Assembly: GCF_002188635.1 (NCBI RefSeq)
Contig: NZ_NINX01000025.1
Span: 1-64,000, forward strand
Direction: 5' to 3'
DNA from: Pigmentiphaga sp. NML030171
Lineage (GTDB): Bacteria; Pseudomonadota; Gammaproteobacteria; Burkholderiales; Burkholderiaceae_B
Length of the DNA: 64,000 nt
Position numbers and translations under genes: made by a program. Numbering within the stretch: the first letter of the stretch is position 1; each line of letters starts with the position of its first letter. Below are positions 1 through 64,000 of the stretch, piece by piece. The notes under the pieces were generated by a model. That model was not told where the DNA came from. It saw only the letters and a program-made list of their open reading frames with translations, and ran no database searches.

Positions 1-635
1 GCCTGCGCGCCGTCAGGAACGGCCAGCTCGGCGGTGCGCCGCCACGGCAGGCGGCCCGACGCGATGTCGCTCGCGCGGCGCACGGCGGCGGCCACCGGAT
101 CGTCGGCCACCTCGTCCAGCAGCCCCTGGGCCAGCGCGGCCGCGGCGTCCACGCCCCGGGCCCGCGTCACCATGTCCAGGGCGGCCTCCAGGCCCACCAG
201 GCGCGGCAGGCGCTGAGTCCCGCCGGCGCCCGGCACCAGGCCCAGGTTCAGCTCGGGCAGCATCAGCAGCGCGTCGTCGGCGCCGACTCGCGCATGGCAG
301 GCCAGCGACAGCAGCGTGCCGCCGCCTATGCACTTGCCGCGCACCGCGGCCACGACGGGCTTGGGGAAAGTCTCGATGCGCCGCGCCAGGTCGGCCATGC
401 GGACCGTGCCGGACGCATCGGGCCGGCCGACCTCGCGCAGGTCGCCGCCGCCCGAGAACATACGGCCCGTGCCGGCCACGACCACGCCGCGCAGGGCCCG
501 GTCATGCTCGATGCCGGCCAGCGCCTCGGCCAGGGCGGCACGCACGTCCGCTCCGATGGCGTTGACCGGAGGATGATCGATCCACAGGATGGCGATGCCG
601 TCCCGCAGCACGGAAGAAACGAAGGAAGAAGACAC
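1..635 (-). CDS. Enoyl-CoA hydratase-type protein, N-terminal part (cut by window edge)
   Basis: Read leftward from a GTG at 635, this frame stays open to the window edge and gives about 211 residues of crotonase fold. Visible motifs are the oxyanion-hole segment SGGGDLREVG, a second segment CIGGGTLLSLACHARVG, and PELNLGLVPGAGGTQRLPRL, which carries the usual acid/glycine loop of hydratases. The tail (SGRLPWRRTAEL) resembles the linker that leads into the 3-hydroxyacyl-CoA dehydrogenase half of FadB/FadJ-type fusions, so the complete gene may be a bifunctional beta-oxidation enzyme; that is inference because the rest lies outside. No ATG fits this frame, so the GTG start is a choice based on where homology begins. 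Confidence 0.8.
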   Translation of the reverse strand, partial: MSSSFVSSVLRDGIAILWIDHPPVNAIGADVRAALAEALAGIEHDRALRGVVVAGTGRMFSGGGDLREVGRPDASGTVRMADLARRIETFPKPVVAAVRGKCIGGGTLLSLACHARVGADDALLMLPELNLGLVPGAGGTQRLPRLVGLEAALDMVTRARGVDAAAALAQGLLDEVADDPVAAAVRRASDIASGRLPWRRTAELAVPDGAQ

Positions 636-742
636 GGAACCACCCGGGAAATACCAGGCGCCCATTCTCGCGGGCGCTACCGGGGTGGACAATCACCGTG
701 GGCGGAACAATGCGTTGCTGCGCGAGCAACGCAGCCCGGGGG

Positions 743-1477
743 CTAGGACCGCTCGATCTTCTGCACCACCTGGTCCAGGAAGTCACCGTCGGCTTCGTTC
801 GACAGCACCCGCACCGGCAGCCAGTCATGCGCGGGCGACAGCCAGACCTCGATCTTCTGGCCATCGTCGTGGTCGCGCTCGCGCTTCAGGTGCACCGCCT
901 CGATGCTGCCCATGGGCGTGGACAGCTTGTCGCGGCCCACCACCCGGAAGCGCCAGTTGTCCGACTGGCTCGAACCGGCGACGCGAAAGGGCACGACCTT
1001 GCCGTCGGCGAAGGCGCCGCTGTCGGCGCGGCCGAGCGAGGCCAGTTGCAGCAGCACCGACATGCGGTCCTGCGTGCCGGGCTTGAGCGGTTCCTCGTTG
1101 CCGCTGGGCAGGCGCAGGCGGCCCGCGGCGGCGTCGAACTCGGCCGTCTTGACGCGCTTGTTGCGCGTCTCCTGGTAGCGCACGGGCTGCAGGCCGTCGT
1201 CGCCGACCTTGCCGGTGCTTTCCCAGACGAAGCTGAAGAACAGGAAGCTGCCGCGGTTCACCAGCCGGTAGTCGCTGCCGTTGCGCTGCCATTCCAGCGT
1301 GCTGTCGACGTTGATCTTGAAGCCCTTGGCGGAGGCGTTCAGCTTGTAGGTCAAGACGGCCGAGGCGGGCGGCGAATAGCGTTCGGCCGCATGCAGCGCG
1401 GGCGCGGCGGCGGCCAACGCCAGGGCCGCGCAGGCGCGGGCGAAATGTCGGCGAGAGGGACGAAAGACGAAAGGCAT
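743..1477 (-). CDS. Exported DUF3108 protein
   Basis: A 244-residue protein with a cleavable N-terminus: basic residues (RPSRRHF), a hydrophobic alanine-rich stretch and a likely AxA cleavage site (ALHA-AE) around residue 30. The remainder matches the DUF3108 pattern of periplasmic beta-rich proteins (TYKLNASAKGFKI, SFVWESTGKVG, KIEVWLSPAHDWLPVRV). The biochemical role of the family is unknown to me. It is monocistronic, read leftward, with 107 bp separating it from the hydratase gene downstream and 167 bp separating its start from the divergent hydrolase gene at 1645. The ATG at 1477 leaves a normal-length signal peptide. Confidence 0.8.
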   Translation of the reverse strand: MPFVFRPSRRHFARACAALALAAAAPALHAAERYSPPASAVLTYKLNASAKGFKINVDSTLEWQRNGSDYRLVNRGSFLFFSFVWESTGKVGDDGLQPVRYQETRNKRVKTAEFDAAAGRLRLPSGNEEPLKPGTQDRMSVLLQLASLGRADSGAFADGKVVPFRVAGSSQSDNWRFRVVGRDKLSTPMGSIEAVHLKRERDHDDGQKIEVWLSPAHDWLPVRVLSNEADGDFLDQVVQKIERS

Positions 1478-1644
1478 GGCGAGTCCGGGCCGCGTTCGCG
1501 CGGCCCTCGATACGGTGATGCCTCTATCGTACTGGACCCGCGCGGCCAGGCTGTTAGCGACTGCTACCGGACTGCCGCGGCCCCTGTCCGCCTCGTGTTA
1601 CTGTTCGGCATCTTGTCCCCCCATCGCATTCCTTCCAGGCAGCC

Positions 1645-2634
1645 ATGAAACTCGCTTCCTATCGCGACGGCTCGCGCGACGGCCAATTGATCGTCGTTTC
1701 CCGCGACCTGCGCACCGCCCATTTCGCCACCGAGATCGCGCCCACGCTGCAACGCGCGCTGGACGACTGGAATTTCATCGCGCCGCAGCTGCAGGACCTG
1801 TACGACGCCTTGAACGCCGGACGCGCCGTGCGGCCGTTCGAATTCTCGGCCGAGCAATGCGCGGCCCCCCTGCCACGGGCCTTCCAGTGGGCCGACGGCT
1901 CGGCCTACGTCAATCACGTCGAGCTGGTGCGCAAGGCGCGCAACGCCGAGATGCCCGAGACGTTCTGGACGGACCCGCTGATGTACCAGGGCGGCAGCGA
2001 CGATTTCCTGGGCCCCACCGACGACATCGTCTGCGGCGCGGAAGCCTTCGGCATCGACTTCGAAGGCGAGGTGGCGGTCATCACCGGCGACGTCGCCATG
2101 GGCGCCACGCCCGCCGAGGCGGCGGACGCCATCCGGCTCATCATGCTGGCCAACGACGTCTCGCTGCGCAACCTGATTCCCAACGAACTGGCCAAGGGCT
2201 TCGGCTTCTTCCAGAGCAAGCCGGCCACCGCCTTCTCGCCCGTGGCCATCACGCCCGACGAGCTGGGCGCCGCCTGGCGCGACGGCATGGTGCACCTGCC
2301 GCTCACGGTGACCTGGAACGGCAAGGTCGTCGGCCGGCCGCATGCGGGCACCGACATGGTGTTCAGCTTCCCGCGCCTGATCTCGCACATCTGCAAGACG
2401 CGCAACTGCCGCGCGGGCAGCATCGTGGGCTCGGGCACCATTTCGAACAAGGATGCGTCGGTCGGCTACGCCTGCATCGCCGAGAAGCGGTGCCTGGAAG
2501 TCATCGCCGACGGTTCGGCCACCACCGAGTTCATGAAATTCGGCGACACTATACGCATCGAGATGTTCGACGAAACGGGCGCCAGCCTGTTCGGCGCCAT
2601 CGACCAGGTCGTCGCCGCGCCCGAGCAGCAGTAG
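1645..2634 (+). CDS. Fumarylacetoacetate hydrolase family protein
   Basis: A 329-residue FAH-fold protein. The metal-binding acidic residues of the family are visible in GIDFEGEVAVI (ExE) and LMLANDVSLR (Asp), and the C-terminal barrel carries the expected GSGTISNKD segment. Members cleave or hydrate 2-keto acids from aromatic degradation (fumarylacetoacetate, acylpyruvates, 2-oxopent-4-enoate), but sequence alone does not fix the substrate. It is followed after 25 bp by phaM on the same strand. It is longer than the ~280-residue single-domain FAHD members, closer to bacterial fumarylacetoacetase-like enzymes with an N-terminal cap. Confidence 0.85.
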   Translation: MKLASYRDGSRDGQLIVVSRDLRTAHFATEIAPTLQRALDDWNFIAPQLQDLYDALNAGRAVRPFEFSAEQCAAPLPRAFQWADGSAYVNHVELVRKARNAEMPETFWTDPLMYQGGSDDFLGPTDDIVCGAEAFGIDFEGEVAVITGDVAMGATPAEAADAIRLIMLANDVSLRNLIPNELAKGFGFFQSKPATAFSPVAITPDELGAAWRDGMVHLPLTVTWNGKVVGRPHAGTDMVFSFPRLISHICKTRNCRAGSIVGSGTISNKDASVGYACIAEKRCLEVIADGSATTEFMKFGDTIRIEMFDETGASLFGAIDQVVAAPEQQ

Positions 2635-2659
2635 CGCCTTTCCCAGCGAGGAAACCGAC

Positions 2660-3367
2660 ATGGCCTCCCATACCGCCGGTTCCGGCAACCCTTTCGGCAT
2701 CCCGGGCCTGCAGCTTCCCGGCAGCGACGGCAACATCGCCAACCCGGTGCTGCAAAGCATGGAAATGCTGCGCCAGGTCTGGGGCAGCCTGGGCGCCTTG
2801 CCGCAGACGGCGCCGATCTCGCCCGCTATGGGCCTGGACGACCTGGACCGCCGCATCAACGACCTGCGCGCCGTCGAAAACTGGCTGAACCTGAACCTGA
2901 CCATGCTGCGCGGAACCATACAGGGCCTGGAAGTGCAGCGCGCCACCATCTCCACCCTGCGCTCGTTCGCGCAGACCGCCAGCGAGGCATACGGCGGGGG
3001 CGACGCCGACGCGCCGCCTTCGCCGCTGGAAGTCGCGCTGGGACTGCGGCCCGCGCCGGCCAAACCCGCCGCGAAGCCCGCCGGCCAGGACAAGCCCGAC
3101 GCGGCCCCGAAGGCCGGGGACCAGGCACAGCAGGCCTCGGCCAAGTCCGCCGAGGCGCCCGCCGCGAATCCGTCCGCCGCGAACCCCTGGTGGAACATGC
3201 TGCAGGACCAGTTCAATCGCATGGCGACCGCCGCGGCCGCGTCCATGCCTACGCCTCCCGCTGCCGGAACCAAGGCGGACAAGGGACAGGCCGCCGCCGC
3301 GGCCAAACCCGCGGCCAAGCGCACCGGCACGGCGTCCCGGGCCCGCAAGCCCAAGGCCCGGCCATGA
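2660..3367 (+). CDS. phaM: PhaM-type polyhydroxyalkanoate granule regulator
   Basis: A 235-residue protein. The first ~115 residues hold the conserved PhaM core (NPVLQSMEMLRQVWGSLG, then DLDRRINDLRAVENWLNLN), an amphipathic helical region. Residues ~125-235 are low-complexity Ala/Pro/Lys, ending in a strongly basic tail (AAKRTGTASRARKPKARP). In Ralstonia, PhaM binds PHB synthase through the core and DNA through the basic tail, activating the synthase and linking granules to the nucleoid; assigning that role here is by family. The start at 2660 follows GCGAGGAAACC. It presumably shares a transcript with the hydrolase gene 25 bp upstream. Confidence 0.8.
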   Translation: MASHTAGSGNPFGIPGLQLPGSDGNIANPVLQSMEMLRQVWGSLGALPQTAPISPAMGLDDLDRRINDLRAVENWLNLNLTMLRGTIQGLEVQRATISTLRSFAQTASEAYGGGDADAPPSPLEVALGLRPAPAKPAAKPAGQDKPDAAPKAGDQAQQASAKSAEAPAANPSAANPWWNMLQDQFNRMATAAAASMPTPPAAGTKADKGQAAAAAKPAAKRTGTASRARKPKARP

Positions 3368-3446
3368 CCGGGACCGCCCGGCCGAACGCGACAGGCACCC
3401 GCCCCGCCACGGGCAGGGCGCCGCGCGGCAACCGCGGGGCGGCGCC

Positions 3447-4634
3447 ATGAGTTCGCAGTTCCCCTGGGCCCACGCCACGCACCCCGACTGGCGCATGTCG
3501 GCGTCGCTGTGCCTGGCGCAGATCGAACGGGCCAGCCGGGTCGGCGCGGGCGCCGGCGCGACGCTCGGCTTCCTGTACCTGACCGACCACCACGCCGCCG
3601 AGGCCGCCGACATCCTGGCCTTCCTGCGCGAACGCACCGGCGTGACGCACTGGATCGGCGCGATAGGGGTGGGCATCGCGGCCGGCACCGCCGAATACAT
3701 CGACGAACCCGCCATCGCGCTGATGCTGGCGGATTTCGCTCCCGACGACTTCCAGGTCTTCTCGGGCGCCACCCCGCCGCCCGAGCGGCTGGCGCGCACG
3801 CCCGACGGCCGCCGCGCCGCCTGGACCGCGCTGGTCCATGCCGACGCCGCCACGCCCGACCTGGCCGACCTGGTCCATGACATGCGCGGCAAGCTGGCCG
3901 GGGCGACCGTCTTCGGCGGTGTCTCCAGCAGCCGCCACCCGCAAACCACCATCGCTGACAGCGTGCTGTCCGGCGGCCTGTCGGGCGTGGTGCTGTCCGA
4001 GAATGTCGCCGTCGCCAGCCGGGTCAGCCAGAGCTGCCAGCCCATCGGACCGGTCCATCGCGTTACCGAGTCAGCGGGCCGCCGGCTCAACCGCCTGGAC
4101 GGCGTGCCCGCGCTGGACGTGCTGCTGCGGGACATGGGCGCGCCGGACATGTTGCAGCGGCGCGCCACGCCGGCCGGCGCCCCGACCATGCCGGCGGCGG
4201 TGCAGATGCTGCAAGGCACCTTCGTCGGCATGGGCAGCGGCGACGCCTTCATGCACGGCGATTACCAGGTGCGGCCGCTGATCGGCGTCGATCCGCACGA
4301 GCGCGCGCTGGCCCTGGGTTCCGACCTGGACGAGGCCGACCATGTCGTGTTCTGCCGCCGGGACCGGGCGGCCGCGCAGGCCGACCTGATCCGGGCATGC
4401 ACCTCGCTGCGCGAACAGATCGAGTCCGAGCACGGCGGCATGGAGCGCGTGCGCGGCGCGCTGTACATCTCCTGCCTGGGCCGCACCGGCACCCTGTTCG
4501 GCGGCCCGTCGGCCGAGATGCAACTGGTCCAGCAGCAACTGGGCGACCTGCCGCTGATCGGCCTGTATGCCAACGGCGAGATCTTCAAAGACCGGCTATA
4601 TTGGTATGCGGGCGTACTGGCCGTCTTCCTCTGA
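3447..4634 (+). CDS. FIST domain signal transduction protein
   Basis: A 395-residue cytoplasmic protein with an N-terminal FIST_N domain (roughly residues 15-215, including GFLYLTDHHAAEAADI and VFGGVSSSRHPQTTIAD) and a C-terminal FIST_C domain (roughly 225-375, ending GDLPLIGLYANGEIF). FIST domains are thought to sense small ligands, possibly amino acids, and are often fused to signalling modules; here the domain stands alone, so the output is unknown. It lies 79 bp after phaM and 25 bp before the glutathione peroxidase gene on the same strand, compatible with one transcription unit. Confidence 0.8.
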   Translation: MSSQFPWAHATHPDWRMSASLCLAQIERASRVGAGAGATLGFLYLTDHHAAEAADILAFLRERTGVTHWIGAIGVGIAAGTAEYIDEPAIALMLADFAPDDFQVFSGATPPPERLARTPDGRRAAWTALVHADAATPDLADLVHDMRGKLAGATVFGGVSSSRHPQTTIADSVLSGGLSGVVLSENVAVASRVSQSCQPIGPVHRVTESAGRRLNRLDGVPALDVLLRDMGAPDMLQRRATPAGAPTMPAAVQMLQGTFVGMGSGDAFMHGDYQVRPLIGVDPHERALALGSDLDEADHVVFCRRDRAAAQADLIRACTSLREQIESEHGGMERVRGALYISCLGRTGTLFGGPSAEMQLVQQQLGDLPLIGLYANGEIFKDRLYWYAGVLAVFL

Positions 4635-4659
4635 CGGCGCACCCGCCGGGAGCCGCATC

Positions 4660-5289
4660 ATGAAGCCATCCCACCCCCATCACGCGGCCGCCGCGCCGCA
4701 TCCGCTGCGCCGTGCCGCCATCGTGCTGGCCACCGCGCTGCTGGCGGCAGCGGCCCTGGCCGCCATGCCCCGCGCCGCCCGGGCCGACACCCCTGCCGCA
4801 GCCGCCGGCGCCTGCCCCGCCCTGCTGGACGTGACCTTCCCCAGGCTGCAGGACGAATCGCCGCAGAACCTGTGCCAGTACCGCGGCAAGGTGCTCCTGG
4901 TGGTCAACACCGCGAGCTATTGCGGCTATACCTACCAGTACGAAGGACTGGAGCGCGTCTACGCCAAGTACCGCGACCGCGGGCTGGTGGTGCTGGCCTT
5001 CCCGTCCAACGACTTCGCCCAGGAGACCGGCTCCAAGGAACAGATCGCCGACCTGTGCTTCAACACCTACGGCGTCAAGTTCCCGATCTTCTCGAAGTCG
5101 GTGGTATCGGGCAAGGATGCCAACCCGCTGTTCGCCACGCTGGCCAAGGCGACCGGCCAGCAGCCCAAGTGGAACTTCCACAAATACCTCGTGGGCCGCG
5201 ACGGCAAGCCCGTGGCCGCCTTCCCCAGCGCGGTCGAGCCCACTGACGCGCGCATGACCCGCGAGATCGAGAAACTGCTGGCGGGCTGA
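4660..5289 (+). CDS. Exported glutathione peroxidase
   Basis: A 209-residue thiol peroxidase of the glutathione peroxidase family that reduces peroxides in the cell envelope. An N-terminal signal sequence (residues 1-42, ending ARA-DT) precedes the fold. The catalytic Cys is C88 in NTASYCGY, where animal enzymes have selenocysteine; the supporting Gln lies in FPSNDFAQE and Trp/Asn in KWNFHKYLV (171-172). The loop before the Gln is one residue shorter than in the classical NQFGxQE motif. I chose ATG 4660 because it follows GCCGGGAG and starts the signal peptide; the frame is open further upstream, but only inside the preceding gene. Confidence 0.88.
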   Translation: MKPSHPHHAAAAPHPLRRAAIVLATALLAAAALAAMPRAARADTPAAAAGACPALLDVTFPRLQDESPQNLCQYRGKVLLVVNTASYCGYTYQYEGLERVYAKYRDRGLVVLAFPSNDFAQETGSKEQIADLCFNTYGVKFPIFSKSVVSGKDANPLFATLAKATGQQPKWNFHKYLVGRDGKPVAAFPSAVEPTDARMTREIEKLLAG

Positions 5290-5302
5290 CCGCGCCAGAC
5301 CG

Positions 5303-6169
5303 CTACGACGCCGCGCCCTGCGCGGCCAGCGCCAGGCAATCCTCCGCCAGCCGGCGCAGCCGCTCGCGCGCCTTGTCGCGCTGGGCCGGCGTGGCCATGT
5401 TGAAGAGATCGGCCGTCAACTGCGCGCGCGCCCGTTCACCGTCTTCATGGCGTGCCCGCACCGGCGCCGCGGCCGGCGTCTCCAGGTCCGAGAAGAATGC
5501 CCGCAGACGCGAGGCCGTCTGCGGCGGCGACTTGCTGCGGACCGCCTCGTCCACGATACCGACGAATATCCGTTGCCGGTCCTGCCGCAGCGACAGGCGC
5601 CAGGCCGCGTCCGCGCCGCGCGCGTCCACCCATTGCTCGAGATGGGCGCGCTGTTCGGGGGACAGCCGCCCCAGCCAGAATTGATAGCGGTCCACCATCT
5701 GGTCGATGCGGCGCTTGCGCACGGCGTCCGCATCGGCATCCACATAGTCTTCGCGGAACTCGTCGTTGTTCTCGGCCAGCCGCGCCAGCAGGCGGCGGCG
5801 CTGCGCGGGACCGAACTGGACCAGTACCTCGGCGAACTCGTCGGCCACCCGGCCGCCCAGCACCTGCAGGCGGCCCGTCACCTGTTGTTGCAAAGCCAGC
5901 AGTTCGGACGCGCTGAGCGGCGCCGGGTCTACCAGCCTGCGTTCGGCCGAGCGCAGAATATCGGCGTAGCGCGGCAATTCCTCGCGCCGGTGCCAGGCCA
6001 GCACCCGGTGCAGGCGGTCGCGGGCCGGCTGGCGCAGGCCATCCGACAGGTCGAACCAGTCGTCCATGCGCCAGGCCAAAACCTTGTCCGCGCTGTTGTA
6101 GCCCAGCTTCACGCCGCTGCAGGCGGCCACCAGGCCCAGGATGACAACGATCAATACACTTCTGATCAT
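5303..6169 (-). CDS. DUF6279 family lipoprotein
   Basis: A 288-residue predicted lipoprotein. The start [19 protein letters not shown] is a lipoprotein signal peptide with lipobox LVAAC, lipidated at C17. The mature part is highly charged and helical, rich in Arg, Glu and Asp, beginning [22 protein letters not shown], a signature of the DUF6279 family. The family's function is unknown to me. It is convergent with the peroxidase gene (13 bp between stops) and divergent from glmU. Confidence 0.8.
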
Positions 6170-6236
6170 ATGTTCGTCTCGAAGCTGCCTTAAACTGCCA
6201 CGCTTTCACCCATCTCCAACCGGAGTAGTGCTGCAA

Positions 6237-7616
6237 ATGCTCAACATCGTGATCCTGGCCGCCGGCATGGGCAAGCGCATGAAGTCCGACCTGCCCAAGG
6301 TGCTCCACGGGCTGGCGGGCCGTCCCATGCTGACCCACGTGCTCGGCGCCGCCCGGGCGCTGGACCCCTCCCGCATCGTCCTGGTGGTCGGCCATGGCGC
6401 CGACACGGTCAAGCGCCATTACGAGCAGGACACGGACCTCGGATTCGTTTTACAACAACCCCAGCTGGGCACGGGGCACGCCGTGCAACAAGCGGTACCC
6501 GAACTGGCCGGCAGCGACGGCCCCGGCGACGTCACCCTGGTCCTGTACGGCGACGTGCCGCTGGTGAACAGCGACACCCTGAAACGGCTGCTGGACGCCC
6601 AGGCCTCGAAGCCCGGCGCCGTGGCCGTGCTGACGGTGGAACTGGACGACGCCACCGGCTATGGCCGCATCGTGCGCAACGGCGCCGGCTCCATCGACCG
6701 GGTGGTCGAACACAAGGACGCCTCGCCCGAGGAACGCGCCATACGCGAAGTCAACACCGGCATCCTGGCCGCGCCCACCGCCGCGCTCAAGCGCTGGCTG
6801 GCCGCGCTCAAGAACGACAACGCCCAGGGCGAATACTACCTGACCGACATCATCGCGATGGCGGTGGCCGACGGCGTGCCCGTGCTGTCCGCCGCCCCCG
6901 ACCACGACTGGGAAACACTGGGCGTGAACAGCCGCGTGCAGCAGGCCGAGCTGGAACGCATCTACCAGCGCGCCCAGGCCGAGCGCCAGCTGGAAGCAGG
7001 CGTCACGCTGGCCGACCCGGCCCGCTTCGACGTGCGCGGCAACCTCCGCTGCGGCCGCGACGTCTTCATCGACGTGGGCTGCGTCTTCGAGGGCAACGTC
7101 GAACTGGCCGATGGCGTGTCGGTCGGCCCGAATTGCGTGCTGCGCGACGTGCGCGTCGGCGCGGGCACCCGCGTGGCGGCCTTCAGCCACCTGGACGGCG
7201 CCACCGTGGGCGCCGACGCCCGCATCGGCCCCTACGCGCGGCTACGCCCCGGCACACAGCTGGGCGACCAGACGCACGTGGGCAACTTCGTCGAGATCAA
7301 GAACAGCAGCTTCGACACCGGTTCCAAGGCCAACCACCTCAGCTACGTCGGCGACGCGACCGTGGGCGCGCGGGTGAACATCGGCGCCGGCACCATCACC
7401 TGCAACTACGACGGCGTCAACAAGTCGCGCACCGTGATCGAGGACGACGTCTTCATCGGCTCGGATACCCAACTGGTCGCGCCCGTCACGGTGGGCCGTG
7501 GCGCCACGCTGGGCGCCGGCACCACGCTGACCAAGGATGCGCCCGCTGACAGGCTCACGCTCTCGCGGGCGCCGCAGGCGACGGTGGAAGGCTGGAAGCG
7601 GCCGGTCAAAAAATAA
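6237..7616 (+). CDS. glmU: Bifunctional UDP-GlcNAc pyrophosphorylase / GlcN-1-P acetyltransferase
   Basis: A 459-residue cytoplasmic enzyme making UDP-N-acetylglucosamine for peptidoglycan and LPS. The N-terminal nucleotidyltransferase domain opens with [18 protein letters not shown], the nucleotide-binding loop, and shows LYGDVPLV with the metal-binding Asp. From about residue 250 the C-terminus is a left-handed beta-helix of hexapeptide repeats, containing [10 protein letters not shown] (acetyltransferase catalytic His) and [14 protein letters not shown] 6237 follows CCGGAG at 6220; the longer in-frame extension upstream has no homology. Its stop faces the Lrp gene stop with 3 bp between them. 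With glmS 640 bp downstream it supplies two steps of the same pathway. Confidence 0.97.
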
Positions 7617-7619
7617 GCC

Positions 7620-8090
7620 TCAGATCGCCACCCGCGTATCGAACTTGCTCCGGTGCACCGAAAAAAACGTGCGGACGTTGCGCACATTGCCCTGTGCCGT
7701 GAATGCCCGGTGCGCCAGCGCGTGATAGGCGGCCATGTCGGGCACCTGCACCACCAGCACGAAGTCCGGCCCCGTCGAGACCCGGTAGCACTGGGTCACG
7801 GCGGCCTCGCGCGCCATGGCGGCCTCGAATTCGGCCAGGCGCTCGGCCGCCTGCACGTCCAGCGTGATCTCGACGATGCCGGTCAGGCCGGCGCCCACCT
7901 TCTCGGGCGAGACGATGGCCACCTGTTTCTCGATCACCCCCTGCTCGACCAGGCGCCGGACGCGGCGCAGGCAGGTCGGCGCCGACACGTGCACGCGCGC
8001 GGCCAGTTCCTGGTTGGTCAGCGTGGCGTCGTTCTGCAAAACCGACAGAATGCGCCGATCGACGTCGTCGAGGTCCACGGTCAGGGTCAT
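7620..8090 (-). CDS. Lrp/AsnC family transcriptional regulator
   Basis: A 156-residue feast/famine regulator. The N-terminal winged helix-turn-helix is at residues ~5-60 (DRRILSVLQNDATLTNQELA, then SAPTCLRRVRRLVEQGVI). The C-terminal RAM/Lrp ligand domain is at ~70-145 and ends YHALAHRAFTAQGNVRNVRTFF. Members form dimers and octamers and respond to amino acids. It is divergent from glmS, and the 169-bp AT-rich gap between them carries repeated elements that look like its binding sites, so autoregulation and possible control of glmS are inferred. Confidence 0.92.
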   Translation of the reverse strand: MTLTVDLDDVDRRILSVLQNDATLTNQELAARVHVSAPTCLRRVRRLVEQGVIEKQVAIVSPEKVGAGLTGIVEITLDVQAAERLAEFEAAMAREAAVTQCYRVSTGPDFVLVVQVPDMAAYHALAHRAFTAQGNVRNVRTFFSVHRSKFDTRVAI

Positions 8091-8104
8091 GGGCGGACTG
8101 AAGT

Positions 8105-8195
8105 GAAATTTTCAATAACTATTATGGTATTTTTTTAATAAAAATTCTTCTACCCGTGGCGGAGAAATTTTCACAAAAAAATACCTAAAAATAGT
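8105..8195. promoter_or_regulatory. Candidate Lrp operator array between lrp-like gene and glmS
   Basis: Very AT-rich DNA in a GC-rich context. The decamer GAAATTTTCA occurs twice in direct orientation (8105-8114 and 8164-8173). Between and beside them lies a long inverted repeat: ACTATT (8118-8123) and GGTATTTTTTT (8126-8136), mirrored by AAAAAAATACC (8175-8185) and AATAGT (8190-8195). Lrp-family sites are typically AT-rich with an ATTTT core flanked by G/C, so this fits cooperative binding by the adjacent regulator. Both divergent promoters must lie here. Confidence 0.55.
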
Positions 8196-8259
8196 AATTA
8201 CATTTCTTCCCGAAAAGACCAGAATTGCGCCGAACCCGTTCATCAAGGACACCAGTACC

Positions 8260-10092
8260 ATGTGTGGCATCGTCGGCGCCGTCGCCCAACGCGACATCGT
8301 TCCCGTTCTGATCGAAGGCCTGAAGCGCCTGGAGTACCGCGGCTATGATTCCTGCGGCGTGGCGGTCCATCTCGAGGGCGAACTGCGGCGTACCCGCAGC
8401 ACCTCGCGCGTGGCCGAGCTCGAGTCGCTGATCGCCGGGGAAAAGGTGACCGGCTTCACCGGCATCGCCCACACCCGCTGGGCCACCCATGGCGCCCCCG
8501 CCACCAACAACGCGCACCCGCACTTCTCGGCCGACCGCAACGGCCGCAGCCGCGTCGCGCTGGTGCACAACGGCATCATCGAGAACTACGAGGAACTGCG
8601 CGCCGAACTGCAAGGCTACGGCTACGAGTTCGAAAGCCAGACCGACACCGAGGTCATCGCCCACCTGCTCAACCACCTGTACGACGGCGACCTGTTCGCC
8701 GCCATGCAGCAGACGGTCAAGCGCCTGCAGGGTGCCTACGCCATCGCCGCCTTCTGCCGCGACGAACCGCACCGCGTGGTCGGCGCCCGCCACGGCTCGC
8801 CGCTCATCGTCGGCCTGGGCGAAAACGAGAACTTCCTGGCTTCCGACGCCCTGGCCCTGACCGGCACCACCAGCAACATCATCTACCTGGAAGACGGCGA
8901 CGTCGTCGACCTGCAGCTCGCGCGCGTCTGGATCATCGACGAGAACGGCCAGCCGGTCGAGCGTCCGGCCCGCGCCGTGGTCGCGCACACCGCCGCGGCC
9001 GACCTCGGCCCCTACCGGCACTACATGCAGAAGGAAATCTTCGAGCAGCCGCGCGCCATCGGCGATACCCTGCAGGACATCGAGACCGTCACGCCCGAGC
9101 TGTTCGGCGATACCGCCGCCAGCGTCTTCGACCAGATCGACTCGGTGCTGATCCTGGCTTGCGGCACCAGCTACTACGCCGGCCTGACCGCCAAGTACTG
9201 GATCGAAGCCATCGCGCAGGTGCCCGTCGCCGTCGAGATCGCCAGCGAGTACCGCTACCGCACCAGCGTGCCCAATCCGCGCAGCCTGGTCGTCACCATC
9301 TCGCAATCGGGCGAGACCGCCGACACCCTGGCCGCGCTCAAGCATGCGCAGCAGCAGGGCATGAAGCACACCCTGACCATCTGCAACGTGGCCACCAGCG
9401 CCATGGTGCGCGAATGCACGCTGAACTTCCTGACCCGCGCGGGCGTGGAGATCGGCGTCGCGTCCACCAAGGCCTTCACCACCCAGCTCGTCGGGCTGTT
9501 CCTGCTGACGCTGGCGCTGGCCAAGAACAAGGGCCGCCTGTCCGAGGAACAGGAAGCGGACCACATCCGCTCGCTGCGCCACCTGCCGGTCGCCATCCAG
9601 GCCGTGCTGGCCCTGGAGCCGCAGATCATCTCGTGGGCCGAGGAGTTCGTGCGCAAGGAAAACGCGCTGTTCCTGGGCCGCGGCATGCACTATCCGATCG
9701 CGCTCGAAGGCGCGCTCAAGCTCAAGGAAATCAGCTACATCCACGCCGAGGCCTATCCCGCCGGCGAGCTCAAGCACGGCCCGCTGGCCCTGGTCACCGA
9801 CCAGATGCCCGTGATCACCGTGGCGCCGCAGGACGCCCTGCTCAAGAAGCTGCAATCGAACATGCAGGAAGTGCGCGCGCGCGGCGGCCACCTGTACGTG
9901 TTCGCCGACGCGGGCAGCAACATCCGCTCGGAAACCGGCGTGCACGTGATCCGCATGCCCGAGCACTACGGCTGGCTCTCGCCCATCCTGCACGTGGTGC
10001 CGATGCAATTGCTGGCCTATCACACGGCCTGCGCGCGCGGCACCGACGTGGACAAGCCGCGCAACCTGGCCAAGAGCGTGACGGTGGAGTGA
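8260..10092 (+). CDS. glmS: Glutamine-fructose-6-phosphate aminotransferase (isomerising)
   Basis: A 610-residue enzyme that makes glucosamine-6-phosphate from fructose-6-phosphate and glutamine, the first step of the amino sugar pathway completed by glmU. Residue 2 is the processed catalytic Cys of the class II glutaminase domain ([27 protein letters not shown]). Two SIS sugar-isomerase domains follow ([10 protein letters not shown] and [11 protein letters not shown] in the first; [19 protein letters not shown] in the second), ending with the conserved NLAKSVTVE. Length matches the family. Its 3' end is the classical attTn7 recognition region, and accessory DNA begins immediately downstream. 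Confidence 0.97.
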
Positions 10093-10117
10093 TGCCAGTC
10101 GGCTCTGGGCGTTGCCG

Positions 10118-10612
10118 TCAGCGCGGCGCCCAGCACTCCAGCCGTCTCAGTACCTCCCCCTTCGGCAGCCGTTTGCGCGGGTGGTTCCAGATGCGCGAGA
10201 GTCCTTCATGGAGCATCGAGGAGTCAACGTTCCCCGACGCCTCCATCTGATCCAGCATCCACAGCAATCCATAGACGATGCAATGGCGTGCTTGGGCCTC
10301 TGTCCGTAAGAGTTTATCGCCAGAAACAAGGGCATGGCCCTGGCGTCGCGCACAACTCAGCGCGAAACAGTCCGGCAGGGACAAGCCCGGACGTTGCTTT
10401 CGGATCTGCTGCGCGAACTCGACCTCATCCGGACTCAAGGCCACGACCCCCAAGCCCAGCCTGCGCAGCAAGGGGCCATTTTCGGGCTCCAGCTCGCGAA
10501 CGTAAAGCAGGTCTGGCACCACCATCGTCAAGCCACATGAAAACGCTTGCTCAAGTAGCCCACCCCTCTCCAAGTCGACCAAGACGGATGTGTCAGAAAC
10601 CAGGATGATCAT
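10118..10612 (-). CDS. PIN-domain protein, probable toxin of a toxin-antitoxin pair
   Basis: A 164-residue PIN-fold protein. Acidic residues expected for the metal-dependent RNase site are D7 (ILVSDTSVLVDL), E40 (VRELEPENG), D81 (SLPDCFAL) and D99 (ALVSGDKLL). PIN proteins in toxin-antitoxin pairs usually cut tRNA, rRNA or mRNA; the target is unknown here. The start is 6 bp after the stop of the XRE/ImmA-IrrE gene, so the two are co-transcribed, regulator first. Its stop lies 26 bp past the glmS stop, pointing toward it. Codon use is less GC-biased than in glmS, consistent with acquisition by transfer. Confidence 0.75.
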   Translation of the reverse strand: MIILVSDTSVLVDLERGGLLEQAFSCGLTMVVPDLLYVRELEPENGPLLRRLGLGVVALSPDEVEFAQQIRKQRPGLSLPDCFALSCARRQGHALVSGDKLLRTEAQARHCIVYGLLWMLDQMEASGNVDSSMLHEGLSRIWNHPRKRLPKGEVLRRLECWAPR

Positions 10613-10618
10613 GGTGGG

Positions 10619-11686
10619 TCAGGCAGGCTGCCCCATCAATCTACGATCCAACTCACGAACGCTGATGCACAGCAACTCGGCCGCCCGAGCTTCCGATATG
10701 GCGCCTTCGGCGACAGCTCGCAAGCATAGGCGCTCCATCCGCTGCGGCACTTCCGCCTTCAGCGCGCCTGGCTCACTGGAAGCTTGGCTATTCCAGCCCA
10801 GGTCTTTGATCTGAGCCCACAAGCGCCCATAGACCGCCTTGGTGACGATTTCCAATTGCGCGCATCGCACAACCAGTGATGCGATGCTAACCTTGAACAG
10901 CTTCTTTAATTCAACCAGTTCGCCGATGGAAATGGACGTTCGATGCGATCCCAACAGCCGAAGCACCATGTCCTTGGCCATCAGGAAGGCGCCGGCGAAC
11001 CGATCCGCGGCCTTTTCCTGTTCCGCATCGCTGAGCCCGCTAAAGCGCAACACCAAGTGAGCGAGCTCATGAGCGAGCGTGAATCGCTGCCGCTCCCCAT
11101 TGTGCCGCTGGTTCACCACGATCACCGGCACATCCTGACTGTCGGGGCGTCGCACGAATGCCTTGGAGCCGGACACGTTCTCCGGCAATTCCAAAGCGAT
11201 CACTTTGATGCCCTTGTCCTCGAGCAACTCCGACATGAACGGGATGGGGTCAATGCCAAGCTTCCAGAGCCGGCGCAATACCTCGGCCGCCCGCTCGGCG
11301 TCCTCGATGCGGCCAATTTGAAATGCTTGATCGTCGGGAGCATCCCAGGGTTGCTCCACACCGGGTAGCAACTCTTCCAGCTCCAGGTACCGCTCGACCT
11401 GATCCAACACAGTAGCTTCCACGGCACGCTCCTCCTTGGCGCCTGCATGGGGCGCTTTCCGGAAGTCCACGCCCGTCAGTTCGATTTCGCGCTCGCTCAG
11501 CAGGTACTCGGGCGAGACCTGCAGGGCTTTGGCCATCGCCAGCAAGATCGTTGAACTCGGCATCATCTCATCGCGTTCGTACTTGCCGATGGCCTGAGCC
11601 GAGACCTGCCGTTGAATAGCGGCTTCCAGTTCGCGCAGCGACAACCCGAGGGCCTCGCGCGCCCTCTTGAGTCGGTTTCCGATCAT
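10619..11686 (-). CDS. XRE-family regulator with ImmA/IrrE metallopeptidase domain
   Basis: A 355-residue protein. Residues 1-60 are an XRE helix-turn-helix (NRLKRAREALGLSLRELE, then SAQAIGKYERDEMMPS). Residues ~130-240 are an ImmA/IrrE-type zinc peptidase with the HExxH motif HELAH at 206-210 and a downstream Glu in EKAADRFAGAF. The remaining ~110 residues are helical and unassigned. In such fusions the peptidase commonly cleaves a partner or repressor while the HTH autoregulates. It precedes the PIN gene by 6 bp, forming an antitoxin/regulator plus toxin arrangement. A dyad at 11704-11740 in front of it is the probable operator. Confidence 0.82.
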   Translation of the reverse strand: MIGNRLKRAREALGLSLRELEAAIQRQVSAQAIGKYERDEMMPSSTILLAMAKALQVSPEYLLSEREIELTGVDFRKAPHAGAKEERAVEATVLDQVERYLELEELLPGVEQPWDAPDDQAFQIGRIEDAERAAEVLRRLWKLGIDPIPFMSELLEDKGIKVIALELPENVSGSKAFVRRPDSQDVPVIVVNQRHNGERQRFTLAHELAHLVLRFSGLSDAEQEKAADRFAGAFLMAKDMVLRLLGSHRTSISIGELVELKKLFKVSIASLVVRCAQLEIVTKAVYGRLWAQIKDLGWNSQASSEPGALKAEVPQRMERLCLRAVAEGAISEARAAELLCISVRELDRRLMGQPA

Positions 11687-11703
11687 GATTTCTCCGCGCC
11701 ATT

Positions 11704-11741
11704 GTTTACAACTTGACTATTAATATTGTCGTTTGTAAACT
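11704..11741 (+). promoter_or_regulatory. Promoter overlapped by an 8-bp inverted-repeat operator
   Basis: The arms GTTTACAA (11704-11711) and TTGTAAAC (11733-11740) are perfect reverse complements with a 21-bp spacer. Inside lies a rightward promoter candidate: TTGACT (11713-11718), 17-bp spacing, then TAAACT (11736-11741), so the -10 box overlaps the right arm. Placed between the XRE gene and the divergent DUF2188 gene, this is a plausible site where the XRE protein represses one or both directions. Confidence 0.6.
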
Positions 11742-11776
11742 CATCTAAGTCAACTTCTCCGAAACGGAGGTTCGTG

Positions 11777-12009
11777 ATGGCCAACCGGAAAACGTTCATG
11801 TCGTCCAGCGCGATAATGGCTGGGGCGCGCTACGCGAAGGCGGGCAACGCGCAACCCAGGTGTTCGACACACAGGCCCAAGCGATCGAAACCGGTCGACA
11901 AATGGCGCGCCAAGGCCAGGGCGAACTGCTGATCCACGGCCAGAACGGGCGCATCCGTGCTCGCGACTCTTACGGCAACGACCCCTGCCCGCCGAAGGAC
12001 AACAAATGA
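11777..12009 (+). pseudogene. Frameshifted DUF2188 gene
   Basis: A strong ribosome binding site (ACGGAGG, 11764-11770) stands 6 bp before ATG 11777, which reads MANRK and then leaves the homologous frame. In the other frame the DNA encodes a typical DUF2188 protein: NVHVVQRDNGWGALREGG, DTQAQAIETGRQMA, ELLIHGQNGRIRARDSYG, ending at TGA 12007-12009. From that ATG to that stop is 233 nt, not a multiple of three, so one base is missing near codons 4-5 (around 11786-11790). No ATG, GTG or TTG start exists in the homologous frame after an upstream in-frame TAA. Either the gene is broken or there is a one-base assembly error. Its TGA overlaps the next ATG. Confidence 0.7.
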
Positions 12010-12227
12010 TCAAGTTCGATATCAAGATGCCGAGCACGGATGACCTCATGCGAGCGGCAATGGCGGAGATTGAGAAAAACATTACCCAAAGGGCACGGCG
12101 AGCGGCGGCGCCCCATGGCGGCGTGACAGTGAAGTTCGAGCGTACGCCAAACGGAACCATTAAGGCCGTTAACTTCCAGGGCTCCGAAGCCGCCATCAAG
12201 GCGGCCCAGGCCACCTTCAAGGACTAA
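12006..12227 (+). CDS. 73-residue hypothetical protein coupled to the DUF2188 gene
   Basis: The ATG overlaps the DUF2188 stop as ATGA (12006-12009), a classic coupled start. The product is 73 residues: an N-terminal half with charged helix (DDLMRAAMAEIEKNITQRAR) and a C-terminal half that reads like strand-strand-helix (VTVKFERTPNGTIKAVNFQG, then SEAAIKAAQATF). I do not recognise the family. It has no signal peptide or membrane segment. Because coupling depends on translation of the upstream gene, the frameshift there may lower its expression. Less GC-rich codon use matches the rest of the islet. Confidence 0.6.
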   Translation: MIKFDIKMPSTDDLMRAAMAEIEKNITQRARRAAAPHGGVTVKFERTPNGTIKAVNFQGSEAAIKAAQATFKD

Positions 12228-12251
12228 AGGAATAGACCCTGCGCTCATTCC

Positions 12252-12341
12252 TCAATCGAGCTGCAGTTTCGCCCTGGCCGCTATCGCGCCCCATTTGCGG
12301 TGGTCCTCGACGCCACGCCGCTCGGCCTCCTGAAAGGGCCG
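12252..12341 (-). pseudogene. C-terminal relic of a Bug-type receptor gene
   Basis: Between the islet and the stop of the hydroxylase gene, the minus strand encodes RPFQEAERRGVEDHRKWG then AIAARAKLQLD and a TGA at 12254-12252. The pattern E-x-x-(R/K)W-x-x-(I/V)-x-x-A-x-(I/L)-x-x-D is the standard end of Bug receptors; compare the intact ends in this window, ELARWRAVVKAARISLD and EHARWADVIRKARISAD. No start or upstream body remains because the frame runs into the hydroxylase stop region. I infer that a Bug gene once followed the hydroxylase gene and was almost entirely deleted, perhaps when the islet arrived. Confidence 0.6.
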
Positions 12342-12352
12342 TTGGTGCGGGG

Positions 12353-14044
12353 TTAAGCCTGGCGGCCGGTTACTCGCGCAAGCACGGCGCGCGCTTCGCC
12401 GGCGTTTGCGCCCCGCCAGGCGACGATCTGGTCGGGCCGGATGAGGGCCAGCGGCGCTTCGTACAACGCGCGCAGCGCCGGCGACGCCAAGCGGAGGGGC
12501 TTCAGGTCGATGGCCAGCTCCCGCGCGGCGATCTCGAAACCCGTGTGCGGCGCCTCGTCCTCGCCCAGCACCAGCAGCGTCCATTCGCGGTGGAACAGGT
12601 CGAACAGCGAACGGCCGTCCTCCAGCCACATGTGCGGTGGCCGGCCGCCGGGACTGGCGGTGGGGACGTACTGGTTGGGTTCGTCCGGCGGCGGCGGCAC
12701 GCCGTCGCCCACGATGATGGGCGAGCCGTCGTAGCGCCCCCCGAACGTGACGCCGGGAATGTTGAACTCCAGCCGCGCATGCTCGTCCAGGTGGCGCGCG
12801 GCCGCCATGCGTTCGGCCTCGCCCTGCGGCGTATCCGCTTCCAGCACGGCCCTGGCCTGGAACAGCCCCACCGAATCGGCGAAGCGCCTGGCAAAGCCGG
12901 TATTCCGCTCGGCCAGCGGCCTGCGCTCGGCCTCGTAGCTGTCCAGCAGCGCCGGCGGCGCCTGTCCCTTCAGCACGCTGGCGAGCTTCCACGCCAGGTT
13001 CACGGCATCCTCGACCGCCGTGTTGTAGCCCAGGCCGCCGGTGGGCGTAAACAGATGTGCCGCGTCGCCGGCGATGAACGCACGGCCGCGGCGAAAGCGC
13101 CGGGCGACCAGCGCGTGCCCGGCCAGCCAGGTGCCCATGGACAGGATCTCCATCGGCACGTCCGCTCCCACGGCTTCGGCGAAGATGCGGCGGGCATCGG
13201 CCTCGGTCCAGCTTTCCGGGGTCTCTCCGGGGTGGACCGCGGCATGGAAGGCGAATTCGGCCACGCCGTCCACCGACGCCATGAAGGCGCGCCGCTGGTG
13301 GTTGACCGCGACGTACATCCAGGCCTTGGCATGGGGCAGCCTGGACAGGAGTTCGGGCGAGCGCAGGTAGATGGCGAACATCTTGCCGCCCATGAACTCG
13401 CGCTGGATGCCCGTCACGCCGCCCCACTCAATGCCCAGTTGTCCCCTGACGAAACTGCGCGCGCCGTCGGCGCCCACCAGGAACCTCGCCTTCACCTCCA
13501 CGGGGTCGCCGCCCTTCACGGGCTGCACTCGCGCGACGATGCCATCGTCCTCCTCGCGGAATTCCTTCAAGGCCCACCCGTAGCGCAGGTCGATCGACGG
13601 CCAGGCCTGGGCATGCCGCCGCAGCGCCGCCTCGACGAATTTCTGCGACACGCGGTGCGGCAGTTCGGCGGCGCTCCAGGAACCCGTCATGGTCTTGATC
13701 CGTACTGCGGCCTGGGCGGCCGTGGGCAGCTTGATGCGCGCGAGCTCGTGGCCCGCGTAGCGCGTGAAGTACGCGATGTCCGTGGGATGGTCGGCAGGCA
13801 AGCCCAGCGCCCGGATCTCGTGCGCGAAGCCCAGCCGGCGGAAGTGCTCCATGGTTCGCGCCTGGGTGGCGTTGGCCTGCGGATTGAAGGCGGTGCCCGG
13901 CTTGGCGTCCACGACCAGGCAGCGCACGCCGCGCGGCCCGAGCTCGTTCGCCAGCATCAGCCCGCACGGCCCGCCCCCGGCGACCAGCACGTCGACGTCG
14001 AGCCGGTCCAGGCCCCCGACAGTAGACTGTGCGTCGTCAAGCAT
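12353..14044 (-). CDS. FAD-dependent aromatic hydroxylase (PheA/TfdB/MhpA type)
   Basis: A 563-residue class A flavoprotein monooxygenase. The ADP-binding GxGxxG is near residues 22-30 (VAGGGPCGLMLANEL), the DG motif in FLVGADGARSFVRGQLG, and the second FAD motif in FIAGDAAHLFTPTGGLGYN. The ~160-residue thioredoxin-like C-terminal extension is typical of phenol and 3-hydroxyphenylpropionate hydroxylases. It adds a hydroxyl group to an aromatic acid or phenol using NAD(P)H; the exact substrate is not deducible. It is divergent from the MarR gene at 14130, its likely regulator, and seems to have lost a downstream Bug partner. Confidence 0.85.
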   Translation of the reverse strand: MLDDAQSTVGGLDRLDVDVLVAGGGPCGLMLANELGPRGVRCLVVDAKPGTAFNPQANATQARTMEHFRRLGFAHEIRALGLPADHPTDIAYFTRYAGHELARIKLPTAAQAAVRIKTMTGSWSAAELPHRVSQKFVEAALRRHAQAWPSIDLRYGWALKEFREEDDGIVARVQPVKGGDPVEVKARFLVGADGARSFVRGQLGIEWGGVTGIQREFMGGKMFAIYLRSPELLSRLPHAKAWMYVAVNHQRRAFMASVDGVAEFAFHAAVHPGETPESWTEADARRIFAEAVGADVPMEILSMGTWLAGHALVARRFRRGRAFIAGDAAHLFTPTGGLGYNTAVEDAVNLAWKLASVLKGQAPPALLDSYEAERRPLAERNTGFARRFADSVGLFQARAVLEADTPQGEAERMAAARHLDEHARLEFNIPGVTFGGRYDGSPIIVGDGVPPPPDEPNQYVPTASPGGRPPHMWLEDGRSLFDLFHREWTLLVLGEDEAPHTGFEIAARELAIDLKPLRLASPALRALYEAPLALIRPDQIVAWRGANAGEARAVLARVTGRQA

Positions 14045-14129
14045 CGTATGTTTCCTTTTCCGGGCGGCCCGGTTCGATATTTATTTAGGTTACCAAAGCA
14101 AATGGCCCCGCACAATCCGATTCGATCCC

Positions 14130-14582
14130 GTGAAAACCCTTGATAGCAACGCCTACCACTGGCGTACCCACAATCCCGGCCGCGTGCTCAACAGCGCCTT
14201 GCGCCGCTTCGAGCAGCGCGTCATGGACCTGATGACCGAGGCGGGACACGCCGAGACTCGCCGCTGGCACGTGAACCTGACCCGCCACCTGGACCTGGAC
14301 GGCACGCGCATCACCGACCTGGCCCGGCGCTCGGCCATGACCAACGCGGCAATGAACGAATTGATAGGACAGTGCGAGGAACTGGGCCTGGTGGAACGCG
14401 TGGCCGATCCGGCGGACAAGCGGGCCCGCATCGTGCGCTTCACACCCACGGGACTGGCGTGGCTGGATGATTTCGGGCGGGCCGTGGCGGTGGCCCAGGA
14501 AGAGATGGTCAGGGAAGTCGGCAGCCGCAACCTGTCGGTCCTGTTGAAGGACCTGGCCGCCTACGCCGGGTCGGTCGACTAG
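14130..14582 (+). CDS. MarR family transcriptional regulator
   Basis: A 150-residue winged-helix protein. The helix-turn-helix spans roughly residues 55-95 (GTRITDLARRSAMTNAAMNE, then CEELGLVERVADPADKRA with the wing DPADKRARIV). MarR proteins usually repress a neighbouring gene until an aromatic ligand binds. The GTG start at 14130 is inferred: the frame is open further left, but that part lies inside the hydroxylase gene and lacks homology, and the nearby ATG 14102 is out of frame. The 85-bp gap to the divergent hydroxylase should hold both promoters; TTTAGGTTACCAAA there is weakly symmetric. Confidence 0.82.
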   Translation: MKTLDSNAYHWRTHNPGRVLNSALRRFEQRVMDLMTEAGHAETRRWHVNLTRHLDLDGTRITDLARRSAMTNAAMNELIGQCEELGLVERVADPADKRARIVRFTPTGLAWLDDFGRAVAVAQEEMVREVGSRNLSVLLKDLAAYAGSVD

Positions 14583-14614
14583 CAGGAAGCCGGCCTGCCC
14601 GGTCGGCCCTCCTC

Positions 14615-15637
14615 CTACTTCAAGTCCTCCTCCAGCCCCAGCAGCTTGAGCGCGTTCAGCAGGTAGATCTTCTTCTTGTCGTCTTCGGCAAGATCCAGCG
14701 ACTCGATCGAGCGTATGCCCTCGCGGATGAACATCGGCCCTTCCTCGGGATCGAACGGGCAGTCGCTGGCGAACACCACCTTGTCGCTGCCGAAGAAGTC
14801 CAGCCCGCAACGCAGGGCCGAGGCCGAGCCGCCCAGCACGGTGTCGGCGTAGAACATCTTGAAGTAGTCGATGGGCTTCTTCGCCATGCGCTCGAGCAGG
14901 CCGTTGTAGTCGTCCTCGATGCTGCGGCTTCCCAGCTGGGCCCATAGTGTCTCGGCGCGACCGCCGAAATAGGGAATCATCGCGCCGCAGTGGTGCGTGA
15001 TGATGCGCAGCTCCGGCAGGCGGTCGAACATCTGCGAGAACACCATGCGCGCCATGGCCACGCTGGTGGCGTAGGGCCAACCCAGCACCTGCCAGATCTC
15101 GAACCGGGACTTGTCCTCGACGGGATAGTCCGCTTGCGACGCCGGGCGAAACGGATGCATCCAGATCGGAATGCCGTGGACCCTGGTGGCCCGTTCGAAC
15201 ACGGGGAAGAACTCGGGATCGTCCAGCGGCCGCCCGTTGACGCTGGTCGTGACCTGGATACCGCGCGCGCCCAGCTTCGTCACGGCCCGATCCATTTCCT
15301 CGAGCGCGGCGGGCACGTTGTTCATGGGCAGGGCCGCCACGAACGCGGGAAATACCTGGGGCGAACGCGCCACGATCGCCGCCATGTCATCGTTGGCCAC
15401 GCGGGCGAAGCCGGGCGATTGGTCGGCATTGCCCAGGGCCTCGGGCGGCGGCAGCGCCAGGGTCAGCACCTGCTGCACCTGCGGCCACTGCGACAGCATC
15501 TCCATCCGGGCATCCATGTCCCATAGCATGCGCAGATTGCTCATGCGCTTGACGAGGCCGGCGTCCTTGGCATGCTCCTTCATCAGCTCCAGGTAGCGCC
15601 GCGGCATGATGTGGCTGTAGATGTCGATCTTTCTCAT
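14615..15637 (-). CDS. Amidohydrolase family protein (ACMSD/resorcylate decarboxylase type)
   Basis: A 340-residue TIM-barrel amidohydrolase_2 protein. The N-terminal MRKIDIYSHIMPRRY replaces the usual HxH with a single His; downstream ligands include WMHPFRP, ITHHCGAMIPYFGGR and the catalytic-region FASDCPFDPEEGP. This subfamily commonly performs metal-dependent nonoxidative decarboxylation of aromatic or semialdehyde acids. It is the last gene of the six-gene leftward operon that starts at 20134, 20 bp after the isochorismatase-type gene. A longer in-frame extension exists but overlaps that gene; ATG 15637 fits the family start. Confidence 0.85.
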   Translation of the reverse strand: MRKIDIYSHIMPRRYLELMKEHAKDAGLVKRMSNLRMLWDMDARMEMLSQWPQVQQVLTLALPPPEALGNADQSPGFARVANDDMAAIVARSPQVFPAFVAALPMNNVPAALEEMDRAVTKLGARGIQVTTSVNGRPLDDPEFFPVFERATRVHGIPIWMHPFRPASQADYPVEDKSRFEIWQVLGWPYATSVAMARMVFSQMFDRLPELRIITHHCGAMIPYFGGRAETLWAQLGSRSIEDDYNGLLERMAKKPIDYFKMFYADTVLGGSASALRCGLDFFGSDKVVFASDCPFDPEEGPMFIREGIRSIESLDLAEDDKKKIYLLNALKLLGLEEDLK

Positions 15638-15657
15638 GGTCTTCGTCTCCCCGGCGG

Positions 15658-16326
15658 CTACGCGATGCGCGCCGCCATTTCTTCTACCCGCATCACGTCG
15701 CCGAAGTTCTCGATGAATCCCGACAACGCGGCCACGTGCGCGGACGCCAGCTTGCCGGCCAGTGCATCGGCCAGCATGATGGTCTTGAAGTTCAGCATCA
15801 TGGCGTCGCGTCCCGTGGATTCGCAGCAGACATTCGTGACCGTGCCGGCGATCAGCACCGTGTCGATGCCGCGTCCGCGCAGTTCGGACTCCAGCGGCGA
15901 CGAGCCGTGGACCAGGGCGCTGAAGGTGCGCTTGGTGACCTGCAAGTCCTGCGGCTCCACCTCCAGGCCGCTCCACAGCGCGAAGCCGTCGCTGCCCGGC
16001 TTGAGGCCGGCCCTGCGGCTACGTTCCTGCTGCGGCGTCAGCAGGTGCTCGTGCATGACCGACCAGAATTTTTCCGCCCCGTCGGAGGACGTCGAGATCC
16101 AGACCACCATGCCGCCCCGGCTTCGCACCACGCGCGCGGCCTCGTTGACCTTGGGCACGATCTCGCGGGCGGCGGGCACGGAGCTGGGATACTCCGGCTT
16201 CATGAAGTAGTTCTGCAGATCGATGACCACCAGCGCAGTGCTGGCCGCGGCGATGGTCTCGTAGGCATGCAGGCGGCCGCGGCGGGCCACCACTCGATCG
16301 ATGATTTCCTGGCTGATGCCGTACAT
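15658..16326 (-). CDS. Isochorismatase-family cysteine hydrolase
   Basis: A 222-residue alpha/beta hydrolase of the isochorismatase/nicotinamidase superfamily. The catalytic triad is visible: D36 (VVIDLQNYF), K132 (VTKRTFSAL) and C167 in GTVTNVCCESTGRDA, with the cis-peptide loop before it. Such enzymes hydrolyse amides (N-carbamoylsarcosine, maleamate, nicotinamide) or enol ethers. The operon also holds a 6-hydroxynicotinate hydroxylase-like enzyme, so a maleamate-type amidase role (as NicF) is possible but unproven. It lies between a Bug gene and an amidohydrolase gene. Confidence 0.85.
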   Translation of the reverse strand: MYGISQEIIDRVVARRGRLHAYETIAAASTALVVIDLQNYFMKPEYPSSVPAAREIVPKVNEAARVVRSRGGMVVWISTSSDGAEKFWSVMHEHLLTPQQERSRRAGLKPGSDGFALWSGLEVEPQDLQVTKRTFSALVHGSSPLESELRGRGIDTVLIAGTVTNVCCESTGRDAMMLNFKTIMLADALAGKLASAHVAALSGFIENFGDVMRVEEMAARIA

Positions 16327-16354
16327 GCGGTGCTCCTCCGTCAGATGATCGTTC

Positions 16355-17311
16355 TCAGTCCAAGCTGATGCGGGCCGCTTTCACCACCGCACGCCAGCGC
16401 GCCAGTTCCGCGCGCAGATGCTCGGCCAGCCGCTCCGGCGAGCCCCCCGCGGGATCGATGCCCTGCTGCCGCAGCGTGGCCGCGACCTCGGGGCGGGCAA
16501 GCGCCTCGTTCACCTCGCGGTTGAGCCGATCCACGGTGGCGCGGGGCGTGCCGGCGGGTGCCAGCAGCCCGTACCAGACGCCTACCTCCACCTTGGGCAG
16601 GCCCTGCTCGCGCAGGGTGGGCACGTCGGGCAGCCCGGGGAAACGCTCGGCGCTCATCACGCCCAGCACCTTGACCTTGCCGCCTGTGGCCAGCGGCAGC
16701 ACGGTGTCGATCGGCACGACCATGGCCGAGATGTGGCCCCCGGCCAGGTCGGTCACCGCACCCCCGGTGCTCTTGTACGGCACGTGAAACAGGTCGACGC
16801 CCGCTTCCAGCTTGAACAGCTCCATGGCCAGGTGCTGCGGGGTGCCGTTGCCGGGAGAGGCGTAGTTGACGGCGCCGGGCGTCGCCTTGGCAAGCTGGAC
16901 CAGGTCCGGCACCGACCCGGCCTTGAGCGTCGGCGCCACCGCCAGGGTCATGGCGCCGGTACTGAGCAGGCCGATGGGCGCGAAGCTCTTGACCGGGTCG
17001 TAGGGCAGCGTGCGATTGACGGCCGCATTGGTGGCGAAGGTGGTGGCGGCCAGGAGTAGTGTGCGGCCGTCGGGCGCGGCGCGCGCGACGTGGTCGGCGC
17101 CTATGTTGCCGCTGGCGCCCGGCCGGTTCTCGACGATGACCGGCGATCCCATCTGCGCCGCCAGCTGCCGCCCCAGCACGCGAGCGATCACGTCCACGCC
17201 CGTTCCCGCCGACGTGGCGACGACGATGGTGGTCGGCGGACCGGATTGCGCCTGCACGGGCAGGCTGGCCGCGCAGCAGGCGGCGGCAAGCGTCAGGTAC
17301 GGATATCGCAT
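16355..17311 (-). CDS. Bug-type solute-binding receptor (tripartite tricarboxylate family)
   Basis: A 318-residue periplasmic binding protein with signal peptide (residues 1-21, ending VQA-QS). Bug hallmarks are GTGVDVIARVLGRQLAAQMG, the VVENRPGASGNIGADHVA motif, YASPGNGTPQHLAMELFK and the C-terminal ARWRAVVKAARISLD. Bug proteins bind carboxylated solutes, mostly with high affinity, and deliver them to TctAB-like permeases, which are absent from this window. It is the fourth gene of the leftward operon, 9 bp after the hydroxylase gene. It closely resembles the receptor at 22360. Confidence 0.9.
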   Translation of the reverse strand: MRYPYLTLAAACCAASLPVQAQSGPPTTIVVATSAGTGVDVIARVLGRQLAAQMGSPVIVENRPGASGNIGADHVARAAPDGRTLLLAATTFATNAAVNRTLPYDPVKSFAPIGLLSTGAMTLAVAPTLKAGSVPDLVQLAKATPGAVNYASPGNGTPQHLAMELFKLEAGVDLFHVPYKSTGGAVTDLAGGHISAMVVPIDTVLPLATGGKVKVLGVMSAERFPGLPDVPTLREQGLPKVEVGVWYGLLAPAGTPRATVDRLNREVNEALARPEVAATLRQQGIDPAGGSPERLAEHLRAELARWRAVVKAARISLD

Positions 17312-17320
17312 GTCAGCTCC

Positions 17321-18520
17321 TTAGTCTCCCGCCAGCGGCGCCGTCAGCGGATCATAGGAATACAGCCATTGCGCGCGACTCTTGTTCATGTCCTTGCGCT
17401 GGAAGGCCTGCCGCATCTCGTTCTCGTCCTCGATGCGGTAGAGGTCGCGGTTCTCGGCCGACTCGCGCACCACGGTCGCGGTGCGGTCCATGCGGCTGTT
17501 CTGATAGCTGCGCAGCGCGCCGGCGATGCTGGCATGCTCGTCCAGGCAGCGCGCCAGCACCGCGCCGTCCTCGATGGCCATGGCCGCGCCCGAGGCCAGG
17601 TAGGGCAAGGTGGGATGCGCGGCGTCGCCCAGCAGGGTGGCCCGGTCGGTGCTCCAGTTGTCCACCGGCGTGCGGTCGTTCAGGGCATAGCGATAGCAGC
17701 CGTCGCGGTCGATGGCGTCGATGACGGTCTGTATGGTGGGATGCCAGCCCGCGAAGTCCGCCTTGAGGTCGGTCCAGGGCCGCCGCTGCGTCCACGATTC
17801 GTTCTCGGGCTGCGCATGTTCCACCAGCCCCACGAAGTTCATCAGCTTGCCGGCCCGCAGGTAATACATCACGGCGTGCTTCTTTGGTCCGCACCAGACC
17901 GTGGACACGATATCCATGATGCCTGCGGGCAGGCGATCCGTCGGGATCACGGCGCGCCAGGCGATGTCGCCGGTGTAGCTGACCGGGGTAGCCCCCAGGA
18001 TCTGCGCGCGTATGGCCGACTTGATGCCGTCCGCGCCCACCAGGACCTCGCCCGTGGCGCGCGTGCCGTCGGCCAGCCGCAGCGTGACGCCGTCGGCGGT
18101 TTCGTCGAAGCCTTCCGCCCGCGCGTCCAACGCGATGCAGTCTGGGTCCAGCGCCAGCACCGCCTTGGCCAGCAACTCGTGCAGGTCGGCGCGGTGGATG
18201 TGGAAATACGGCGCGCCGTTCGCCTGTTCGTGCTGTGCGCCGAGGGGAATGCGGTGCATGATTTCGGCCGTGTCGAAGCGCCGGAACTCGAACGCCAGCG
18301 GTCGCACCACGGTCTTCTCAAGCTCCTCGCGCAACCCGAGGTCGTACAGTACCTTGACCGCGTTGGCGCTGGACTGGATGCCGGCGCCGATCTCGCCCAG
18401 AGCGGGCGCCTGTTCGTACACCCGCACGGGAAAACCGCGCTTGAGCAGGCTGGCGGCGGCGGTCAGGCCGCCGATGCCGGCGCCGACGATGATGACTCGG
18501 GGTTTATGGTCTTTCTTCAT
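17321..18520 (-). CDS. FAD-dependent monooxygenase resembling 6-hydroxynicotinate 3-monooxygenase
   Basis: A 399-residue class A flavin hydroxylase. Motifs: VIIVGAGIGGLTAAASLLKRG (FAD binding), VLVGADGIKSAIRAQILG (DG motif), and LLGDAAHPTLPYLASGAAMA (ribose-binding GD loop). The C-terminal RAQWLYSYDPLTAPL resembles the end of NicC and salicylate-hydroxylase relatives, which act by decarboxylating or ortho hydroxylation of aromatic or pyridine acids. Flanking Bug genes on both sides (5 bp and 9 bp away) suggest that the imported acid is its substrate. ATG 18520 is chosen because it directly precedes the FAD motif and follows the upstream Bug stop. Confidence 0.85.
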   Translation of the reverse strand: MKKDHKPRVIIVGAGIGGLTAAASLLKRGFPVRVYEQAPALGEIGAGIQSSANAVKVLYDLGLREELEKTVVRPLAFEFRRFDTAEIMHRIPLGAQHEQANGAPYFHIHRADLHELLAKAVLALDPDCIALDARAEGFDETADGVTLRLADGTRATGEVLVGADGIKSAIRAQILGATPVSYTGDIAWRAVIPTDRLPAGIMDIVSTVWCGPKKHAVMYYLRAGKLMNFVGLVEHAQPENESWTQRRPWTDLKADFAGWHPTIQTVIDAIDRDGCYRYALNDRTPVDNWSTDRATLLGDAAHPTLPYLASGAAMAIEDGAVLARCLDEHASIAGALRSYQNSRMDRTATVVRESAENRDLYRIEDENEMRQAFQRKDMNKSRAQWLYSYDPLTAPLAGD

Positions 18521-18525
18521 ATCGT

Positions 18526-19512
18526 TCAATCCGCACTGATGCGGGCCTTCCTGATCACATCCGCCCAACGGGCGTGTTCGGTGGAAACCAACTGGCCGAA
18601 GGCCTCCGGCGTGCCCGAAGCAACGGTCAGCCCCTGCTTGTCCAGGCTTTGCTGGACCTCCGGCATGGCCAGCACCTGGTTGATCTCGCGATTCAGGGCC
18701 GCCACGACGGCCTGGGGCGTCCTGGCGGGAGCGAGCATGCCGAACCACAGGTCCACGTCCGCGCCGCGCACGCCCTGCTCGGCCAGCGTGGGCACCTCGG
18801 ACATGACATCGATGCGGCGCGGCTGCGTGGCGGCCAGCACGCGCAGCTTGCCGGACTGCTTGAGCCCCAGGGCGGTATTGGCCGGCAGGATCATGGCCTG
18901 CACCTGTCCGCCCAACAGGTCCGTGACGGCACCGGCCGATCCGCTGTAAGGCACGTGCATGACGTCCACGCCGGCGTGCAGCTTGAACAGTTCCATGGCC
19001 AGGTGCTGTGGCGTGCCCTTGCCCGGCGAGGCATAGGCGTACTGGCCCGGCCTGGCCCTGAAGGCCTTGATCGCCTCGTCCAGCGTGCCGGCCTGGAAGG
19101 CGGGATTCACCGCGAACACCAGCGCGCCGACCGCCACCTGCCCGACCGGCACGAAGCTGGTCAGCGGGTCGTAGGGCACGGTTTTGAACAGCCCGGGGTT
19201 CATCACGAAGGTGCTGACGGTCATCAGCAGCGTGTGCCCGTCGGGGGCGGCATTGGCGACGTATCCCGTGCCGATGTTGCCGCTCGCGCCGGGGCGGTTC
19301 TCGACAATGACGGGCTGGCCCAGCCGCTGCGAGAGTTTGGGGCCGAGCGTGCGCGCCAGGGTATCCATGCTGGTGCCCGGCGTGTAGGGCACCACGATGG
19401 TAATCGGCCGCTCGGGCCACGCGGCCTGCGCCGCACCCGTCCAGGGCAGCGCCGCAACGGCCAGCGATGCCACCATCAACGCGCGGCGCGGCGGCGACAT
19501 ATGACTGATCAT
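18526..19512 (-). CDS. Bug-type solute-binding receptor
   Basis: A 328-residue periplasmic receptor. The signal peptide (MISHMSPPRRALMVAS onward) ends AAQA-AW near residue 30, followed by PERPITIVVPYTPGTSMD. Further marks are VENRPGASGNIGTGYVA, YASPGKGTPQHLAMELFK and ARWADVIRKARISAD. ATG 19512 is preferred because AAGGAG lies 8 bp upstream; another ATG at 19500 would also keep the signal peptide. It is the second gene of the operon, after the SnoaL-like gene. The differing ligand-pocket region compared with the receptor at 16355 suggests a distinct ligand. Confidence 0.9.
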   Translation of the reverse strand: MISHMSPPRRALMVASLAVAALPWTGAAQAAWPERPITIVVPYTPGTSMDTLARTLGPKLSQRLGQPVIVENRPGASGNIGTGYVANAAPDGHTLLMTVSTFVMNPGLFKTVPYDPLTSFVPVGQVAVGALVFAVNPAFQAGTLDEAIKAFRARPGQYAYASPGKGTPQHLAMELFKLHAGVDVMHVPYSGSAGAVTDLLGGQVQAMILPANTALGLKQSGKLRVLAATQPRRIDVMSEVPTLAEQGVRGADVDLWFGMLAPARTPQAVVAALNREINQVLAMPEVQQSLDKQGLTVASGTPEAFGQLVSTEHARWADVIRKARISAD

Positions 19513-19528
19513 GTCCCGTCTCCTTGCG

Positions 19529-20134
19529 TCACCGCTCAAGCGGACCGCCGGCCAGCCAGCTCGCGCCGCGCCGATACAGCGTCTCCACCGCTTCACCCTT
19601 GAGCATGGGCATGTCCATCTTGACCCGGTAGCCGATGCGGGTCTGGATGTAGGCCAGGTGGCGATAGCCCTCGGGCATGCGCGCCAGTTCGTCGTGTTCC
19701 AGCACCAGCTTCGCGCCCGGATCCACCGGATCGACGCGGTCCTTCTCGTAGATGGGCTGGCGATGCAGCAATTGCCACCGGCCCTCGTACCTGACCAGGA
19801 AATCGTAGAAGCGGCCCGTGCACACCACGTCGCACAACACGCCGTCGATGGGGCCGCGCTGGGAGATGGTCATCTTGGTCTGGGCGATGGCGCGGTCACC
19901 CCGGACCTCGACCGCCGAACCGCCAAGGAAATGAAGAATGCTCACGCCCTTGTCCCAGCCTTCGCGCGTGACTCGGATGAACTCGGCATAAGGCCCCTGG
20001 AACCAGGTCGCCATCATGACGCCGTCCGGATGCCAGACCGTGGCGAACCGCTCCCAGTCCCCGGCATCGCGCCACACCGCCCACCGCTCCACCAATTGAC
20101 GGATTTCCCGCTCGTCGTTCCAGGCGTCGCCCAT
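19529..20134 (-). CDS. SnoaL-like / NTF2-fold protein
   Basis: A 201-residue protein of the SnoaL_4 group within the NTF2 fold, which includes ring-hydroxylating dioxygenase beta subunits and small isomerases. Recognisable segments are EIRQLVERWAVWRDAGDWER, VWHPDGVMMATWFQG, and VCTGRFYDFLVRYEGRWQLL. It has no signal peptide. The catalytic role is unknown; a hydratase, isomerase or accessory role in the same catabolic route is reasonable. It is the first gene of the leftward operon and starts at ATG 20134 behind AAAGGAGAGGAG. Its 229-bp upstream gap to LysR includes a structured leader. Confidence 0.78.
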   Translation of the reverse strand: MGDAWNDEREIRQLVERWAVWRDAGDWERFATVWHPDGVMMATWFQGPYAEFIRVTREGWDKGVSILHFLGGSAVEVRGDRAIAQTKMTISQRGPIDGVLCDVVCTGRFYDFLVRYEGRWQLLHRQPIYEKDRVDPVDPGAKLVLEHDELARMPEGYRHLAYIQTRIGYRVKMDMPMLKGEAVETLYRRGASWLAGGPLER

Positions 20135-20185
20135 GTCGTCTCCTCTCCTTTGTGATCGTTGACCGACCCTTGCGCCGGGCAAGCC

Positions 20186-20280
20186 GGGTCCCTTCGGCTT
20201 GTCGCTTGGAAGCCGAACCGCGACGCTCCGGGCGGAGCAAGTGGGGGAAGGGGAAGGACCCGGAACGGCGCGGGTTCCGG
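20186..20280. other. Structured leader with three stems ahead of the leftward operon
   Basis: Perfect stems: TTCGGCTT (20193-20200) with AAGCCGAA (20210-20217), loop 9; CCGGAAC (20260-20266) with GTTCCGG (20274-20280), loop 7; and a longer-range GGGTCC (20186-20191) with GGACCC (20256-20261) that competes with the second stem. All lie between the AT-rich promoter zone (20310-20360) and the operon start at 20134, so they would be transcribed in a ~200-nt leader. Function, such as attenuation or RNA stability, is not shown. Confidence 0.4.
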
Positions 20281-20363
20281 TCGTTTTGTCGATGCGGCAG
20301 ATTCTAGGAACCGCATGTTAATTTGTCTAATATATCTCTTATATCTATTGATTTTCTGATCTT

Positions 20364-21314
20364 ATGAATCTGAGCATCCGGCACTTCAAGGCCTTCCTCT
20401 GCATCGTGCAGACGCGCAGCTTCACCCGCGCCGCGGAGCAGTTGCACATCAGCCAGCCGGGGCTCAGCCTGATGATGCAGGACGTCGAAGGCCAGCTCTC
20501 GTGCCGCCTGTTCGAACGCACGACGCGATCGGTCCGGCTGACGGCGGCGGGACAGCGCCTGCTGCCGGTCGCGCAGCAGGTCGTGGACGAGGTCGAGACC
20601 ATCGCGCCCGTCCTGAGCCAGCTTTCCGAGACACGCCGCCGCACGCTGCGCGTGGGCGTGCCGCCCATCTTCTCGGCCAGCGTCATGCCCCACGTCTACA
20701 TGCGCCTGCGCAAGACCCAGCCCACGCTCGATCTCCACATCCTGGACCTGCCCAAACCCGAGGTCGAACGCCAGGTGCAGAATGGCGAGCTCGATTGCGG
20801 ACTGGGCGTCTTTCCCAAGCGGGTACTGGAGGTATCGCGCCGACCGCTGTTCGAGTTCGACTTCGTCTACCTGGAATCCCGCGCGTCGCCCTTCCGGTCC
20901 AGAACGAAGGGCAGGAACGCCCAGCGGATACGCTGGGACGAATTGCCGGCGGTACCTTTCGTCGAGCTCCACCCCGCCCAGGACCTGCAGCAGCAGATCA
21001 ACAAGTGCCGCGCCGCCCGCGGCGTGGCACGCACCGACGGCATACGCATGAACCGGCTCGAATCCCTGATCGGCATGGCGGCGGCCGGCGTGGGGCCGAC
21101 CATCATCCCGACCTTCGCCGCCCCGATCGGCACGGAATTCCAGGTGTCCACCGCACTGCTGACCGACCCCGTGCTGACCCTGGATTTCCACCTGATCACC
21201 AAGCGCGGCCGCGAACAGCCCGCCGTGCTGGAGGCGTTCACCCGCACCCTGCTCGAAGTGATCGAGGAACGCCGCGACCGGATCTACCGTACGGCGGGCA
21301 AGGACTGGAGCTAG
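20364..21314 (+). CDS. LysR family transcriptional regulator
   Basis: A 316-residue LysR-type regulator. Residues 1-60 are the winged HTH (LSIRHFKAFLCIVQTRSFTR, AAEQLHISQPGLSLMMQDVE), and the rest the substrate-binding domain. It is divergent from the six-gene leftward operon and most likely activates it in response to that operon's substrate. Its stop overlaps the stop of the next, convergent LysR gene by 4 bp (21311-21314). AT-rich DNA at 20310-20360 just upstream probably holds its promoter and binding site. Confidence 0.9.
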   Translation: MNLSIRHFKAFLCIVQTRSFTRAAEQLHISQPGLSLMMQDVEGQLSCRLFERTTRSVRLTAAGQRLLPVAQQVVDEVETIAPVLSQLSETRRRTLRVGVPPIFSASVMPHVYMRLRKTQPTLDLHILDLPKPEVERQVQNGELDCGLGVFPKRVLEVSRRPLFEFDFVYLESRASPFRSRTKGRNAQRIRWDELPAVPFVELHPAQDLQQQINKCRAARGVARTDGIRMNRLESLIGMAAAGVGPTIIPTFAAPIGTEFQVSTALLTDPVLTLDFHLITKRGREQPAVLEAFTRTLLEVIEERRDRIYRTAGKDWS

Positions 21315-22255
21315 GCCCGCGCGGCCGGCGTCCTTCCGTCGTGGCGCGGGAAGTTTTCGCGCAGGAAGTCGGCGAACGCTTCCGCCGCGGGCGACAAGGT
21401 CCGCTGCCTATGCCGCATCAGCGCGATCGGCCGCTGGATCCGCTGCGGCTCGAAGGGCTGCATCGCCACGTCGGCGAACTTCTGGACGATGGGCCGCGCA
21501 TGGCCCGGAATCAAGGACAGGCCCAGCCCGGCATCCACCATGCCGATGGCGGTCCAGACGAACGCGACCTCGCACGCGGGCGTGAGCCGCACGCCGACCT
21601 GCGCCGCGTGATAGTCGACCAGGTAGCGGGTGGAGTTGTGCTCTCCCAGCGCGATGAAGGGATGGGCGGCGATGTCCTTCCAGGTCGGACGGCGCCGGGG
21701 CCCCCAGCCGTAGCTGCGAGGATGGATCAGCAGCAGGTCGTCGGTCAGCAGGGGTTCGCCCGAAACGAAAGGCGTATCGGCCGGCAGCACGCCCAGCGCG
21801 AGGTCGACTTCGCCGCTGGCGACGAGGTCGATGATCTCGCCGCCGGGCGTATCGCGCAGGACGATGGCGATGTGCGGATACCGTGCCTTGAACATGCCGA
21901 TCAGGCGCGGCACCAGCAGCGAGGATTGCAGCGGCGAGCAGGCGAAGCGCACGCGCCCCCGGCGCCGATCGGCCAGTTCGCGCGAACCGGCAATCGCGGC
22001 GCCCAGGTCCTGCAGGACACGGGCGGCGACGGGATGCAGCTCGGCCCCGGCTTCGGTCATGCGTACCGATCTCGTGGTCCGGTCGAGCAGCTTGAGTCCG
22101 AGCTCGGATTCGAGTTCGCGCACCAGCAGGCTGACCGCGGACTGGGACAGGTTGAGCAGCGTCGCGGCCGAGGTGAAGCTGCGCGATTCGGCCACGCAGA
22201 CAAAGGCGCGAAGCTGCTTCAGGGACAGATTACCCAGCGAGGCATGGAAACTCAT
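21311..22255 (-). CDS. LysR family transcriptional regulator
   Basis: A 314-residue LysR-type regulator with the N-terminal HTH (SLKQLRAFVCVAESRSFTSA, ATLLNLSQSAVSLLVRELE, residues ~10-65) and the effector domain. It is divergent from the Bug/UbiD pair starting 104 bp away and is the natural candidate regulator of that pair. A short dyad CTCAT/ATGAG (22264-22268 and 22275-22279) lies just ahead of its start, too close to be a confident operator. It is tail-to-tail with the previous LysR gene. Confidence 0.9.
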   Translation of the reverse strand: MSFHASLGNLSLKQLRAFVCVAESRSFTSAATLLNLSQSAVSLLVRELESELGLKLLDRTTRSVRMTEAGAELHPVAARVLQDLGAAIAGSRELADRRRGRVRFACSPLQSSLLVPRLIGMFKARYPHIAIVLRDTPGGEIIDLVASGEVDLALGVLPADTPFVSGEPLLTDDLLLIHPRSYGWGPRRRPTWKDIAAHPFIALGEHNSTRYLVDYHAAQVGVRLTPACEVAFVWTAIGMVDAGLGLSLIPGHARPIVQKFADVAMQPFEPQRIQRPIALMRHRQRTLSPAAEAFADFLRENFPRHDGRTPAARA

Positions 22256-22359
22256 TGGTCAACCTCATCAATGAATGAGAATAACTCTCTGGAATAATAA
22301 ATCGTCAGGCGCTGTAATGCTCCCTCCAGAAAAGTGAACGACAAGAGGAGACAAGCGCC

Positions 22360-23349
22360 ATGGAGACTGGAATACGGTCGTTACGCCACCGGTGGGCGAT
22401 ACCGCTTGCGGCACTGGTGACCTGGACGGTGGCGACGCTGCCCATCGCGGCCACCGCCGCGCAGAACACGATCACGATCGTGGTCGCCTCCTCGCCCGGC
22501 ACCGGCCCCGACATCCTGGCCCGCACCGTCAGCCAGCAATGGGCCGCGAAATCAGGCACCGCCGCGGTCGTCGACAACCGCCCCGGCGCCAGCGGCAACA
22601 TCGGCGCCGACCACGTCGCACGCTCGCGGCCCGACGGCTCGACGTTGCTGGTGGCCGCGACGACCTTCGCCACCAACGCCGCGGTCAATCGCACGCTGCC
22701 CTACGATCCCGTCAAGGACTTCGCTCCCATCGCGCTGCTGGGAACCGGCACCCTGGCGCTGGCCGTGCCCGCCGCGTTTCCCGCCGAAACTCTCAAGCAG
22801 TTCGTCGCCAAGGCCAAGGCCGAACCCGGCACGATCAACTATGGCTCGCCCGGCAACGGCACGCCGCAGCACCTGGCCATGGAGCTGTTCAAGCAGGAAG
22901 CCCGCATCGACCTGTTCCACGTCCCCTTCAAGTCGGCGGGCGGCGCCGTCAACGACCTCGCGGGTGGGCACGTCTCGGCCATGATCGTGCCATTGCACAC
23001 CATCCAGCCCCTGGTCCAAGGCGGCAAGCTCAAGGTCCTGGCGGTCATGAGCGCCCAACGCGCGCCGTCGCTGCCCCAGGTACCGACCTTCCGCGAGGAG
23101 GGCTATGACCAGGTTCAGGTCGACGTCTGGTATGGCCTGCTGGCGCCCGCCGGCACGCCGGACGCGGTGGTACGCAGGCTGAACGCGGAAGCGAACGAGG
23201 CATTGAAGAACAAGGACGTGGTGGCCAGCCTGGCCAAGGTGGGTATCGAACCGGCCGGCGGCACGCCCGCCCGCATGGCCGACACGCTGGCCCTGGAGCT
23301 CAAGCGCTGGCCACCCGTCGTACGCGCGGCAAACATCACGGCAGACTAG
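22360..23349 (+). CDS. Bug-type solute-binding receptor
   Basis: A 329-residue periplasmic receptor with signal peptide ending near residue 32 (ATAA-QN). It carries VDNRPGASGNIGADHVA, TTFATNAAVNRTLPYDPVKD, YGSPGNGTPQHLAMELFK and ends LKRWPPVVRAANITAD. These segments are close to identical to the receptor at 16355, suggesting a recent paralogue binding a similar acid. The start follows AGAGGAG. The UbiD-type decarboxylase gene begins 10 bp after its stop, so import and decarboxylation are probably coupled. Confidence 0.9.
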   Translation: METGIRSLRHRWAIPLAALVTWTVATLPIAATAAQNTITIVVASSPGTGPDILARTVSQQWAAKSGTAAVVDNRPGASGNIGADHVARSRPDGSTLLVAATTFATNAAVNRTLPYDPVKDFAPIALLGTGTLALAVPAAFPAETLKQFVAKAKAEPGTINYGSPGNGTPQHLAMELFKQEARIDLFHVPFKSAGGAVNDLAGGHVSAMIVPLHTIQPLVQGGKLKVLAVMSAQRAPSLPQVPTFREEGYDQVQVDVWYGLLAPAGTPDAVVRRLNAEANEALKNKDVVASLAKVGIEPAGGTPARMADTLALELKRWPPVVRAANITAD

Positions 23350-23359
23350 GAAGACAAGA

Positions 23360-24820
23360 ATGCAGAAGACATGGAACGACTACGACCGTCCCCACCAGGA
23401 CCTGCGGGAACTGCTCGAGCGCGTCGACAAGGCAGGAGAACTGCTGCGCGTCTCGGGCGCCGACTGGAACCTGGAGGTCGGCACCCTGGCGGAGATCATC
23501 CACGGCACCCAGCGCGGCGAGGCCCCGGCCATCCTGTTCGACAATATTCCCGGCTACCCGGCAGGCTTCAGGCTGCTGTCGGGCGCGTCGAACTCGTCTG
23601 CGCGCCTGGCCCTGACGCTGGGCTTTCCCGTCCCCCGGGGGCCGATGGACGTGGTCCGATCCTACCGCGACCGCATGCAGCGCCACGAACCCATTCCGCC
23701 CCGCATCGTGGAAACCGGGCCGGTGCTGGAGAACATCGACCGCGACGACGACGTCGACATCTTCAAGTTCCCCATCCCCTTCCTGCACGAGCTGGACGGC
23801 GGCCGCTACATCGGCACCGATGACCTGGTCATCATGCGCGATCCGGAACTGGACTGGATCAACATCGGCACCTACCGCTCGATGGCGCACAGCCGCAACC
23901 AGGTCGGCCTCTGGACCTCGCCCGGCAAGCAGGGGCGCCAGATCCGCGACAAGTATTTCAAGCAGGGCAAGCCCTGCCCGGTCCTGATTTCCTGCGGCCA
24001 CGATCCCATGCTGTTCCTGGCCGGCGGCAACGAGCTGCGCTTCGGCCTGTCGGAATACGACTACTCCGGCGGCCATCGCGGCCTGCCCTTCGACGTGGTG
24101 CTGAGCGAAGTGCACAAGCTGCCCATGCCGGCCCACAGCGAGATCGTGCTGGAAGGCGAGATGTACCCGGACGATACGCTGCCCGAAGGGCCGTTCGGCG
24201 AATTCACCGGCTACTATGCGGGCGGCAAGAGCAACCAGCCGGTGGTGCGCATCCAGCGCGTCTACTACCGCAACGATCCCATCCTGACCATGGCCACGCC
24301 GTTGCGGCCGCCCTCCGACTTCTCGTTCTCCAAATGCGTCATGAAGGCGGGCATGATCTGGGACGAGGTCGAGCGCGCGGGACTGAGCGGGGTCAAGGGG
24401 GTCTGGTGCCACGAAGCCGGCGCGGCGCGCCTCTTCAACATCATCTCGATCAAGCAGGCCTACGCCGGACATGCCCGCCAGGCCGCGATGCTGGCGGCGA
24501 ACTGCCAGTCCGGGTCCTATCTCGGCCGCTTCGTCGTGGTCGTCGATGAAGACGTCGATCCCACCAACCTGTTCGACGTCGTCTGGGCCATGTGTACCCG
24601 TTGCGATCCGGTGGAGGACATCGAATTCATCCGCAAGACCTGGAGCGGTCCCCTGGATCCGCGCATTCCGCGCGGGACCGCCACCAACTCGCGCGCGGTC
24701 ATCGACGCCTGCCGGCCCTTCGAGATGCTGAAGGACTTCCCGCCGGTGGCCTGCGCCACGCCCGAGCTGCGGCAGAAGGTCGAGGCGAAGTTCGCCGACC
24801 TGCTTGCGAAGCTGAAGTAA
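23360..24820 (+). CDS. UbiD family decarboxylase
   Basis: A 486-residue UbiD-type (de)carboxylase. These enzymes use prenylated FMN made by UbiX to add or remove carboxylate on aromatic or unsaturated acids. Visible signatures are LGFPVPRGPMDVVRSYRDR, DDLVIMRDPE, the catalytic loop LPEGPFGEFTGYY with the conserved Glu, and VVVDEDVDPTNLFDVVWAM. Its context next to a Bug receptor and away from ubiquinone genes indicates catabolic decarboxylation of an imported aromatic acid. No ubiX-like gene is in the window, so the cofactor must come from elsewhere. Confidence 0.9.
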   Translation: MQKTWNDYDRPHQDLRELLERVDKAGELLRVSGADWNLEVGTLAEIIHGTQRGEAPAILFDNIPGYPAGFRLLSGASNSSARLALTLGFPVPRGPMDVVRSYRDRMQRHEPIPPRIVETGPVLENIDRDDDVDIFKFPIPFLHELDGGRYIGTDDLVIMRDPELDWINIGTYRSMAHSRNQVGLWTSPGKQGRQIRDKYFKQGKPCPVLISCGHDPMLFLAGGNELRFGLSEYDYSGGHRGLPFDVVLSEVHKLPMPAHSEIVLEGEMYPDDTLPEGPFGEFTGYYAGGKSNQPVVRIQRVYYRNDPILTMATPLRPPSDFSFSKCVMKAGMIWDEVERAGLSGVKGVWCHEAGAARLFNIISIKQAYAGHARQAAMLAANCQSGSYLGRFVVVVDEDVDPTNLFDVVWAMCTRCDPVEDIEFIRKTWSGPLDPRIPRGTATNSRAVIDACRPFEMLKDFPPVACATPELRQKVEAKFADLLAKLK

Positions 24821-24845
24821 AACGGATGGCGGGCGGCCCGTGGCG

Positions 24846-26318
24846 TCACGGGCCGCCCGGCGTCTCCCTCACCGCCTCGTAGCGCATCAGCGTGCGGGTA
24901 CGCGCCCGCGCATGGTCCACCACGGGCAACGGGTAGTCCCGCCCCAGCCGCAGGCCGCACGCCTCCGCATCCACCGGCCGCATCGCGGCGGGGAAATGGA
25001 TGTGCCGGTCGGGCACGCGCGCCAGTTCGGGCAGGTAGCGACGGATGAAGCTGCCGTCGGGATCGAATTTCTGCGACTGGGTGACCGGATTGAAGATGCG
25101 GAACCACGGCTGCGCGTCGCAGCCCGTGGACGCCGCCCATTGCCAGCCGCCGTTGTTGGCCGCCAGGTCGTAGTCGTTCAGGTGCCGGGCGAAGTGCCGC
25201 TCGCCCCGGCGCCAGTCTATGCCCAGGTCCTTGGTCAGGAACGAGGCCGCCACCATGCGCAGGCGATTGTGCATGTAGCCGGTCTGGTGCAACTGGCGCA
25301 TCGCCGCATCCACCAGCGGGTAGCCCGTGCGGGCCTCGCGCCAGGCCTGCCAGAGCTCGGGCGCGTCGTCCCAGGACAGGCGATCGAAGGCGGGCTTGAA
25401 GCAGCCATGCACCACGTGCGGGTGGTGCCACAGGATCATCTGATAGAACTCGCGCCAGACCAGTTCCGACAGCCAGGCCTGCGCCCCCTCGCCGCCATGG
25501 CGGCGTGCCAGCGCGGCCAGTTGGCGGATGGACACGGTGCCGAAGCGCAGGTGAGTGGACAGGTACGAGACGCCCTTGCGCGCGGGATAGTCCCGGGTCT
25601 CGTGGTAGCGCGCCAGGCGGCGTTCGAAATCCCGCAGCAGCGCGCGGCCGCCCCGCATGCCGGTGGGCAGCGCCAGCTCGGACAGGTTGGTGGGCAGGAA
25701 ACCCAGCGCCTCCAGCGCGGGCGGATGCTCGCCCGGGGGCTTGGGCGCCAGGCGGGCGGCATGGCGCTCGACCGGATAGGACGCGAGCTGGAAGCCATCC
25801 GCCCGCTGCAGCCACGCTCGCCGGTACGGCGTGAACACGCTGTAGGGCTGCCCCTGCTGCGTCAGCAGTTCATCCCTGTCCAGCACCACCTGGTCCTTGT
25901 AGTCGCTGAAGGCGATGCCGCAGTCCGCCAGCTCCCGCGCCACCCGCTGGTCGCGCGCAATGGCATCGGGCTCGTAGTCGCGATTGGCCAGGACCTCGCG
26001 CACCCCGAGTTCCCGCGCCAGCCGGACGATGCATGCCGCCGCGCCGCCGTGGCGGACGATCAGGCCGCTTCCCGCGGCTCCCGCCTCGCGCGCCAGGCGG
26101 TCCAGCGCCTCGTCCAGCTCCACCACACAGGCATGGATGAACGCCACGCGTCGATCCGCGCGGGCGGGCAGGGCATCGAGAATGTCGGTATCGAAGACGA
26201 AGGCGCAATGCACCTTCCCGTAGCGGATCAGCGCCTGATGCAGCGCCGCATGGTCGAAGCTGCGCAGGTCGCGCCGGAACCACACCAGGGCGGTCCCGGC
26301 CCGCGCGTCACTCGTCAT
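24846..26318 (-). CDS. phrB: Deoxyribodipyrimidine photolyase
   Basis: A 490-residue class I CPD photolyase, which repairs UV-induced cyclobutane dimers using blue light. The N-terminal antenna domain starts ALVWFRRDLRSFDHAALHQA, and the C-terminal FAD domain shows LVWREFYQMILWHHP, GYPLVDAAMRQLHQTGYMHN and HLNDYDLAANNGGWQWAAS, all characteristic. ATG 26318 gives the normal length; its first 11 nt overlap the end of the MarR gene, so the two are co-transcribed. The gene is convergent with the UbiD gene. Confidence 0.95.
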   Translation of the reverse strand: MTSDARAGTALVWFRRDLRSFDHAALHQALIRYGKVHCAFVFDTDILDALPARADRRVAFIHACVVELDEALDRLAREAGAAGSGLIVRHGGAAACIVRLARELGVREVLANRDYEPDAIARDQRVARELADCGIAFSDYKDQVVLDRDELLTQQGQPYSVFTPYRRAWLQRADGFQLASYPVERHAARLAPKPPGEHPPALEALGFLPTNLSELALPTGMRGGRALLRDFERRLARYHETRDYPARKGVSYLSTHLRFGTVSIRQLAALARRHGGEGAQAWLSELVWREFYQMILWHHPHVVHGCFKPAFDRLSWDDAPELWQAWREARTGYPLVDAAMRQLHQTGYMHNRLRMVAASFLTKDLGIDWRRGERHFARHLNDYDLAANNGGWQWAASTGCDAQPWFRIFNPVTQSQKFDPDGSFIRRYLPELARVPDRHIHFPAAMRPVDAEACGLRLGRDYPLPVVDHARARTRTLMRYEAVRETPGGP

Positions 26319-26949
26319 GGACGGTGGCCCGCCTGCGGCGCGGCGCGGCGGCCTGCGCCCGCGCCTCGGTTTCACGCCGGGGCGCGCGGGCGCGCTGGCG
26401 CTCCACGCGCTCGGATACGCGGCGCGACAACTCCCGGGTGGATGGAATGCGCAGGCTGCGTTCCTCGGCCTTTTCCTCGTCCTCGGCCAGGTTGGCGATG
26501 ATGCCCAGCAGCACCTTGCGCGCCACACCTATTTCGTCCGCCGTCAGCCCCCGGATGCCGATGCGGTTGACGTCCTCGGCCAGCGGGATCAGCTTGCGCT
26601 CGAGCTCGCGGCCCCGGTCCGTCAGGTACACGTACATGTTCTTCTTGTTGCCCGGCAGGTGCTTGCGCTCGACGTAGCCCAGGGCCTCCATGGCCTTGAG
26701 CGCGCTGTAGGTGGTGGGCTCCATCACGCCCGCCTCGTCGCTCAGTTCGCGCTGCGTCAGCCCGTCCTGGACCCACAGGATGCGCAGGAAGGCCCAATGT
26801 CCGAACGATACGTGATGCTCGTTCAGTCGCATCTGCAAGGCGCGGACGAAGGCGCGCGTGGCGTCCTTGACGAGGTGGGCCAGGCGGTCGTTGGGCGCCG
26901 CGCGCTGCCAATGCTCCAGGATCTTGCGGGTGTCTTCGGCGGAACTCAT
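26308..26949 (-). CDS. MarR family transcriptional regulator with basic tail
   Basis: A 213-residue regulator. The winged helix is at roughly residues 55-130 (SFGHWAFLRILWVQDGLTQR, DEAGVMEPTTYSALKAMEAL, wing KHLPGNKKNMYVYLTDRG). The last ~45 residues are an Arg/Ala-rich tail (RRVSERVERQRARAPRRE) longer than usual for MarR, which may add DNA contacts. ATG 26949 sits 4 bp after GGAAG; a TTG further left is less likely. It is divergent from the Bug/Rieske/dehydrogenase operon, with a perfect dyad between them, and is translationally linked to the photolyase gene. Confidence 0.88.
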   Translation of the reverse strand: MSSAEDTRKILEHWQRAAPNDRLAHLVKDATRAFVRALQMRLNEHHVSFGHWAFLRILWVQDGLTQRELSDEAGVMEPTTYSALKAMEALGYVERKHLPGNKKNMYVYLTDRGRELERKLIPLAEDVNRIGIRGLTADEIGVARKVLLGIIANLAEDEEKAEERSLRIPSTRELSRRVSERVERQRARAPRRETEARAQAAAPRRRRATVHDE

Positions 26950-27008
26950 GGTCTTCCGGGGGGTGTGCTCGCGCAAATGATACCCGTCCGGGGGGCCTCG
27001 GAAGGGGC

Positions 27009-27051
27009 TTGAAAAATACTTAGAGCTTTAATATTATTCTTATAGCTCTAA
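27009..27051 (+). promoter_or_regulatory. Promoter and MarR-type operator ahead of the Bug/Rieske operon
   Basis: TTGAAA (27009-27014), 17-bp spacer and TATTAT (27032-27037) form a good rightward promoter in AT-rich DNA. The arms TTAGAGCT (27020-27027) and AGCTCTAA (27044-27051) are perfect reverse complements 16 bp apart and flank the -10 box. This layout fits repression by the divergent MarR protein, although direct evidence is lacking. Confidence 0.65.
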
Positions 27052-27140
27052 TAAAACCAGTGTGCCCGGATGGCTGGGACACGGTTCGCGAGCAGACACG
27101 CGCCAGGAACAAGGCGCGACATCCACCCTAGGAGACCTCC

Positions 27141-28154
27141 ATGACCCATTCCGTACACCGCCTCGTCCGAGATGCCGCCACGGCGGCCACCCGCCTGGGC
27201 CTGGTCGCGCTGCTGGGCTGTGCTCCGGCGTTGGCCAGCGCCGACGACGCGGCCGACTACCCCTCCCGCCCCGTCCGTTTCGTCGTGCCCTACGCCACCG
27301 GCGGCCTGCCCGACACGGTAGCTCGCATCATCGGCCAGCGCCTGACCGAGCACCTGGGCAAGTCCTTCGTGGTCGAGAACAAGCCCGGCGCCAACGGCGT
27401 GGTAGCCGCACAGACGCTGATGAACAGCCCGCACGATGGCTATACCTTCCTGGTCACCGACGGCTCGATGATGTCGATCAACCCGTCGCTGTACAAGGAT
27501 CTCGCCTATCAGCCCAAGCGCGACTTCATGCCGGTCTCGCTGGTGGCGACCTCGCCCCTGTTCATCGCCGCCCGCCCCGACTTTCCGGCCAATACGCTGC
27601 AGGAATTCGTCGAGCTGGCCAAGAAAAGCCCCACCGGCATCACCTACGGCTCCTCGGGCGTGGGCAGCAGCCACCACCTGACGATGGAAGCCCTGAAAAG
27701 CGCGCTGAACCTGCGGCTGGACCATGTCCCGTTCCGCGGTTCGGGCCAGGCCGTGCCCGCGCTGGTGGGCAAGCAGGTGGACCTGGTGGTGGCCGCCCTG
27801 CCTTCGCTGTCGGGGTTCGCGCAAAAGGGGCAGGCCAAGATCCTGGCCACGAATTCGCTCAAGCGCTCGACGCTGGCGCCCGACGTCCCCGCCATCTCCG
27901 AGATCGTTCCCGATTTCAATTTCGCCGTCACCGTGGGCGTGCTGGCGCCTACCGGTACGCCCCAGGCCATCGTGCAAAAGCTCAGCGTCGAGATCGCCAA
28001 GGTGGTCAAGCAGCCCGAGGTCATCAAGCAATTGCAGGGGCTGGGCATCGAGCCCGTGGGCGGAACGCCGTCCGAGTATGCGCAAGCCATCGACGAGGAA
28101 GCCCGCCGCTATGCCGGCCCCATCAAGGCCGCGGGCATCAAGCCGGAAAATTGA
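27141..28154 (+). CDS. Bug-type solute-binding receptor
   Basis: A 337-residue periplasmic receptor with signal peptide ending about residue 33 (ALAS-ADD). Typical features: PSRPVRFVVPYATGGLPDTV, VVENKPGANGVVAAQTLM, SSGVGSSHHLTMEALKSAL and a C-terminal IKAAGIKPEN. It leads a three-gene operon with a Rieske oxygenase and a Gfo/Idh-type dehydrogenase, so it probably captures the aromatic acid attacked by the oxygenase. The start at 27141 follows CTAGGAGACC. Confidence 0.92.
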   Translation: MTHSVHRLVRDAATAATRLGLVALLGCAPALASADDAADYPSRPVRFVVPYATGGLPDTVARIIGQRLTEHLGKSFVVENKPGANGVVAAQTLMNSPHDGYTFLVTDGSMMSINPSLYKDLAYQPKRDFMPVSLVATSPLFIAARPDFPANTLQEFVELAKKSPTGITYGSSGVGSSHHLTMEALKSALNLRLDHVPFRGSGQAVPALVGKQVDLVVAALPSLSGFAQKGQAKILATNSLKRSTLAPDVPAISEIVPDFNFAVTVGVLAPTGTPQAIVQKLSVEIAKVVKQPEVIKQLQGLGIEPVGGTPSEYAQAIDEEARRYAGPIKAAGIKPEN

Positions 28155-28166
28155 AGGAGAAACAGC

Positions 28167-29480
28167 ATGTTGTCGCGTGAAAAGAACGAGCGGCTGTGCC
28201 GCGTGGAGGGCGATGCCCCCATGGGCGCGCTGATGCGCCGCCACTGGCTGCCGCTGTGCCTGATCGAGGAAGTGGCCGAGCCGGACGGCGCTCCGGTGCA
28301 CGCCCGGCTGCTGGGCCTGGACCTGGTCGTGTTCCGCGACACCCAGGGCCGCATCGGCGCGCTGGATGAAAAATGCCCGCACCGGCGGGTCTCGCTGGTC
28401 TATGGCCGCAACGAGGAAGGCGGGTTGCGCTGCCTGTACCACGGCTGGAAGATGGACGTGACCGGGCAGGTGCTGGACATGGCGTCCGAGCCCGAGACCA
28501 GCCCCATGGCCTCGAAGGTGCGGACCAAGGCCTACCCCACGCGCGAGTGGGGCGGCATGGTATGGGTATTCCTGGGCACGGAGGAAGACGCGCCCGAGTT
28601 CGTCCCCCCGCCCTGGGCGCCGACCCGGGACGCCAAGGTCAGCATCGCCAAGGTCATCCTGCCCTGCAACTGGGCGCAGGTCCTGGAAGGCGCGATCGAC
28701 TCGGCCCACAGCTCCAGCCTGCACTCGTCGGACTTCGTGCCCGCCAAGGTCAGCGGCGCCGAAGCCACCGACAAGAACTGGCTGCGTCCGTCCACCGACA
28801 AGGCGCCGCGCCTGCAGGTCGAGCGCACGCCCTACGGTTTCCGCTACGCCGCCATCCGCCGCCCCATCTTCGACGCCGACACGCAGGACTACGTGCGCTC
28901 GACCGTGTTCGTCGCGCCGTTCACCGTGCTGGTCCCGCCCAACAACCTGTACAACGTCGCCAACGTGAACGTGCCCATGGACGACACCAACACGGCGTTC
29001 TACTTCCTGGCCTGGGGCCATCCCGCCAAGACGCCCGATACCGAGACCTGGCGCAAGTTCCTGCGGACGCAGATCGGCCCCGACGTGGACGAGCGCTACC
29101 GGCCCCACCGCAACCACGACAACCGCTTCTGGCAGGACCGCCAGGCGATGAAGGCGGGCAACTTCACCGGCATCACCGGCTTCCCCAACCAGGACATCGC
29201 CATGTGGGTGACCATGGGTCCCCTGGCCGACCGGTCCGAGGAAAGGCTGGGCACCAGCGACCTGGCCATCGTGGAGTTCCGGCGCCGGATGCTGGCCGCG
29301 CTGGACGAGTTCGCGTCGGGCGAGACGCCCATCGCTCTGGGAGAGAACGCCATCCCCAGGGAAATCTGTTCGTTCCAGGCCATCGTGCCCAAGTCGGTCG
29401 ACTGGCGCGAATACAAGGTGTCGCACGTGTGGGACGACGTACCCGCCCCCCAGCGACTCGACTCCAACTATGAGGTATAG
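28167..29480 (+). CDS. Rieske aromatic ring-hydroxylating oxygenase (phthalate dioxygenase type)
   Basis: A 437-residue oxygenase component. The Rieske [2Fe-2S] ligands are C70-x-H72 (EKCPHRR) and C89-x2-H92 (CLYHGWKMD). The mononuclear iron triad region is D178, H181 and H186 in AIDSAHSSSLHSSD, spaced as in phthalate 4,5-dioxygenase relatives. It would dihydroxylate or demethylate an aromatic acid with electrons from a separate reductase, which is not present nearby. It sits between the receptor gene (12 bp) and a dehydrogenase of the kind that oxidises cis-dihydrodiols in phthalate catabolism. Confidence 0.9.
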   Translation: MLSREKNERLCRVEGDAPMGALMRRHWLPLCLIEEVAEPDGAPVHARLLGLDLVVFRDTQGRIGALDEKCPHRRVSLVYGRNEEGGLRCLYHGWKMDVTGQVLDMASEPETSPMASKVRTKAYPTREWGGMVWVFLGTEEDAPEFVPPPWAPTRDAKVSIAKVILPCNWAQVLEGAIDSAHSSSLHSSDFVPAKVSGAEATDKNWLRPSTDKAPRLQVERTPYGFRYAAIRRPIFDADTQDYVRSTVFVAPFTVLVPPNNLYNVANVNVPMDDTNTAFYFLAWGHPAKTPDTETWRKFLRTQIGPDVDERYRPHRNHDNRFWQDRQAMKAGNFTGITGFPNQDIAMWVTMGPLADRSEERLGTSDLAIVEFRRRMLAALDEFASGETPIALGENAIPREICSFQAIVPKSVDWREYKVSHVWDDVPAPQRLDSNYEV

Positions 29481-29553
29481 CCCCCCCCTACGCGCTTACG
29501 CGCCCCCCCCGGGGGGCTCTACTTACGGACCGGCGGAGCCGGATCCGCGGTGC
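29481..29553. repeat. Palindromic intergenic repeat, single half-copy
   Basis: The 108-bp gap between the oxygenase and dehydrogenase genes begins with a C-run, TACGCGC, a short hairpin CCCCCCCGGGGGG, and then GACCGGCGGAGCCGGATCC. The same ordered blocks recur at 59759-59838 and, inverted, at 59924-60003. Similar GC palindromes are widespread between genes in Alcaligenaceae and related Burkholderiales. Here it interrupts an operon, so it may act as an mRNA processing or partial termination point. Confidence 0.7.
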
Positions 29554-29588
29554 CCCGGGTCGGGTCATGGATTTTCGGAGGAAGTCTG

Positions 29589-30776
29589 ATGTCGATTGCT
29601 CCATTGCGGCTGGGCGTAGCTGGGCTGGGACGCGCCTTTTCGCTGATGCTGCCGACCTTCCTGGGCGATGCGCGCATCGTGCTGGCGGCGGCTTGCGACC
29701 CTCGGGAGGCCGCGCGCGGGCAGTTCGCGCGCGACTTCGGCGCGCCGGTGCATGGCGACATCGAAGCGCTGGCGGCCGATCCGTCGCTGGACGCGATCTA
29801 CGTCGCCAGTCCCCATCAGTTCCACGCCCGTCACGCCGAGATCGCCGCGGGGCATGGCAAGCACGTGCTGGTGGAGAAGCCCATGGCGCTAGCGATGGAC
29901 GAATGCGACCGCATGATCGCGGCTTGCGAGCGCGCCGGCGTGCACCTGATCGTGGGGCACTGCCACAGCTTCGACACGCCCTACCTGAAGACCCGCGAAC
30001 TGATCGCCAGCGGCGAGTTCGGCAAAGTGCGCATGATCCATGCGCTGAACTACACCGACTACCTGTACCGTCCGCGCCGGCCGGAGGAACTGGTGACCGC
30101 AGAGGGCGGCGGCGCCATCTTCAGCCAGGCCGCGCACCAGGTGGACATCGTGCGGCTGCTGGCCGGTTCGCCGCCCACGCGGCTGCGCGCCGCGGTCGGC
30201 AACTGGGATCCGCGCCGCGTCACCGAGGGCGCCTATTCGGCCATGCTGTGGTTCGAATCGGGCGCCTACGCCTCGCTGTCCTACAACGGCTACGCGCATT
30301 TCGATTCCGACGAATGGACGGGCTGGATAGGCGAGATGGGCAACCGCAAGTCGCCCGACGACTACGGCGCCGCGCGGCGCAAGCTGGCCGCCGTGGCCTC
30401 GCCGGAGGAAGAGGCCCGCGCCAAGGCCGCCGGCACCTATGGCGGATCGGCCTACAAACCGCCGGCCGACGACGACGAGCCCCGGTCCTATCAGCACTTC
30501 GGCCCCATCATCGTGTCCTGCGACCAGGCCGACCTGCGGCCGCTGCCCGACGGCATCGCCATCCACGCCGACAACGAGAAACGCTGGGTACCGCTGGAGC
30601 GCCCGGCCGTGCCGCGCCATGAAGTGATCGACGAACTGGTGGCCGCCGTGCGGCAAGGGCGGGCTCCCCGGCACGATGGCCGCTGGGCCCGGGCCACGCT
30701 GGAGATTTGCCTGGCCATGCTGCAGTCGTCGCGGGACGGCCAGGACGTCCCGCTGGCGCATCAACCGTCCTGGTAG
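29589..30776 (+). CDS. Gfo/Idh/MocA-type NAD(P)-dependent oxidoreductase
   Basis: A 395-residue dehydrogenase. The Rossmann dinucleotide loop is at residues 6-15 ([12 protein letters not shown]), followed by the signature [15 protein letters not shown] with the conserved Lys, and [14 protein letters not shown] in the C-terminal fold. Phthalate 4,5-dihydrodiol dehydrogenase belongs to this superfamily, so after the Rieske oxygenase a cis-diol oxidation is the favoured reaction. ATG 29589 follows TTCGGAGGAAGTCTG; an in-frame ATG at 29550 lies within the repeat-derived leader. It converges with the methylase gene at 30761. Confidence 0.85.
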
Positions 30777-31537
30777 TCGCCGGCCGGACGCTCCAGGAAG
30801 TCCCCCACATAGACGAGGTGCTCGAACGGCAGTTCATGCCGGCCGGCCACCTCCACCAGCGTATCGAGTGTCGCGCGCAGCACCTGCTGCCGCGCCTCGC
30901 GCCCGGCATGGCAGACGATGGCCACGGGCGTGCCGCCGGGATAGCCGGCGCGCAATTCCTCCACCACCCGGACCAGGTCGGTCCGCATCGTGAACAGCAC
31001 CAGCGCGCTGCGGCTTTGCGCCAGCACCGACAGGCGGTCGCTGCCTGCATAGCCTTCGTTGGCGTTCTTGCCCAGGCTCAGGATCACCGACTGGCTCGTG
31101 GCGCCGCCCGTCACGGCGCAGCCCAGGGCGGCGTTGCCCGCGGCGAAGCTGGAGATGCCAGGCACGACCTCGGGAGCCAGATCGCGGAACGCGTCCAGGT
31201 AGCCGATCTGCGGACCGTACAGCGTCGGATCGCCCTGCGTGAGGACCGCCACGATGCCGCCCGCCGCGACGCAGGCGCGAATGGCCTGGCGGCGCGGCGC
31301 CTCTTCGGCCTCGACCTCGTCCGGCGAGGCGCGGCGTCTCGCCATGGGCGTGAACAGGCCATGGCCGGCTTCCATGAAGCGCTTGTCCGCCAGTTGTCCG
31401 GGATAGCGGGCGGGCGCGTCGGCCTGGCCCAGCACCAGGTCGGCCTCGCGCATGATGCGGTCGGCCCGCAGGGTCAGATGGTCGGGGTCTCCCGTGCCCA
31501 GGCTGACGAGATAGAGTTTGCCGGGTTGGGACGGCAT
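30761..31537 (-). CDS. SAM-dependent tetrapyrrole methylase (precorrin-6A synthase CobF-like)
   Basis: A 258-residue TP-methylase. Family signatures are [19 protein letters not shown] (SAM-binding loop), [16 protein letters not shown] and [16 protein letters not shown]. Relatives methylate uroporphyrinogen-derived precorrins; CobF removes the C1 acetyl group while methylating. No other cobalamin gene lies in the window, so the methylase is either displaced from its pathway or works on another tetrapyrrole. It is preceded by a strong TAGGAGGAACC site and follows the LysR gene by 9 bp on the same strand. Its 3' end overlaps the dehydrogenase gene end by 16 bp. Confidence 0.78.
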
Positions 31538-31546
31538 CGGTTCCTC

Positions 31547-32509
31547 CTAGCGGCCGGTCCGCCACATGCCGTCGCGCGCCATCCTGTCCACGATCTCGCC
31601 GATCAGGCCGGCGATGGCCGATACGGCCTTGCCGGGCCCCTTGGTCTTGGCGAAGACCAGCGCGACGGTGCGCTGGAACGGCGGGTCGACGATGCGGGCG
31701 GCCTGCACCTCGCCCTTGGCGACCTCGGTCCACACCGCGTGCAGCGGCAGCACCGTGTACAGCCGCTCGCGCGCGACCAGCGAGGTCTGGAGCGGCAATG
31801 AATCGGCCTCGATCACCGGGGCCAGCGTGATGTGCTCCTGGCGCGCCATGGAATCGAGCGCGGTGCGCAGCCCGTTGGGGGCGCTGGGCAGGATGAAGGG
31901 CAGCTCGTGCAAGGTGCGGAAGGACACTTCCTCGTGCGCGGTCAGGCGATCGCCCGCGGGACCGATCAGGTAGCTGTCGACGGTGGCCAGGCACTGCTCG
32001 TGCTCGGGCAGCGTGCCACCGTAGCGGTACAGGATGCCGATGTCCACGCGCGCATCGGCCAGCCATTCCTCCACCTGGCCGCTGGAGCCTTCCAGTACTT
32101 TCAGGCTGACGCCGGGATAGCGGGCCCGCACCTCGGTAAAGAGCTGCCCCACCAGATGGTGGCCGATGGACGGCAGGGTGCCCAGCGTGACGCGGCCGCT
32201 GGCGTCGCGCGCCTGCTCGCGGATCTCGTTTTCCAGCTGTTCGGCGTCGGCCAGCAGCGCGCGGACCTGGGGAAAGATGCGCTGCCCCACGTCCGACAGC
32301 TCCACGCCCCGTCCGGTGCGCACGAACAGCCGCGTGCCGCACTCGCGCTCGAGCGCGTTCAACTGCCGGCTGAGCAAGGATTGGTTGCTGTTCAGGAACA
32401 GGGCCGCGCGCGTCAGGCTGCCCAGCTCGCCGATCGCGAGAAAGGCCCGCCATTTCTGCAGGCTGGCGGTGACGTCCAGTTGGATGCTGGTGGCTTTCGG
32501 GTGCTGCAT
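31547..32509 (-). CDS. LysR family transcriptional regulator
   Basis: A 320-residue LysR-type regulator with the HTH at residues ~15-75 (LQKWRAFLAIGELGSLTRAA, FLNSNQSLLSRQLNALERE). The effector domain follows. Unusually for LysR, it is co-directional with both flanking genes: an enoyl-CoA hydratase gene 82 bp upstream and the methylase gene 9 bp downstream. Its target is therefore unclear. ATG 32509 has no strong ribosome binding site; extra in-frame codons upstream lack homology. Confidence 0.88.
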   Translation of the reverse strand: MQHPKATSIQLDVTASLQKWRAFLAIGELGSLTRAALFLNSNQSLLSRQLNALERECGTRLFVRTGRGVELSDVGQRIFPQVRALLADAEQLENEIREQARDASGRVTLGTLPSIGHHLVGQLFTEVRARYPGVSLKVLEGSSGQVEEWLADARVDIGILYRYGGTLPEHEQCLATVDSYLIGPAGDRLTAHEEVSFRTLHELPFILPSAPNGLRTALDSMARQEHITLAPVIEADSLPLQTSLVARERLYTVLPLHAVWTEVAKGEVQAARIVDPPFQRTVALVFAKTKGPGKAVSAIAGLIGEIVDRMARDGMWRTGR

Positions 32510-32591
32510 CGCAAGCGGCGCTCGTCCGGGAAAAGAAGACGAGTTTATACCCGCCCGCGCATCGCGGGACGCCCCGCCCCGCGCCAGGCTC

Positions 32592-33368
32592 CTACCGCCC
32601 CTTGAACACCGGCGCCCGCTTCTCGCGGAACGCGGCCTGCGCCTCGGCGGCATCCTCGGTGGTGGCGATGATCGCCGTCATGTCCTGTTCGTAGCGATAG
32701 CCGTCGCGCAGGCTCATGTCCTCGATGGTGTTCAGCGTGTGCTTGCCCATGCGCGTGGAGACGGGGCTCTTGGCGGCGATGACGCCGGCCATCTCCATGG
32801 CGGCGGGCAGCAGGTCCTCCGGCGCGGTGCAGGCCTCGACGATGCCCAGCCGGTAGAGCTCGGTGGCCGGCACCCGGTACCCCGTCAGCATCATGCGCCG
32901 CAGCAGCGAATGGGGAAACAGGCGCATCGCGTGGCGGCATCCGCCCAGCAGGCCCACGTCGACCTCGGGCAGGCCCAGCGTGGCGCGCTCGGAAGCGATC
33001 AGCACGTCGGCCGAGGCCACCATGGCCAGCCCCGATCCCAGCGCCGGGCCGTTGATGGCCGCGACCACCGGCTTGGCGCACTCGCGGATGGCATGGAAAC
33101 ACTCGCGGGTGCGGCGCAGGTGCGCGGGCAGGTCGCCCGGCCCCTTGATCACGTCGGCCCGGCCTTTCAAGTCCGCGCCCGCGCAGAACACCTTGCCCGC
33201 CCCCGTCAGCACGACCACCCGGACGTCGGGCGTCTCGGATATCCAGTCCAGCGCCGCGGTCAGCTCGTCGTTCAACACACGGGTCAGGGCGTTGACGGGC
33301 GGGCTGTCCAGGGTCACCAGGGCGACGTGGCCGTCCACCCGCAGCTGCAATTGCTTGAATTCGTTCAT
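32592..33368 (-). CDS. Enoyl-CoA hydratase/isomerase family protein
   Basis: A 258-residue crotonase-fold protein of standard length. Oxyanion-hole segments are GKVFCAGADLKGR and INGPALGSGLAMVASADVLI; the catalytic-Glu region reads LGLPEVDVGLLGGCRH. It would hydrate or isomerise an acyl-CoA thioester. A longer frame starting at 33431 is possible, but ATG 33368 matches the family start (MNEFKQLQLRVDGHVALVTL). It is divergent from the carboxymuconolactone decarboxylase-like gene, with a 152-bp gap. Confidence 0.88.
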   Translation of the reverse strand: MNEFKQLQLRVDGHVALVTLDSPPVNALTRVLNDELTAALDWISETPDVRVVVLTGAGKVFCAGADLKGRADVIKGPGDLPAHLRRTRECFHAIRECAKPVVAAINGPALGSGLAMVASADVLIASERATLGLPEVDVGLLGGCRHAMRLFPHSLLRRMMLTGYRVPATELYRLGIVEACTAPEDLLPAAMEMAGVIAAKSPVSTRMGKHTLNTIEDMSLRDGYRYEQDMTAIIATTEDAAEAQAAFREKRAPVFKGR

Positions 33369-33520
33369 GGAAAAGGTCGTGGTCGTGGGCAGGATACGCA
33401 GCGAGTCTAGGCGCGCGCGCCGCCCGCGCAAAGGCGGGCCCGGTCAAGGCTGCTATGCGCCCCGCGCCATAGCGCGCGCGGGCGCCGCGCCCGATAATGC
33501 GGCGAAGACGAGAGGAGCCC

Positions 33521-34108
33521 ATGCCCAGAATCGACCTGCCCACGCCCGAAACCATGAGCCCGGAACAACGCCGGGTGCACGACAAAGTCATCGCCGGCAA
33601 GCGTGGCCGGCTGCGGGGGCCGCTGCGCGCCGCGCTGTACAACCCCGAGCTGGCCGACCGCTGGTCGGCGATGGGCGAACTGCTGCGCTACGACACCACC
33701 CTGCCGCCCCGGCTGTCGGAACTGGCCATTCTGGTCACCGCCCGGGCCTGCAGTTCCCCCTTCGAATGGGCCGCCCACAAGACCGAAGCCGAGAAGGCGG
33801 GCGTGGAAGACTGGATCATCGAGGCGCTGCGCGAACAGCGCATCCCCAATGAACTGGCGCCGGACGACGCGCTGGTGGTGCGCTACGCCAGCGAGCTGAA
33901 CGCCCGCCGGTCGGTGTCCGACGCCACCTATGCCGCCGCGCTGGCCCGCTTCGGCGCGCGCACGGTGGTGGAACTGACCGCGCTGGTCGGCTACTACACC
34001 CTGGTGGCGATGACGCTGAACGCGCACGAGATCCCGCTGGAGCCCGGCGTCGTCGCCGCCTTTCCGCTGCCCCAGGACGACCCGGCGGTATGGGGCCAGA
34101 GGCAATGA
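33521..34108 (+). CDS. Carboxymuconolactone decarboxylase family protein
   Basis: A 195-residue all-alpha protein of the CMD/AhpD-like superfamily. The core segment LSELAILVTARACSSPFEWA leads into HKTEAEKAGV, the conserved helix pair. It lacks the CxxC redox motif of AhpD, so an isomerase/decarboxylase or unknown role is more likely than peroxidase support. The start at 33521 follows AGAGGAG. Its stop overlaps the start of the lactonase-like gene as ATGA (34105-34108), so the two are translationally coupled. Confidence 0.85.
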   Translation: MPRIDLPTPETMSPEQRRVHDKVIAGKRGRLRGPLRAALYNPELADRWSAMGELLRYDTTLPPRLSELAILVTARACSSPFEWAAHKTEAEKAGVEDWIIEALREQRIPNELAPDDALVVRYASELNARRSVSDATYAAALARFGARTVVELTALVGYYTLVAMTLNAHEIPLEPGVVAAFPLPQDDPAVWGQRQ

Positions 34109-34935
34109 GCGGCGCCAGACAGGCCACGCCCATCACGGGCTGGGATTGCCACAACCACCTGCTCGGCCCCTACGACCGCTTCCCGCTGGCGGCCGAGCGC
34201 AGCTATACGCCGCCCGAGGCGCTGGTCGCGGACCACTCGGCCATGCTGGCCAGCCAGGGGCTGTCGCATGCGGTACTGGTGCATCCCAGCGCGTACGGGG
34301 AAGACTATTCGCTGCTGTTCCACGCGCTGTCGGAGCACGACCATCTGCGCGGCGTCATCGTGGCCCGCCCCGGTACGCCGCTGGAACTCGGCTCGCTGCG
34401 CGAACGCGGCGTGCGCGCGCTGCGCTACAGCCATCGCAGCGGCGCGGCCGGGAATTTCGCCGGCAGCGCCTCGATCGACGACTTGCGGCAGATGGCGCGC
34501 GCGGTCGCCGATGCCGGCCTGCACGTCGAACTCTGGACCGACTGCCAGGCGCTGCCCGGCATCGCGCCGCTGCTGGCGAGCCTGCCCTGCCCGGTCGTGA
34601 TCGATCACATGGGCAGCTTCGACGTCGACGCGGGAACGAACGATGCCGGTTTCCAGCAACTGGTCCGGCTGCTGGGCGAAGGCAGGGCCTGGGTCAAGCT
34701 GTCGGCCTACCGCAGCTTGCTGAAGACACCGGACCTGGAACCTGGGCGCCCCTTCCATCGCGCGCTGGTCGAGGCCAATCCCGACCAGCTCGTCTGGGGC
34801 AGCGACTGGCCCCACATCCGCATCGACCCGTGGCCCGGCACGCGCCGGCTGTTCGACACCTTCCTGGCCTGGACCGGCAGCGAGCCGCTGGCGCGCCGGA
34901 TCCTGGTCGACAACCCGACCCGGCTCTACGCCTAG
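34105..34935 (+). CDS. Amidohydrolase family protein, 2-pyrone-4,6-dicarboxylate lactonase (LigI) type
   Basis: A 276-residue metal-dependent hydrolase. Motifs are WDCHNHLLGPYDRFPL at the N-terminus, RGVRALRYSHRSG, VIDHMGSFDVDAG and the C-terminal catalytic WGSDWPHIRID and ILVDNPTRLYA. LigI opens the lactone made during protocatechuate 4,5-cleavage, and many relatives hydrolyse other lactones. ATG 34105 overlaps the preceding stop and follows a GAGG; ATG 34090 in the same frame is an alternative. It is paired with the CMD-like gene as in several aromatic operons. Confidence 0.85.
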   Translation: MSGARQATPITGWDCHNHLLGPYDRFPLAAERSYTPPEALVADHSAMLASQGLSHAVLVHPSAYGEDYSLLFHALSEHDHLRGVIVARPGTPLELGSLRERGVRALRYSHRSGAAGNFAGSASIDDLRQMARAVADAGLHVELWTDCQALPGIAPLLASLPCPVVIDHMGSFDVDAGTNDAGFQQLVRLLGEGRAWVKLSAYRSLLKTPDLEPGRPFHRALVEANPDQLVWGSDWPHIRIDPWPGTRRLFDTFLAWTGSEPLARRILVDNPTRLYA

Positions 34936-34942
34936 GGCGCGC

Positions 34943-35557
34943 CTATCCTTCCAGCACGGGCTCGGTGCGGCGAAAGGACGGCCGCGCCGCGATCTCTCCG
35001 TACCAGGCGGCCAGATGGGGCGCCCGTTCGCGCCACTGCAACGCGCCGAAGCGGAAGTCCAGGTAGCCCAGCGCGCAGCCCAGGCCGACATGGCCGATGC
35101 CGAACGGCGCCGCCGCCAGCTCGCGCGCCTCGCCTTCCAGCCTTTGCAGCGACGCCTCGGTCTTGATCCGGAAGGCCTCGATGAGCGCGTCCGAGCGCTG
35201 CGCGCCGTCGCGGTCGGCCTCGTTGCGCCAGAGGATCAGCACGTCCAGCAGGCCGTCGGCGAAAGCGTGCCAGCGCAGGGTCCGCCATTTCTCACTGCCC
35301 TTGGGCGGAAACAGCCTGCCGCCGGCGAGATCGTCCAGGTATTCGCAAATGACCGCCGAATCGAACAGGGCGGTGCCATCGTCCAGCACCAGTGTCGGAA
35401 TCTTGCTGAGCGGGTTGTCCCGCATGATCTGCGGATTGGGCCGCAACATGGCCGCGACCGACCGCACCAGCTCTACCCGGTCCTCCAGGCCAAGCTCATG
35501 CAGGCAGACCATGACCTTGCGCACATAGGGCGACTTGGGCGACCAGTGCAGCTTCAT
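34943..35557 (-). CDS. Glutathione S-transferase family protein
   Basis: A 204-residue cytoplasmic GST. The thioredoxin-like N-domain reads MKLHWSPKSPYVRKVMVCLH, with Ser/Tyr candidates for thiol activation, then the cis-Pro motif KIPTLVLDDG and FDSAVICEYLDD (glutathione gamma-Glu binding). The C-terminal helical domain follows. It is closely similar to the GST at 41080. The preceding CoA-transferase stop overlaps an in-frame ATG at 35569 (TGATG), so translation may start there; I prefer 35557, which has GGGGACGG upstream and the standard family start. Confidence 0.88.
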   Translation of the reverse strand: MKLHWSPKSPYVRKVMVCLHELGLEDRVELVRSVAAMLRPNPQIMRDNPLSKIPTLVLDDGTALFDSAVICEYLDDLAGGRLFPPKGSEKWRTLRWHAFADGLLDVLILWRNEADRDGAQRSDALIEAFRIKTEASLQRLEGEARELAAAPFGIGHVGLGCALGYLDFRFGALQWRERAPHLAAWYGEIAARPSFRRTEPVLEG

Positions 35558-35568
35558 GTCCGTCCCCA

Positions 35569-36798
35569 TCAGATGGCGCCCGCGGCGCGCAGCGCCTCGA
35601 TGCCGGCGGCATCGTAGCCCAGTTCGGCCAGGATCTCGGCGCTGTGCTGGCCCAGCGTGGGCGGCGCCGCGAGCCCCGGCAGCGCGGCGTCGGCGAACCG
35701 CATGGGGCTGGCGACCTGGGGGACCCGGCCACCGCTGGGATGCTCCACGTGGCGCAACAGGCCGCGCGCGATCGTCTGCGGTTCCTCGAACACCTCGGCC
35801 ACGGTGTTGATCGGGCCGCAGGGCACGCCTGCGCCATCGAGCAGCGCGAGCAGGCTCGCGCGGTCGCGGCGGGCAAGATCCTCGCGCAGCATGGCCGACA
35901 GTCGTTCGATGTTGCGCACGCGCTGGGCGTTGGTGGCATAGCGTTCGTCCGCCGCCCATTCCGCGTGGCCCAGGGCCTCGCACAGCTTGCGGAACTGGCC
36001 GTCGTTGCCGACCACCAGGATGATGTCTCCGTCCGCGCAGCGGTAGACGTCCTGCGGCTGGATGTTGGGATGGGCATTGCCGTTGCGCCGGGGCGGCTTG
36101 CCGGACACGAGATAGTTCATGGCCTGGTTGGCCAGGGTGGCCACCTGCACGTCGAACATGCCGATGTCGATGTACTCGCCCCTGCCCGTCTCGTTGCGCC
36201 GGGCCAGCGCGGCCAGCACGGCCACCGCCGTGTACATGCCGGTCATCAGGTCGACGATGGGCACGCCCACCTTCTGCGGACCGCCGCCCGGGCGGCCGTC
36301 GCGTTCGCCGGTCACGCTCATCAGGCCGCCCATCGCCTGTATCAGGAAATCGTAGGCGGGCTGGTCGCGGCGCGGCCCGGTCTGTCCGAAACCGGTGACC
36401 GAGCAATAGATCAGCCGGGGATTCAGCGCCCGCAGCGATGCCTCGTCCAGCCCATAGCGCGCCAGCGTGCCGACCTTGTAGTTCTCCAGCAGGATGTCGG
36501 CCCGCATGGCCAGTTCACGCACGATGCGCTGGCCCTCGGGCGTGTCCAGCCCCACCGTGATCGACCGCTTGCCGCGATTGACGGCGAGATAGTAGCCGGC
36601 CTCCTCGGTATCCTCGCCCCGGCCGTCCTTCAGGAAAGGCGGCCCCCAGGCGCGGGTGTCGTCGCCGCTGCCCGGGCGCTCCACCTTGATGACGTCGGCG
36701 CCCAGGTCGGCCAGGGTCTGGCTGGCCCAGGGGGCGGCCAGGATGCGGCTCAGGTCCAGGACTTTGACGTGCGACAACGGGCCCGTCGATCGATGCAT
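35569..36798 (-). CDS. CaiB/BaiF (class III) CoA-transferase
   Basis: A 409-residue CoA-transferase. The N-terminus VKVLDLSRILAAPWASQTLA and LGADVIKVERPGSGDDTR are diagnostic; the catalytic Asp lies in VGVPIVDLMTGMY. These enzymes activate a carboxylic acid by moving CoA from a donor such as succinyl-CoA. The substrate is unknown. The start follows GCGGAGGAATGT. The GST gene overlaps its stop, forming a two-gene leftward unit convergent with the CMD/lactonase genes. Confidence 0.9.
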   Translation of the reverse strand: MHRSTGPLSHVKVLDLSRILAAPWASQTLADLGADVIKVERPGSGDDTRAWGPPFLKDGRGEDTEEAGYYLAVNRGKRSITVGLDTPEGQRIVRELAMRADILLENYKVGTLARYGLDEASLRALNPRLIYCSVTGFGQTGPRRDQPAYDFLIQAMGGLMSVTGERDGRPGGGPQKVGVPIVDLMTGMYTAVAVLAALARRNETGRGEYIDIGMFDVQVATLANQAMNYLVSGKPPRRNGNAHPNIQPQDVYRCADGDIILVVGNDGQFRKLCEALGHAEWAADERYATNAQRVRNIERLSAMLREDLARRDRASLLALLDGAGVPCGPINTVAEVFEEPQTIARGLLRHVEHPSGGRVPQVASPMRFADAALPGLAAPPTLGQHSAEILAELGYDAAGIEALRAAGAI

Positions 36799-37050
36799 AC
36801 ATTCCTCCGCGTGCGCGCCGATGGCCGGACGCGTCTCGTCCCGTCCGCGCCTGTCGCCGCTGTCCGGACTCTAGGGGCACGGCGGAGGCTTGCCTACTGC
36901 CTGCGCCGGCAAGACTGCAATGCGTCCATGCGCATAACGTGCGCTATATCCCGGGCGCGCAGGCAGAAATGCCGCGCGGGTACACCGCGCCGGCGGCGCC
37001 AACCGGAATAATGGACTGCATTCCACGGACATTCCCCGGAGACACCACCG

Positions 37051-38091
37051 ATGGACGACGCGCACGGCCGGCCCCCGGCCACCCCTGGCCGCATGAGGAT
37101 AGGCGTCGCGGGCGCGGGCGCGATAGGCGGCTTCCTGGCCGCGCGCCTGGCCCTGGCGGGCAACGATGTCGGCGTGCTGGCGCGCGGCGCCACGCTGCGT
37201 GCGCTGGACGAACACGGCATACGGCTGGAGAGCGGCGGCACGCGGTCGGTCGCGCGCGTGCGTGCCAGCGACGACCCGCAGCGGCTGGGTCCGCAGGACC
37301 TGCTGATCCTGGCGGTCAAGTCGCCGTCGCTGCCCGGGCTGGCCGACCGCCTGGGCCCCATGATCGGACCGGACACCCTGGTACTGCCCGCGTTGAACGG
37401 CGTCCCGTGGTGGTTCTTCCAGTCGGGTGGCGGTCCCCTGGCCGGCCACCGACTGCGCGCCGTGGACCCGGACGGCCGGCTCGAACGCGCGATCCCCGCC
37501 GACCGCATCCTGGGTTTCGTGGTGTTTCCCTCCAGCTCCTGCCCCGAACCCGGCGTGGTCGTGCACGCCTCGGGATCGCGGCTGGTGGTGGGCGAACCGG
37601 GCGGCGGCCCCAGCCTGCGCGCGCAACGCGCGGCCGACTGCCTGGCTGGTGCCGGTTTCGACGCCTCGGCCAGCCCCGACATCCGCCGCGTCGTCTGGGA
37701 AAAACTGCTGGGCAACGCCTGCTTCAATCCGGTCAGCCTGCTGACGGGCTCGCACACCGATCTCCTGATCGACGACGAACGGGTCAACCGCCTGTTCCAG
37801 GCCATGATGCGCGAACTCCTGGCCATGGGCGACGCGCTGGGCCTGCCGCTGGCCATCGAGCCCCCGGCGCGGCTGGCGGTCACGCGCAAGCTGGGCCACA
37901 TCAAGACCTCGATGCTGCAGGACGTGGAAGCGGGCCGCGCGGTGGAACTGGACAGCATCCTGGGCGCGGCCGTCGAGATTGCCCAGGAACTGGGCGTGCC
38001 CGCGCCGCTGCTCGACACCGTCTACGCGCTGGCGCGGGTGCGCGCCGAACGGCTGGGCCTGTACGCCCCGCCGTTAACGCCCACGCCATAG
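37051..38091 (+). CDS. Ketopantoate reductase family protein (ApbA/PanE-like)
   Basis: A 346-residue NADP-dependent reductase. The Rossmann loop is RIGVAGAGAIGGFLAARLAL; the catalytic Lys is in VVWEKLLGNACFNPVS, and TSMLQDVEAGRAVELD is the conserved substrate-side segment. Beyond ketopantoate, many such proteins reduce other 2-keto acids. With no pantothenate genes nearby and a Bug gene 101 bp downstream, a catabolic 2-keto-acid role is favoured. About 13 residues precede the Rossmann loop, so an internal ATG at codon 15 is possible, but CCGGAGA supports 37051. Confidence 0.85.
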   Translation: MDDAHGRPPATPGRMRIGVAGAGAIGGFLAARLALAGNDVGVLARGATLRALDEHGIRLESGGTRSVARVRASDDPQRLGPQDLLILAVKSPSLPGLADRLGPMIGPDTLVLPALNGVPWWFFQSGGGPLAGHRLRAVDPDGRLERAIPADRILGFVVFPSSSCPEPGVVVHASGSRLVVGEPGGGPSLRAQRAADCLAGAGFDASASPDIRRVVWEKLLGNACFNPVSLLTGSHTDLLIDDERVNRLFQAMMRELLAMGDALGLPLAIEPPARLAVTRKLGHIKTSMLQDVEAGRAVELDSILGAAVEIAQELGVPAPLLDTVYALARVRAERLGLYAPPLTPTP

Positions 38092-38192
38092 CAGCTTTGC
38101 GCGGCGGCGCCTATCCGGCGGCGAAGCCGGCCCGATACCATGCCCGGACATCGACAAGACAGGCGGCCACGTCCGCCACGGAGGAGACTGCC

Positions 38193-39173
38193 ATGCACGC
38201 CAGACGCCTTGCGGCATGCCTGATCGCGAGCTGCACCCTGGGGATCTTCACGGCACCGGCCATGGCGCAAGGCGCCTCGTGGCCCACGCGGCCGATCCGC
38301 TTCATCGTGCCCTTCCCGCCCGGCGGCCCCACCGACAACTATGTACGCACCATCGCCGGCCCCCTGGGCGAAGCGCTCAAGCAGACCATCGTGGTCGAGA
38401 ACCGCGCGGGCGCCGGCGGCTCGATCGGCACCGCGGCCGTGGCCAAGGCGGCGCCGGACGGCTACACCATGGGCCTGGGCGCCGGCGGCGCGCTGATGGT
38501 GATGCCCCATCTGATGAAGGTGCCCTACTCGGTCACGCAGGACCTGGCCTACGTCTCGAGCCTGGCGCAGGTGCCTGCCGTCATCGCGGTCAACGCCAAG
38601 TCCGGCATCACCAACATGGCGCAGTTCCTGGAGCGTGCCCGCAGCCATCCCGGCAAGATGAACTACGGCAGCGCGGGCACCGGCACCATGGTCCACCTGG
38701 CCGGCGAACGCTTCAAGCGCGCGGCGGGCATCGACATCGTCCACGTCCCCTACGCGGGCGCTGCCCCCGCCATCACCGATCTGCTGGGCGGGCAGGTCGA
38801 GTCCATGGTCTCGGACCTGACGCCCATCCTGCCCCACGTACAGGCGGGCACGGTGCGCGTGCTGGCGGTGACCACCGAGAAGCGGACCCCGCTGCTGCCC
38901 GACGCGCCGACCCTGGTCGAGCTGGGCTATCCCAAGGTGGTGCAGGCGACCGAGTACGGCGTCATCATGCCGGCCGGCACGCCGCCCGCCATCGTCAACC
39001 GCGTCCAGCGCGAACTGGCCACCATCATGGCCACCCCCGAGGTGCGCAAGGCCTACGAGCAGATGGGCTCGCTTGCCGTGTCCAGCTCGCCCGAGCAATA
39101 TCGCAAGAATGTCCTGGGCAGCTATGAGTTCTGGGGCCAGTTCATCAAGGAAACCGGCATTTCGCTGAATTGA
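38193..39173 (+). CDS. Bug-type solute-binding receptor
   Basis: A 326-residue periplasmic receptor. The signal peptide ends AMA-QG (about residue 25), then PTRPIRFIVPFPPGGPTDNY. Other marks are VVENRAGAGGSIGTAAVA, YGSAGTGTMVHLAGERFK and [20 protein letters not shown]. The start follows GGAGGAGACTGCC. The aberrant aconitase-like large subunit gene starts 23 bp after its stop, so the bound ligand may be the hydro-lyase substrate, such as a branched dicarboxylate or tricarboxylate. Confidence 0.92.
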   Translation: MHARRLAACLIASCTLGIFTAPAMAQGASWPTRPIRFIVPFPPGGPTDNYVRTIAGPLGEALKQTIVVENRAGAGGSIGTAAVAKAAPDGYTMGLGAGGALMVMPHLMKVPYSVTQDLAYVSSLAQVPAVIAVNAKSGITNMAQFLERARSHPGKMNYGSAGTGTMVHLAGERFKRAAGIDIVHVPYAGAAPAITDLLGGQVESMVSDLTPILPHVQAGTVRVLAVTTEKRTPLLPDAPTLVELGYPKVVQATEYGVIMPAGTPPAIVNRVQRELATIMATPEVRKAYEQMGSLAVSSSPEQYRKNVLGSYEFWGQFIKETGISLN

Positions 39174-39196
39174 TCCAAACCACAGGAAACCTTGTC

Positions 39197-40483
39197 ATGC
39201 CGACCTCAAGCGGTCAGACCATCGCCCAGAAGATCCTGGCCCGCGCCGCGGGCCGCGAGACCGTGGCGCCGGGCGAGTACGTCAACTGCGTGCCGGACCA
39301 CGTGGTCACCCAGGAGATGGTCTGGCCCATGCACAAGCGCAACCTGGAGAAGATAGGCGCGACCGCGTTCGCCCGGCCCGAGAAGGCCATCATCGTCATC
39401 GACCATACGCCGGCGGCCGCCACCGGCTCGCCGCACGCCGCCACGCACCACATGCTCAGGCAGCTGACGCGCGACTTCGGCGTCGACAATTTCTACGGCC
39501 CCAATACCGGGCTGCGCCACCTGGTGCTGGTCGAACGCGGCTTTGCCCGGCCCGGGTCGCTGGTGTTCTCGGACGAAGGCAACATCGCCTCGATCGGCGC
39601 GGTGGGCGCGCTGAACATCCCCATGTCCACCGACGTGCTGGCGCCGCTGCTGAACGACCGGCACTGGGTCTGCGTACCGCGCACGGTGCGTATCGAGCTG
39701 GTGGGCAGCCTGCCGTTCGGCGTGACCGGGCGCGACCTGGTCCAGGCCATCATCCGCGACCACGAGGAACAGGGCACCTTCCTGCAATGCTGCGTCGAGT
39801 ATGGCGGACCGGCGCTGGCGGGCCTCAGCCTGGACGACAGGCAGGCCATCCTCGCCTCGACCTTTCACACGGGATCGGACACCGCCATCATGGACGTCGA
39901 TGCGCGCGCGCTCGACTACGTGGACGAACGCGCGGACGGCCGGCCCTACCTGGTGATGCGCAGCGACCCGGACGCGGACTACGCGGCGGTGCTGACCTAC
40001 GACCTGTCGCGGCTGACGCCCATGGTGACCGTGCCGCCCACGCAGAGCGGCGCGGTCGACGTCGCGCAGGTGGCGGGCCGGCGCATCGACCAGGCCGCGG
40101 TCGGGTCCTGCGCCAACAACCGGCTGGAAGACATGCGGGCGGCGGCCGCCGTGCTGCGCGGCCGCCGGGTCGCGCGGCACGTCACGATGTACATCTCGCC
40201 CGGCAGCCAGAACGTCTATGCCGCGGCCGCGCGCGAAGGTTTGCTGGAGGTGTTCGCCGAGGCCGGCGCCACCGTGCTGTCGCCCGGCTGCAATACCTGT
40301 TGGGGCTACCTGGGCGTGCTCAGCGGCGAAGACGTCTCCATCACCACCCACCAGTTCAACTACCAGGGCCGCAACGGCAGCACCCAGGCCGCGGTCCACC
40401 TCGCCTCGCCCTACACGGTGGCGGCCTCGGCCGTGGCGGGAGAGATCACGGATCCGCGCCCGCTGCTGGCGGGCAGGCTTTGA
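39197..40483 (+). CDS. 3-isopropylmalate dehydratase-like large subunit (aconitase family)
   Basis: A 428-residue LeuC-type subunit of the aconitase superfamily, which interconverts hydroxy acids by dehydration and hydration with a [4Fe-4S] cluster. Cluster ligands are visible as VGSCANNRLEDM (canonical GSCTNGR) and SPGCNTCWGYLG, and the active-site segment EYVNCVPDHVVTQEM is close to consensus. The catalytic His motif usually written DHxxP appears as IDHTPAAATG. It is paired with the small subunit gene 13 bp downstream. The changes at GSCANNR and in the small subunit suggest a substrate other than isopropylmalate. Confidence 0.85.
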   Translation: MPTSSGQTIAQKILARAAGRETVAPGEYVNCVPDHVVTQEMVWPMHKRNLEKIGATAFARPEKAIIVIDHTPAAATGSPHAATHHMLRQLTRDFGVDNFYGPNTGLRHLVLVERGFARPGSLVFSDEGNIASIGAVGALNIPMSTDVLAPLLNDRHWVCVPRTVRIELVGSLPFGVTGRDLVQAIIRDHEEQGTFLQCCVEYGGPALAGLSLDDRQAILASTFHTGSDTAIMDVDARALDYVDERADGRPYLVMRSDPDADYAAVLTYDLSRLTPMVTVPPTQSGAVDVAQVAGRRIDQAAVGSCANNRLEDMRAAAAVLRGRRVARHVTMYISPGSQNVYAAAAREGLLEVFAEAGATVLSPGCNTCWGYLGVLSGEDVSITTHQFNYQGRNGSTQAAVHLASPYTVAASAVAGEITDPRPLLAGRL

Positions 40484-40496
40484 GGAGCGGCGCGAC

Positions 40497-41033
40497 ATGA
40501 ACGAGACATCCTCCGTGCGCACCCTGCGGGGCCGGGTCTGGAAATTCGGCGACCAGGTCTGCGGCGACGACGGCATCATCGAATTCGCCGCGGTGCGGGA
40601 CGGCTTCGGCAAGCCGTTCGACCTGGACGCGCTCCGGCAGATGTGCTTTCGCCAGTTACGGCCGGAGTTCCCGTCGCAAGTCCGGCCGGGCGACATCGTC
40701 GTCGGCGGCAAGAACTTCGCGCATCACAACCACGTGGAAGTCAGCGTTGCCATCAAGGCCTCGGGGATCGCGGCGGTCCTGGTGGAGTCCTGCGAATCGG
40801 GCTTCATCCGGCGCGCGCTCAGCCAGGGGCTGCCGATACTGCTCGTTCCAGGCATCACGCGGGCCGTGGCCGATGGCGACGTGATCGGCGTCACGCCGGC
40901 CACCGGGGCGATCGAACTGGCCGACGGCCGCATCATCCCGTCACCACCGTTCTCGCCGCAGATGGTGCGGATCTGGGAAAGCGGCGGACTGGTCAACGCA
41001 CTGGCGAGCGAGTTCGCGGCGGCGCGCATCTAG
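40497..41033 (+). CDS. LeuD-like small (swivel) subunit with altered substrate loop
   Basis: A 178-residue aconitase swivel-domain subunit following its partner by 13 bp, with TGAGGAG as ribosome binding site. The first half keeps GRVWKFGDQVCGDDGI and the strand VRPGDIVVGGKNFA. Where LeuD and aconitase have the GSSRE substrate-carboxylate loop, this protein reads AHHNHVEVSVAI, so the Ser-Ser-Arg triad is absent. The rest of the fold is normal (AAVLVESCESGFIRRALSQG). This substitution argues for an unusual ligand or mechanism. Confidence 0.82.
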   Translation: MNETSSVRTLRGRVWKFGDQVCGDDGIIEFAAVRDGFGKPFDLDALRQMCFRQLRPEFPSQVRPGDIVVGGKNFAHHNHVEVSVAIKASGIAAVLVESCESGFIRRALSQGLPILLVPGITRAVADGDVIGVTPATGAIELADGRIIPSPPFSPQMVRIWESGGLVNALASEFAAARI

Positions 41034-41080
41034 GGCCTGTTCCCGCTAAAAGCAGGCCCGCACAGGCCGGGAATGGGCCC
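41033..41080. terminator. Hairpin bridging two convergent stop codons
   Basis: GGGCCTGTTCCCG (41033-41045) pairs at 11 of 13 positions with CGGGAATGGGCCC (41068-41080), with a 22-nt loop. It runs from the last base of the LeuD-like stop to the first base of the GST stop, so it can serve both convergent genes. There is no clear T-run on either side, so factor-independent termination is uncertain. Confidence 0.45.
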
Positions 41081-41712
41081 TAGGCTGGATTCTTCAGGCG
41101 CGGGTCGAACTGCACGGTCCGGCGCAGCGACTCCCGCTCGGCCATGCGGTCGGCCCAGGCCGACAGGCGCGGCCGCGTGGCGCGCCACCGCAGGTCGGCG
41201 AAGCGGAAATCCGCATGGCCGACCCCCACCGCCACGCCCAGGTGGCCGATGTCGAATTCGCGGCGATCCAGCTCGTCCACCGTGGCTTCGAGCGCATCCA
41301 GCGTGGCCAGGGTCTTGGCGTGGTACGAGGACAGATGCGCCGGCGACTGGAGCGCCGGGTCGCGGCCGCGTTCGTTGTTCCACAGGATCAGGATGTCGGT
41401 CAGTCCGTTGCCCAGCGCGTGCCAGCGCAACGCCTCCAGCCGCTGGTCGAACCCCTGGGGAAACAACCGTCCCTTGCGGCTGTGATGGTCCAGGTATTCG
41501 CAGATGACCAGCGAGTCGTACAGGGCCACGCCCTCGTCGGTCACCAGGGTGGGGATCTTGCCCAACGGGTTGTCCCGCTCCACGTCGGCGTTCACGGTGG
41601 ACAGCGAAACGATGGACAGGCGGGTTTCGATGGACGCGTCCAGTCCGGTCTCGATGGCCGCCGCCATGACCTTGCGCACGTAGGGGGAACGGGTGGACCA
41701 ATGCAGCTTCAT
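41080..41712 (-). CDS. Glutathione S-transferase family protein
   Basis: A 210-residue cytoplasmic GST. It starts MKLHWSTRSPYVRKVMAAAI, with the glutathione-binding KIPTLVTDEG and YDSLVICEYLDHH. It is a clear paralogue of the GST at 34943: same start, same HVGLG/HLGVAVGVGHAD helix region. Members next to aromatic catabolic genes often isomerise or dehalogenate intermediates with glutathione. ATG 41712 is the family start; an alternative upstream start at 41766 adds an implausible 18 residues. Confidence 0.88.
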   Translation of the reverse strand: MKLHWSTRSPYVRKVMAAAIETGLDASIETRLSIVSLSTVNADVERDNPLGKIPTLVTDEGVALYDSLVICEYLDHHSRKGRLFPQGFDQRLEALRWHALGNGLTDILILWNNERGRDPALQSPAHLSSYHAKTLATLDALEATVDELDRREFDIGHLGVAVGVGHADFRFADLRWRATRPRLSAWADRMAERESLRRTVQFDPRLKNPA

Positions 41713-41884
41713 GCGCGCTTTCCGTCGAAACAGTTCGTATGGCGGCCAGTATATCCACCCGGGCATCCGGCCACCCCGCGCAAAGCAGGTGTGACGGCCG
41801 GGTGATAGCAGCGGACGGGCGGCGTCGCTATAGTCCGTGGATGCCTAGGAACGCGCGCGCCCGGGCGCGCCACAGGGGAGACAG

Positions 41885-42754
41885 ATGGCCATCAGCTACG
41901 ACCTCGTGCGATCGGTCAGCGCCCAGCTCTACGAACGCGCGCTGAAGAAAATACCCGAGGACACCAAGGAAGCGCTGCGCGCGGCCGAGCGCGGCGAGCA
42001 CAACGAGGTGGCGCGCGGCACGCTGCGCATCATGCTGCAAAGCGCCGATGCCGCCGAGGCCCGCCAGCATTTCGTCTGTTCCGACTCCGGCGTGCCGGTG
42101 TACTTCGTCGGCATCGGCACCGGCGCCCGGCTGGAAGGCGATATCAAGCGGGCCTTCGCCGACGGCTTCGACGACCTGGTCGCCACCATCCAGCCGCCGC
42201 TGCTGGCCCACGTGACCAATCCGCTTACCAACGAGCGTGGCTACAAGGGCAAGGACATGCCCATCGTGACCTTCGACCTGATCGACGGCGCCGACTACGT
42301 GGACATCACCTGTTCGCCGAAGGCGCTGGGCTCCGGCCGCTGGGCCGCGCTGGAGATCTTCACCTTCCCCAGCCTGGAGACCATAGAGCGCTACGTGATG
42401 GAGGTCATCCTGAAGGCGGGGTCGCAACATTGCCCGCCGGTGGTGATCGGCGTGGGCATAGGCGGCACCTTCGACTATGCCGCCAAGCTGGCCAAGCAGG
42501 CGACGCTGCGGCCCATCGGCACGGTCAATCCCGAGCCCGTGCTGGCCGCGATGGAGGACCGCCTGAAGGAAGCCGCCAACGCGACCGGCTTCGGTCCCAT
42601 GGGCACGGGCGGCGACAGCACGGCGATGGCCGTGCACGTGGACTATGCCTCGGGCCACGGCTTCACGCCGGTGGCGGTGTGCTTCAACTGCTGGATCAAC
42701 CGCCGCACCCGCGCCCGCATCCATGATTCGGGCCGCGTGGAGATCATCGAATGA
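41885..42754 (+). CDS. Class I fumarase/tartrate dehydratase-type hydratase, alpha subunit
   Basis: A 289-residue Fe-S hydratase alpha subunit. Cluster ligands sit in FVCSDSGVPVYFVG, DITCSPKALGSGR and VCFNCWINRR, the three-Cys pattern of FumA/TtdA. These enzymes hydrate fumarate, mesaconate or dehydrate tartrate; two-subunit forms often prefer C5 analogues or tartrate. The start follows GGGGAGAC. The beta subunit gene begins 28 bp later. Location beside the C5-acid operon supports mesaconase or related activity, as inference. Confidence 0.87.
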   Translation: MAISYDLVRSVSAQLYERALKKIPEDTKEALRAAERGEHNEVARGTLRIMLQSADAAEARQHFVCSDSGVPVYFVGIGTGARLEGDIKRAFADGFDDLVATIQPPLLAHVTNPLTNERGYKGKDMPIVTFDLIDGADYVDITCSPKALGSGRWAALEIFTFPSLETIERYVMEVILKAGSQHCPPVVIGVGIGGTFDYAAKLAKQATLRPIGTVNPEPVLAAMEDRLKEAANATGFGPMGTGGDSTAMAVHVDYASGHGFTPVAVCFNCWINRRTRARIHDSGRVEIIE

Positions 42755-42782
42755 CCGGCCGCCATGACGAGGACGCGACATC

Positions 42783-43409
42783 GTGAGCACCGTACACGAG
42801 CTTGAATTGCCACTGGGCGAGGAAGCGGTCCGCGCGCTGCGCGTGGGCGACCAGGTCCGCCTGCACGGCGAGGTCGTGCTGTGCGCGGGCATGACCACGC
42901 ATGAACGGCTGACCGGGCTGCTCGACCGTGGCGAAGCGCCGCCCATCGATCTGCGCGGCGCCGCGCTGCTGCACCTGGGCAGCTACAGCCGGGAAGCCGA
43001 TGGCCATTTCGAGGTGCTCTACCTGAATCCCACGACGAGCACGCGCTTCAATGGCTTCATGCCGCGGTTGATACGCGGATTGGGTTTGCGGGTGGTGGGC
43101 GGCAAGGGCGGACTGGACGCTGGCAGCGTCGAGGCGATGCGCGCGGAGGGTTGCATCTACCTGTCGTTCCTGGGAGGTGGATGCACGCTTCTATCCGAGG
43201 CGATACGCGAGGTGGTAGCGGTGCACTGGAACGACCTGGTTCACCACTACCGGCTGGTGAAGCTGCGGGTGGAGGGGCTGGGCCCCGCCACCGTGGGAAT
43301 CGACGCCCAGGGCAACAGCCTTTACGGCGACCTGGCGGAGACGGCCAGGGAACGGTTGCCTGAAATACTGGCCCGGCTGGATGAGCGGCGGCGTTCCGCC
43401 CGGGGTTGA
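42783..43409 (+). CDS. Class I fumarase/tartrate dehydratase-type hydratase, beta subunit
   Basis: A 208-residue C-terminal-domain subunit. Segments LRVGDQVRLHGEVVLCAGMT, LHLGSYSREADGHFEVLYL, NPTTSTRFNGFMPRLI and VVGGKGGLDAGSVEAM are characteristic of TtdB/FumA C-terminal domains. It completes the active site with the alpha subunit. The start is GTG (MSTVHELELPL); GAGGACG lies upstream. It converges with the flavin reductase gene with 3 bp between stops. Confidence 0.87.
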   Translation: MSTVHELELPLGEEAVRALRVGDQVRLHGEVVLCAGMTTHERLTGLLDRGEAPPIDLRGAALLHLGSYSREADGHFEVLYLNPTTSTRFNGFMPRLIRGLGLRVVGGKGGLDAGSVEAMRAEGCIYLSFLGGGCTLLSEAIREVVAVHWNDLVHHYRLVKLRVEGLGPATVGIDAQGNSLYGDLAETARERLPEILARLDERRRSARG

Positions 43410-43412
43410 GCG

Positions 43413-44060
43413 CTAGGGTTTGGGATTGGGCTCGGGTTCCGCGCCAGGCTGGCGCTGAAGCATGGGCCGGTGGAAGATCTCGCCCAGCGCGGCGTAGAAG
43501 GGCCCGCCCAGGCGGGCGATGGGGCGCATGGCGGCGCTGGCGACGCGGCGGCCGTCGTAGATGTCGGGAGACAAGTGGAAGGCGACGACCTGGCCGATGT
43601 ACAGAGTGTTGTAGCCCTCGCCCAGGGCGATGGCCTGGTCCAGGCGGCATTCCATCTGCACGGGGGTCGAGGCGATGCGGGGCGGCTTGACGTGGTGGCT
43701 GGGCAGCAAGGGAATGCCCAGGGCCTCGGGTTCGCTGATCTCGGGCGGGTACTCGGCAGCGCTGGCGTGCATGATCTCCAGGTCGGCCTCGGTCGAGACG
43801 TTGACGACGAATTCGCCCGTCTGGACGATGTTGCGCGCAGTGTCCTTCAGGTCGCCGTCCAGCGTGGAGATGTTGACCGCCAGCATGGGCGGGCGGGTGG
43901 CGACGTAATTGTAGGAGCTGAACGGGGCGGCATTGACGCGGCCGTTCCCGTCCTGCGTGGTGATCCAGGCCACGGGGCGCGGCACCACGCAGCCGACGAC
44001 GAGGCGGTAGGCGTCGGCCGGGTCCAGACCCTGGCCGTCGACGCGTATGAATTCCTTCAT
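43413..44060 (-). CDS. Flavin reductase family (FMN-binding split barrel) protein
   Basis: A 215-residue split-barrel flavin protein. The family core is visible: YRLVVGCVVPRPVAWITTQD, NAAPFSSYNYVATRPP, FVVNVSTEADLEIMHASAAE. Such proteins reduce FMN for partner monooxygenases or act as flavin-dependent reductases. ATG 44060 matches the family start and follows CCGGAG. An in-frame ATG at 44114 overlaps the Bug stop (ATGA) and would add 18 residues of non-conserved sequence; it cannot be ruled out. It is downstream of, and coupled to, the Bug gene. Confidence 0.85.
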   Translation of the reverse strand: MKEFIRVDGQGLDPADAYRLVVGCVVPRPVAWITTQDGNGRVNAAPFSSYNYVATRPPMLAVNISTLDGDLKDTARNIVQTGEFVVNVSTEADLEIMHASAAEYPPEISEPEALGIPLLPSHHVKPPRIASTPVQMECRLDQAIALGEGYNTLYIGQVVAFHLSPDIYDGRRVASAAMRPIARLGGPFYAALGEIFHRPMLQRQPGAEPEPNPKP

Positions 44061-44110
44061 GTTCTCCGGTTCCAGTCGCGACGCGGCGAAGAGGCCGCAC
44101 CCGCGGGGGT

Positions 44111-45100
44111 TCATTTCGCCAGCATGTCCAGGGCGCCCAGCAGTTCGGTCATCGCCGTCTTGTCCTTCTGGGCGAAGGCGGTGACTTCGGCCGGCGTCAT
44201 GTTGTCGATGCTGCCATCCTGCTGCGCCAGGAAGCGCTGGTGTTCCGGCTCGGCGTTGATCGCCGTCAGCGCCGAGCTCAGTTTCTCGATGATAGCCGGG
44301 GGCGTGCCGCGCGGCGCCGCCAGCGCATACCAGGTGGAGACTTCGTTCCAGTTCTTGATGCCGGCCTCGGCCATCGTGGGCACGTCGGGCAGCAGCGAAG
44401 ACCGCTTGGCACCGGTATAGGCGATGGCCTTCAGGCGGCCGTCCTTGACGAAGGGCAGCACGGGCGAGGCGCTCAGCATGCCCAGCTCGACCTGGCCGCC
44501 GATCAGGTCCTGCAGGGCCGGGGCGGCGCCCTTGTAGGGAACGTGGGTGATGTCTATGTTGGCGCGCCGGCGCAGCAGTTCGCCGGCCAGGTGGGTCGGG
44601 CCGCCGGTGCCGGCCGACGCGAAGTTGAGCTTGCCGGGCTGCTTGCGCGCGCGGTCGAGCAGGTCCTGCATGGTGTTGATGCCGAGCTTGGCGTTGGCCA
44701 CCAGGACCACGGGCTGGTTGGCGACCAGGCCGACCAGGTCGAAGTCCTTCAGGCCGTCGTAGGTCGCGCGCTCGATCAGCGGACCGACCACCATGCCGGG
44801 CGAGGTGCCCATCAGCAGGGTATAGCCGTCGGGCTTGGCGCGCGCCACGTAGCCGGTGCCCACCATGGCCCCGCTGCCGGCCTTGTTCTCGACGACGACG
44901 GGCTGGCCCAGGCGGTCCTTGAGCCGGGATGCCAGCTCCCTGGCCAGCGTATCGGCGGGGCCGCCCGGCGCGTAGGGGTTGATCAGGGTGACCGGCCGGG
45001 TGGGGTAGTCGGACTGGGCGTGGGCGGCAGGCAGCAGCAGGGCCGTGGCCGCCAGGCCTCCGAGCAGGATGGCGAGTGCGCGTTTCAAGGTCGTCTCCAT
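44111..45100 (-). CDS. Bug-type solute-binding receptor
   Basis: A 329-residue periplasmic receptor with signal peptide ending AHA-QS (about residue 29). Motifs are PTRPVTLINPYAPGGPADTL, VVENKAGSGAMVGTGYVA and FASAGTGGPTHLAGELLRR. It forms a two-gene unit with the flavin reductase. The 131-bp gap to the next Bug gene upstream contains no further gene. The ligand is unknown. Confidence 0.92.
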   Translation of the reverse strand: METTLKRALAILLGGLAATALLLPAAHAQSDYPTRPVTLINPYAPGGPADTLARELASRLKDRLGQPVVVENKAGSGAMVGTGYVARAKPDGYTLLMGTSPGMVVGPLIERATYDGLKDFDLVGLVANQPVVLVANAKLGINTMQDLLDRARKQPGKLNFASAGTGGPTHLAGELLRRRANIDITHVPYKGAAPALQDLIGGQVELGMLSASPVLPFVKDGRLKAIAYTGAKRSSLLPDVPTMAEAGIKNWNEVSTWYALAAPRGTPPAIIEKLSSALTAINAEPEHQRFLAQQDGSIDNMTPAEVTAFAQKDKTAMTELLGALDMLAK

Positions 45101-45231
45101 GGCTTATGGTTGTCCGCCATCCGGCCGCATCCGGCCATGGCGCTGCGACCCACTATAGAAGCGCGCACTTCCCCGTCCCAGGTCCGGGGAAGGCAAAGCT
45201 GATATGTACGGCGGCGCAACGGGCGCCGCGC

Positions 45232-46203
45232 CTACTCCGCCTGGATCCCCGCGTGCCGGATCTGCGCGCCCCATTCCTCGTACTGGGCGCGCACGAAGCG
45301 CTGGAAATCGTCTCCGGCCAGGAAGTCGGTCTCCATGCCCATGCCGCGCAGGCGTTCCTTGACCTCCGGCTTGTTCAGCGACAGCTTCAACTGATCCTGC
45401 CACCATTGCACCACCTGGGCGGGAAGCCGCGCCGGCCCGGCCACGCCTATCCAGCCTGTCAGGTCCAGCCCGGACAGGCCCAGCTCGGCGGCGGTCGGAA
45501 CGTCGGGCAGGATGGTGGAACGCTTGTTGGATACCAGCGCGATGGCGTGCAGGTTGTGCGCGCCGATCTGCGGCAGCACGGCGCCCAGGTCGGAGGAAAC
45601 GAAATCCACCCGGCCGCCCAGCAGGTCGGTCACGGCCGCGGGCTGGCCCTTGTAGGGCACACTCAGCACCTCCATGCCGGCGGCGCGGCTGAAGGCGGCC
45701 GAGGCGACCTGGCCGGTGCCCGACCCGTACCCGGTTGCCAGTGATTTCGGCTTGGCGCGGCCGGCCGCGATCAGGCTCCTGGCGTCCGCGTGCCCGCCCG
45801 CGGCGCGGGTCACCACCACCACGTCGAAGCGCACCATGCGGGCCACCTGGGTGAAGTCCGCCAACGCGTCGTGCTTCTGGATGGCCTTGGACAGGAAGGG
45901 GCCCGAGGAACTGGTGGCGCTGGAACTGGGCATCATGGTGTAGCCGTCGGGCGCGGCGCGCGCCACCGCGTCCACGCCCAGCGCGCCCAGCGCCCCGGCC
46001 CGGTTCTCGACGACGATCACGGCGCCCGTGCGGGCGCGTATGTCGTCGGTCACGATGCGCGACACGTTGTCGATGGAGCTGCCGGCCGGGAAGCCGATCA
46101 CGAAGCGCACGGTCCTGCCCGCCTCGGGATAGCCCTGGGCATGCGCCGGCATTCCGGCATGCAGGGCGGCGCATGCCAGGCCCAGCGCGATCACCTTCCG
46201 CAT
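45232..46203 (-). CDS. Bug-type solute-binding receptor
   Basis: A 323-residue periplasmic receptor; signal peptide residues 1-23 (AHA-QG). Marks: VRFVIGFPAGSSIDNVSRIV, VVENRAGALGALGVDAVA, YGSGTGQVASAAFSRAAG and YKGQPAAVTDLLGGRVDFVS. It is the last gene of the four-gene leftward operon with MaoC, CitE-like and CoA-transferase genes (32 bp after the CoA-transferase stop). By context it would import the C5-type acid that the CoA-transferase activates. Confidence 0.92.
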   Translation of the reverse strand: MRKVIALGLACAALHAGMPAHAQGYPEAGRTVRFVIGFPAGSSIDNVSRIVTDDIRARTGAVIVVENRAGALGALGVDAVARAAPDGYTMMPSSSATSSSGPFLSKAIQKHDALADFTQVARMVRFDVVVVTRAAGGHADARSLIAAGRAKPKSLATGYGSGTGQVASAAFSRAAGMEVLSVPYKGQPAAVTDLLGGRVDFVSSDLGAVLPQIGAHNLHAIALVSNKRSTILPDVPTAAELGLSGLDLTGWIGVAGPARLPAQVVQWWQDQLKLSLNKPEVKERLRGMGMETDFLAGDDFQRFVRAQYEEWGAQIRHAGIQAE

Positions 46204-46235
46204 AGAAGTCTCCTCTTTCCTTGTCGTGGTTGTCG

Positions 46236-47399
46236 TCAGCGCGGCGTGGACCAGGTCCGGCCGCCCAGCACTTCTTCGGTGTGTTCGCCCAGGCCCGGCG
46301 CATGCCGGCGCACGTCGCCCGGGGTCGCGCCGAAATGCACGGGGATGCCGGCCTGGCGCAGGCGGCCTTCGGTAGGGTGTTCGCATTCGCGCCAGAAACC
46401 CAGCGCGGCCAGGTGCGGGTCGGCCAGCAGGTCGTCGAAGCTGTGCACGGGCGCGAAGGGAATATCGGCGGTCTCCAGCGCCGCCAGCCACTGCGCGGTG
46501 GTGCGCGTGCGCAGGGTGTCCTCGACGTAGCGGTACAGCTCGGGAAAATGCCGGCTGCGGTCGCGGGCGGTGCAATAGCGCGGATCGTCCGCCATGCCCG
46601 GGTCGCCGGCCAGCGCGAAAAAGCGCCGCCATTGGGCATCGGTATAGGGGACCACGCTCAGGTAGCCGTCACGCGTCGCGAAGGGCCGGCGATAGTCGTT
46701 CAGCAGCCGGGCATAGCCGGCCTCGCCCTCGGCCGGCACGAAGCTGCGGCCGGCCAGGTGTTCCGGCGCCAGGAAGGCCACCATGCATTCGAACATGGGC
46801 ACTTCTATGGACTGCCCGGTGCCGGTGCGTTCACGCGCGTACAGGGCGCAGGCGATGGCGTTGGACACGTACAGCGCGACGGTCTTGTCGGCCACGACCG
46901 AGTTGACGTAGCGCGGCGGCTCGGCGCCGCCCGCCCCCTGCAGCCACGCCAGGCCCGATGCCGCCTGGATCGTATCGTCGATGGCCGGCCGGCCCGCGTA
47001 GGGGCCGCGCTCGGAATAGCCATAGCAGACGCAATGGATGAGCCTGGGAAAGCGCGGCGCCAGCGTTTCGTGGTCCAGCCCCAGGCGCCGCAGCGCCGGC
47101 GCCCGCATGTTGGAGACGAACACGTCGGCCCCGGCGATCAGTTCCAGCAGCGCCTCGAGGCCGCGCGGGGTCTTGGCGTCGAGCACCACGCTGCGCTTGT
47201 TGCGGTTCAGGTTCAGGTGGGCATGGCTCATGCCCGCATGGCGTTGCGGCGTGACGTGCCGGAACACATCGCCCGCCGGCGGCTCGACCTTGATCACGTC
47301 GGCGCCCATGTCCCCCAGCATCTGGGTCGCCATGGGCCCCATGCCGACGGTGCTCATGTCCAGGATGCGCACCCCGTCCAGCGGACCGGCCATGTTCAT
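46236..47399 (-). CDS. CaiB/BaiF (class III) CoA-transferase
   Basis: A 387-residue CoA-transferase. N-terminal GVRILDMSTVGMGPMATQML and MGADVIKVEPPAGDVFRH are typical, the catalytic Asp is in NSVVADKTVALYVSN, and the linked-subunit region reads GQSIEVPMFECMVAFLAPEH. Co-transcription with a CitE-like lyase and a MaoC hydratase matches the logic of itaconate or mesaconate activation: acid to acyl-CoA, hydration to citramalyl-CoA, cleavage to acetyl-CoA and pyruvate. ATG 47399 overlaps the CitE-like stop as ATGA. Confidence 0.9.
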   Translation of the reverse strand: MNMAGPLDGVRILDMSTVGMGPMATQMLGDMGADVIKVEPPAGDVFRHVTPQRHAGMSHAHLNLNRNKRSVVLDAKTPRGLEALLELIAGADVFVSNMRAPALRRLGLDHETLAPRFPRLIHCVCYGYSERGPYAGRPAIDDTIQAASGLAWLQGAGGAEPPRYVNSVVADKTVALYVSNAIACALYARERTGTGQSIEVPMFECMVAFLAPEHLAGRSFVPAEGEAGYARLLNDYRRPFATRDGYLSVVPYTDAQWRRFFALAGDPGMADDPRYCTARDRSRHFPELYRYVEDTLRTRTTAQWLAALETADIPFAPVHSFDDLLADPHLAALGFWRECEHPTEGRLRQAGIPVHFGATPGDVRRHAPGLGEHTEEVLGGRTWSTPR

Positions 47400-48250
47400 T
47401 CTCCTCCCAGCAGCCGGCGCGCCAGCCGCAGGTGCGGCCGGTCGATCATCTTGCCGTCCAGGTTCAGCGTGCCCGCGCCGGGATGGGCGTCGAACGCCCG
47501 GACCACCGCCCGGGCCCACTGCAACTGGGCTTCGTCGGGTGTCAGCAGCCGGTTGATCGGCTCCACGTGGCGAGGGTGGATGGCCAGCTTGGCGACGAAA
47601 CCGTCGCGTACCGCCTCGCGCGTTTCATCCGCCAGGATGTCGGGCGCGTCCAGGTCCACGCACACGGTATCCACCGCCCGCACGCCCGCTGCCGCCGCGG
47701 CCGCCAGGCACAGGGAACGCGCCAGCCGGAACGGCTCGGTGTAGCGGCCGGCCTCGCGGTTGCCGCGCGCGCCCAGGTCCGCGGCCAGGTCTTCCGCGCC
47801 CCAGGACAGCCCCCACAGCCGGGGCGTGGCGCCGGCATAGTCATGCAGGCCGAACAGCGAACGCGCGGTTTCGGTGACGATGGCCAGGACGCGTATGCCG
47901 CCCTCGGGCAATCCGGCCATGGCCTCGCAGGCGTCCAGGTAGTGGGCCGCCCGCTCCAGGTCGGCGCGCCGGGCACATTTGGGCAGCACGATGCCGAACG
48001 GCCGACCGGGCACGACGGCCGCCAGGTCGGCCAGCGCCTGGCCGCTGTCCAGCGCATTGATGCGCACCCACGCCTGCTTGGCCGCGGGCGCCTGGCCCAG
48101 CATGGCGCGCACGGCGTCCCGCGCCGCGACCTTGCGATCGGGCGCGACCGAGTCCTCCAGGTCGAGGATCAGGGCATCGGCGGGACTGGCGGCGGCCTTG
48201 TCGAACTTGCGCGGCGCATCGCCCGGAACGAACAGCATCGAGCGGACCAT
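47396..48250 (-). CDS. CitE-like HpcH/HpaI-family acyl-CoA lyase
   Basis: A 284-residue TIM-barrel lyase of the citrate lyase beta/malyl-CoA lyase group. Signatures: RSMLFVPGDAPRKFDKAAAS, ILDLEDSVAPDRK (Mg-binding acid), IVTETARSLFGLHDYA, LWGLSWGAEDLAADLGA and AIHPRHVEPINRLLTP. Single-gene members cleave (S)-citramalyl-CoA, malyl-CoA or related thioesters. With the MaoC and CoA-transferase neighbours, citramalyl-CoA lyase is the best guess. The gene follows MaoC by 11 bp and overlaps the CoA-transferase start. Confidence 0.9.
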   Translation of the reverse strand: MVRSMLFVPGDAPRKFDKAAASPADALILDLEDSVAPDRKVAARDAVRAMLGQAPAAKQAWVRINALDSGQALADLAAVVPGRPFGIVLPKCARRADLERAAHYLDACEAMAGLPEGGIRVLAIVTETARSLFGLHDYAGATPRLWGLSWGAEDLAADLGARGNREAGRYTEPFRLARSLCLAAAAAAGVRAVDTVCVDLDAPDILADETREAVRDGFVAKLAIHPRHVEPINRLLTPDEAQLQWARAVVRAFDAHPGAGTLNLDGKMIDRPHLRLARRLLGGE

Positions 48251-48261
48251 GGTGGTCTCCT

Positions 48262-48714
48262 CTAGGCCGGAGCCTTGTGCATCAGGGCGGAGCGCTTGCA
48301 GCGGGCGACGATGTCGTCGTCCTGGTTCAGCGCGAGGTGCTCGAATTCCACGATGCCGGCGTTCGGGCGCGAACGGCTTTCGCGCACCGACAGCACGCGG
48401 GTGCGCACGTGCAGCGTATCGCCGGCGAATACCGGCTTCGGAAAGGCGACCTCGCTCATGCCCAGGTTGGCCACCGTGGTGCCCAGCGTGGTGTCGTTCA
48501 CCGTCATCCCTATCATCAGCCCCAGCGTGAACAGGCTGTTCACCAGCGGGCGCTTGAATTCCGTCCCGGCCGCGAAGTGCGCATCGATGTGCAGCGGCTG
48601 CACGTTCATGGTCAGCGAGCTGAACAGCACGTTGTCCATTTCCGTGACCGTGCGGGTCCAATCGTGGGCGAACTCCTGCCCCGGGGAGAACTGTTCGAAA
48701 TACAGTCCGGCCAT
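48262..48714 (-). CDS. MaoC-family hydratase
   Basis: A 150-residue hot-dog-fold hydratase. The catalytic segment reads FSSLTMNVQPLHIDAHFAAG, the MaoC Asp/His motif, and the C-terminus has VFAGDTLHVRTRVLSVRESR. Such enzymes hydrate enoyl-CoA, including mesaconyl- and itaconyl-CoA. It is the first gene of the four-gene operon and divergent from the IclR regulator. The start follows CAGGAGACGACG. Confidence 0.9.
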   Translation of the reverse strand: MAGLYFEQFSPGQEFAHDWTRTVTEMDNVLFSSLTMNVQPLHIDAHFAAGTEFKRPLVNSLFTLGLMIGMTVNDTTLGTTVANLGMSEVAFPKPVFAGDTLHVRTRVLSVRESRSRPNAGIVEFEHLALNQDDDIVARCKRSALMHKAPA

Positions 48715-48761
48715 CGTCGTCTCCTGATCATTGTTCTTGTTTATGAAAAAAAGTTTATATA

Positions 48762-48781
48762 CTTGAACATCAATATTCAAG
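48762..48781. promoter_or_regulatory. Candidate IclR operator between maoC-like and iclR-like genes
   Basis: CTTGAA (48762-48767) and TTCAAG (48776-48781) are perfect reverse complements with an 8-bp spacer, in the AT-rich gap between divergent genes. On the minus strand a TATATA/TATAAA box lies directly next to it, so the site could overlap the operon promoter. IclR proteins bind short palindromes of this kind; the assignment is by position and symmetry. Confidence 0.5.
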
Positions 48782-48843
48782 CCTGCCCAGGCGCAGGCGC
48801 CGGGAAGTGGCCCCCTCGCATTCATGCCTATAGACTTTTGCCC

Positions 48844-49605
48844 ATGAATACGAACGACGTGAAAAGCGCCAAGCGGGTGCTGACCATCCTGCAATTTTTC
48901 GCCCAGACCCGGGCGCCGGCCTCGCTGACGCAGATCTCGGCGGCGCTGGGGTTTCCCAAGTCCAGTTGCCTGGCGCTGCTGGATACCCTGGAAGGGGAAG
49001 GCTACGCCCACCAGACGGGCGGCCGCTACTACCTGACGCGCCGCTGGTTCAACGAGGCGCGCGCCATCGCCGAACACGACCAGTTGGCCGCCCGCGTCCG
49101 GCCGGTGCTGGAAGAACTGCGCGACAAGCTGCGCGAGACGCTGATCCTGGCCCAGCGCTCGGACAGCCAGGTGCTCTACCTGGACGTGGCCGAACCCGAG
49201 CGCATCGTCCGCTTCACCGCCCGCACCGGCGAACTCAAGCCCCTGCACGCCGCCGCCTCGGGGCGCGCGCTGCTGGCCGCGATGGCGCCGGCCGAACGCG
49301 AGGCGCTGCTCGCGCGCATGCCGCTGCCGCGCTTCACCGACCAGACGCCAACGACGCGGGACGCGCTACAAAAGATGCTGGAGGAAGGGGACCGGCGGGG
49401 CTATCACGTGAACCTGGGCGAGCACCAGGCCGACACGCTGTCGGTGGCCGCCCCGGTGGTGCTGTATGGCACGCCCTATGCACTGACCGTCGGGGCGCCG
49501 CTGGAGCGCGCGAAACCGCAGGTGCGGCAGATAGGCGGGATGCTGGTGGAAGCGGCGGCCAGGCTGGCCGCCGAGGTCGGCCGCGCCAACGCGGCGCCGG
49601 CCTGA
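48844..49605 (+). CDS. IclR family transcriptional regulator
   Basis: A 253-residue regulator. The winged HTH occupies residues ~5-65 (SAKRVLTILQFFAQTRAPAS, LTQISAALGFPKSSCLALLD). The effector domain follows with ETLILAQRSDSQVLYLDVAE, LHAAASGRALLAAMAP and GYHVNLGEHQADTLSVAAPV. It is divergent from the MaoC/CitE/CoA-transferase/Bug operon and should regulate it in response to the operon's acid or a CoA derivative. It converges with the PAS chemoreceptor-like gene (6 bp between stops). Confidence 0.92.
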   Translation: MNTNDVKSAKRVLTILQFFAQTRAPASLTQISAALGFPKSSCLALLDTLEGEGYAHQTGGRYYLTRRWFNEARAIAEHDQLAARVRPVLEELRDKLRETLILAQRSDSQVLYLDVAEPERIVRFTARTGELKPLHAAASGRALLAAMAPAEREALLARMPLPRFTDQTPTTRDALQKMLEEGDRRGYHVNLGEHQADTLSVAAPVVLYGTPYALTVGAPLERAKPQVRQIGGMLVEAAARLAAEVGRANAAPA

Positions 49606-49611
49606 CACCGC

Positions 49612-51411
49612 CTACGCCGCCCCGTTCTCGTCCAGGCGCAGCGAGCGGGCCAGTTCGTTGATCCGGTCCTTGGTCTCTTCGACCAGCGAGCCGATCTCGC
49701 TGGCTGACGTGGACGAACGCATGGCGAGCTTGCGCACTTCGTCGGCCACCACCGCGAAACCACGCCCGGCGTCGCCGGCGCGGGCGGCCTCGATGGCCGC
49801 GTTCAGCGACAGCAGGTTGGTCTGCGCGGCGATCTCGTTGATGACCGCCACGATCTGGCCGATCTGCTCGCTGGAGGCCAGCACGGAATTCATGGCGCTG
49901 TGCGTGGTCTCGCGCTCGGTATGCTCGGCCTGCACGTTCTTCAGGAAGGCGGTGTAGGCGATCTTGCCCTCGAGCCGTATCTTCGACAGCGACAGGAGGC
50001 CCCATACGCGCGTGCCGTCCTTGCGCTCGATGGGCACCTCGCGGCTGGTGCCCACGATCTTGTCCTTGCCGGTCTCGCGGTTGGCCTCGACCAGCCGGTC
50101 GTGGTCGGCCTGGATGGCATGGGGCACCAGCATCTTGACGTTCCTGCCCAGGACCTCGTCGCGGCCGTAGCCCCACAGGCGTTCGGCCGCGGCGTTGAAG
50201 AAAGTGACGTTGTTCTGTTCGTCGATGGTGACCACCGCGTCCAGCGCCTGCTCCAGCGTCTGGTTCATCATCTCGCGCGCGTTGTGCTCGCCCGTGATGT
50301 CCTTGACGAAGGCCGTGTAGGTGATGCGGTCGCCCACCTTCACGCGCGACAGCGACAGGCTCGCCCACACCTTGGCGCCGTCCTTGCGCTCGAGCCTCAC
50401 CTCGCGGCTGGTGCCCACGATCTTGTCCACGCCGGTGCTGCGGTTGGCGTTCACGTAGCCATCGTGGGCGGCCTGGATGGCCTGGGGCACCAGCATCTTG
50501 ACGTTGCGCCCGATCACCTCCGCGCGGTCATAGCCCCACAGCCGTTCGGCGGCCGAATTGAAGAACGTGACGTTGTTCTCGGCGTCGATCGAGACCACGG
50601 CGTCGATGGCCTGCTCCAGCGTCTGGTTGATGACCTCGCGCACTTCTCGCTCGCGCGAGATGTCCTTGACGAAAGCGGTGTACAGGATACGGTCGCCGAC
50701 CCGGATCTTGGACAGCGACAGCGCGCCCCAGGCCTGGGTGCCGTCCTTGCGCTCGACCTGCACCTCGCGACTGGTGCCCACGATCTTGTCCTTGCCGGTC
50801 TCTCGGTTGGCCTGGACCAGCCGGTCGTGGTCGGCCTGGATGCCGCGCGGCACCAGCATCTTGACGTTGCGCCCGATCACCTCCGCGCGGTCATAGCCCC
50901 AGAAGCGCTCGGCGGCGGCATTGAAGAAGGTAACGTTGTTCTTCTCGTCGATGGAGACAACGGCGTCCAGCGCCTGCTCCAGCGTCTGGTTGATGGTCTC
51001 GCGCTCCTCGTGCTGCGCGGTGATGTCGCGCACGAAGGCGGTGTAGGTGATGTGCCGGCCGATGTTCACCCGCGACAGGGACAGGCTGACCCAGACCTTG
51101 CGGCCGTCCTTGCGCTCGATCTGCACCTTGCGGCTGGTGCCCACGATCTTGTTCTGCCCGGTCTCGCGGTGGGTGTCGACATAGCCATCGTGCGCGGCCT
51201 GGATGGCCTGGGGCACCAGCATCTTCACGTTGCGCCCGATCACCTCGGACCGCTCGTAGCCCCATAGCCGCTCGGCCGCGGCGTTGTAGAAGGTCACGTT
51301 GTTGTGCTGGTCGATGCTGACCACCGCATCGATGGCCTGCTCCAGTACCTGGGTCGAACGATCCGGACGGAATTCCAATACGCGCGCCAAGCGACTTGCG
51401 GTTCCCGACAT
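49612..51411 (-). CDS. Four-PAS chemoreceptor-like protein with truncated MCP tip
   Basis: A 599-residue soluble protein without signal peptide or membrane segment. Four PAS units of 121 residues start near 20, 141, 262 and 383, each with GRNVKMLVP and KIVGTSR(E/K)V. The last ~96 residues hold the MCP hairpin tip ([33 protein letters not shown]) but lack most of the usual long methylation helices. Architecture resembles BdlA/Aer-like cytoplasmic sensors of redox or energy state, with twice the PAS count of BdlA. Units 1 and 3 are most alike ([15 protein letters not shown]) and 2 and 4 alike (ADHDRLV, LSLSKIR). ATG 51411 follows AGGAGGT. Confidence 0.85.
49903..51354. repeat. Four tandem 363-bp PAS-coding repeats in A-B-A-B order
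   Basis: Unit boundaries on the plus strand are about 50992-51354, 50629-50991, 50266-50628 and 49903-50265. Every unit is exactly 121 codons. The alternation of two sequence types points to duplication of a two-PAS block after an earlier single-PAS duplication. High DNA identity makes the array prone to copy-number change by recombination. Confidence 0.8.
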
Positions 51412-51538
51412 GCCGACCTCCTGTGAATAACAACAGGATCTCGGCGCGCGCCCTGCGTGAATGGATCGGGGACAACCCTGAGCATGCATAACTTCGGTCA
51501 TCGCGAGCCTTTCTGAAGCGAAAGCCGCGACGGAGCAA

Positions 51539-53563
51539 TCAATCCAGGCGGATGCCGAATTCGGCGACGATGGCGCCCGCGCGCGCGTAGTCGTCGCGCG
51601 TACGGCGCGTGAAGTCTTCCGCGGATCCTCCCACCGGCACTTCCCACTGCGCGCGGAATTCCTTCTGCACGTCGGGCTCGGCCAGGATGGCCGCGACCTC
51701 GCGATTGAGCCGCGCGACCACCGGGGCGGGCGTGCCCGCGGGCGCCAGCATGCCGTACCAGGTCGTCACGTCCAGCCCCTTCACGCCCTGTTCCTCCAGC
51801 GTCGGGACCTGGGGCAACAGCGGGGAACGGGTAGGCTGCACGACGCCCAGGGCCACCATCTTGCCGGCCTGGACATGCGGCCAGAGCGAGCCGGGCACGC
51901 CATAGATCAGGTCGATGTGGCCGCCCAGGAGGTCGGTGATGGCGGGCGCCGTGCCCTTGTAGGGCACGTGCGTGATCGACACGCCCGCCGCGCGGTTGAA
52001 CAGTTCTCCGGCGATGTGCATGGGCGAGCCGCTGCCCGGGCTGCCATAGCTCAGGCCCGGGCACTTCCTGGCCAGCGCGACCAGTCCGGCCGCGTCGGAC
52101 ACGCCCAGGCCGGGCCGCGCGGCCAGCAGCAGCATGCCTTGCGACAACTGGATGACCGGCGCGAAGGCGCGCACGACGGCTGGCGTACTTGCCTTGGGCA
52201 ACAGATGGGCGGCCAGGATGTCCTGCTGCATCTCCTGGGCGTAGTCCTGCTTGGCCGCCCACTCCGCGCCTTCGTCCGGCAGGCAGGGGGCGGGCCGCGT
52301 CAAGGCATAGCCATAGGTCTGGCATACGCCCTCGCCTTCGGCGCGCATGCCCTTGGGCCGCTCGCCCGCCTGCACGGCGCGGATGCCCGCCCGCAACTGG
52401 CGGCGGAACAAGGCGATGCCGGCATCGGCGGCGGTGAGGTTCTCGTTGGCCTGGATCGCCATCCTGCCCTGCGCGACCCAGGCATCCCAGTCGCCCGGGT
52501 TGCGGTGCCGTTCCTCGTAGCTGCGCTCGCCCGTCTGGCCGAAGGTGATCGTGGCAAGGTAGTCGGCACGCGCTTTTTCGCTCCATTTGGGCGACAAATG
52601 CAGCCATCCCATGTGCATCGCGTTGAAATCGTCGTTGGGCACGATCCAGGTCGACAGGCCCAGGCCATGGCTGGAAGGCAGTTGGCGCCGGTAGCGCAGC
52701 TCGATCGCCTGCCGTCTGCCCGGCTCGCCAGCCATGTTCTCGGGAATCGCGTCGCCCAGGCGGATGCCGTCGGGCACGCGGGCGATGTTGGGCAGGATCA
52801 GCTCGTTGACGCGGCAGTAGTACAGGTCATGCACGCGCCGCACGCTGGTGGTGATCTGCCCGATGGGCGTCTCGCAGGCCTGGATGACGGGAAGATCGTA
52901 GGCGTAGTCGCCGAACTGCTGCACGTCGAACATCGAATGCAGAAAGGTCAGGTGGATGGGATCCTGCGTGTTCTCGCGCAATTGCACCCAATTGCATGGG
53001 TTATGCCAGCAGAACGGCAGATATTCTTCCTCGTCGTGGTGCATGAAGTCGTAGTCGGGAAATGGCGGCCGCTGGTCGGGCGGCCCCATGTACGCGAACA
53101 CCAGGCCGCGGAATTCCCGCACCGGATAGGCGCCGTGGTACATGCGGGACGCCAGCGCACCCGGCACCTTCTCGCCCGGCACCTTCTCGCCCGGCACGTC
53201 CAGCAGCGCGCCGTCCACGCCGTAGTGCCAGCCATGGTAGGCGCAGCGCAGCCCGTGGTCCACGATCAGCGCGAACTCCAGCGAAGTGCGGCGATGGCTG
53301 CAATGGCGCTCCAGCAGACCGAGTGCGCCGGAGCGGTCGCGGAACACCACCAATTCCTCGCCCAGGATGGTGATGGGCACGGGCAGGTCCTTGATATCGG
53401 CGGCCAGCGCCACCGGCTGCCAGAAACGGCGCAGGTACTCGCCGGCGGGCGTGCCGCGGCCGACCTCGGCCAGTTCCCGGTCGGGCGTCGTGGATTGCCG
53501 GCGGTCGTAGCCGCCATACGGTCGGGTTGCGTTGCGGACATCCTGCGCCATCGCGAGCCTCAT
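51539..53563 (-). CDS. Rieske oxygenase fused in frame to a truncated Bug receptor
   Basis: A 674-residue continuous frame. Residues 1 to ~460 are a phthalate-type Rieske oxygenase: C88-x-H90 (RHCSHRR), C107-x2-H110 (CAYHGWHYG), mononuclear iron region [16 protein letters not shown]. From about residue 465 the sequence becomes Bug receptor: [56 protein letters not shown], ending [10 protein letters not shown]. The Bug part lacks its signal peptide and about 120 N-terminal residues, so it cannot act as a periplasmic receptor. A deletion joining adjacent genes, junction near 52160-52210, is the simplest explanation. A second in-frame ATG lies at 53551. The oxygenase half may still function. Confidence 0.85.
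53161..53190. repeat. Perfect 15-bp tandem duplication inside the Rieske domain
   Basis: CCGGCACCTTCTCGC occurs twice in a row (53161-53175 and 53176-53190), encoding [11 protein letters not shown] at residues ~125-135, just after the Rieske cluster. It keeps the frame and looks like a slippage event adding five residues. Confidence 0.85.
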
Positions 53564-53670
53564 CGAAGTGGAATTGATCGCATTGTCCCGACCGGCCCAC
53601 GGCAGGGGAAGCCGGCCACGGTCAATTCAGTTGTAGGTAAACAGGATGTAATCGAACGTGCAGCACTAGG

Positions 53671-53680
53671 TATCGCGATA
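53671..53680. promoter_or_regulatory. 10-bp palindrome upstream of lysR-like gene
   Basis: TATCGCGATA is a perfect palindrome 46 bp before the LysR start in the 163-bp divergent gap to the Rieske-Bug gene. Position fits a LysR-type binding site, but the spacing of a T-N11-A box is not obvious. Confidence 0.3.
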
Positions 53681-53726
53681 GAGCCATGGCACACTCGGCC
53701 TGTTCCGTCCGGCCCGGGATCACGCC

Positions 53727-54650
53727 ATGGACCATTGCAAACAGCTCGAATCCTTCGTTGCCGTGGCGCTGCACGGCAGCTTCTCGGCCGCGGCCCGCAG
53801 CGAAGGCGTGGCTCCCAACGTGATGCGCGAACGCATCGACGCGCTGGAGGGGCGCCTGGGCGGCCGGCTGGTGCACCGCAGCCCGCGCGGGCTGTCGCTG
53901 ACCGAGGCGGGCGCCGGCTTCCTGGATGCCGCGCGCGCCTTGCTCGCCAACCTGGAACAGGCCGAGGCGGCCGTCTCGGCGCGCGCCTCGGGCGCGCACG
54001 GCCACCTGCGCGTCACCGCCCCCGCGGGCTTCGGGCGGCGGCACATCGCCCCGCTGATCCCGGCGCTGGTGGCCCGCCATCCTTCGCTCGACATCACCCT
54101 GGACCTGCACGACCACTACGCCAGCCTGCCCACCGGCGACTTCGATTGCGCCTTCTTCATCGGCGACCCTCCCGACAGCAGCCAGGTCGCGATCCCGCTG
54201 GGCGGGACGCGGCGCGTGGTGGTCGGCAGCCCCGCCTACCTGGACCGCGCGGGCGTACCGGCCCGCCCCGCCGACCTCGCCCGCCACAACTGCCTGTGCT
54301 TCCACGGCGAAAGCCAGATGCAGGCCCGCCATTGGCAGTTCCGGGTGGATGGCCGGCTGCTGCAGCAGCCGGTCTCCGGCACGCTGCGCTGCTCGGACGG
54401 ATCGACGCTGCACCAATGGGCACTGGCCGGCATGGGCCTGGCCTGGCGCGCGCTGTGGGAGGTCGACGACGACCTGCGCCACGGCCGGCTGCGGTCGGTG
54501 CTGGACGACTACGCGGTGTCGAACGTGGGCATCTACGCCGTGGTGCCCCAGCGCCGGCACATGCCGTCGCGGGTGCTGGTGTTCATCGATCACCTGCGAC
54601 AGGCCTACGGCGATCCGGGTTATCCGTCGGCGCCGGCGGCCCGGCTGTAG
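53727..54650 (+). CDS. LysR family transcriptional regulator
   Basis: A 307-residue LysR-type regulator. The HTH lies at residues ~5-62 ([40 protein letters not shown]), and the effector domain is of the CrgA/DmlR-like type ([20 protein letters not shown]). It is divergent from the Rieske-Bug fusion gene and most likely regulated the pathway to which the oxygenase belonged. Its 3' end faces icd, with a terminator hairpin between. Confidence 0.9.
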
Positions 54651-54670
54651 GCGGTCGTTCGCGCCGTCCC

Positions 54671-54703
54671 GAAAAAGAAAAACGCCCGCGCAAGGCGGGC
54701 GTT
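54671..54703 (-). terminator. Intrinsic terminator of icd
   Basis: The stem AACGCCCGC (54681-54689) and GCGGGCGTT (54695-54703) is perfect with a 5-nt loop. On the minus strand it is followed by a T-rich run (complement of 54671-54680). It lies 53 bp beyond the icd stop. Confidence 0.85.
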
Positions 54704-54756
54704 CCAGATCCAGGCAGCAGCGCCGCGTACTGGCGCGCCGCAGTCCCGGCGGAGCT

Positions 54757-57431
<2,675 letters not shown>

Positions 57432-57506
57432 ATGCGCGCCATCCTGCTCTGGCTCCTGGGCGTTCCCATTCCCATCATCATCCTGCTCGCCCTGTTCTGG
57501 CACTAG
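57432..57506 (+). CDS. 24-residue single-span membrane peptide
   Basis: MRAILLWLLGVPIPIIILLA continues to LFWH and a TAG at 57504-57506. The whole peptide is one hydrophobic membrane segment with a central Pro-Ile-Pro. A CGGAG ribosome binding site lies 7 bp before the ATG. Very similar tiny proteins with the WLLGxPIPxIxLL pattern recur in proteobacterial genomes to my recollection, which supports it being real, but no function is known to me. The membrane protein at 57563 starts 56 bp later on the same strand. Confidence 0.65.
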   Translation: MRAILLWLLGVPIPIIILLALFWH

Positions 57507-57562
57507 CGCCCGCGCCGCTTCGCGGTCCACGCCTCCTTCCAACCACAAGAAAAGGCCACCTC

Positions 57563-58477
57563 ATGGAAAACGCTACATCCGCAGGTAATTCTTACGTTTC
57601 CAGCCCCACCCTGGCACGCGCGAACGAATCCCCCGCGTCCGCGGTCTCCTGGGCCGCCATCATCGCCGGCGCCGTCATCGCCTCGGCGGTCTCCTTCATG
57701 CTGCTCGCCGGCGGCGCGGGACTGGGCTTCGTCTCGATGTCCCCGTGGTCCGGCGAAGGGGCCTCGGCCACCGCGCTGGGCATAGGCGCCATCGTCTGGA
57801 TGATCCTGACCCACATCATCGCGTACGGCCTGGGCGGCTACCTGGCCGGACGGCTGCGCACGAAATGGGTCGGCATCCACACCGACGAGACCTACTTCCG
57901 CGACACCGCGCACGGCTTCCTGGTGTGGGCGCTGAGCGCCGTCGTCAGCGCCATCGTGCTCGGTTCAGCGCTGATGTCCGCCGCGGCCGGCACGGCGAAG
58001 GCCGGCGCCACCATCGCCGCGGGCACCGGCGCCGCAGCCACGGCCGCCGCCGGGCAGGCGATGCAGACGGACCAGGGCGGCATGCCGACCGGCTACGTGG
58101 CCGACCTGCTGCTGCGGAGCGAACAGCCCAACCCGGCCGGGGACCCCGGCGCGGTGCGGGCCGAGGTCGGCCGCATCGTCGCCGCCAGCGTGGCCCGCGG
58201 GGAGCTGAGCGCCGAGGACCGCGGCTACCTGGCGCGGGTCGTCTCGGCGCAGACCGGCGCCGACCAGGCCACGGCCGAGAAGCGGGTGGACGACGTCGTC
58301 ACGCGCGCCCGGCAGGCGGCCCAGCAGGCCGAGCAGACCGCGCGGCAGGCGGCGGACACGGCCCGCAAGGCGGCCGCTGCGTTCGCCCTGTGGGCCTTCG
58401 CGGCCATGCTGATCGGCGCCTTCGTGGCAAGCTGGATGGCCACCGTGGGAGGCCGGAGCCGCGACGACATCGTCTAG
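57563..58477 (+). CDS. Membrane protein with coiled-coil-like insert, function unknown
   Basis: A 304-residue protein. Hydrophobic segments are at ~27-58 (VSWAAIIAGAVIASAVSFML), ~70-95 (GIGAIVWMILTHIIAYGLGG), ~118-160 (LVWALSAVVSAIVLGSALMS) and ~275-297 (AFALWAFAAMLIGAFVASWM). Between the third and fourth lies a ~110-residue soluble stretch with an Ala/Gln-rich helix (ARQAAQQAEQTARQAADTAR) that looks like a coiled coil. No catalytic motif is visible. It resembles unnamed membrane proteins often found beside small stress peptides. It follows the 24-residue peptide gene. Confidence 0.75.
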   Translation: MENATSAGNSYVSSPTLARANESPASAVSWAAIIAGAVIASAVSFMLLAGGAGLGFVSMSPWSGEGASATALGIGAIVWMILTHIIAYGLGGYLAGRLRTKWVGIHTDETYFRDTAHGFLVWALSAVVSAIVLGSALMSAAAGTAKAGATIAAGTGAAATAAAGQAMQTDQGGMPTGYVADLLLRSEQPNPAGDPGAVRAEVGRIVAASVARGELSAEDRGYLARVVSAQTGADQATAEKRVDDVVTRARQAAQQAEQTARQAADTARKAAAAFALWAFAAMLIGAFVASWMATVGGRSRDDIV

Positions 58478-58577
58478 CGGAACGGGCCGGGCCGGCCGCG
58501 GGCGTCGATTTGCGCGACAATTGCGGCATCGACCACACGCGGCGCCCGCCGGCCCGCCCCAGCCCCTTCCCCCCGCA

Positions 58578-59774
58578 ATGACAGCGCCGCGCAGCGACAC
58601 TCCCTTCAGCCTCAAGCAGATCGCCGTCCCGGCATTCGGTCCATCAGTCCTCTACGGCGTCGGCAACGGCGCCATCCTCCCGATCATCGCGCTCAGCGCC
58701 CGCGAGCTCGGCGCCTCGGTGGCCCTGGCCGGATTGATCGTGTCCCTGATGGGCATAGGTTCGCTGGTCAGTAACATCCCGGCCGCCATGATCACGTCCC
58801 GCCACGGGGAACGCCGGTCCATGGCGGGCGCGGCCGCGTTCAGCGTGCTGGCGCTGCTGCTGTGCATCTTCGCCACGCATGCCTGGATGCTGGCCGTGGG
58901 GGTCTTCCTGGTGGGCATGGCGGCGTCGGTCTTCATGCTGGCCCGCCAGACCTACCTGATCGATGCCGTGCCCTCCTACATGCGGGCGCGGGCACTCTCC
59001 ACACTGGGCGGCACCAACCGGATAGGCGTCTTCATCGGCCCTTTCGCCGGCGCGGCCATGATTCACTTCGTGGGCATCAACGGTGCCTACTGGGTGGCCG
59101 CGGTGGCGATCTCGGGCGCCGGGCTGATCGCTCACCTCGCCCCCGAGATGGGCGGCCAGCTCCATGCCGATTCCGCGCGCGCCAAGCCGCGCGTCCAGGA
59201 CATCGCGCGCGACCATGCCAAGGTGTTCCTGACCCTGGGCCTGGGCATCCTGCTGGTCAGCGCCCTGCGCTCGTCGCGCCAGGTCGTGATCCCGCTGTGG
59301 GCCGACCACCTGGGGCTCGCGCCGACCGCCGCCTCGATCATCTACGGGCTGGTCGCCGCCATCGACATGTCGGTGTTCTATCCGGCCGGCACGATCATGG
59401 ACCGGCACGGCCGGCTGTGGGTGGCGCTGCCCTCCGTGCTGCTGATGGGCGGCGCGCTGATGGCCACCTCGCTGACGACCGGCGTCGTGTCCTTCCTGAT
59501 CGTGTCGCTGATCCTGGGCTTCGGCAACGGCATCAGTTCGGGCATCGTCATGACACTGGGGGCCGACTCCTCGCCCGCCCATGGACGCACGGAGTTCCTG
59601 GGCATCTGGCGCCTGATCGCCGACGTGGGCAACAGCCTCGGACCGGTCATCCTGTCGGCCATCACGGCCGTGGCGTCGCTGACCATAGGGGTGGCATCGG
59701 TAGGCACGCTGGGGCTCGCAGCGGCGGCCGTCCTTTGGCGGTGGCTGCCGAAGAGGGCCCCCCCTACGCGCTGA
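58578..59774 (+). CDS. Major facilitator superfamily transporter
   Basis: A 398-residue inner-membrane transporter with about 12 hydrophobic segments. The MFS motif A loop between helices 2 and 3 reads ITSRHGERRS (usual GxLaDrxGrR), and the second half repeats it as IMDRHGRLWV. The substrate cannot be inferred. The last codons (RAPPTR) and the stop TGA at 59772-59774 lie within the palindromic repeat that follows, so the element has probably redefined the C-terminus. Confidence 0.88.
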   Translation: MTAPRSDTPFSLKQIAVPAFGPSVLYGVGNGAILPIIALSARELGASVALAGLIVSLMGIGSLVSNIPAAMITSRHGERRSMAGAAAFSVLALLLCIFATHAWMLAVGVFLVGMAASVFMLARQTYLIDAVPSYMRARALSTLGGTNRIGVFIGPFAGAAMIHFVGINGAYWVAAVAISGAGLIAHLAPEMGGQLHADSARAKPRVQDIARDHAKVFLTLGLGILLVSALRSSRQVVIPLWADHLGLAPTAASIIYGLVAAIDMSVFYPAGTIMDRHGRLWVALPSVLLMGGALMATSLTTGVVSFLIVSLILGFGNGISSGIVMTLGADSSPAHGRTEFLGIWRLIADVGNSLGPVILSAITAVASLTIGVASVGTLGLAAAAVLWRWLPKRAPPTR

Positions 59775-60003
59775 CGCGCGCCCCCCAGGGGGCGATGCGG
59801 GTGGACCGGCGGAGCCGGATCCACCGCATCCTGGGTCTAGTACCCGTTTCTTGGGTTGTGGCGCCGGTGCTATCGCTGGCTGCCGGCGACAGCACCGGTG
59901 CTTCATCCCAAGACAGTTTCCCCAGACCCAGGAAACCGCGGATCTGGCTTTGCAGTCCGCCGGTTCGCCCCCTCGAGGGGGCCCGCGCAAGCGGGTAGGG
60001 GGT
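59759..60003. repeat. ~245-bp imperfect palindrome made of two facing repeat elements
   Basis: Everything is symmetric around base 59881. The outer blocks are CCCCCTACGCGC near 59760 and GCGGGTAGGGGG ending at 60002. Inner arms: CCTGGGTCT (59830-59838) with AGACCCAGG (59924-59932), perfect; TCTTGGG (59849-59855) with CCCAAGA (59907-59913), perfect; 59861-59876 with 59886-59901, 14 of 16 paired, 9-nt loop. Left half matches the element at 29481. It occupies the gap between the MFS gene and a convergent Bug gene, so a bidirectional terminator or REP-like element is plausible. Confidence 0.8.
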
Positions 60004-60013
60004 GGGCTTCCCC

Positions 60014-60039
60014 GACCGGCGGAGTCGGATCCTGGGTCT
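60014..60039. repeat. Partial third copy of the palindromic element core
   Basis: GACCGGCGGAGTCGGATCC followed by TGGGTCT repeats, in direct orientation, the core of the left element (59813-59838) with a small deletion. It ends 8 bp before the Bug stop at 60048, suggesting that these cores duplicate locally. Confidence 0.7.
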
Positions 60040-60047
60040 GCTCTTCG

Positions 60048-61016
60048 TTACTCGGGTTTTACGCCGGCTTCGGCGATGACTTCTTCCCAACGCTTCTTTT
60101 CGCTGCGGATGAAGTCGCGCGCCTGGGCGTGGGACTTGATCATCGGATAGGTGCCCAGTTCCGCCAGGCGGGCGGCGAAGGGACCCTGGCGCAGTGCCGC
60201 GTTGACGTCGGCGCTGGTCCGGTCGATCACGGCCTGGGGCGTGCCCTTGGGGGCGAACATGGCGAACCAGCCGGAAGCGACGGTGCCGGGTACGGCGTCC
60301 TTGGCCAGGGGAATGCCTTCCAGGCCGGGCAGCGCTTCGTCGGCCGTGACGGCGATGGCCTGGATGCGGCCGCTGCGCACCAACGGAAGCAGCGGCGCGG
60401 TGCCGTCGACGTACAGCGGGATGTCGCCCTTGATCAGCGCCTGGATGGCCTGCGTCGTACCGCTGAAACCGATCTGCCGGAACCGGGCATGGGCGTACTG
60501 GCCCATCATCTCGGAGGTCAGGTGGGGAACGGATCCGCGGCGGGGGCTGCCGATGACCACGTCGTCGGGCCTGGCGCGGGCGGCGGCCAGGATCTCGGCC
60601 ACGCTCTTGTACGGCGCCTGGGCATTGGCGACGAACAGCATCGGCGTATAGGCGATGGTGGCCACCGTCTCGGCATCGCGTTCGATGTCGAAGCGGGCTT
60701 CCTTGTACATGACCGGCGTGGTCACGGCCGCCGCGGCATGAAAGAGCCCCAGCGTATAGCCGTCGGGCGCGGCCTGGGCCAGTTCCTGCATGGCGGCGAT
60801 GCCGTTGCCGGCGGGGCGGTTCTCCACCACCACCTGCTGGCCCCAGGCCGCGGTCAGCCGTTCGGCCACCAGCCGCGCGATGATGTCGGGGGCGCTGCCG
60901 GCGATGGACGGCACCACCATCTTCACCATGCGGGCCGGATAGGTCTCGGCGGCAAGCGCCGGCACCGCGGCCAGGATGCCCGCCAGCGCGGCGGCGCAGG
61001 CCAGTTTGCGATCCAT
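60048..61016 (-). CDS. Bug-type solute-binding receptor
   Basis: A 322-residue periplasmic receptor with a signal peptide of about 22 residues (VPALA-AE). Marks: PARMVKMVVPSIAGSAPDII, VVENRPAGNGIAAMQELA, FSGTTQAIQALIKGDIPLYV and a C-terminal KKRWEEVIAEAGVKPE. It is more divergent from the other receptors here (for example GSPRRGSVPHLTSEMM), suggesting a different ligand. ATG 61016 follows CGGAGGAGACACGAC. A symmetric operator lies 57 bp upstream, behind the TetR gene. Confidence 0.9.
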   Translation of the reverse strand: MDRKLACAAALAGILAAVPALAAETYPARMVKMVVPSIAGSAPDIIARLVAERLTAAWGQQVVVENRPAGNGIAAMQELAQAAPDGYTLGLFHAAAAVTTPVMYKEARFDIERDAETVATIAYTPMLFVANAQAPYKSVAEILAAARARPDDVVIGSPRRGSVPHLTSEMMGQYAHARFRQIGFSGTTQAIQALIKGDIPLYVDGTAPLLPLVRSGRIQAIAVTADEALPGLEGIPLAKDAVPGTVASGWFAMFAPKGTPQAVIDRTSADVNAALRQGPFAARLAELGTYPMIKSHAQARDFIRSEKKRWEEVIAEAGVKPE

Positions 61017-61072
61017 GTCGTGTCTCCTCCGGTACGCGCGGGCAGGCTGGGCGCCACCCGCTCCTCGACCAT

Positions 61073-61121
61073 ATTTGATATGCATTCAATTAATGTACGA
61101 ATAATTGATTGAGTATCAAAT
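61073..61121. promoter_or_regulatory. Nested 49-bp dyad, probable TetR operator
   Basis: The arrangement is ATTTGATA (61073-61080), 5 bp, TCAATTA (61086-61092), 9 bp, TAATTGA (61102-61108), 5 bp, TATCAAAT (61114-61121). Both half-site pairs are perfect reverse complements centred on 61097. It lies just upstream of the Bug gene and below the TetR gene in the same orientation, so binding by the adjacent TetR protein would block the Bug promoter. Confidence 0.65.
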
Positions 61122-61165
61122 AATGGTTTGTACGGAGGCAGGACGCGCGCCGCGCCATGGCGATC

Positions 61166-61936
61166 CTATCCCTGGCGCGGGCGCCGGGTAGAGGAAGCGC
61201 CCGCGCGCCAGGCGGCGATGCCGTCCAGCGTGATGCGCAGCCCTTCGTCGAAAGCCGTGGCCGAACTCAGGCGAGCGAACGAGCGGCTGATGGCGCGCGC
61301 GGCGGGGTAGGGATCCGCCGACTCCAGCCGCGCCCGGATGAAATCCTCGTGGTAGGCCGGCATCTGCCGCGAAGCCTCGGCCATGCTGGCGCCCACCAGG
61401 TACTGGGCGATCAGGTGGTAGGCCAGCGCCACCTGGTCGTTCGTGAAGCCGCCCTGCATGATGGCCGAGGCCATATGGTTGAAGAACACCATGCCGTAGT
61501 CGGTCTCGTCCGGCTCGACGTCCTGGAACAGGCGGTAGCGGTTGTGCGAGGCCACGTACATGCTGGCACCCGGATTGGCGATGGCCACCGCGAAGCTCAG
61601 CCGCGCGATGGTCTCGACGTCCGAGCGCCAGTCGCCAGTCAGCGCGGGCAGCTTCTCGACCCGCTGGCGGTAATAGTCGTTCAGGACGCCCGACACCAGC
61701 TTGTCGCGTCCGCCCATGTAGTAGTGGATGAGGCCCGGCGCGACGCCGAAATCGCGCGCCAGCTGCACCATCGAGATCTGGTCCAGCGGCATGCTCTTGG
61801 CCAGTTCTATCGCGCGCTGGAGTATGGCCCAGCGGCTCAGCATGGGCTCGGCGGTGATCGGCGATTCGACCTTGGGAGGCCGGCCGCGGCGGCGGGGAAC
61901 GGGGGCCTGGGCGGCGGCCTTCTTGGGGGCGGGCAT
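61166..61936 (-). CDS. TetR family transcriptional regulator
   Basis: A 256-residue regulator. A basic tail (APVPRRRGRPPKVES) precedes the HTH at residues ~35-80 (AILQRAIELAKSMPLDQISM, VQLARDFGVAPGLIHYYMGG). The C-terminal ligand domain is helical and longer than the usual ~200 residues. It lies between the flavin hydroxylase gene upstream (78 bp) and the Bug gene downstream (149 bp), all leftward. The palindrome at 61073-61121 is its likely target. Confidence 0.9.
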   Translation of the reverse strand: MPAPKKAAAQAPVPRRRGRPPKVESPITAEPMLSRWAILQRAIELAKSMPLDQISMVQLARDFGVAPGLIHYYMGGRDKLVSGVLNDYYRQRVEKLPALTGDWRSDVETIARLSFAVAIANPGASMYVASHNRYRLFQDVEPDETDYGMVFFNHMASAIMQGGFTNDQVALAYHLIAQYLVGASMAEASRQMPAYHEDFIRARLESADPYPAARAISRSFARLSSATAFDEGLRITLDGIAAWRAGASSTRRPRQG

Positions 61937-62014
61937 GGCGGGCGGGGCGGGTGGAGACGGCTCTATCGTAGAAAATTATTGCCAGGGCGGCAATTTCCGC
62001 GTCCGTCGCGCCCG

Positions 62015-63163
62015 CTATCCGGCCAGCGCCGCCACCCCGGCCTCCTCCATCTCGCGGACCAGTTCCGGATACTGGAGCTTCAGGCGGTCGCGATCGACCC
62101 GCCCCGTGCGGGTCATGAAGCGGTAGACGAATTCGTGCGGCGAGTCGATCCGCATCCATTCGCGCACGCGCTCGTACCAGGTGTAGGACGCTTCCGAGGC
62201 GCGGATGAGCCGCTGCTTGGCGGGCTTGCGCGACGCCACGTACAGCGCCAGCGCACCGCCGACGTCGTCCGGGCGCTGCCGCAGTGCCTCGGCCAGCGCG
62301 ACGGCGTCCTCCATCGCGATGCGGGTGCCCGAACCGATGGAGAAATGCGCGCTGGCCAGCGCATCGCCCAGCAGCACGCGGTTGCCCGCATGCCAGGATC
62401 GATTGCGCACCACCGGAAACTGGCGCCAGCTGGAATGGTTGGACACCAGCCCATGCCCGCCCAGCTCCGGCGCGAACACCTGTTCGAACAGGGCTTGCCG
62501 CCCCTGCGCGTCCATCGCCTCCATGCCGAACTCGACCCAGGTCCGGTCGTCGCACTCGGCCACGAAAGTACTCATGGCCGCCGAGTACGGGTAGTAGTGC
62601 GCGACGAAGCAGCCGCCCCGCCATTCGCGGAACACCAGTGCCGGCGTCTCGAAGGCCTTGTCGACGCCATACCAGGCGAAGTGGTTGGTCAGCCGGCCGT
62701 GCGTCGTGCCGAAGGCGGCTTCGTCGGCCGCGCGCAGCGTCGAATTCACGCCGTCCGCGCCCACCACCAGGTCGGCGTCCAGCGCATGGACGTCGGCCAG
62801 CCGGTGCTCGTGGCGTACGTCCACGTCCAGGCGGCGGGCATGGTCCTGCAGGATGCGCAGCAGGTCGATGCGCGGAATCGCGCCGCCGCCCGCCCCCGGC
62901 CGGCGCACGACGATGGGCCGCTCGCGCATGACGATGGTCTGGCGGTCGTTGAAGCGCATGGCGCCCATCAGGTCCTCGACCACCTCGGGCGCGGCCTCGC
63001 GCAGCGAGGCCAGGCCGGTGTCGGCCAGCACCACGCCGAAGCCGAAGGTCGCGCCGGCCGGGTTCTGCTCGAGCACCGCGATGCGCGCATGCGGCAGGCG
63101 CTGCTTGAGCAGGATGGACAGGAACAGCCCCGACGGGCCTCCACCGACGATGATGACCTTCAT
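62015..63163 (-). CDS. FAD-dependent monooxygenase, aroyl-CoA hydroxylase-like
   Basis: A 382-residue class A flavin monooxygenase. The FAD loop is KVIIVGGGPSGLFLSILLKQ; the early segment NPAGATFGFGVVLADTGLAS is typical of the anthraniloyl-CoA/salicylyl-CoA hydroxylase subgroup. The DG motif is in VVGADGVNSTLRAADE, and the GD loop in LLGDALASAHFSIGSGTRI. The subgroup places a hydroxyl on an aromatic ring, sometimes as a CoA thioester. ATG 63163 overlaps the VOC stop as ATGA, so both proteins are made together. Confidence 0.85.
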   Translation of the reverse strand: MKVIIVGGGPSGLFLSILLKQRLPHARIAVLEQNPAGATFGFGVVLADTGLASLREAAPEVVEDLMGAMRFNDRQTIVMRERPIVVRRPGAGGGAIPRIDLLRILQDHARRLDVDVRHEHRLADVHALDADLVVGADGVNSTLRAADEAAFGTTHGRLTNHFAWYGVDKAFETPALVFREWRGGCFVAHYYPYSAAMSTFVAECDDRTWVEFGMEAMDAQGRQALFEQVFAPELGGHGLVSNHSSWRQFPVVRNRSWHAGNRVLLGDALASAHFSIGSGTRIAMEDAVALAEALRQRPDDVGGALALYVASRKPAKQRLIRASEASYTWYERVREWMRIDSPHEFVYRFMTRTGRVDRDRLKLQYPELVREMEEAGVAALAG

Positions 63164-63999
63164 GGCGACTCCGGGTCGATGGCGAGGGTGTCCATGTCGA
63201 ACGCGGCGATGCGGCCCGCCAGGCCGCCCGTCAGCGCGCCGTACCAGACGGCGGGCTTGAAGCCCAGCTCCTTGCGCCGGAACCGCAGGCCGGGCGTGCC
63301 ATCGATGCGGGCGTAGCCGGCCGCGCCCCGGCCCACCGCATAGCCTCGGGCGCGCGCATCGTCCAGCAGCGGGGCGAACTCGGGCACGTCCAGCACGTAC
63401 ACCGACGCCACGCCGGCCGGCCGGTCCACGTCGTCCAGCGCCGCCGCCTTGCGCCGCCACACGGGCTCGATGCCGTCCAGGCGCTCGCCCTGCCCCGCCT
63501 CCAGCGCCATCGCGGCCTCCAGCGTACGGGCGGCATCGTCCGCATCGGCCTGGCCGAAGGGCCGCAACTGGGTGGTGATCTCGATGGGGTAGCCGTTGGG
63601 ATCGTTGAAGTAGATGGACTCGATCACCTCGTGGCGGATCTGGTAGCGCAGCGGGATGCCCGCGGCTTCCACGCGCGCGCGCCACCGCAGCAGCTCGGCC
63701 TCGTCCGGCACCCGCCACGCGGTGTGCGTCGCGCGTTCCTGGTAATGGTCGCTCACGCGCAGCTTGTCCGGACGCTGCGTGCCGATGTAGTAGAAGAACG
63801 CGATGGTGCTGCCATTGCCGCTGTCGAAGAAGAAGTGCAGGAAGTCGGCATGGTCGCCCGGCCCCCAGCCGCGCGCGGAGATCGCGTGCACCAGCGGCAG
63901 GCCGAGCTGGTCGCGGTAGAAGCGCACCGTCTCGGACAGTTTCCAGGTGGGGCGGGCGGTATGGTGCACGCCGTGCAATCGCAGAGGGGAAAGCGCTTC
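63160..63999 (-). CDS. VOC family (extradiol dioxygenase-like) protein, 5' end outside window
   Basis: At least 279 codons of a two-module vicinal-oxygen-chelate protein. Module 1 begins LHGVHHTARPTWKLSETVRF with a metal-ligand His, continues THTAWRVPDEAELLRW and IESIYFNDPNGYPIEITTQL, where the Glu ligand sits. No ATG occurs before the window edge and the reading frame stays open (EALSPLRLHGVHH), so the true start lies beyond base 64000. The fold covers dioxygenases, isomerases and hydrolases; ring cleavage of the product of the coupled hydroxylase is an attractive but unproven role. Confidence 0.82.
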   Translation of the reverse strand, partial: EALSPLRLHGVHHTARPTWKLSETVRFYRDQLGLPLVHAISARGWGPGDHADFLHFFFDSGNGSTIAFFYYIGTQRPDKLRVSDHYQERATHTAWRVPDEAELLRWRARVEAAGIPLRYQIRHEVIESIYFNDPNGYPIEITTQLRPFGQADADDAARTLEAAMALEAGQGERLDGIEPVWRRKAAALDDVDRPAGVASVYVLDVPEFAPLLDDARARGYAVGRGAAGYARIDGTPGLRFRRKELGFKPAVWYGALTGGLAGRIAAFDMDTLAIDPESP

Positions 64000-64000
64000 G

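Follow-up and report, generated by a model that had tools for sequence, protein, structure and literature searches.

The window, a stretch of 64,000 nucleotides from Pigmentiphaga sp. NML030171, carries on its minus strand a single open reading frame (51539–53563) in which a Rieske oxygenase runs directly into part of a Bug/TctC receptor. The original prediction had described an uninterrupted frame of 674 codons at this place without giving its strand, and the open-frame listing confirms 674 codons plus a stop, read without a break from an ATG. The start of the protein was set by comparison with relatives, and translation likely begins at M5 (53551), the position where the relatives share a start codon. 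The oxygenase part (52211–53551, minus strand) corresponds to residues 1–442 of the 455-residue enzyme of P. kullae, with a duplication of five residues in addition, in agreement with its description as a nearly complete Rieske oxygenase. The receptor remnant (51542–52210, minus strand) corresponds to residues 99–321 of the 321-residue P. kullae receptor and has no signal peptide.

Pfam profiles place a Rieske domain at residues 48–127 of the fusion (54.4 bits), a LigXa_C-like match at residues 157–210 and TctC at residues 464–670 (142.7 bits, profile positions 66–273 of 274), the last reflecting a sequence match that is retained over the second lobe and the C-terminus of the receptor. The [2Fe-2S] cluster ligand set, C-x-H and C-x2-H, is intact at C88, H90, C107 and H110, exactly as first reported. 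The oxygenase part also contains a D201-x2-H-x4-H stretch, a pattern which we take to be typical of the oxygenase iron site, and together with the LigXa_C-like match it suggests a catalytic domain with a two-histidine iron site. An in-frame 15-bp tandem duplication, encoding GEKVP, lies in a loop past the second pair of cluster ligands; its extra copy, placed by alignment at 53183–53197 on the minus strand, is found in none of the four relatives described below.

Among solved structures, the best matches to the Rieske part are the phthalate 4,5-dioxygenase-like entries 7fjl and 7fhr (E values of 1.9e-36 and 5.5e-36). These matches are local, covering mainly query residues 28–265, and the listed lengths of 439 and 441 residues mean that neither protein has a receptor part. 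The Bug/TctC receptors 2dvz, Bug27 (2qpq) and the terephthalate-binding protein 8hka align with almost the entire mature part of the intact P. kullae receptor, whereas the remnant in the window begins only at receptor residue 99 and lacks the signal peptide. A structure prediction for the whole fusion, made from an alignment of only 10 rows, gave a mean pLDDT of 33.0 and a pTM of 0.27, values too low to support any conclusion.

The genome of the window, a draft assembly of 57 contigs totaling 5.86 Mb, groups with Pigmentiphaga. Comparison with its congeners revealed that the orthologs of both halves are two separate genes in four of the ten, with identities of 94–99% among the matches listed, and that the fusion is present in none of the ten. 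The genomes with the intact pair are those of P. kullae K24 (G002), MKUP01000033 (G003), SPDP01000001 (G005) and G007. In all four, a gene for a 455-residue oxygenase is followed, after 40 bp and in the same orientation, by a gene for a 321-residue receptor, which begins with a signal-peptide-like N-terminus. The pair of P. kullae K24 (L011/L040) and those of the three related genomes share the gene order and orientation of the window, but differ from it in the 40-bp spacing and in the presence of both the receptor N-terminus and the last 13 residues of the oxygenase. Identity to P. kullae across the retained residues is 98.7% for the Rieske part and 98.2% for the receptor part. The same pair, again separate and 20 bp apart, occurs in Ramlibacter aurantiacus (79% and 56% identical), where the oxygenase frame stays open far upstream of the matched region. 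A more distant homolog (L044, 42% identical) has no receptor match within the 7.7 kb examined. Given that the genes are separate in the four congeners and in Ramlibacter, the separate state is ancestral.

In alignments with the four relatives one by one, exactly 376 bp are missing from the window every time, and a single clean deletion accounts for the difference. In P. kullae, the ends of this deletion are two exact copies of an 8-bp direct repeat, TCCTGGCC, 376 bp apart and located one in each gene; in the other three relatives, the receptor-side copy mismatches the repeat at its last base. Alignment with P. kullae places the remaining copy at 52211–52218 on the minus strand. The join thus falls at fusion residues 449–451, and not at about residue 465, where the receptor had been predicted to begin. 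The lost stretch comprises oxygenase residues 443–455, which are the final 13 of the native C-terminus, the stop codon, the spacer and receptor residues 1–98. With the latter have gone the signal-bearing stretch of the relatives, and hence any export signal, and the first ligand loop (GYPPGAGTD in P. kullae), leaving the two receptor lobes no longer both complete. The predicted absence of a signal peptide therefore holds, but what is missing amounts to residues 1–98 of the 321, a stretch that contains the signal peptide, rather than about 120 residues of the first lobe.

When breakpoints were drawn at random in these two genes, at least 8 shared base pairs were found in only 0.06% of 300,000 trials, and the repeat therefore points to a short-homology route. 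The fusion of adjacent genes by deletion is a known kind of event, and fusions born in this way likewise involve codirectional neighbors, short direct repeats and a kept frame. The suggestion that a deletion had joined neighboring genes is accordingly borne out, both by the separate, adjacent genes of the relatives and by the direct repeat that flanks the missing segment.

The frames of the two genes are offset by one base, and 376 leaves a remainder of one, so that the frame was kept across the junction. Such an outcome is less exceptional than it appears. Of the repeat pairs of at least 8 bp between the two genes, 60 out of 87 would join them in frame, and in random trials the joins were in frame for 31% of the pairs that shared no base and for 66% of the 181 pairs that shared at least 8 bp. 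This rise with repeat length presumably comes from codon-position base patterns common to both genes. Since about two-thirds of the repeats of this length give in-frame joins, the kept frame is unsurprising; the original prediction was right that the frame is perfectly preserved, and overrated how striking this is. An unbroken frame in a fusion of this type is weak evidence of function, and the case is an instructive example of how a young deletion between short repeats can yield an unusual two-domain protein whose frame is flawless.

The sequence around the junction also bears on the age of the event. A tract of 1.2 kb (minimally 52181–53396, with outer limits of 52089–53425, as delimited by marker sites and sliding identity) is identical to P. 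kullae except for one substitution, at position 52436, and for the duplication and the deletion, which are the other changes within the tract specific to the window. The substitution is synonymous, as the dN/dS result implies. Marker sites where the window sides with P. kullae and not with G007 and G003 number 39, and 31 of them fall in the tract. Of 946 segments of 900 bp compared with P. kullae, the most similar starts at 52224 and is 99.9% identical, while the mean over the compared part is 93.0% (s.d. 2.6). A near-identical tract in surroundings of about 93% identity is a sign of recent homologous exchange. The exchanged tract is also exposed by the jump in dS against P. kullae, from 0.024 in the Rieske half to 0.215 in the receptor half. 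It spans the junction and covers no fewer than 30 bp of the receptor side, where 6 of the 31 shared marker sites lie. Since the junction lies within the near-identical tract, the fusion is probably young. The deletion most likely took place during or after the exchange, or was brought in with it.

A comparison of synonymous and nonsynonymous change in each half had been proposed as a check on the fusion. Against P. kullae, dN/dS is 0.062 in the Rieske half and 0.048 in the receptor half; given the youth of the fusion, these values have no power to test it, and the low value of the receptor half is largely a record of evolution that preceded the fusion.

The position of the tract leaves room for a variant of the deletion reading that differs in timing only, in which homologous recombination brought in, in one piece, a fused allele born in another lineage near P. 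kullae. The near-identical tract, which includes the junction and extends at least over 52181–53396, fits this scenario as well as it fits a deletion after the exchange. However, P. kullae has the pair intact, and the same deletion is found in no other genome among the 11 of the genus; we therefore regard whole import as rather unlikely, if still a serious candidate.

Taking these results together, we estimate a probability of roughly 0.88 that a 376-bp deletion between 8-bp direct repeats joined the oxygenase and the downstream receptor gene in frame, destroying the receptor and leaving its remnant as a passenger, and that it did so probably recently. Replication slippage or another short-homology route probably made the deletion, which may also be a mutation that arose in culture. 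As aligned with the relatives, the deletion took away the receptor start together with the signal peptide and the greater part of the first lobe, and thereby destroyed the receptor, and the near-complete oxygenase swapped its last 13 residues for a receptor remnant of 223 residues. An ordinary deletion thus explains why two such unlike halves share one unbroken frame, and the event looks like an ordinary accident that destroyed a receptor and not like the origin of a new kind of protein. As a protein, the fusion is of little importance. As for the suggestion of a decaying gene, no frameshift decay is seen. Counting against an accident are the lack of any stop or frameshift and the receptor omega of 0.048, which continued use would give likewise.

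The passenger reading of the remnant draws on the related receptor TphC. In TphC (PMC8556258), the ligand is held between two domains, and the lower-domain loop β1–α1 (residues 30–36) closes on a loop of the upper domain. Judging by similarity to aligned Bug proteins, the counterpart of the TphC loop would be the GYPPGAGTD stretch of the P. kullae receptor, which is deleted in the window. Lacking this loop and any means of export, the remnant would not be expected to function as a receptor, and most likely binds no ligand. The oxygenase part may be active, impaired or misfolded, each of which is possible. Its lost tail is partly conserved in Ramlibacter, so that a reduced oxygenase activity is possible.

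It is very improbable that the fusion is an assembly error, with the 376 bp present in the organism and dropped from the draft. The fragmentation of the assembly into 57 contigs and the exactness of the junction repeat would allow such an error, but the junction is internal to a contig of 169,808 bases, and the removed stretch appears elsewhere in the assembly only as paralog-like matches, the best of them 72% identical over 225 of 395 bases. Moreover, assemblers rely on overlaps much longer than 8 bp, and as a matter of general knowledge a repeat of this size is far below what would mislead them. Among the remaining receptors encoded in this genome, the one closest to the remnant shares 50% identity with it. 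Bug receptors are greatly expanded here, with 153 scored query matches, nearly all to the receptor part.

The distribution of the fusion was examined with a 311-bp probe spanning the junction. A through-match was found in the genome of the window only, that is, in one of 11 genomes of the genus; the two sides of the probe lie apart in four of the 11, and the remaining six have no orthologous match, one of them showing short, weak matches only. The Rieske part was also searched against 399 genomes of the order at E values up to 1e-60, a threshold that reaches close Rieske homologs only. This search returned four matches, of which one is the window itself and the others lie in frames of 496, 539 and 439 residues, below the approximately 650 of a fusion. 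A literature search found no paper on a Rieske protein fused to a TctC solute-binding protein. In the genomes compared, nothing indicates that the fusion has spread to, or been kept in, any genome but this one.

Least probable of all is that the fusion is a working new protein, whose remnant senses a ligand or steers oxygenase assembly in the cytoplasm: the unbroken frame, the four cluster ligands with the D-x2-H-x4-H stretch, the 442 of 455 oxygenase residues retained and a receptor half that is stop-free with a low dN/dS would suit it, but the fusion occurs in one of 11 genomes of the genus, it is probably young, with the low dN/dS mostly predating it, and it has lost the loop of the first lobe, and in TphC one loop per domain closes on the ligand (PMC8556258). 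The cytoplasmic ligand-sensing extension envisaged by the original prediction finds no support on the same points, the fusion being seen in one genome only, young in appearance and deprived of the lobe-1 stretch that makes up half of the ligand pincer in TphC. Equally improbable is a stable, active oxygenase in which the receptor lobe alters assembly, substrate delivery or regulation and which we happen to see soon after its origin; if true, it would be a Rieske–TctC architecture without a second example in the searches made here.

The neighborhood of the fusion differs from that of the relatives in a further respect. A divergent gene for a LysR-type regulator (53727–54650, plus strand) adjoins the pair in the relatives too. 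In the four relatives, approximately 4.5 kb lies between this gene and that for isocitrate dehydrogenase (window site 54651–54757; L056 10838–15341), comprising a second LysR gene, a GMC oxidoreductase, another Bug receptor and a short-chain dehydrogenase. This block has no match in the genome of the window at E values up to 1e-100. A tree of isocitrate dehydrogenase places the four relatives in one group that excludes the window (support 0.985). The block could have been either lost by the window or gained by the four relatives, and we did not count it as evidence of decay. On the other side of the fusion, at 49612–51501, lies a gene for a chemotaxis-type protein with four mutually very similar PAS repeats and an MCP signaling domain.
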